24,946 nucleotides of DNA. Origin: a virus. The stretch lies in the IMG/VR virus record IMGVR_UViG_3300025887_000131, positions 1 through 24,946 of that record; one strand, written 5' to 3'. Below the pieces are notes generated by a model. It was not told where the DNA came from, ran no database searches, and saw nothing but the letters and a program-made list of their open reading frames with translations. Shown piece by piece: positions 1-24,946 of the stretch; positions within the stretch are counted from its first letter, which is position 1; every line of letters begins with the position of its first letter. A program made the position numbers and the translations under genes.

Positions 1-129
1 ATCATGCGACAGGCTTATGATAACGCTGCTTATAGTTGCCTCTCCACCGCCCTCGGTAAGGGCATAGATGTCATAGATTCCAATGATCGCTATAATTGAG
101 CAGGTAAAGATCAAAGTCAGTTTTTTCAT
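1..129 (-). CDS. Small phage membrane protein, 3' end cut by window edge
   Basis: The first 43 codons are visible and the gene runs off the left edge. After MKK comes a hydrophobic stretch (residues about 4-19), then a segment with YDIYAL, GGGEATIS and a hydrophobic SSVIISLS. This matches my memory of a small phage protein family with one N-terminal membrane segment, a Y/W-D-x-Y/F motif and a GG..ATIS motif, often near lysis genes. A holin-like or lysis-associated role in the inner membrane is therefore possible but unproven. The ATG overlaps the stop of the upstream gene as ATGA, so the two are probably translationally coupled. The missing C-terminus would decide the family. Confidence 0.65.
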   Translation of the reverse strand, partial: MKKLTLIFTCSIIAIIGIYDIYALTEGGGEATISSVIISLSHD

Positions 130-812
130 ATTGAAACTTCTTCCATTAGTTCAGGAACAGAGTAAGGGATATTTCCACATACTGAGAAATCCAAATTTAC
201 GTTATTTTGCAAATCTACTCCTGCCTTGCGAGTGTAGTACTCAACCCAGACTGATTTAATCCATGCTTGCACGGCCGTACATTTAGGCTTTTGAGCAAGA
301 GCACCGATAGTAAGTAACCCAATAGCCGCACCGCTGATTTGAGCTGATTGAAAGTCATTTGCAGCCTTCCAAAGAGAATCATATTTACTAGCAAGATCCT
401 TTGCGTTTACTTCGTCGGTAATATCGACAATCTCAATTGTGTATTCTGCTTCAATCTCTTCTGACCAAGCTGGAATTATAATTGGAGGCTGAGGAACTAG
501 CTCATCATAAGCAGGAGTTATAATTGGTGCTTGTGGAATTACTTCGTCCCACGCAGGAACAATTTCATCAAGTTCATTCACGCTTTCTTGGTGATGAATA
601 ATTAAATCATCAACTGGAGTTGAAACTTCTTCATGATGAACAATTAGGGGTTCTTGGGAGTTAACTTGCTCTGGGTGCTCGATAACTTTATAGGGTTTAC
701 CCCATGGATGATTAACCGCTAGCATCTCTATGAAATCGTTCATTACTTGATCATCTTCGAACATTACACTTTGAACTACTTCGTTATTTTTACTTATATT
801 TACTTTTTTCAT
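126..812 (-). CDS. Acidic, repeat-containing phage protein of unknown function
   Basis: This 228-residue protein has no catalytic motif that I recognise. Residues 1-45 look globular. Residues 56-118 are a low-complexity stretch with two HH-containing units (LIVHHEEV, LIIHHQES) followed by about three proline/acidic units of the form PA-W/Y-x-E..PQxPII. Residues 140-228 look like a compact helical domain with AAIGLLTIGAL and a cluster of aromatic residues (AWIKSVWVEYY). It sits directly downstream of the tail-fibre gene, the usual place for a fibre accessory or assembly protein, and overlaps the next membrane gene by ATGA. The start has a modest GGGAA ribosome site about ten bases upstream. 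A tail-associated linker or fibre chaperone is possible. Confidence 0.7.
   Translation of the reverse strand: MKKVNISKNNEVVQSVMFEDDQVMNDFIEMLAVNHPWGKPYKVIEHPEQVNSQEPLIVHHEEVSTPVDDLIIHHQESVNELDEIVPAWDEVIPQAPIITPAYDELVPQPPIIIPAWSEEIEAEYTIEIVDITDEVNAKDLASKYDSLWKAANDFQSAQISGAAIGLLTIGALAQKPKCTAVQAWIKSVWVEYYTRKAGVDLQNNVNLDFSVCGNIPYSVPELMEEVSI
459..647 (-). repeat. In-gene degenerate tandem repeats (HH and PAW/Y-DE units)
   Basis: Residues 56-118 of the 126-812 product are imperfect repeats. Two units carry L-I-V/I-H-H-E/Q-E (about 15 residues apart) and about three units of 13-14 residues follow the pattern PA-[WY]-D/S-E-x-[IV]-P-Q-x-P-I-I. The spacing suggests an extended or beta-solenoid spacer, and length variation between related phages would be expected. 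Confidence 0.65.
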
Positions 813-813
813 A

Positions 814-2661
814 TTAATAATTTCCCACTTTAGTTATAGAGAATGTGTGATACAGACCATTTGATAAAAACGTAGGAGATGTTATTCCGCTAGCATACGA
901 TCTTATTGTAACTATCTGCCCAGCCAATAAAGGTACGATATATGGAGTCGCGTATGCATACGAAGTACCTACAGAAGTACTATATGTGTCCGATCCAGTT
1001 CTATTCTTCTCTACACCATCTATAAAGATGGACATAATAATACTAGCCGATGCTGAAAATGTTCCAGCAATTGCGGTAGAAGCTCCAATAAGATAACTTC
1101 CACTAACTGGTACAGTGTAACTACCTCCAGAATAGGCATTATGTGAATCTTTTACCTTCGTACCATAAGTTATAGTATTAAATGCAGCACCCAAGCTTCC
1201 AGTTGGAGGTGCTCCAGTATATGAAGCTGTAACACTTTCAGAAGCAGCTATTTGTGCTGGACCTGAGATGCGTTCGATTTGAAAAGTAGCGTTTGTACCA
1301 TATGATCCTGTATTGTTTGTTGCTCTTATATCTATTGTTTGTCCAGCAGTTGCATAAACTTTTCCTGATCCAGAGAACCCTTGGTTAACTACTTCTTGAT
1401 AAGCAATTATCGGTCTATTGTACCCAGCAGTCGTATTTGCATTTACTGAAATATAATAAACTGTTCCAGCAGCAGCAGTCCCATCGCCTGTGGCATTTAT
1501 ATTATAAAACCCAGTTACTGGGGCAGTATATTTTCCAGTAACGGTTGAATATGCTCCGTGAGTATCTAGTCCTACAGTAGAATAAATTATAGGATTGTTT
1601 GCAGTAGCTGAAGTAGATCCGCCACCAATTAAAGCAGCCACCACTCTAGCGTCAGCGTCTTGACTAAATACTTGAGAAGAAGACCATCCTTGGATAGGTA
1701 CTTCCATATCAATTGTAATAGTTTGTCCAGCAGCCCATGTTAGAGGATGAGTAGTATCCCAACTTGCTTCTACTCCAGTATATGTAGTGGTCGCACCTTC
1801 CATTTGGAAATTCGTCATACTTGTATTTGCTCGAACGATTGCCGCTGTATAATAACCAGCACCACTTCCTCCTGTTGCAATACCAACGCGCTGATAGGCA
1901 TCTGTATTAATGAATCCAACCGTATTTGTTGTATAATCCGCAGATAATCCAGAGGGCAGGGAGAATTGAAAAACCCCTATTGGTAAAGAAGATCCTACAA
2001 TCAGAGTACCTTTAATTTTAACTCTAGAGCCAACTCTATTATAAGATAAAGCTGCTGTACCATTTCCAAAATTAGATAATATAGGGGTATACACAATTGG
2101 ATCAGTCACTGCACTTCCATATAATTTAGACTCTGGCCCTAATATGAAGTTATCGAACTTCACCGTATAGGCTAAAGCCGAAGTGCTTCCAGTATGAATA
2201 ATTAATCTATATGAAGTTGAGTTACTAGAAGTCTGGAATTCTACTGCAAATTTCTCAATGATCCCCGAGTTCTTAATTAAGTACGGAGCTGGTTGAATTA
2301 ATACCGCGTTGGTCACATCGTAAATCCAGACGCTCATGTCATTGTCCGCGTAAGTTCCAGATGCAATCAAATATTCAAATGAACATTGAAGCACTTTCCC
2401 CTTGTCAGCGTTGTCAATTGAGAAGGCGTATGAAAATCCCTCTCCCTGTCTATTTACCGCCGTCTTAGTCCAAAGGAAGTTTGTGTTTTTTCTTATTGCC
2501 GAATCTGTTTGAGCAACAAACGTCGACGCAGGAGAGCCTCCTGTACCATCGACTGGAGAGGTTCCGGCAGCGTCAGCGTAAGTAGTCCATAGACCAAGCT
2601 TCGTTCCGTCTCTCGCTTCAATATAGTTCTTAGTGCCCTGAATAGTAGGATCAAAACTCAT
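814..2661 (-). CDS. Tail fibre / receptor-binding protein with two C1q-like domains
   Basis: I place the start at the ATG at 2661 (MSFDPTIQGT), which has GGAG six bases upstream and overlaps the previous stop as ATGA; a TTG at 2673 is also open. The protein is about 615 residues. Residues 10-178 look like a carbohydrate-binding-type jelly roll ending in FDNFILGP. Residues 180-325 form a beta-rich middle. Two tandem C1q/TNF-like jelly rolls follow (about 345-466 and 480-615), each with the family's Y-x-A/V-P-V-[TS]-G-x-Y strand (YTAPVTGFY and YTVPVSGSY) and a late AGQ-[TI]-[IV] strand. C1q-like domains form trimeric heads in phage fibres and bind surface ligands, so this is the best candidate for host recognition. 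It directly follows another fibre gene; the two may form one composite fibre. Confidence 0.8.
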   Translation of the reverse strand: MSFDPTIQGTKNYIEARDGTKLGLWTTYADAAGTSPVDGTGGSPASTFVAQTDSAIRKNTNFLWTKTAVNRQGEGFSYAFSIDNADKGKVLQCSFEYLIASGTYADNDMSVWIYDVTNAVLIQPAPYLIKNSGIIEKFAVEFQTSSNSTSYRLIIHTGSTSALAYTVKFDNFILGPESKLYGSAVTDPIVYTPILSNFGNGTAALSYNRVGSRVKIKGTLIVGSSLPIGVFQFSLPSGLSADYTTNTVGFINTDAYQRVGIATGGSGAGYYTAAIVRANTSMTNFQMEGATTTYTGVEASWDTTHPLTWAAGQTITIDMEVPIQGWSSSQVFSQDADARVVAALIGGGSTSATANNPIIYSTVGLDTHGAYSTVTGKYTAPVTGFYNINATGDGTAAAGTVYYISVNANTTAGYNRPIIAYQEVVNQGFSGSGKVYATAGQTIDIRATNNTGSYGTNATFQIERISGPAQIAASESVTASYTGAPPTGSLGAAFNTITYGTKVKDSHNAYSGGSYTVPVSGSYLIGASTAIAGTFSASASIIMSIFIDGVEKNRTGSDTYSTSVGTSYAYATPYIVPLLAGQIVTIRSYASGITSPTFLSNGLYHTFSITKVGNY

Positions 2662-4181
2662 AACACGCTCCAATTTGTTCCATTTGATACAAGAGTAAGT
2701 GATTGATACTGAGATATAAGTGGTGCTGTCAGTGCCCCATCAATTGTCTGTGAAGAGGTTGTCGCAATAGTAACCGAGTTAACAGATGAATCCGTTTTTT
2801 TAATATTGAACACTTTTCCAGAAAACCCAACCGCCGTTGGAAGAGTAATTGTAATCGCTCCTGAAGTTGCATCGCCAAGAATAACATCATCTGAATAAAG
2901 CCCAGTATAGTTTGCAGTTTTTGTTGAAACTGCCATTGTGTTTGTTGTTGTCCAAGCAGTGCCGTTATAAACACTTAAACTTGCCATATCGGTATCGTAA
3001 ACGACCATGCCGGCTGTAGGACTGGCCACACTGTTCTTCTGGGCCGTGGTCATGCGAGGAGGCATGAAGGCTTTAGTGGTTGACGTAACGTCAAGAATTG
3101 CGTTGGCATTTGGAGTAGCAACACCAATTCCCACGTTACCACCTGTAAAAATACCAGCGTAGTTATTTGTGGCACCAGTCGTAGCCGCTATATTTAGCCC
3201 GTAAGAATTAGTTACGTTGGTGACCGCTGAAGTTGGAATATAAAGCGCACTTGAATTTGTTATTGTTGCATTCGTCCCACCGTTAGATGGGCCATCAATT
3301 GCCAGCGCCGCCGCATTTGTTAAAGTTGAAGCTCCGACAAACGAATGAGACGAGGGGGTGATTCTAAAGTCTCTTTGTAAAGCAAGAGCCCCAGTAGCAT
3401 GTTGACGGGTTTGTCCGATGTTAAAATAAGTATGAGGTGCTTCGGTACTAGCGGTTAAAGAAGTGTCCGCCACGCCCGTTACTAAAAACCTAGCCGTTGA
3501 GGCGGAAGTACTTGCCGCCTGAGTAAACGCATTTTGTATTTGAGTTGTGGTAAACTTGTTAGCCCCACCAACCTGAAGGCTTAATTGCCCACTGCCCTTA
3601 GTGGTTATGTTCATTGCTTCGTTTGTTCCTGATGATATGGTTCCCAGCAACACTCCAGAACCAGCAGAGTTTCCAGTAACCTTTAACCCAGTTGCTGCCG
3701 ATGCCGTTGACGAATCAATTTGTAAAACCGAGTTAGTTGTACCGTTTGGCCCAACCGCAAGCGAGTTGGCACTATTTGATGTAATCGTTAGCGCATCGGT
3801 AAAGTTCTTGAGCCCAGCGATTGACTGTGCCGTTGTTAAGTCAACAAAGTTTTGAGTTGCTGAACCTGTACCACCGTTAGCGATTGGAAGAATTCCTGTT
3901 ACGTCTGTTGTTAAGCTTACAGGGCCAGTCTGGTTCTTTGTCCAATCAGTATTAAGAGCACCTGTCTTTAAGTATAAATCACCAGTCGTCGTATACATCG
4001 CTATTGATCCTTTAGGGGCAGTCAATCCAGCGGTTGGTATAGTTGACGTGGTTAAAATCTTAGCAACGCCAAATAGGTCAATATTAGGCTTTAAAGTCTT
4101 AACGTCGCTCCCACTAAAGATAACCGCATCGGCGAAGATCAAGGTGGGAATTATCAAGAGCGTGATTAAGTATTTTTTCAT
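2658..4181 (-). CDS. Tail fibre protein with N-terminal Sec signal peptide
   Basis: This 507-residue protein begins MKK plus a hydrophobic core (YLITLLIIPTLIF) and an alanine cleavage region near residues 17-19, so it looks exported. The start is well supported by AGGAT nine to ten bases upstream. Residues 94-125 contain fibre hallmarks: GILPIANGGTG and LTTAQSIAGLKNF. Residues 140-350 are Ser/Thr/Asn-rich beta repeats. Residues about 345-410 carry the GNVGIG-x-ATPNA and PRMTTAQ motifs common in fibre and surface proteins, and the C-terminal beta domain has GAITITLP and SLTLVSNGTNW. In fibres such parts form trimeric shafts. A Sec signal on a phage fibre is unusual, because virions normally assemble in the cytoplasm. 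Its stop overlaps the next fibre gene's start. Confidence 0.8.
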   Translation of the reverse strand: MKKYLITLLIIPTLIFADAVIFSGSDVKTLKPNIDLFGVAKILTTSTIPTAGLTAPKGSIAMYTTTGDLYLKTGALNTDWTKNQTGPVSLTTDVTGILPIANGGTGSATQNFVDLTTAQSIAGLKNFTDALTITSNSANSLAVGPNGTTNSVLQIDSSTASAATGLKVTGNSAGSGVLLGTISSGTNEAMNITTKGSGQLSLQVGGANKFTTTQIQNAFTQAASTSASTARFLVTGVADTSLTASTEAPHTYFNIGQTRQHATGALALQRDFRITPSSHSFVGASTLTNAAALAIDGPSNGGTNATITNSSALYIPTSAVTNVTNSYGLNIAATTGATNNYAGIFTGGNVGIGVATPNANAILDVTSTTKAFMPPRMTTAQKNSVASPTAGMVVYDTDMASLSVYNGTAWTTTNTMAVSTKTANYTGLYSDDVILGDATSGAITITLPTAVGFSGKVFNIKKTDSSVNSVTIATTSSQTIDGALTAPLISQYQSLTLVSNGTNWSVL

Positions 4182-4185
4182 TATT

Positions 4186-4629
4186 CTATCCTAATAAGTT
4201 TGCAACAATTAGACCTTCCGCAATTGTTCCCGAAAACGGCCCGGCGGTTGCCTGGAGACACTTCACAGAAATTCTTGAACCGGATGGAATTGGGAAATGC
4301 ACTTCTCCGTTGAATCCACCAGGGGGAACATAGATCCTATCAACTTCAAAGCCAGCGGCACCAATTGCAAGTATCATTGCGTATCCGCCAGTGTCCATTA
4401 ACGTCAAATGATTGACGGTTGCAGACGTTGAGGCAATAAGCTCAGAGTATGCTGCGTTTGTTACGCTTGTAATTGAGTAATCTCTATAGATCTTGTCAAC
4501 GAGCGTTCTTGTTCCAGATGCTGCAGTAACAGCGGCCAGTACGTCCAGTTGGGTTGCTTCCGAGGCAAGCCCTGGAGCAGAAATAGAACCAACCGATCTA
4601 ATCGGTAAATCAATATAAACTGAAGCCAT
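4186..4629 (-). CDS. Small tail-module structural protein, unknown family
   Basis: The 147-residue product is beta-rich with no membrane segment, signal peptide or catalytic motif. Residues 22-35 (ASEATQLDVLAAV) form a short predicted helix, and the C-terminal half has hydrophobic strands with GGFNGEVHFPIPSG near residues 103-117. It starts at an ATG with AGGAGG upstream, and its start overlaps the previous stop as TAATG. Its place directly before the fibre genes suggests a baseplate, collar or fibre-attachment role. I do not recognise the family. Confidence 0.75.
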   Translation of the reverse strand: MASVYIDLPIRSVGSISAPGLASEATQLDVLAAVTAASGTRTLVDKIYRDYSITSVTNAAYSELIASTSATVNHLTLMDTGGYAMILAIGAAGFEVDRIYVPPGGFNGEVHFPIPSGSRISVKCLQATAGPFSGTIAEGLIVANLLG

Positions 4630-4955
4630 TATTGAGCCTCCTTTGTGTTAACGAAAGCGTCAAGAGAGCCAGTTCCAGACGTTGCAGTGTAATGAAGGCG
4701 CGCCATTAGGTACTTAACATCGCTGACATTATAAAAAACATCTCCAGCAGCGGTAATTGCTTCCGTTGAATCCGGTAATAGCATCCAGTCGATCGCGTTG
4801 ATACTTACTGAGATATACATTGAACCCACCGGAGAACCAGTGAAAACCGCATGAATAGAAAACCCGATTCTTTGAGCTAGTGTGATGTGTTCAGAGACAA
4901 AACTGCTCGACATGTCCGCGTCTTCAATCAATCTATTGCTTAATTGACTAACCAT
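4629..4955 (-). CDS. Small beta-rich virion protein, unknown
   Basis: This 108-residue protein has a short polar N-terminus (MVSQLSNRLIEDADMSSSF) and then alternating beta-type strands: GFSIHAVFTG, GSMYISVSINAIDWMLL, YLMARLHYTA, GSLDAFVNTK. This reads like one compact beta-sandwich of the kind often found in phage tail or decoration proteins (observed strand pattern, inferred fold). The start has a strong AAGGAG six bases upstream. It is coupled to the following gene through TAATG, so the two products may act together. Confidence 0.75.
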   Translation of the reverse strand: MVSQLSNRLIEDADMSSSFVSEHITLAQRIGFSIHAVFTGSPVGSMYISVSINAIDWMLLPDSTEAITAAGDVFYNVSDVKYLMARLHYTATSGTGSLDAFVNTKEAQ

Positions 4956-4957
4956 TA

Positions 4958-5191
4958 TTATCTCCTTACTCCGACAACCCTAGGCTCTTCATATCCTGAA
5001 GCCTTCCCGTTTTTCTCGAATGCTGTTATTTTTCTTATTTCTTCGTTTGCTTGTTTTTCTAAAAGTCTTTTAATAGAAGCCTTATGCAATTCGCTCTTCG
5101 CATTGTGTGCCATTGAGGCCATAAATAGCGCGCTTAAGAAGTCGTCAAGCGGCTTAAATCTCTTTGCTATAAATATAATTAACTTGATCAT
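4958..5191 (-). CDS. Small basic helical protein, unknown
   Basis: The 77-residue product starts with a short hydrophobic helix (MIKLIIFIAKRF), followed by a charged amphipathic region rich in Lys, Glu and Ala and a basic end (EEPRVVGVRR). The start overlaps the stop of the large ejection-protein gene as ATGA, which supports a real, translationally coupled gene. The N-terminus is too short for a typical signal peptide and could be an amphipathic membrane anchor. It lies between ejection and fibre genes; I cannot name a function. Confidence 0.65.
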   Translation of the reverse strand: MIKLIIFIAKRFKPLDDFLSALFMASMAHNAKSELHKASIKRLLEKQANEEIRKITAFEKNGKASGYEEPRVVGVRR

Positions 5192-7368
5192 TGTCCCGAC
5201 CTTTGGAATTTGTTTGTATTTGAATCAATTGCTTTTTTAAATTCTGGATCTTTTAGAGCAAGGGTTACTGCTGCAGTGAATTTTGCAGGCGAAACTGAAG
5301 CAGCGTTTTGTAACGTCTCTGCAAAAGAACCAAGTAGCTCAGGTTGGCTTGCTAATATCTTAGAAGCCTTATTTGCAGCATTTGCGATTATTGGATTTCC
5401 GTATTGCTTGGATAGTTTTGAGCCCGCAAGGGCAACAACAGCACCCGGGCCTCCCTTTGCAGCAGCTCCAGTGGTTGCCAGTGCCGCATCTGTTATCCCT
5501 ACGGTTTGTTTAACGCCTTCGCCAGCAGACTTCTTCATAGAGATATCGGCAATTTCTTTCATATTTGAATAGCGTTTGTTTTCTTTTAATAGCTGTTCAA
5601 CTAAATTAGTCCCATTTTCTTGGTCGATGAGTGCAAGCTTTTCCTTCATAGAGTCTTGAAGCTTGTTTCTTAGTAGTTTTAGTTCCATTGCGACGTCAGG
5701 ATCAACTCCGCTCCCCCATGCACCTGCTTTTCGGGCAGATTTATCGAGTTGCTGTCTAATCTCAAGTGCTTTGCCAAGGTCAACTTCACCATTTTTTGCA
5801 ATATTTTGAAGCTTCTTTGTAATGCTATTAATTACAGTGTCGCCATCTGGTAACATTTGTTGTCTATCAACTAACTCTTTTTCAAAGTCATTTGCGAATT
5901 GTTTTATGTTTATTGTCGTACTAGGGGCAGAATACTTTGCCTTTAACGCATTCATTTGATTTCCAAGATTATTAATCTCGGCTTGGTTTAGTAGGGGATT
6001 TTTCATTTCTTCTTGGAAAACTCTTTCAATATTATCGGAAATTTTTCCAGGAATGCTTAAAGCGGAATATTCTAAATTTGGAGGAATGTCCCCACTAACT
6101 GGACTAAAAGAACCCCTCTTGAGATTTTCGCCTGCTATTTCCACAAGATTATTGTATGTAGTACCTTTTTTAGATTCTATTGCTGAAAGTATAGATTCTT
6201 TTGTAAATCCTTTGTCTTTTGCCCAATCTGGGAAGGTGCTATTAGTTGACGTGTTAACATAGTTGCCAGTATCCGCAACATAAGAAGCCCCTCTTTTTCC
6301 AGCGGAAGCCTCTTTTATTTGTTGAGCCATGCTTAAAAGTTCGTCTTCTATTAACTTTTCCTTTACCCCATCCGGGCTATTGAAAGGTCTAGAGCTTGTT
6401 AAATCTGCAGCTTGTTTATAAATCCCACTAATATTTTCACCAATATTATTCTTAACTTCTTGGGCCTTATCTGCAATGTCTTTTATTGTATCTCCAGCAG
6501 AGACTATTCCCTCATCTAAAGCAGATCGCCCGATTTCAGCAGCTCTGCTCTTGCCTTTAAGTTCAAGTAATTTAGACTTTATTGGGCCAAGTGCTTTTAG
6601 AGCTTTTTCTTCTGCGTATGCTGAAAGATTAGAACTTGCGCTCTTGAATGCGCTTCCTGTTTTGCCAAGAGCCTCTAGTCCGCCTTGAAAGACTGCGCCT
6701 GTTGCTGCATCTGTTGCTGAATTTCTAACTCTTTCTTTTGCTTGTAATGGATTAACTTCGCCCTGGGTGTCTCCTGGGTTTCTAATTGCACCAACTACCG
6801 CTCCAGCTCTCGAGGCTTGCAATAAGCGTCCTCCAAAGGTTGCCGGTGCTGCGGCGGCTGCCATTCCAAGCCTTCCAGCTAAGAATCCTGGAGCTACTGC
6901 TGCGCCAACGCCACCAACAGCTTGCCCCGCGAAGTCTGCAATGGGATGCTCTTGCGCCATTTGGTTCTGGTAAGCTATTTGTGCGTCTCTTCTTTGTGTA
7001 TAGGTTGAGTTATCTTGTGGAAGAGTAAAGCCTTGTTGCTGTAATTTAGCGTCTGTATTGTCTCCAAATAGACTTTGAAGTCCAGACTGAATCATTGGTT
7101 CTGTACCGGCAATAATCTGTGGAAGGTATCCAAGCGTTGCCCCTTTTCCAATTCCAGTTATCAGTGCTTCCCCGGTTGAAGCTTGAGGAGTTTGAGGTTG
7201 GATTGGCATGTTAACAGAAGCCCAGCTTTCTGCCTTAGATGGATCGCCGCCTTTAAAGACATGTCCATCTTCAACTGCGCCAATTGCCTTCCAGTTTTCC
7301 TGTTTAGATGGATCGCCACCAATAAAGCTATGTCCGTCTTCGGTTTGACCGATTACAGGAGTGCTCAT
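5188..7368 (-). CDS. Large DNA-ejection (internal virion) protein candidate
   Basis: The product has 726 residues. Residues 10-30 and 33-52 are two copies of a 23-residue unit, EDGH-x-F-x-GGDPSK..W, a motif I associate with phage pilot proteins. Residues 62-92 are Gly-rich and hydrophobic, and residues 143-195 are a long Ala/Gly-rich stretch with GQAVGGVGAAVAPGF that could insert into a membrane. Residues 210-640 are mostly helical and charged, and residues 640-726 return to Ala-rich helices. The pattern fits the large ejection proteins of podoviruses (P22 gp16 or T7 gp16 analogues), which leave the capsid and help form a channel across the host envelope. It is the last of three consecutive candidates. 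There is no lytic transglycosylase motif. The start has GGAG seven bases upstream. Confidence 0.7.
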   Translation of the reverse strand: MSTPVIGQTEDGHSFIGGDPSKQENWKAIGAVEDGHVFKGGDPSKAESWASVNMPIQPQTPQASTGEALITGIGKGATLGYLPQIIAGTEPMIQSGLQSLFGDNTDAKLQQQGFTLPQDNSTYTQRRDAQIAYQNQMAQEHPIADFAGQAVGGVGAAVAPGFLAGRLGMAAAAAPATFGGRLLQASRAGAVVGAIRNPGDTQGEVNPLQAKERVRNSATDAATGAVFQGGLEALGKTGSAFKSASSNLSAYAEEKALKALGPIKSKLLELKGKSRAAEIGRSALDEGIVSAGDTIKDIADKAQEVKNNIGENISGIYKQAADLTSSRPFNSPDGVKEKLIEDELLSMAQQIKEASAGKRGASYVADTGNYVNTSTNSTFPDWAKDKGFTKESILSAIESKKGTTYNNLVEIAGENLKRGSFSPVSGDIPPNLEYSALSIPGKISDNIERVFQEEMKNPLLNQAEINNLGNQMNALKAKYSAPSTTINIKQFANDFEKELVDRQQMLPDGDTVINSITKKLQNIAKNGEVDLGKALEIRQQLDKSARKAGAWGSGVDPDVAMELKLLRNKLQDSMKEKLALIDQENGTNLVEQLLKENKRYSNMKEIADISMKKSAGEGVKQTVGITDAALATTGAAAKGGPGAVVALAGSKLSKQYGNPIIANAANKASKILASQPELLGSFAETLQNAASVSPAKFTAAVTLALKDPEFKKAIDSNTNKFQRSGQ
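7213..7341 (-). repeat. Two-copy 69-bp coding repeat (EDGHxFxGGDPSK unit)
   Basis: Within the N-terminus of the 5188-7368 product, two units of 23 residues are repeated in tandem (starting at residues 10 and 33). Both contain EDGH, F, GGDPSK and a Trp. DNA identity is also visible: GATGGATCG is found in both copies on the plus strand. A recent duplication or a conserved two-unit binding module would both explain it. Confidence 0.75.
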
Positions 7369-8528
7369 TTCTTAGCTCCATACTTAAGCCACGGAGAACC
7401 GCCTGTGCTATTAGTAGGTGTTGCACTAGGTGCGGATTCATTCTTTGAATATGCTGAACCTATAATGTTTTGAAACCTGGCCGGATCTTTCTTTTTCAAG
7501 TCTGAGAATCCCTCACCGAGCCCACTAATAACACGGTCAACTTGTTTTGCGTTGTACTCTCTTTCGCGATCAACAGTGTCTAGCGCCCTAGAGAGGAATG
7601 CTCCTAGGTTTGCACCCTTTGGATCATTTAGGTATTTTGCTTTCAAGTCAGACCACTCAGAAGCAAGCGTTTTAAATCTTAAAGCCTCTGCGCCTGATAT
7701 TGTCGAAGCCCCGCCAGATAATAACGAATCAAGGGACTTTGTAACCTCTTCCGATTGTGTTGATGTTAATTGGTCAAGTGCTGCGATCTCCTCTGGAGAC
7801 CCATGCTTTAATCCGCCAGCGTAAGAGTCAGTTAAAACCTTAATGCGATCTGCAGCAGCCAGGTTTTTACCAAAGTTTCCAAGAGCATTTCTTGTTGTTG
7901 GGTTTACAACGGTCTTGGCGAATTCACCAAAACGCTTATCTGTTTTTTCATCTGTTCTTTGCGCTACCTGTGAGTGTTTAAACTCAATGTCGGCAAGCTT
8001 GGTTTGTCTTTCTAGTGGTCTAAGTTTTATATCGTCTTGTATCTTTTGAATATCGACTTCTTTTTTTTGTCTATCAAGAGGGATCATATCAACTTGCGCT
8101 TTCTTTAACGCTTCATTTTGTTGTTGAAGTGCTAAGTCTGCAGCTATTTTAGCCTTTTTTGCTTCTGTATATGTCTCAAGTGGATTAATTGGACTCATTT
8201 GAGCAGGAACCGCCGCGCTTAGAAGTTCTTTTAATGGAGATTGTCCTGGCATTACCGGGCCCGCTAACTCTTGCCCGTATTGAGCTGGTTGAGCTGGAGC
8301 TATTTCAGTTTGCTTGTACTCGCCTTTAAGTTGAGCAAGTGCTTGGTCTGGGTTTGCGATCCCCATTTCGTACATTTTTAACTTTGTTTGAGTATCTGCT
8401 AGGGCCTGCTGTCTCTGAGTTTGTTGCCCTTGTAGGTATGAAGAGCCAAAGCCTTGCAATGCTTGCCCTAGCGCCATCTCGAGTGCAGATTGCCTCTGAG
8501 TGGGCCCTGATTGGATTATTTGAACCAT
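7365..8528 (-). CDS. Coiled-coil internal virion / ejection protein candidate
   Basis: This 387-residue, Gln- and Lys-rich, mostly helical protein has no cysteine, signal peptide or membrane span. Residues 12-55 are Q-rich helix. Residues 118-195 form a long coiled coil with a partly repeated unit (IPLDRQKKEVDI and RPLERQTKLADI, about 20 residues apart). Residues 76-115 are Pro/Ala-rich and look flexible. Gene order (after a Gly/Ala/Gln protein and before a very large helical protein) matches the ejection-protein trio of podoviruses. Inference: packaged in the head and ejected with the DNA. The start follows a GGAGGG ribosome site and overlaps the previous stop (TAATG). Confidence 0.65.
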   Translation of the reverse strand: MVQIIQSGPTQRQSALEMALGQALQGFGSSYLQGQQTQRQQALADTQTKLKMYEMGIANPDQALAQLKGEYKQTEIAPAQPAQYGQELAGPVMPGQSPLKELLSAAVPAQMSPINPLETYTEAKKAKIAADLALQQQNEALKKAQVDMIPLDRQKKEVDIQKIQDDIKLRPLERQTKLADIEFKHSQVAQRTDEKTDKRFGEFAKTVVNPTTRNALGNFGKNLAAADRIKVLTDSYAGGLKHGSPEEIAALDQLTSTQSEEVTKSLDSLLSGGASTISGAEALRFKTLASEWSDLKAKYLNDPKGANLGAFLSRALDTVDREREYNAKQVDRVISGLGEGFSDLKKKDPARFQNIIGSAYSKNESAPSATPTNSTGGSPWLKYGAKK

Positions 8529-9223
8529 TAGGCTTGCCCTCCAGAGAAATACTTATTGAAGCCGCCAGATCCGGCAACGCCACCGAGTACTGAACCAGCT
8601 AGTGGCAAGGCAGCAGCAAGTAGTCCGCCACTTCTAGGTTGAGCCGCTTGACCCATCTTGAGAACTTTAGATTGACCTTGTTCATTTAATACTTGATTGA
8701 TTCCGCTTGATGCAAAGTTAAGGTTTTGCTGTCTCATTTGTTCCTGGAGTCCAGGGAGTTGAGAGCGAACAGCACCGATTTGATCTGCGACGCCTTTTTG
8801 CTGATTAAGAATGGCACCGATACCAGATGCGGTTCTTCCAAGACCACGTTGAGCGACCATTTGCTCAGCTCTCATCTTTTGATCTGCAGCGTTTTGCATG
8901 ATCTGATTTTCTTGAGCGGTAACTTGCTGTTGTGCTATTCCACTGACATCTGTTCCAATGCCTTGTCCGTATTGACTTAGTAATTGTTCTTGTATCTTTC
9001 TTCCCCCAGGGGAAGCCATGTCTATAACTTCATTTGGAGTTGCGGCGGTCTCTTTTCCAAGGGCAACGTCTTTAAGGCCATTAAACATACCCTTAATCTC
9101 TCCGCCGGTAGCCTTATCAACTGCCTTACTAATAACTCCCCCAGTAATCCCGCCCTTACTTGGGTCGTATCCAACCGTTCCAGCAGATGCTATATTGGCT
9201 ACAACGTTTACAGCTTTTCCCAT
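8528..9223 (-). CDS. Gln/Gly-rich internal virion / ejection protein candidate
   Basis: The 231-residue product has a Gly/Ala-rich N-terminus (residues 1-60), Gln-rich helices (73-190) containing RGLGRTASGIGAI, and a hydrophobic Gly/Ala/Leu segment at 199-220 that could span or disturb a membrane. It contains no cysteine. This composition resembles the smallest ejection protein of P22-like phages (gp7 type). It starts at 9223 with an AGAGGT ribosome site and overlaps the acetyltransferase gene by 16 bases. Assignment rests on composition and gene order, not on a diagnostic motif. Confidence 0.65.
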   Translation of the reverse strand: MGKAVNVVANIASAGTVGYDPSKGGITGGVISKAVDKATGGEIKGMFNGLKDVALGKETAATPNEVIDMASPGGRKIQEQLLSQYGQGIGTDVSGIAQQQVTAQENQIMQNAADQKMRAEQMVAQRGLGRTASGIGAILNQQKGVADQIGAVRSQLPGLQEQMRQQNLNFASSGINQVLNEQGQSKVLKMGQAAQPRSGGLLAAALPLAGSVLGGVAGSGGFNKYFSGGQA

Positions 9224-9552
9224 TCGGCTACCTCTAATTTGTATGTACTTAATGGGCCTGCAATAGACGCAAGCTCAAAGCCATAATTTTCAATTGTGTG
9301 TTTTGATAAAGCGACGCCGTTTGCTCGGTCGTCTGTCATGCAGTAAACCGTTTTCACACCGGCTTGCTTGCATATTTCAAAGACCTGATCGGCTAAAAAG
9401 TATCCGTGTCCTGATTGACGATATTCTTTCATGACAAAGTAATCGTTAATCATGCAATCAGGGAAGTCTATACGATAAATAATAAAGCCTTTATCTGTCT
9501 TTATGACGTCAAGATTTTCTCGTTCTTTAATGTAAAGTTCGTATAGGTTCAC
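9208..9552 (-). CDS. GNAT-family N-acetyltransferase
   Basis: The 114-residue protein is a short GNAT fold. Residues 40-55 (VMKEYRQSGHGYFLAD) hold the acetyl-CoA pyrophosphate loop R-x-x-G-x-G (R45, G48, G50) after a beta4-type strand. A following strand KTVYCMTDD and a final YGFEL also match the family. These enzymes move an acetyl group from acetyl-CoA to an amine; the substrate here is unknown. It starts at GTG, touching the previous stop (TAGTG), with GGCGG upstream. Small GNAT proteins occur in the tail module of some podoviruses and could modify a virion or host protein. The N-terminal strands are reduced, so this is near the minimum size for the fold. Confidence 0.8.
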   Translation of the reverse strand: MNLYELYIKERENLDVIKTDKGFIIYRIDFPDCMINDYFVMKEYRQSGHGYFLADQVFEICKQAGVKTVYCMTDDRANGVALSKHTIENYGFELASIAGPLSTYKLEVAEWEKL

Positions 9553-10463
9553 TAAAACCGCCCGCTACAACTAATGCTCCCAAATGTATTCGTAAAGGAT
9601 CCGCCGACAGTAGTCACACATTGAAGTGTTGAGGTTGTTGTTCCTGGATAGTCACAACTAAACTGTCCCACGTTTGCCGCCGCTGTACCGGAAGCCACAC
9701 TTCCTACGCATGAAATGGATGTAAAGTTTTTAACAAGGCCGATATTATATATCCCAGTAGAGCCGCCATAAGAAACTCCTGCTGCAGGATACTCTGGGTT
9801 ATAAATAAAACAATCCCCCGTTGTGCATGTATTTTGCGCAGTTGTTCCACCGTATACAATTGAAAACTTAAAAGCGTCAGAACCAATAAAACCATTGCTG
9901 ACCCAATTGTCTAGTGATGCTTTATCGATGGCACTGGCATCATTATTTACAAATCTTCCCAATACTTTATTAGAAGAGGCATCATAGCCGTCTATTCCAG
10001 GCGCAGTTGTAGAAATTAAAAGATTAAGCGTTGTTCCGGTTGATCCTGTTTTTGCATAGACGTAATAAACAGTTCCGGCAACCTCAGAAGAACACCCAGA
10101 GCATCCCCATGTCACGTTGTTTGTCGTGGTTGTTTTAACAAAAGATCCATTAACAGATAGAATACATTTCCCAACCTGAACTGTGTTTCCATCGACGTAG
10201 GCAAGGGCGCACCCTTGATGAATTCCATTAGTAACAGTTGCGAAATCTGTAGCGCTTAAAGCAGATGCCTCGAGAGTTCCGTCAGTAACACAACCACCGT
10301 CAAGCGAGTTAACCTTTGATACGAGTTGATTAAGGTCAGCATTGAGAGCAGATGAGGTTAATGTCTGCCCGGTCGAGTAATTCGTCCTACTAGTTGAACT
10401 GCACGTTGCCGCGAATATTTGATTGGATATAAAAAATGTTAATAAGAGGATAAAGTATTTCAT
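9552..10463 (-). CDS. Cysteine-rich secreted-type protein in the tail module
   Basis: The 303-residue product starts with a Sec signal peptide: MKYFILLLTFFISNQIFA, with likely cleavage before ATCSS. The mature part is Ser/Thr/Gly-rich and beta-type and holds 12 cysteines, an even number, several in close pairs (WGCSGC, NTCTTGDC). That pattern fits oxidative folding in the periplasm. Residues 30-60 (TGQTLTSSALNADLNQL) resemble segments found near the start of phage fibre or collar proteins. It overlaps the nozzle gene by ATGA and precedes the acetyltransferase. No family is certain; a fibre-like or surface-exposed protein is likely. A lipoprotein is less likely because no L-x-[AG]-C lipobox is present. 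Confidence 0.75.
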   Translation of the reverse strand: MKYFILLLTFFISNQIFAATCSSTSRTNYSTGQTLTSSALNADLNQLVSKVNSLDGGCVTDGTLEASALSATDFATVTNGIHQGCALAYVDGNTVQVGKCILSVNGSFVKTTTTNNVTWGCSGCSSEVAGTVYYVYAKTGSTGTTLNLLISTTAPGIDGYDASSNKVLGRFVNNDASAIDKASLDNWVSNGFIGSDAFKFSIVYGGTTAQNTCTTGDCFIYNPEYPAAGVSYGGSTGIYNIGLVKNFTSISCVGSVASGTAAANVGQFSCDYPGTTTSTLQCVTTVGGSFTNTFGSISCSGRF

Positions 10464-12355
10464 ATTGCAAATTCCCCATTTTTATTTAGCTCGACCTGCG
10501 CAGAAATAAGACCAATGTTTCCACTGATAACGTCTTGTTCAAAAGATATTAACAACGCTTCGCCTGTCAAACTAAGGTCTCCCTTTACTGTAACTGGCAC
10601 CCTATCATCGCCCAAACTGTCAATGTCTAATTGTGACACGTCCAGGATAAATGATTCACTGATATTCGGGAACTCGTACGTTAGCGAGTCGAATGGATCG
10701 ACGTTGTAACTCGGATAAGCCTTTACGGTAATATCGTTATCGCTTGCAAGCGCCTTAACTGTCAGTGTTTTGAAGTTGTATGAAGTTGATTCGTCGTCTG
10801 GTTGAATATATGAAAGTTTCATTATTGCAGGAATTGATAGCTGATTAAGAGCTGTGTCCTCGTCATACCTACTATTCTTGATCGAATAACTAAAGATAAA
10901 ACCGGAGTCGTCTCCGATAAAAACTGCCTGGTTCCCGCTGTCGTCTTCGCTGTCACATGCAGAAACAAGGTTGTATTTAAAATCAAAGATCCTAAAGCCA
11001 CCGATTTTCTCACTGTAAACATAGGCCTTGCGAATGCTTGTATCTTGCCCTTCCGATAGGAAGGTTAAGTATTGCGAGTTGATTGTATAATAAGCACTGA
11101 AAACATTGGCGTAGTTATCTGCATTGATCTCTTTTGTCCATCCGGTACGGGTGAAGATGTCATCAATATCGCCATCGCCTAAGGTAAAAGGAGTGTTGTC
11201 CGCTTTTCTAACCAGTGTACCTCTTTTGATTACTCTCCAACCGTGGTCAGATAGGAAGTAAATCAATCCGTTTCCAATTCTAATAGTATCAGCAGAAACG
11301 CACCCAATGTTGTCATCAAGAACCGCCTGGGCAGCAGTGCCACCTATTTCTGAGTAAATCGTTATTGAGTTTCTCTTAAAAACTACCAAATAAGGAGACA
11401 ACGAAGCATCATCAAAGAACCCAGTAGCAAGCCCAGTTATGGGCCCTTGTCCAGCGGCCAAAAGAACTCCAGGTACGTCGGCATTGTCATAAGCATCTGG
11501 CAAATACGCCTTTGAAAAGAAGACTTCGCTCGGATAAGTTGAGTTCCCCGCATAGGCAATCTTGTCACCAAATACGGTTAAGTATTTACCTCCTCCTGAC
11601 TCTGGAGGGAAATTAGTCGTTGGTGGCGTTATCGTACTCGTGGACATCGCCGTAATGTTGGCAGATGTCGTTCCTAGGTTTATCTCTGTTGAATATAGAA
11701 ACGATCCATTTGCAGTCACGTTCTTTATGTAAATTCTAACCTTATCAATTGAAAGGTTTGTTGCTGATGCTGGGATTGATGTTATTGCAATAGTCTTATT
11801 AACCACTGTCGCTGCAACCGTCGCCGTTTCATTGTAGTTTGATTCAAAACCAGTCGCAGTCGAATAAAAGGTAATTGCAACCTGATAAGTCGTTCCATTA
11901 ACCAAAGACCCGCCCGCTGCAATTGTAGCAGTTGCCGTTGATGGAAGGGCTTGCCCCAATGGACTAAAGTTCGTTCCATCGTAGAAAAATAGGCCATCGC
12001 TGCCTAATGCAATGATGTGCCTATCTATAAACGTAACTGCTCGGTGTTTTACTCCTGCAGTTAATCCCGTCTTGAGGGATGTATGCGCCCCTGTGGGGCT
12101 TATTTTATATAAAACTGTCCCTACTTTTGCCAACCGGTATGCTGTGCCTGTGCCTTTTTTGAAAAAAGACTGGCTTGTAACGGAGCCACCTAAAGAAGTG
12201 TCGTTATATCTCTTGAGTCCGTATCTAGTTTCCTCGATTCCTTCATTGCTTATAATGTTTCGACAGTCAGACAACTTGTCTTGGTCAAGGATACGGTAAC
12301 TAATTGGCTTATTTAGCTTGCGATAGTCTTTAATCGCTCGTTTTCTAAGTGTCAC
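10460..12355 (-). CDS. Tail nozzle / stabilisation protein candidate
   Basis: The 631-residue protein has repeated short beta strands of propeller type (HIIALGSDGLFFYDG, GNGLIYFLSDHGWRVI, NQAVFIGDDSGFIFSYS). This fits the podovirus nozzle/stabilisation proteins (P22 gp10, T7 gp12), which close the DNA channel below the adaptor. Residues 141-240 are a separate beta-sandwich insert starting ATIAAGGSLVNGTTY. The segment YLVVFKRNSITIYSE (about residues 310-330) is typical of this group in my experience. The gene starts at GTG directly after the adaptor stop (TAGGTG); there is no ATG nearby. It is followed by the Cys-rich protein with an ATGA overlap. Confidence 0.75.
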   Translation of the reverse strand: MTLRKRAIKDYRKLNKPISYRILDQDKLSDCRNIISNEGIEETRYGLKRYNDTSLGGSVTSQSFFKKGTGTAYRLAKVGTVLYKISPTGAHTSLKTGLTAGVKHRAVTFIDRHIIALGSDGLFFYDGTNFSPLGQALPSTATATIAAGGSLVNGTTYQVAITFYSTATGFESNYNETATVAATVVNKTIAITSIPASATNLSIDKVRIYIKNVTANGSFLYSTEINLGTTSANITAMSTSTITPPTTNFPPESGGGKYLTVFGDKIAYAGNSTYPSEVFFSKAYLPDAYDNADVPGVLLAAGQGPITGLATGFFDDASLSPYLVVFKRNSITIYSEIGGTAAQAVLDDNIGCVSADTIRIGNGLIYFLSDHGWRVIKRGTLVRKADNTPFTLGDGDIDDIFTRTGWTKEINADNYANVFSAYYTINSQYLTFLSEGQDTSIRKAYVYSEKIGGFRIFDFKYNLVSACDSEDDSGNQAVFIGDDSGFIFSYSIKNSRYDEDTALNQLSIPAIMKLSYIQPDDESTSYNFKTLTVKALASDNDITVKAYPSYNVDPFDSLTYEFPNISESFILDVSQLDIDSLGDDRVPVTVKGDLSLTGEALLISFEQDVISGNIGLISAQVELNKNGEFAI

Positions 12356-13351
12356 CTAGCACACTCTCTTAACGGACATCGCTTGCCCGCCCGATCTTCC
12401 AAATATGCCCTTGGCTTCGTCTCTTATTCGTACGTAATTGTTCTTTTTAGACTCTTGCCCGTCTTGATCCTTATCCTCATAACCCTTCCAAACAACTCCG
12501 GCATCCAAAACCTCTTTTAGTGAAGGGTGAAGTTGGATTGCCCGGTCTCCATCGGCAAAGATGCGAGATGGGATTCTATAAACCCAGTACGAAAGCGTAT
12601 AGGTTGAGCTTGGTCGTGGGTAAATAAAGATTTTATCGTCTGTCGTTCTTGCGTAATAGTAAGGAGTGCCTGTGCTTGTTAATCCTGGGTCATATTTCAG
12701 AATATCATCCAAAGAATTCTCACTTAAGCAGTTTCCACTCCCTTCGATGATCGGATCGCCTGACATGCATGATACCAGGGCGTATTCTGGAGGCTCTATT
12801 AGCGAGTTTGCGGCACTTGAGATCGTGAGGGTTGTGGTTATGTTGTCTTCAATCGTAGTGTGCAGGAAATAGCTTCCAGTGCCTTCCTTTAAATAGACTC
12901 TTCTGTGGATAACGGTTGGCTTTACGGTTGCCGTCCCATCATAGAGATCAATGTCTGTTAAACTTAGCGAAAGGTTAGGGGTTGCCGTTGTAACAGATGT
13001 CGATGCTGTTGATGGCTCACTCTCCAATGATTCAACTTCTCTTCCCGATTCATCAAATAGGACAAATGTGACTTTAACTCTAAAAGCTGTGTTGTCTGTC
13101 AAAGAACCGCCGTTTGCAGTTGCCACGGTCGCCCTTGTTGGTATTTGTGGGGCTATTGATATCTCTTGGTCGCCTGAAACAACCTGTTTCTTCATTTTAA
13201 ATCTAAGAAACGGCCATTTGTGTGAGCTAGCAATGTCCTTTTGGATGTCGTTTATCCATGAAATAACTCTTGCCTTTGCAGCGTTGTCTCTGAATCCGTA
13301 CTTGCGCACAAATTCATTTTGTAATGCCTCACCATTGTAGGTTGAACTCAT
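12356..13351 (-). CDS. Head-tail adaptor (connector) protein candidate
   Basis: I choose the ATG at 13351 (MSSTYNGEAL), which has AGGAAG six bases upstream, over a GTG at 13372. The product is 331 residues. Residues 5-50 are helical with VISWINDIQKDIASSHKWPFL, a signature I associate with podovirus adaptor proteins (T7 gp11, P22 gp4 type) that dock under the portal. Residues 75-182 are an inserted beta-sandwich (fibronectin-III-like). Residues 230-290 hold YYYARTTDDKIFIYPRP and a C-terminal helix-rich part. Its position before the nozzle gene agrees. It overlaps the O-antigen ligase-like gene by 23 bases. Confidence 0.75.
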   Translation of the reverse strand: MSSTYNGEALQNEFVRKYGFRDNAAKARVISWINDIQKDIASSHKWPFLRFKMKKQVVSGDQEISIAPQIPTRATVATANGGSLTDNTAFRVKVTFVLFDESGREVESLESEPSTASTSVTTATPNLSLSLTDIDLYDGTATVKPTVIHRRVYLKEGTGSYFLHTTIEDNITTTLTISSAANSLIEPPEYALVSCMSGDPIIEGSGNCLSENSLDDILKYDPGLTSTGTPYYYARTTDDKIFIYPRPSSTYTLSYWVYRIPSRIFADGDRAIQLHPSLKEVLDAGVVWKGYEDKDQDGQESKKNNYVRIRDEAKGIFGRSGGQAMSVKRVC

Positions 13352-14447
13352 TATTTTCTTCCTTTGCCGCACACACTGCGACCACTACCAATATAATAAT
13401 CATCATTGTTGATTGCTGAACAGAGAAGTGCCCATAGGCGTTGCAGAATGCTGCGAATACGATGCTTGAAAAGACGCGATACTTGTCATCCTTAATTGCG
13501 TACTTGTAGAGGAAATAGAGGAACGTAATTAACCCCACTAGTCCAAAAGCCGTTACGATAGACAAGAAGCCACTATGCTCTTGAACGACGGTTGCGCCCT
13601 TGTATGTGATCTTTTGATCTGCATACCAGCCGACTCCGTTACCAATAAGCCATGCCTTCATGCTTAACTTGCTTATTAATTCCTTCCATATCACCAATCG
13701 CCCACTGTCCATGCCATTCATGCCAGTAAAAGATACTGTTAACATCGAAACAATCGATAAGAGATAAAGCCATTTCTTCTTAATAAGGTTTCCCTTGTAG
13801 TAATAGACGAACCCAGCGAGTCCTGTGAGGATTCCTAGTGATGAACCTGTTGAACATAGTGCCGCTATTGCTATTGGCAGTGCCCACCTCCATCCCTTAC
13901 GATTAAAAGCGATCAAAGAAATGCCTAAGTAGCCCCCAGACATGTTATTGCTTCCAAAAGTTCCACTTGATAACCCAAACTCAACGGCAACCTCACCGAT
14001 TATTTGAATATCATCATGGAAAAGCTTCATTACTGCATACTCTGGAGAGTAACCAAGCCCATTTAAGAAAATAACTAGTGCCTGAATCAGTGAACCGATA
14101 CAAATAGCGTTCAGTATCCATGAAAAGTACTTGGCTTCAAAGCACTCATAGAACCGAACAAAGAAGAAGATGCCTGCGCACAAGTAGAATCCATGAAACA
14201 TTACATTGATCGACTCAACCATGTGCTGATTAATCACTAGAAAAAGAAACGCGATTGCTATCGTAACCCACGCCTTTAAAGGCAGCTCTCTTTTAGGGGA
14301 GTTAAACATTATACCTATTAAGCCACATACCATTGCAAATAAGTTATCTTTCGACGTCCGATTCATATCGACAGAGGCGAGCCTATTGTAAACAGGCAAC
14401 AAGGCAATCAGTAAGCAGGTTAAGCCGTGTGCAATCGCGCTTCTCAT
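13329..14447 (-). CDS. O-antigen ligase / polymerase (WaaL/Wzy-C)-like membrane protein
   Basis: The 372-residue protein has about ten hydrophobic segments. Residues 162-177 (GTFGSNNMSGGYLGIS) match the G-x-F-x-N-x-N region of O-antigen ligases. A large loop follows with SGRLVIWKEL (R250), then H291-S292, nine residues, and G302-L-V-G305, a full match to the WaaL motif H[NSQ]x9Gxx[GTV]. Family members join or polymerise undecaprenyl-linked glycans at the periplasmic side of the inner membrane. It is placed between head and adaptor genes, which is unusual. Inference: it changes host surface polysaccharide during infection or in a lysogen, blocking superinfection or re-adsorption to debris. The ATG at 14447 has AGGAC upstream; the gene overlaps the adaptor gene by 23 bases. 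Confidence 0.85.
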   Translation of the reverse strand: MRSAIAHGLTCLLIALLPVYNRLASVDMNRTSKDNLFAMVCGLIGIMFNSPKRELPLKAWVTIAIAFLFLVINQHMVESINVMFHGFYLCAGIFFFVRFYECFEAKYFSWILNAICIGSLIQALVIFLNGLGYSPEYAVMKLFHDDIQIIGEVAVEFGLSSGTFGSNNMSGGYLGISLIAFNRKGWRWALPIAIAALCSTGSSLGILTGLAGFVYYYKGNLIKKKWLYLLSIVSMLTVSFTGMNGMDSGRLVIWKELISKLSMKAWLIGNGVGWYADQKITYKGATVVQEHSGFLSIVTAFGLVGLITFLYFLYKYAIKDDKYRVFSSIVFAAFCNAYGHFSVQQSTMMIIILVVVAVCAAKEENNEFNLQW

Positions 14448-14451
14448 TTAA

Positions 14452-14697
14452 TTATAGTCCTACAACCATGATTGTGCCGACGTCGTTAGACGTTACACTT
14501 GCAACAGTTATTGCAGATCCACTTTTTGTAACAAGACCTTGAGCTTCGCTAGTTCCATTGTTAAATGAAACATGGTCGATAGTTCCAAGGCCGGCACTAA
14601 AAGTTCCTGTAGTAACAGATGCGAAATCCAATTCCCAAACTTCCACTCTCATGTTTCCCATAAGAGACTTTCTTTTAAGTGTCGCTGAAAATGCCAT
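14452..14697 (-). CDS. Small head/neck structural protein
   Basis: The 81-residue protein begins MAFSATLKRKSLMGNMRVEVWELDF and continues as a small beta-type fold with a Gly/Ser/Thr-rich middle and hydrophobic end (GTIMVVGL). I recall similar short proteins following capsid genes in uncultured tailed phages, where they are taken as head decoration or neck proteins; that is memory, not proof. It has an AAGGAG ribosome site five bases before the ATG, indicating good expression. It lies between the signal-peptide head protein and the O-antigen ligase-like gene. Confidence 0.75.
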   Translation of the reverse strand: MAFSATLKRKSLMGNMRVEVWELDFASVTTGTFSAGLGTIDHVSFNNGTSEAQGLVTKSGSAITVASVTSNDVGTIMVVGL

Positions 14698-14706
14698 AAA
14701 TACTCC

Positions 14707-15204
14707 TTATAGCTTAATGTAAACTTGTACTGAACCAGATGCAGCAGCAGCATCGTAGAAAATCCCACCTGGAACTTCAGTAGCAACGTCAGCGGCGCGA
14801 GCAGCTAAGTAACCAGCGTTAACTGAAGACATGTAGAATCTTTTCCCAGCAACCGCTGAACCAGCACCAACATCAAAAAGAGCTGAGTCTAGTTTACCGT
14901 TAGTTTGACAAGCACAGATTGCTCCAACAGCACAAGCAGTTTCCATAATACAAAGTGGAGATAATCCAGCAGTTGCAGAAATGATAACTGAAGCACCATC
15001 GTCTGCAGTAAGGTCAAGAGTAACTGCTGAACCAGCAGGAATGCTTACTGAGTGAGAGTTCTTTACGTTGATTGATTGTTTTTCAATTGAGTTTGCGTCA
15101 ACTGTACCGTCGTAGCTTAAAGCAGCTCCACGTCCAATTGTTCCGTTGAATGCGTGAACATTCATTGAAACTAGTGCGAATAAACTTATTAATACCTTTT
15201 TCAT
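14707..15204 (-). CDS. Head-module protein with Sec signal peptide and four cysteines
   Basis: This gene follows the major capsid gene. The 165-residue product begins MKKVLISLFALVSMNVHA, an apparent Sec signal peptide (V-x-A cleavage site at residue 18), and the start is fixed by AGGAG five bases upstream. The mature part resembles capsid cement proteins of the DUF2190 kind: SVSIPAGSAVTL, a Gly/Ala-rich core, and GKRFYMSSVNAGYLAA. Residues about 86-98 (CIMETACAVGAICAC) hold four closely spaced cysteines. Cement proteins bind the outside of capsids in the cytoplasm, so a signal peptide is unexpected. It could be an exported decoy, a membrane-held protein, or a cement protein with an N-terminus that only mimics a signal. 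Confidence 0.75.
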   Translation of the reverse strand: MKKVLISLFALVSMNVHAFNGTIGRGAALSYDGTVDANSIEKQSINVKNSHSVSIPAGSAVTLDLTADDGASVIISATAGLSPLCIMETACAVGAICACQTNGKLDSALFDVGAGSAVAGKRFYMSSVNAGYLAARAADVATEVPGGIFYDAAAASGSVQVYIKL

Positions 15205-15220
15205 TTGTTCTCCTAAAGTT

Positions 15221-15239
15221 AAAGGGGGATTGCTCCCCC
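15221..15239 (-). terminator. GNRA-loop hairpin after the capsid gene (attenuator-like)
   Basis: Read on the minus strand: stem GGGGGA, loop GCAA, stem TCCCCC, then TTTAACTTT. The six-pair stem is perfect and GCAA is a stable GNRA tetraloop. The T tract is interrupted, so termination would be partial. It lies between the capsid stop and the ribosome binding site of the next gene. It could lower downstream transcription or protect the 3' end of capsid mRNA. Confidence 0.6.
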
Positions 15240-15244
15240 GTTTA

Positions 15245-16216
15245 TTATGTTGTTGGCGTGATATCTTTTAACCAACCTTGGTATCTCAAGACTGAACATG
15301 CAAAAACACCTTTGTAAAAAAGACGTTGTAACATTGCATCTTGAGTTTCTAGGTCTTCTTTTTGAACGCGTTTCATTTTGTACTCAGGGTGAGCATAAAG
15401 ACGAACGTATTTCTCATTCAAGAAGATCATTGAAGCGTCTGGAGCTAGGTTGTCTACGATATGATCGATTCCAGAGTAAACTAGTGTGTTCCCACCGTGT
15501 CCAAGATTATCAAGAGTAGATTCTCTTGTCGTTCTTTGGTGAGGCTTAAGAAGCTCGATGAAAGAGTTCATTACACCTTGTCTCATGATAACAAGAGTTG
15601 GTTTTTCGTCACCTTCAGAACACCCACCCAAAGTAGCTTGGTGAAGAGCTGAAGTAACTGCTCTATTTGTTCCAGAGTTAGAGTTTACATAAGCAACGTG
15701 AACAGAAACGTCTGTACTAGTTACGCCACCGTAATTAACTGCAGATGACTTTAAGAATGCTTGAACACCAACAAATTGCTTAGTTGTTAGAGCACCTGTT
15801 GCCGCTGTACCATCAGAGAAAATCCCTTTAGTAAAACGTTGTCTCATTGCCATTTCCATCATCTTAAGTCTTTCAGAGACAAGGTTAAGACGAGCTTCTT
15901 TTCCTGAGTTTCTAGCAAGGTCACGGTGAGTGATTACTAGTGATTCTTGAAGTTCGATTAGGTCGAACGAAAGCTCAGTGAATGGGTCGTACATGTCTAA
16001 AGATAAAGACTCTGCACCTTGGTAGTAAGATCCGTTAGTATCAAGATCATCAACATAGTTGAATGGGAAAGTTTTCTTTTCCCCTGAATAGATACCTTCG
16101 TTTTTCTTAAGTCTGTTTAAATAAGCGTGGTTCTTGAAAATAGCGTCTTTTACTCCGCCTTCAGCATCGATACCTTTTACGGTTAATGCTTGTACTTGTC
16201 CTACTGATAATGACAT
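15245..16216 (-). CDS. Major capsid protein
   Basis: This 323-residue protein is encoded right after the portal and scaffold genes, in the standard position for the shell protein. It starts MSLSVGQVQALTVKG, has an acidic/polar N-terminal arm (INDIRECT evidence: LKKNEGIYSGEKKTFPF near residues 36-52), a long helix rich in Glu, Arg and Met (RLKMMEMAMRQRFTKGIF) typical of the HK97-fold spine region, and a C-terminal domain ending YKGVFACSVLRYQGWL. No propeptide or protease gene is seen, in agreement with P22-style assembly by scaffold. The ribosome site is strong (AGGAG six bases upstream), as expected for the most abundant virion protein. Confidence 0.85.
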   Translation of the reverse strand: MSLSVGQVQALTVKGIDAEGGVKDAIFKNHAYLNRLKKNEGIYSGEKKTFPFNYVDDLDTNGSYYQGAESLSLDMYDPFTELSFDLIELQESLVITHRDLARNSGKEARLNLVSERLKMMEMAMRQRFTKGIFSDGTAATGALTTKQFVGVQAFLKSSAVNYGGVTSTDVSVHVAYVNSNSGTNRAVTSALHQATLGGCSEGDEKPTLVIMRQGVMNSFIELLKPHQRTTRESTLDNLGHGGNTLVYSGIDHIVDNLAPDASMIFLNEKYVRLYAHPEYKMKRVQKEDLETQDAMLQRLFYKGVFACSVLRYQGWLKDITPTT

Positions 16217-16231
16217 TTGATACTCCTGTTA

Positions 16232-17218
16232 TTAAATTGAATCCCTAAGCATACTTTCATAGTCTCCGGCCTTAAAGACCATGTCTTGTTTTTCGCCCCT
16301 AGAACTAGATGAAACGCCTGATCGTTTAAGTGCGCTTGCGTTTGCTTTGGATTTAGTTGCCAAAAGCTTCTGATAACTCTGATTGGCCTTAGCTATTTCT
16401 TTTCCATAAGCAGCGTAAAATGCATCCTCAACGCTCATTTTTCCTGTTGCATCTGCTGACCATACTCCCTTGACCTTTTCCCAATCCGCTTTCACTCCTA
16501 GCTTTGATAAACTTGCTGCGACTGTTGCCTGGACTTGTCCAAGCTCACTCTCCCAACCGTTTTTAATCGACGCTAGTTCTTCGGTCTGCTTGCTCTTCCC
16601 GAAGTTGTTAAATTGCTCGCGCAGTTCTTTAATCTGCCCTTCGTATTTAGCAATTACTGGTTGCTGCATCTTGAATTGTTGTAGTTCTTGGTTGTAAGCA
16701 CTTTGAATAAAGGCAAATAGTTCAGGATCTTGAGTCTGCCATTTAGTAAGCATACTCGTAATGATGTTATTGTCATTAACTACATCACTGATCTCTTGTT
16801 CTTTCTGGGCAAGTGCCTGCTCTGTTTCCTTGAATTTGACCTCTTTTTGAGCAAACTCTTCGGTTTTTAGCCTCACTTCTTCCGCGTGGGCCATAGTTTT
16901 CTTGGTGTAATCGAATCCTTTTTGAATGATCTCTTTCAACTGGTCAGGAGAATTAATCTTAATAGGCAATCCATTGTGAATGGCACCCATTTGGTTGATT
17001 TGTTCAATCGCCTGTGCAACGGCTTCGTTGTTTACAGCCTCTTGTCCTACCTTGTTTAGGATATCTCTGGGGTCTGCTTCCTCAGTGTTTTCTGATGGGT
17101 TCGTTTCCGCTTGTCCATCCACATCGGAGACCTCAGTTGAAACATCATCGGTTCCGCTGTCTTCAGCGGTTAACTCGTTAGCTGCTTCCATTAGGTCGAA
17201 TACTTTTTCTTCTGACAT
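16232..17218 (-). CDS. Capsid scaffolding protein candidate
   Basis: The 328-residue protein has an acidic, disordered N-terminus (residues 1-55, rich in Glu, Asp, Ser and Thr), predicted coiled coils at about 108-150 and 160-215 (Gln/Glu/Lys heptads), and a Ser/Arg-rich basic segment near 295-312 (LKRSGVSSSSRGEKQD). These parts and the location between portal and capsid genes match phage scaffolding proteins, which direct shell assembly and then leave the prohead. In P22 a basic C-terminal helix-turn-helix contacts the coat; the basic region here may do the same (inference). No protease motif is seen. The ATG has AGGGA about eight bases upstream. Confidence 0.8.
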   Translation of the reverse strand: MSEEKVFDLMEAANELTAEDSGTDDVSTEVSDVDGQAETNPSENTEEADPRDILNKVGQEAVNNEAVAQAIEQINQMGAIHNGLPIKINSPDQLKEIIQKGFDYTKKTMAHAEEVRLKTEEFAQKEVKFKETEQALAQKEQEISDVVNDNNIITSMLTKWQTQDPELFAFIQSAYNQELQQFKMQQPVIAKYEGQIKELREQFNNFGKSKQTEELASIKNGWESELGQVQATVAASLSKLGVKADWEKVKGVWSADATGKMSVEDAFYAAYGKEIAKANQSYQKLLATKSKANASALKRSGVSSSSRGEKQDMVFKAGDYESMLRDSI

Positions 17219-17220
17219 TC

Positions 17221-19419
17221 TTATAGTCCCTGGTTATTTAGGTTGGCCGGAATGGCTCCTTCATTTGCCTGTGGAACGCTCATTAAATCATTTGGAACAA
17301 TGAGAGAGTTGATAGAGGCTTCTTTCGCCTGCTTTTCAAAGACCTTTCTTTCGTCGCCACTTAAAAGATCGACCGAGGCACTTCTGCCTAAGTCCATAGC
17401 TCCTTTAAGTTTAATGTTTTGTTCTTGTAGCTGTGCAAGTTGGTCTTCGTAGTTCGCTTGCATAGTTTGAGCTTGTTCTTGTATCTGTTGCATTTGAGCT
17501 GCTTGTTGATCTCTTTGAGCAAGAGACTCGATGATCATGTCCTTTTTAGGAATGTCTGCAACTTTTAGGAATTCTTGGATTGTTATATGTCCGCCGTTAA
17601 GTAGCATCATATAGACTGCATTAACCGCGTCTTTATCCACTCCAGCCATTGAGCCAGGAGAGATTTCGACGATGTAATCTAGGTCTTCGACTTCGAGCGG
17701 GTTATAGACAACCTCTTCGATCTTAGTTGAATCGCTTCTAAATCTTAAAACCTTTTCTTCTGTCCAGTTATTAACGATTAGGCTTGCAGTTAATGAGGCA
17801 AGTCGCTTCATTGAATAATATTCTAAGACTCTGTTCTTTAACCTGATTCGTCCGACTGCTTGAGTTTGGATCTTTTGGACAGTAATGCCCGAAACATTCC
17901 CTTGTGGCATACTGCCATTCATGGTTGCTTCGTTTTGCCCCGAGATCATTTCCATTGTCTGTTGATCAAGGGTTTTTCTGCGCTCTAGTTGAGGCGAAAC
18001 TTGCCCTGGTTCAAGACGTCTTAACTCAGTACCACGTTTCTTGAGAACGACGATTCCAGGGGCATTTGTGAGCTTCTCAGCATCAACTTCCGCCTCTGTG
18101 TCTCCGATCCAACCTGGATTACTTGTTAGCCTTAAGCCTTCAAGCTCTCTAAAGTCCATATCATTAAGCGTTCTTTGAGCGTCAATGATGTTTTTAATCT
18201 CACCGAACCCATAGATAGTTTCGTCTTTGTAGCAATAGAATGGAACGACCGGAAGCATCCCATTTTCTTCTGGATTGGCACCGTCATATAAAATAACGCC
18301 TTCGATCCACTTGATAACTCTCCAACCATCTTCAAACTTAGGCTCTTGCCCAGTAGGATTGATCTTCTCCATCTCCTCGTGTTCTTCGAGGTGGTTTTCA
18401 ATCATCTTAACGATCAATAGACCTTTGTTAAGTTGCTCTGCTGCTTGAGGGTTTCCTTGTAGAATCTCATCAACCTTCGCACTCGCCTCTTCATAAGAAG
18501 CTTCTGGAGGTAGTCCAACGACAGCAAGCAACTCAGCTTTTTGAGCATAATGAGCTGCCTTGTGTTCCTTGTGGTTTTCCCACTTAGTGATATCAGGAGA
18601 CTCAGCGTTTTTGAATTGCTCTGTCTCTTCTGTTATTTCTTCCTGAGTTTCCTCTGGTTCAATGTTCTTTAACGAGTAATCCCTAATCCAGGTCTCATTG
18701 TAATTAAGAATGTCCTTTGCTTTGTATGCCTTAGGTTTTCCCATGGCAGCGTCACGCCCAGATATATCTCTTCTTTCGAAGTTATCATCCCTAGAGTCGT
18801 CAACCATAGACTTGCCGCCCTTGATTGCTTTAATCTCCTTAGCAAATTCCGGCCATGAGCGAGCTAGCGCTTCTCTTCGCATAGGAATTTCTAGGTGCAT
18901 CTTTTCAGCGTGATCAAGAGAGCCGACGTTTCCGTCTAGCCAAACATATTTCCAAGGGAGTTGTTTATACTCAACCTTGCCGTCGCCGTTGTCAGCATCG
19001 GGATTATAAAAAGCGTAAATATAACCAGGAGCACTCATAAGGGCCGATCTCATTAGAGATGGCAGTAATAGTTGAAGATTTTGGTCTTGATAAACCCATC
19101 TAATAGATTTCTCGAGCATGTCAGCTTGAGGTTGTTTTGAGCTTTGAGAAGCAGTGAGGAGCGTTCCTGGCATGGCGTCCGTAAGAATAGGGACTTCGCT
19201 TTCTATGATCTTAAAAATGTGGTTTTTGACGGTCTTGACGTTTTCACCCGTCTTGTGTTGTTTGCCATAATAGGCATCATCATATTGCTCCCATTCTTTT
19301 TCAAACGGCTTGCGGTATGACTGCAGTTCCTTTTTGGCTTCTTTTGCAATCTTTAATGATTCCTCAGTCGAAACCATACTCATATCATCGTCGGGCTTTT
19401 TTGTGTCTTCATTTTGCAT
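17221..19419 (-). CDS. Portal protein, P22-like
   Basis: I choose the ATG at 19419 (MQNEDTKKPDD) over an upstream GTG at 19458; neither has a clear ribosome binding site. The product is about 732 residues, close to P22 gp1 (725). The N-terminal part (QSYRKPFEKEWEQYDDAYYG, about residues 35-54 from this start) and the later ETWIRDY, GFGEIKNIIDAQRTLNDM and QNEATMNGSMPQGNVSG segments resemble P22-type portals. The C-terminal 120 residues include a Gln-rich coiled coil (AQMQQIQEQAQTMQ) that may form a barrel inside the capsid. The portal forms a dodecamer at one vertex, binds terminase for packaging, and then the adaptor. It starts the head operon, downstream of a short intergenic space shared with a divergent gene. 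Confidence 0.88.
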   Translation of the reverse strand: MQNEDTKKPDDDMSMVSTEESLKIAKEAKKELQSYRKPFEKEWEQYDDAYYGKQHKTGENVKTVKNHIFKIIESEVPILTDAMPGTLLTASQSSKQPQADMLEKSIRWVYQDQNLQLLLPSLMRSALMSAPGYIYAFYNPDADNGDGKVEYKQLPWKYVWLDGNVGSLDHAEKMHLEIPMRREALARSWPEFAKEIKAIKGGKSMVDDSRDDNFERRDISGRDAAMGKPKAYKAKDILNYNETWIRDYSLKNIEPEETQEEITEETEQFKNAESPDITKWENHKEHKAAHYAQKAELLAVVGLPPEASYEEASAKVDEILQGNPQAAEQLNKGLLIVKMIENHLEEHEEMEKINPTGQEPKFEDGWRVIKWIEGVILYDGANPEENGMLPVVPFYCYKDETIYGFGEIKNIIDAQRTLNDMDFRELEGLRLTSNPGWIGDTEAEVDAEKLTNAPGIVVLKKRGTELRRLEPGQVSPQLERRKTLDQQTMEMISGQNEATMNGSMPQGNVSGITVQKIQTQAVGRIRLKNRVLEYYSMKRLASLTASLIVNNWTEEKVLRFRSDSTKIEEVVYNPLEVEDLDYIVEISPGSMAGVDKDAVNAVYMMLLNGGHITIQEFLKVADIPKKDMIIESLAQRDQQAAQMQQIQEQAQTMQANYEDQLAQLQEQNIKLKGAMDLGRSASVDLLSGDERKVFEKQAKEASINSLIVPNDLMSVPQANEGAIPANLNNQGL

Positions 19420-19443
19420 ATCTTTAAAGGTAAGATTGAGGGG

Positions 19444-19449
19444 TACAAT
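19444..19449 (+). promoter_or_regulatory. Possible -10 element (TACAAT) for the plus-strand gene
   Basis: TACAAT matches five of six bases of the sigma-70 -10 consensus and lies 27 bases before the ATG of the only plus-strand gene. There is no good -35 box at 16-18 bases upstream and no TGn extension, so support is weak. It overlaps the upstream leader of the portal gene on the opposite strand. Confidence 0.25.
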
Positions 19450-19475
19450 GCACAACACATATTCGGGAAATCGTA

Positions 19476-19913
19476 ATGAGTGAACTAGAAGGATTATTTG
19501 AGTTTGAATTACCAGATGGCGCTAAGGTTGAGATGAGTATTCATCGAGCGAGATCGCTTGGATGCAAAAACATCACGAAGAGATGCGACGAGATTGTTGA
19601 GTACTATAAATCCAAGGCGAAAAAAAAACACAAGAAAGATGGCTTTGTTCCTGGTTGGCAAGAAAATATTCGTATGTATATTTCATGTCCGTTCCAGTAC
19701 CGGAGGGCGCTGAAGGAATTAGGACTAGTCGAGATCGGGAACGATTCTACGCCCCAAGACTCGACGAAGACATCGAACCCTTTTAGCAACGATGCGATGA
19801 TTAAGGCGGCTATTGACTCTGGTGTTTACTTATCAGGTAGAGAGATCGATGCGCTTAAGTCAGGTGACTACTTTAAGGACTTACCAGTCGTAGATGAAGC
19901 CAGCAACGATTGA
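19476..19913 (+). CDS. Lone plus-strand gene, unknown function
   Basis: The 145-residue product looks like a real protein. Residues 8-21 (FEFELPDGAKVEM) form a beta hairpin, residues 22-55 are basic and helical (RARSLGCKNITKRCDEIV then a Lys-rich run), residues 57-88 read FVPGWQENIRMYISCPFQYR and KELGLVEIG, and the rest is acidic and polar. I associate this style with an unnamed phage protein family near terminase and portal genes, but can give no function. The charge suggests nucleic-acid contact. It is divergent from the portal gene and convergent with the small membrane gene, overlapping its end by 33 bases. The ribosome site is weak. A run of nine A at 19620-19628 lies in the Lys-rich part. 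Confidence 0.65.
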   Translation: MSELEGLFEFELPDGAKVEMSIHRARSLGCKNITKRCDEIVEYYKSKAKKKHKKDGFVPGWQENIRMYISCPFQYRRALKELGLVEIGNDSTPQDSTKTSNPFSNDAMIKAAIDSGVYLSGREIDALKSGDYFKDLPVVDEASND

Positions 19914-20192
19914 ACCGATTAATGATAGGGTTAGAACCACGACAATAACCAACTCCCACCACTCAGTCTTTTCGACAACCTCTTGTCTTTCAACAGGAAG
20001 TCCTCTTGTTGTTGGGACATTGTTAGTGGTGACATGATCAAGCACAATCTTGTTATTGCTGTCTAATACTTCAGCTTTTCCCCTAATGATCCAAGCTCCC
20101 AGGTTCTCATCGAAGCGGGCAAGATGTCCGGTTGCGGTTATGCCAATCAATTGCTCACCTTTTACTGCTATTTGTATGATTCTATCTTGCAT
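19881..20192 (-). CDS. Small protein with C-terminal membrane anchor
   Basis: I place the start at 20192 (MQDRIIQIAV), which has GGAG six bases upstream; in-frame starts up to 20234 are less well supported. The 103-residue protein has a short beta repeat (IIQIAVKGEQLIGITATGHLARFDEN, split here as IIQIAVKGEQ then LIGITATGHLARFD), similar to a single propeller blade, then a polar linker, and a hydrophobic span at residues 79-100 (ELVIVVVLTLSLIGSIVAGF). It therefore looks like a tail-anchored membrane protein. It overlaps the previous membrane gene by 11 bases and its 3' end overlaps the convergent plus-strand gene. Function unknown; the pair may act at the inner membrane. Confidence 0.7.
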   Translation of the reverse strand: MQDRIIQIAVKGEQLIGITATGHLARFDENLGAWIIRGKAEVLDSNNKIVLDHVTTNNVPTTRGLPVERQEVVEKTEWWELVIVVVLTLSLIGSIVAGFIYDW

Positions 20193-20442
20193 TTTCGTCT
20201 CCATACCAGTCATCTCTCTTTCCGTTAAATTCACTCATTGGGTCGCCTGATGGGCTAAATATCTTTGCCTTAATTGGTTTTATGTCGTGGACTACAGTTT
20301 CAATCTCTGTCTCAATAGCTTTCTTGTAAAGATGGTCATATTGGTGCTTACGGAGCTCTCCTCCTAGATCGGCAATGAGTCTTAGATTGTAAATCCCCAT
20401 CCAAAACAACAAAACAATGGCGGCCCAAAGTAATATCTCCAT
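20182..20442 (-). CDS. Small N-terminally anchored membrane protein
   Basis: The 86-residue product has one hydrophobic segment at residues 2-19 (EILLWAAIVLLFWMGIYN) and a polar, charged remainder with an acidic C-terminus (DDWYGDENAR). Only one span is present, so it is not a classical two- or three-span holin, though small one-span holins and spanin-like proteins exist. It starts with GGAGG seven bases upstream and overlaps the terminase stop (TAATG), so it is translated with the large terminase. Its role is unknown. Confidence 0.75.
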   Translation of the reverse strand: MEILLWAAIVLLFWMGIYNLRLIADLGGELRKHQYDHLYKKAIETEIETVVHDIKPIKAKIFSPSGDPMSEFNGKRDDWYGDENAR

Positions 20443-22130
20443 TAGTAATCCTCCAAACTAAACACGCTTTTCTTCTTTTTATCTAATTTTGCTATTTCTT
20501 CGCGTGATTTGTCCATGGTTTCGAAGATTAACTTCTTTGGCTTGTCTGGGTTATAGACAGTTGCGGACTCGTAAATCTGATTGAATCCTTGTAGAGCAAG
20601 ACAGGTTGCCACAACTCTATCTTTTCCATTAAGCTCGACACTACCGTCGGATTCGCGAGTACATCTAAGCATCTCTTTAAGCGTGCTGTCGTCTAAAATG
20701 GTAACTTCTTTGTCTCTATAAGCTGCAATAAGGGCGTTTAGCATAACCTGCTTTGTCTTTACGTTAGTCTGCCATCCAACCTTGCTTGTTATCTTGTGTT
20801 CGTCTAATTCGTCGTTGATTTCTCTATTGTAAATGCGAGCGTAACCCATGTCTTTGATGGCGTTCAAGGTTGTATGCCCCATTGCATTGACCTCGGGCAC
20901 AATTATAGCGTTGTTGTATATCCTTGCAAGCTCAACCAGGCATCGACCAAAGTGATCAGGGTCAAGCTGTCCGTGAAAATGAGCAACTTCTTTCATGTTC
21001 GAATCAAGTATCTTTGCATGAGACGCATCTCCTATGTCTAAACCAAGCGAAACGTCCGCACCTATCGAGTACTTCATACCGTTTTGAGGCACAAAGTAGA
21101 CCGTTAATAGCTTTGGATACATTGCCAGGAATGTTTGCTTGATCTTTACTTCATGCTTCTTGGTTGGGTGATTTCTCAAGTCCTCAATGTCATGCTTAAG
21201 CGATTCCATATCAAACACAGGGCGACCTGTTGAAAGGAATGCCTCGGATGGATAAGAGGGGAAGTCTTGCTTGAATCGCTCGTGAGGCTCGAGTGGAGAA
21301 TCAGAGGTCTTCGAGTACTCTGATATCTTAAGCCGTCTCCATGCCAAATTGGCATTTGTTATGTCAGGGCATCTTCTTGTTAGGTCAATCTCTTCTTTAG
21401 TAAGAATAAATCCACGTGGAACATCGATAGCGTAATCTGGGATTGACTGCCATGGTACAAAGAAAGGTCTGTATATCGAACTACCCTCTTCAGCAGCACA
21501 CCATAGATTATAAAACGCTTCACCATCCCCACTCATGCCATTAGCAGTTGATTCTTTTACAATAGAAGTACCTTTTGCAAGAGGGATACTATTCTGCAAA
21601 CCTTCGTCGGTCTCCATTGCATGTGGAAAAAAGGCAAATTCAGACAAGTGCGCCCAATTTCTAGTTCCAGCTCGACCCGCGTTCGCATCTTGGGCCGTCT
21701 CATACTTAAACCCAGACCCAAGTCCAGGCTTTGCGTTTCTTAATTCTCTGTTTGGATTATCAAAAAGAACTTCATCACTATTGTCCTTTGCTATCATTGG
21801 TCTGATTTTGTCTGGAATATGAGTGATGTAGTTTGAGTAGATGCTTTGAAGCTCGCTAGTGCGGCCAAACTTGTCGGCCATAACTAATCCGCGTTCGTTA
21901 TACCTTGTTACTGTTCTGTGAATATTTATTCCGGCCTCTAGCGTTGAAAATCCGCATTGTCTGGGTTTTAGTATGATTGCCCTTATGATTCCGGTTGGAA
22001 ATGAATCGACTCTCCATTGGAGGTATTTCTTCTGATAGTCCCTTAGAATAAAAGGTTGAATCCCGTGAATCTTGGTCTTGATCTTTAAGACTCTCGGACA
22101 ATAGTATGAAAAATCAAGGATACTGGACAT
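20442..22130 (-). CDS. terL: Terminase large subunit (packaging ATPase/nuclease)
   Basis: The 562-residue protein powers DNA packaging into the prohead and cuts the DNA. In the ATPase domain, residues 55-63 (KPRQCGFST) are the Walker A-like loop, residues 159-166 (WAHLSEFA) contain the Walker B region with catalytic E164, and residues 192-198 (KESTANG) fit the coupling motif. The C-terminal nuclease of RNase H fold has the acidic residues D359 (SIGADVS), E413 (VPEVNAMG) and D504 (KDRVVATCLAL). All key residues seem to be present, so it should be active. The start overlaps the homing endonuclease gene by 17 bases and has no obvious Shine-Dalgarno site. The stop overlaps the next start. Confidence 0.92.
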   Translation of the reverse strand: MSSILDFSYYCPRVLKIKTKIHGIQPFILRDYQKKYLQWRVDSFPTGIIRAIILKPRQCGFSTLEAGINIHRTVTRYNERGLVMADKFGRTSELQSIYSNYITHIPDKIRPMIAKDNSDEVLFDNPNRELRNAKPGLGSGFKYETAQDANAGRAGTRNWAHLSEFAFFPHAMETDEGLQNSIPLAKGTSIVKESTANGMSGDGEAFYNLWCAAEEGSSIYRPFFVPWQSIPDYAIDVPRGFILTKEEIDLTRRCPDITNANLAWRRLKISEYSKTSDSPLEPHERFKQDFPSYPSEAFLSTGRPVFDMESLKHDIEDLRNHPTKKHEVKIKQTFLAMYPKLLTVYFVPQNGMKYSIGADVSLGLDIGDASHAKILDSNMKEVAHFHGQLDPDHFGRCLVELARIYNNAIIVPEVNAMGHTTLNAIKDMGYARIYNREINDELDEHKITSKVGWQTNVKTKQVMLNALIAAYRDKEVTILDDSTLKEMLRCTRESDGSVELNGKDRVVATCLALQGFNQIYESATVYNPDKPKKLIFETMDKSREEIAKLDKKKKSVFSLEDY

Positions 22131-22677
22131 GTGCCCATAGCTTTTTTAGACTTATGTTTGAAATTGTCACCTGGTGTACGCCGAACTCTTTGGCAAGTTT
22201 ACACTGGGACTCTTTAGCGGATAATCTTTTCTTTATTTCATACACCATAGAGCTTGTTAATTTACTAGATGCTTGCCTCTCACCTTTTGCTCTATTTCTG
22301 TTTAAAACACGAAATGAATGTATTATGTTTTCACTTGGTGTAACCCATTCAAGGTTTGAATAATGATTATTACCAGTAACGCCATCTATATGATTAACTT
22401 GTGGTTTGTTGTTGCCATTATGAACAAAGTGCATGGCAACACATCTATGAACTTGCACTCTTTTTGGCTTAGCGCCATCAGAACATAGTCTTGTTACCCT
22501 ATATCCCCTTATGTGAACTTCTAGTTTTTTCTCTGTCCACGTGTCTTTAAGAGTCTTGTTGCCCCATCGTCCGGCCTTACTCCTACAAGTAAGAATCCTG
22601 CCATCAATAGTGATCCGATACCCAGGAAATCCCTCGACATCGGCCCACCCTCTTGCAATGTTTTCTTCTATGTTCAT
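22114..22677 (-). CDS. NUMOD4/HNH homing endonuclease
   Basis: The 187-residue enzyme has a NUMOD4 DNA-binding motif at residues 11-31 (WADVEGFPGYRITIDGRI), an HNH catalytic region at 77-117 (H77; VNHIDG with H96; NN at 103-104; NLEWVTPSEN), and a helix-turn-helix at about 141-180 (SMVYEIKKRLSA, LAKEFGVHQVTISNI). This is the typical order in free-standing phage homing endonucleases, which cut intron-less or marker-less alleles and spread by repair. It sits between an unknown gene and the large terminase, overlapping the latter by 17 bases. It could also help terminase cleavage, as some terminase-linked HNH proteins do, but the NUMOD4 layout favours a selfish element. All catalytic residues seem intact. 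Confidence 0.88.
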   Translation of the reverse strand: MNIEENIARGWADVEGFPGYRITIDGRILTCRSKAGRWGNKTLKDTWTEKKLEVHIRGYRVTRLCSDGAKPKRVQVHRCVAMHFVHNGNNKPQVNHIDGVTGNNHYSNLEWVTPSENIIHSFRVLNRNRAKGERQASSKLTSSMVYEIKKRLSAKESQCKLAKEFGVHQVTISNISLKKLWAHVQYP

Positions 22678-22964
22678 TATCTCTTCTTTTTAGACAGTTC
22701 TAATTGAGCAGCTTCAATGAAGTTACAAAGAGCGAGTGCGCGGTCTAGTGCAAGACAAGCGTCTTCGATTGCTAAATCAATTTCACGAAATCCTACTGGA
22801 ATCGCTTGTAGTTTAACTTTCAAGTTAGTAATCACAACCGATGCTGGGATTTGAATGTTAACAACTGGAGCTTCTTTAACTTCTTCTGCTTTAACTGTCT
22901 CAACAACCGGACACTCAACAACTTCTTCCTTCACTTCTTTTTTAACTGCTTTTTTCTTTGTCAT
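22677..22964 (-). CDS. Small Lys/Glu-rich protein, unknown
   Basis: I choose the ATG at 22964 (MTKKKAVKKEV), with AAGGAG six bases upstream, over an in-frame ATG at 23042 inside the previous gene. The 95-residue product has a charged, repetitive N-terminus (alternating KKEV/KEEV/KAEEV, residues 3-35), a beta-type segment (VVNIQIPASVVITNLKV) and a C-terminal helical part with two cysteines (DACLALDRALALCNF). It overlaps the HNH gene start as TAATG. No family is recognised. Its location in the terminase block may point to packaging. Confidence 0.7.
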   Translation of the reverse strand: MTKKKAVKKEVKEEVVECPVVETVKAEEVKEAPVVNIQIPASVVITNLKVKLQAIPVGFREIDLAIEDACLALDRALALCNFIEAAQLELSKKKR

Positions 22965-22974
22965 ATATAGCTCC

Positions 22975-23553
22975 TTAAAATGTATATTCTTCTGGTTTCT
23001 CTGCTGCAAGTATGTCGTCTGAGTTAATTTGGAACCAAGCATGAAACTCTTTTGCCGTTAAATCAAGTCTATGCAAACGAATGCGCTCTTTTGGATACAT
23101 GTCTTCACTTGGAAAGTGTCCGCGAGCTTCTTTCATTAATAGGTCGTAAGTCATTTGATGACTAGGTGGAACCTTGATTTCAACAAAGACCACAAATCTG
23201 TCTGTGTCGTTGTCCTTGTAATATCTGCAAACTTGGTCTTTTGTCAGATGATGAACTCTCGGAGCGTTGTCAACTTTAACAAAGCAAGTCTCTTCGCACT
23301 TCTCAATGTCGATACCGTTCAGTAATTCCATATGAGCGTCGTTCAATTGCCCCTTTAAGCGGTCTCTCTTGAGTATCATGAGCATTAGCTCAAACTCGTT
23401 GGCTGATTGCTTTTCGCCCATGTAAAGCTCAATCAACTTTGCCTTTAGAGCAGTAAGCTTTCGTGTCTGCATTTGTCCGCGCTCAAATTCTTTCTTCAAT
23501 AAAGGAAGGTCGTTGATATTGTCCTTAACTTCCTTTGCGTCCGCCTTAGCCAT
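22975..23553 (-). CDS. Protein of unknown function in the terminase block
   Basis: This 192-residue protein has a helical, charged N-terminal half (residues 1-80; Lys/Glu-rich with LKAKLIELYMGEKQSA) and a mixed alpha/beta second half with CFVKVDNAPRVHHLTKDQVCRYY and FVVFVEIKVPPSHQMTYDLL. It ends EEYTF. I see no catalytic motif or membrane span. It is coupled to the small terminase through TAATG with GGAG upstream, and is read before the large terminase. It may be a packaging or virion accessory factor, based only on position. Confidence 0.7.
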   Translation of the reverse strand: MAKADAKEVKDNINDLPLLKKEFERGQMQTRKLTALKAKLIELYMGEKQSANEFELMLMILKRDRLKGQLNDAHMELLNGIDIEKCEETCFVKVDNAPRVHHLTKDQVCRYYKDNDTDRFVVFVEIKVPPSHQMTYDLLMKEARGHFPSEDMYPKERIRLHRLDLTAKEFHAWFQINSDDILAAEKPEEYTF

Positions 23554-23936
23554 TAGTTGTCTCCGAGTGTTTTAATATAATCTTCGTATGAAACTTCTAC
23601 GTTTTTGTTGGTGTTGTCGCTCTCTATCTTATTTCTATCAAATTGCTCAAGATAGTTTTTACCTAAATGAATAAGCATTGTTGTGTTGCCCTTCATTGCT
23701 TCTGAAAATTGCTTGCGTCTAACAGAGATTTTTCCCATGTCCTTATGTCTCTGTGTATAAGCCGAAAAAGTGCATCCAAACTTCTCCCTAATTCTTTCTT
23801 CTAGGGTGTCAACCGACATGTCAAACCAAGACGCTATTTCGCCAATAGTTGCCTGGTAATTACAAAGCTTTTCAAACTGTTCAAAGTCAATCTCAATTCT
23901 AGGTCTGCCCATAATCTTTGTCTTAGGCTTAGTCAT
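23553..23936 (-). CDS. terS: Terminase small subunit candidate
   Basis: The product has 127 residues from the ATG at 23936; a TTG at 23945 is also open. Residues 9-48 (GRPRIEIDFEQFEKLCN then TIGEIASWFDMSVDTLEER) form a helix-turn-helix of the type that starts many small terminases. Residues 63-100 have RRKQFSEAMKGNTTMLIHLGK, a region I associate with phage TerS of this kind. TerS binds the pac or cos site, forms a ring, and regulates the large subunit. The gene order (TerS upstream of TerL in the same operon) agrees. An alternative is another HTH regulator. Confidence 0.8.
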   Translation of the reverse strand: MTKPKTKIMGRPRIEIDFEQFEKLCNYQATIGEIASWFDMSVDTLEERIREKFGCTFSAYTQRHKDMGKISVRRKQFSEAMKGNTTMLIHLGKNYLEQFDRNKIESDNTNKNVEVSYEDYIKTLGDN

Positions 23937-24108
23937 GAGTTGCAAATCCTACGTTAATTAGTTTGTCGTTATTGGCAAATAGGCTGATAAGTTTGTTGAT
24001 AATCTGAACATCGTCAGTGTTTACACTAAGGGTGATGTCAAAACTCCCATCGGCAGTACTCTTGATTGACTTAATAACCGCCTCACATGCTCCAATTGGT
24101 TCACTCAT
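23929..24108 (-). CDS. Small phage protein (59 codons plus stop), unknown
   Basis: A short gene starts at the ATG at 24108 and ends with TAA at 23929. The product reads MSEPIGACEAVIKSI then STADGSFDITLSVN and INKLISLF, ending NVGFATHD. It overlaps the HTH gene end by 8 bases and the small terminase start by 8 bases, so without it there would be a gap in an otherwise continuous operon. A GGGG ribosome site lies about eight bases upstream. The DGSFDITL beta segment looks protein-like; no function is known. Confidence 0.75.
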   Translation of the reverse strand: MSEPIGACEAVIKSIKSTADGSFDITLSVNTDDVQIINKLISLFANNDKLINVGFATHD

Positions 24109-24397
24109 TTGTTACCCCAAACATTATCCACATAGTTGTGATGACCTTGATTTCGTTGCCGTTAAACATTGGATGATTCTTGGTGTACTTGACTCTCCAA
24201 AGATGGGCGAAGTACTCAGCTAGTGCCTTATACTCCTCAGGATAGTGAGTTCTAATCCCGTTTTCTCTGTCTGAATAGGAAGAAATTGCCATCATGTTGT
24301 CCAAAGCAACCTTTGACTTAGTAATCCCAAGCGACTCGCGCACCCATCTAAGGCGTGAGCCAATGTCGTTAAGGCTTCTAAGTTGTGTTGTTGTCAT
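24101..24397 (-). CDS. XRE-type helix-turn-helix protein
   Basis: I choose the ATG at 24397 (MTTTQLRSLN) rather than a TTG at 24433. The 98-residue product has an HTH_3-like region at residues 10-67 (IGSRLRWVRESLGITKSKVA, SSYSDRENGIR, YKALAEYFAHLW), resembling Cro/CI-type DNA-binding domains, and a hydrophobic tail. XRE proteins bind operators as dimers and repress or activate promoters. Here it stands just before the terminase genes, so it may regulate late transcription, but it lies inside a run of phage genes and could have another role. The ribosome site is weak. The 48-base gap upstream has no clear promoter or terminator. Confidence 0.65.
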   Translation of the reverse strand: MTTTQLRSLNDIGSRLRWVRESLGITKSKVALDNMMAISSYSDRENGIRTHYPEEYKALAEYFAHLWRVKYTKNHPMFNGNEIKVITTMWIMFGVTNE

Positions 24398-24445
24398 GTA
24401 AATAAGTTTCCGAGAAGTCGGATGGGTTGTCAAACTAAAAAGCTT

Positions 24446-24634
24446 TTAACTTAACGAGTGCTTTTCAATTACATCCAATGGCACCAACCAAGTAGGTAGG
24501 TCTGCGTGTTGCAAAACCCACCTCTTTTGATCCATGGATAAGTTGCTTGGATTCTCGTTAAACTTTTTTAGGAGATCTAGGTAATCACAAATTTCCTTCT
24601 TCTCCTCTTCACTTAATTCCTTCCATGTTCTCAT
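24446..24634 (-). CDS. Small acidic helical protein, unknown
   Basis: The 62-residue product (MRTWKELSEEEKKEICDYLDLL onward) is charged and helical at first and ends with LPTWLVPLDVIEKHSLS. It shares ATGA with the stop of the upstream gene and has GGGG five bases before the ATG. No domain is recognised; the length and location before the HTH gene suggest a small early or packaging-linked protein. Confidence 0.65.
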   Translation of the reverse strand: MRTWKELSEEEKKEICDYLDLLKKFNENPSNLSMDQKRWVLQHADLPTWLVPLDVIEKHSLS

Positions 24635-24946
24635 AACAACCCCAAAAGCCGCGCGCGATCTCTCAAGTGAGCATTGGCCGTATCCGTGCTTAGTTTGATT
24701 TCTGATAGAAACAGCTCTCTTAAATATGACGGTATCTTCGCCGTTCCAACCAACTGTTCTAGTTTCATTTCTCTAGTTGTTCTATCGACTCTTTTTCCAT
24801 CCCATCTAGGTCTTGGAAGGTTTGGAGAGTGAATCTGTATTTCGCCCATGGCCTCATAATCCGTTTTTCTTCCTAGCATGTCATTAACGCCAATCATTTC
24901 GGCTACTGACTCGGGTCTTCCCTGAGCAATTCCCATTGAGCGTTTA
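24631..24946 (-). CDS. Phage protein of unknown function, 5' end cut by window edge
   Basis: The frame is open to the right edge of the window with no ribosome site before the first in-window ATG (24936), so the true start is probably outside. About 104 C-terminal residues are visible: a loop with NLPRPRWDGKRVDRTTREMK, then helices with LRELFLSEIKLSTDT and a basic end (HLRDRARLLGLL). It has no motif that I can name. It overlaps the next gene by ATGA. Confidence 0.7.
   Translation of the reverse strand, partial: KRSMGIAQGRPESVAEMIGVNDMLGRKTDYEAMGEIQIHSPNLPRPRWDGKRVDRTTREMKLEQLVGTAKIPSYLRELFLSEIKLSTDTANAHLRDRARLLGLL

Follow-up and report, generated by a model that had tools for sequence, protein, structure and literature searches.

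Decoration proteins of tailed viruses, such as those of HFTV1, Sf11, T1/FCWL1, Pam3, TW1, phi29 (the base of gp8.5) and lambda (gpD), coat heads in the cytoplasm and are made without a signal peptide. The protein described here shares with them a predicted fold and a gene position after the capsid gene, but it departs from them in its conserved signal peptide, its covarying cysteine pairs and its lack of any sequence match in Pfam or PHROGs. Virion proteins made as Sec precursors are familiar from Inovirus, whose coat proteins come together in the membrane as the particle is extruded, with no lysis, whereas the phage studied here is a tailed dsDNA phage with a portal, a terminase and a scaffold. 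No filamentous (Inovirus) morphogenesis genes were found in the window (the whole stretch of DNA analyzed, a linear virus record of 24,946 bases), which carries a portal, an SU10-type capsid protein and an adaptor instead. To our knowledge there is no precedent for a Sec-exported decoration protein in tailed phages, and none was found in the open-access literature searched, which is weak evidence of absence.

Glycan ligases of the PglL/PilO and WaaL types share with a membrane protein encoded near the decoration gene a Wzy_C region, invariant Arg and His residues, a GxG motif and a gene position near a possible protein target; the ligase family of the window differs in being phage-coded, in its length (~360–430 aa) and in having no PglL_A match. 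The Maf flagellin glycosyltransferases, which go with NeuB/PseI, are a protein-glycosylating class that occupies the equivalent slot next to the decoration gene of a sister clade, whose product is not exported, but they are soluble and do not occur in the window's own clade. The mosaic adhesive trimer (MAT) proteins of Bdellovibrio are fibre-like adhesins with a signal peptide (PMC10769870), as is a second fibre of the window, which resembles these predator-bacterium fibres in layout; MAT proteins, however, are cell-coded surface fibres of the predator, whereas the window fibre is phage-coded and no PDB sequence match to it was found.

The minus strand of the window, on which all features below lie unless stated otherwise, carries a podoviral morphogenesis module of the P22/SU10/Mx8 type. 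Along with a terminase, it encodes a P22-type portal (17221–19458; PF16510, E 9.4e-26), a scaffold-like protein recognized by position and synteny (16232–17218; no cysteine here or in 17 homologues), a major capsid protein of the SU10/Mx8 type (15245–16216; PF17236, E 8.6e-8; phrog_9953, E 1.9e-33), an SU10-type adaptor (12356–13372; PF24175, E 6.9e-12) and a head-completion or stabilisation-type protein (10460–12355; phrog_3287, E 2e-4, and synteny). Inside the operon, the plus strand carries a 145-aa ORF (19476–19913), which is conserved in 13 contigs and oriented against the operon in most of them. A host or prophage search with capsid and receptor-binding protein alignments yielded none in 84,980 species, and tblastn against 50,697 phages gave no relatives for the decoration protein, receptor-binding protein, portal or ligase; the host of the phage therefore remains unidentified. 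One capsid alignment, of 13 sequences, was too diverse to serve as a scan query. Bdellovibrionota are a possible host, a guess that rests solely on the MAT-like fibre.

Directly after the major capsid gene lies the gene of a 165-aa protein (14707–15204), with its ATG at 15204 and an AGGAG ribosome-binding site just ahead (15210–15214). The N-terminus, MKKVLISLFALVSMNVHA|FNGT, reads as an 18-residue Sec signal peptide (15151–15204) with a KK n-region, a hydrophobic core and a VHA cleavage site. IMG/VR scans and profile searches gathered 28 distinct signal-bearing homologous forms, 23–99% identical to the window copy. In every one of them the second residue is K or R, a hydrophobic core is present and the signal is 16–23 residues long; position −1 is A (25 forms) or G (3), and position −3 is A, V, S or T. 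The traits of a Sec/SPase I substrate, a basic n-region with a hydrophobic core and small residues at −3 and −1, are thus present in 28 of 28, by rule-based scoring rather than SignalP; one cleavage site (L025) was placed by eye. In homologue pairs with mature parts less than 50% identical, signal identity averages 31%, and the signal property is retained across the family although its letters diverge. All homologues have a ribosome-binding site with 3–7 matching bases at the first ATG. A chance origin of the signal is ruled out by its conservation in all 28 forms, and a mis-called start by that conservation together with the ribosome-binding sites. The rule-based test was passed by 18 of 18 members of the decoration family and by 20 of 21 receptor-binding proteins, and by none of the scaffolds (0/17), portals (0/17), adaptors and stabilisers (0/40), 81-aa proteins, GNAT proteins or terminases; one of 18 capsid proteins passed (that of L033, whose call began at an in-frame start further upstream), as did 24 of 339 other ORFs. 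A pattern scan, the only evidence for it, placed a terminator-like hairpin between the capsid and decoration genes (15224–15239), and a hairpin-like inverted repeat also stands 3′ of the capsid gene in L023, which has no decoration gene.

An AlphaFold2 model of the mature protein, built from a 17-sequence alignment, reached a pLDDT of 88.5, and its best PDB matches (Foldseek, realigned by VIA-align 2) were phage structural proteins, nearly all of them capsid decoration proteins. The closest was that of HFTV1 (Z 14.1, rmsd 2.1, 113 residues), followed by Sf11 (Z 11.5), phi29 gp8.5 (11.0), Pam3 (10.8), TW1 (9.7) and lambda gpD (6.4), with the FCWL1 and T1 decoration proteins also among the matches; the first unrelated chains, of the MoeA type, appeared at Z 4.5 and below. 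The mature part is thus predicted, from a confident model and the fold search, to have a capsid decoration fold. No Pfam or PHROGs family, DUF2190 and other decoration families included, matched the protein at E 0.1, and PDB sequence searches with profiles of the fibre, the receptor-binding protein and the decoration protein gave nothing useful. In each contig that possesses it, the decoration gene stands directly 3′ of the capsid gene. Absence of an export signal is a usual, non-defining trait of decoration proteins and does not hold here, the signal peptide being present in 28 of 28. The gene is missing from contigs L070 and L077 and is therefore dispensable; a 75-aa hydrophobic ORF, possibly a remnant, lies in L070 (5672–5899) where the decoration and ligase genes are missing.

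Four cysteines (85, 91, 97 and 99) crowd into codons 85–99 (14908–14952), for which we infer the disulfides C85–C99 and C91–C97 from perfect pairwise covariation. Among 28 aligned mature sequences, the columns of C85 and C99 both hold cysteine in 26 and neither does in two, without a single mixed case (26/0/0/2); the C91 and C97 columns give 17/0/0/11 (Fisher 4.7e-8), a third column pair gives 4/0/0/24, and in a fourth set, found in five sequences, the partner of one column is one or the other of two neighbouring columns. The Fisher values ignore kinship and, with related sequences, are not independent-sample probabilities; the joint losses and gains occurred in several lineages. The mature cysteine count is even in 28 of 28 decoration proteins and in 27 of 27 receptor-binding proteins (2–12), a parity not seen in the capsid, portal and adaptor families. 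Cysteine content is 2.6 per 100 aa in the two signal-bearing families, against 0–0.63 in the capsid, scaffold, portal and adaptor (capsid 0.63, portal 0.33, scaffold 0). Because cysteine pairs are gained and lost together across the 28 sequences, the decoration protein is in all likelihood disulfide-bonded, with two bonds in the window copy and one to three across the family, an inference from sequence alone. We also consider it very probable that this decoration-fold protein is exported and oxidatively folded, where cleavage and location are inferred without experiment. An earlier sequence-only reading had proposed a Sec signal peptide (MKK, core, V-H-A) behind an AGGAG-fixed start, a cement-like mature part and oxidative folding suggested by the four close cysteines. 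All three claims held: the first in the sequence and in 28 of 28 homologues, the second through a confident structure prediction with decoration-fold matches down to lambda gpD, and the third through perfect cysteine covariation. DUF2190, with which it had suggested comparing a structure prediction of the mature part, gave no profile match by sequence.

That reading had also noted two more signal-bearing genes in the module, and both were confirmed. One, at 9552–10463, encodes a 303-aa protein with 12 cysteines, assigned as an exported receptor-binding protein by fold match and homologues, whose N-terminus, MKYFILLLTFFISNQIFA|ATC, includes a signal peptide at 10410–10463. Signal-like N-termini run throughout the family (27 homologues), in which the first ~195 residues are conserved and the C-terminus is variable. 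The model is of lower confidence (pLDDT only 75.7), and matched Bordetella phage Mtd at Z 10.8 over 102 residues, with the cyanophage A-1(L) fibre, lactococcal receptor-binding proteins and a tailspike tip as other matches; the protein meets the criteria for a receptor-binding protein (a receptor-binding or fibre fold, a conserved N-terminus and a variable tip). A gene of this type occurs in each contig covering its site, where no second receptor-binding family is conserved. Judging from predicted folds, the decoration and receptor-binding proteins would be two exported proteins with folds of the particle exterior, unneeded for packaging.

Small signal-peptide proteins of 103–122 aa follow the receptor-binding gene directly in five contigs (L007:13542–13910, L024:11059–11370, L033:11058–11393, L036:2979–3332 and L040:11007–11342). 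The other signal-bearing gene of the window (2658–4181; N-terminus MKKYLITLLIIPTLIFADA|VIF) encodes the second fibre-like protein, of 507 aa and without cysteine; it is an ORF that also occurs in L020 (8352–10157), and parts of it match fibre proteins from many phages. Overlapping its end is the gene of a 619-aa protein with a TTG start (814–2673), whose weak C1q-domain match (PF00386, E 6.7e-4) falls below the cut-off.

Past a conserved 81-aa protein without a signal peptide (14452–14697; cluster 8, 15 contigs), the decoration gene is followed by a Wzy_C-type membrane protein of the WaaL/PglL superfamily, a candidate glycan ligase (13329–14447) that was absent from the sequence-only reading. 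PF04932 was matched at E 0.01 by 13 of 17 homologues (best 2e-12; L066 and L073 lie over the cut-off), and the window copy itself, at 20.4 of 31.7 bits, does not reach it. R250, W254, the GxGxG of 269–273 and H291 are invariant in 26 of 26 distinct sequences, and superfamily membership, by a profile match within the family together with the invariant Arg and His, is met; these two residues seem equivalent, by motif and spacing, to R288/H338 of WaaL and R298/H349 of PglL (PMC3643930). PglL_A (PF15864), the motif specific to PglL, was found in none of the 17 homologues, as is also the case for PilO (PMC3643930), and the ligase profile drew only weak matches to photosystem I subunits from the PDB. 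That the gene co-occurs with the decoration gene is evident by sequence: in complete regions a polytopic Wzy_C protein follows it directly or past the 81-aa gene, except in the L064/L065 lineage, and the two lie side by side or one gene apart in all 26 distinct ligase loci, L011-like contig ends excepted, for which order alone was readable. In a published survey, 21 of 31 PglL genes lay beside or near a pilin gene, their likely target (PMC3643930). L065 carries a signal-bearing decoration gene with no adjoining Wzy_C gene, as does L064, which is cut short, and the ligase is therefore not strictly needed for export. Correlation of pairwise distances with the capsid distance removed was rejected as evidence of decoration–ligase coevolution because it is not specific (partial r 0.18, versus 0.17 for decoration–portal); the ligase covaries at least as well with the receptor-binding protein (0.25).

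In a capsid-protein tree, all exported decoration forms fall into one clade (support 100/99), within which Wzy_C was lost in the lineage of L064 (cut short), L065 and L070; both the decoration and the Wzy_C genes are missing in L070 and L077. The nearest outgroup, L055–L059, has a homologous decoration protein without a signal peptide. Profile-profile comparison (hhalign) of the exported and sister non-exported post-capsid proteins gave E 2.4e-5 over 120 columns at a probability of 75%; no significant match emerged when the exported profile was set against only one cytoplasmic decoration protein. In L055–L059, the position following the decoration gene is occupied by a glycosyltransferase of the Maf type (PF01973, E as low as 8e-24; assigned in L058 by sequence similarity), and NeuB, of the nonulosonic-acid synthase family, occurs in three sister contigs (E down to 1.8e-47). 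Maf enzymes attach such sugars to flagellin (PMC11339370). NeuB and PF01973 lie at 2637–3422 and 11418–12470 in L055, 1632–2387 and 8445–9491 in L056, and 2011–2841 and 8657–9700 in L057. With PF01973 directly after the decoration gene and NeuB present, these three contigs probably carry a capsid-glycosylation cassette. In L062 (10922–14287), downstream of the post-capsid gene lie genes for a 542-aa protein whose N-terminal domain is PF01973 and for a second PF01973 protein (13553–14287). In both clades, then, a protein-glycosylating class of enzyme adjoins the decoration gene: a soluble one in the clade that keeps the protein in the cytoplasm, a membrane-bound one in the clade that exports it. 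This parallel, which the sequence-only reading also lacked, is our main argument for glycosylation and is one of synteny only. The acceptor cannot be read from sequence, and we consider it an evenly balanced question whether the Wzy_C neighbour glycosylates the decoration protein.

We propose that the decoration protein is made as a Sec precursor, would cross the inner membrane and lose its 18-residue signal, and would fold in the periplasm with disulfides, and that the receptor-binding protein of the same module would take the same route. Heads would be packaged in the cytoplasm as usual, and the exported outer proteins would join head and tail when lysis mixes the compartments. The Wzy_C protein, from a superfamily active at the periplasmic face, would probably take a lipid-linked glycan of the host and attach it to the decoration protein once exported. 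The conserved signal and the covarying cysteine pairs are shown by sequence, as are the decoration fold, a prediction, and the ligase gene's co-occurrence; that the signal is cleaved, that the protein reaches the virion, that it does so at lysis and that it is glycosylated are inferences. Head assembly in tailed phages is cytoplasmic, which counts against the proposal; late addition to finished heads is known for T4 Hoc and Soc and for the P22 tailspike. As a whole, covering export, late joining and glycosylation by the neighbour, we favor this explanation by a narrow margin. Given export, membership of the decoration protein in the virion is likely, although inferred without a virion proteome.

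The sequence-only reading had not decided between an exported decoy and a coat added outside the cytoplasm. On the first view, the exported decoration and receptor-binding-like proteins would not be virion parts; they would work in the periplasm or beyond the cell, blocking or masking receptors (superinfection exclusion) or serving as decoys set free by lysis, and Wzy_C would alter O-antigen for the same purpose. This remains possible: export is well supported, the decoration gene can be dispensed with in L070 and L077, and the ligase covaries more with the receptor-binding protein than with the portal and scaffold. Phage-coded O-antigen polymerases are known to change receptors, as in P. aeruginosa phage D3. 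Against it stand the capsid decoration fold in the canonical post-capsid slot of each contig having the gene, the non-exported homologue of sister phages in the same slot, and the constant presence of a receptor-binding-type gene at its site without a conserved substitute family. Because the signal sits on a homologue of the sister phages' cytoplasmic decoration protein, in the canonical slot, and is shared by the receptor-binding protein, we favor a coat protein over a decoy, but the choice is not proven, and an envelope-modifying role for the exported proteins also cannot be excluded.

Other rivals concern single steps. The hydrophobic N-terminus might remain uncleaved and tether the decoration protein to the inner membrane, where heads would dock or mature; the segment itself is shown and its cleavage only inferred, but the small −1 and −3 residues in 28 of 28 and the length of 16–23 residues are SPase I traits that an anchor does not need, and the disulfide covariation points to folding in the oxidising compartment, remote from the head, so that we regard a tether as unlikely. 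Still less credible is that translation truly starts at an internal ATG of the signal, so that the product stays in the cytoplasm, or that the protein comes in two versions, an exported one and one destined for the head. A Met does occur inside the signal after position 5 in 20 of 28 homologues, but its position is not fixed and a ribosome-binding site there is rare, whereas the first ATG always has one, and a cytoplasmic form leaves the cysteine pairs unexplained. Finally, Wzy_C might be an unrelated accessory gene, for instance for serotype conversion, that lies nearby by chance, with export serving only disulfides and stability. Only the glycosylation step is at stake in this rival, which can stand alongside the remainder of our proposal. 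The exported protein without a ligase in L065, the nonspecific distance correlation, the unreadable acceptor specificity and the unmatched PglL_A speak for it; the ligase's place at most one gene from the decoration gene in 26 loci (contig ends aside), their joint absence from L070 and L077, and the protein-glycosylating class in the same slot of the sister clade speak against it, and we are slightly inclined to doubt it.

The two-compartment explanation that we favor predicts a mature N-terminus at residue 19, the disulfides C85–C99 and C91–C97, and ligase-dependent glycopeptides. If it is true, the completion of a virion can be divided among compartments and tied to lysis, and tailed phages would gain disulfide-stabilised, possibly host-glycan-coated capsids, which bears on particle stability. 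A bolder reading, which we hold to be less likely than not, is that after export the outer layer and the receptor-binding protein would undergo oxidation and glycosylation in the periplasm, with lipid-linked sugars of the host, and meet at lysis a head assembled and packaged in the cytoplasm, while the sister clade would glycosylate in the cytoplasm via Maf and NeuB; if so, this phage family would record a change of compartment.
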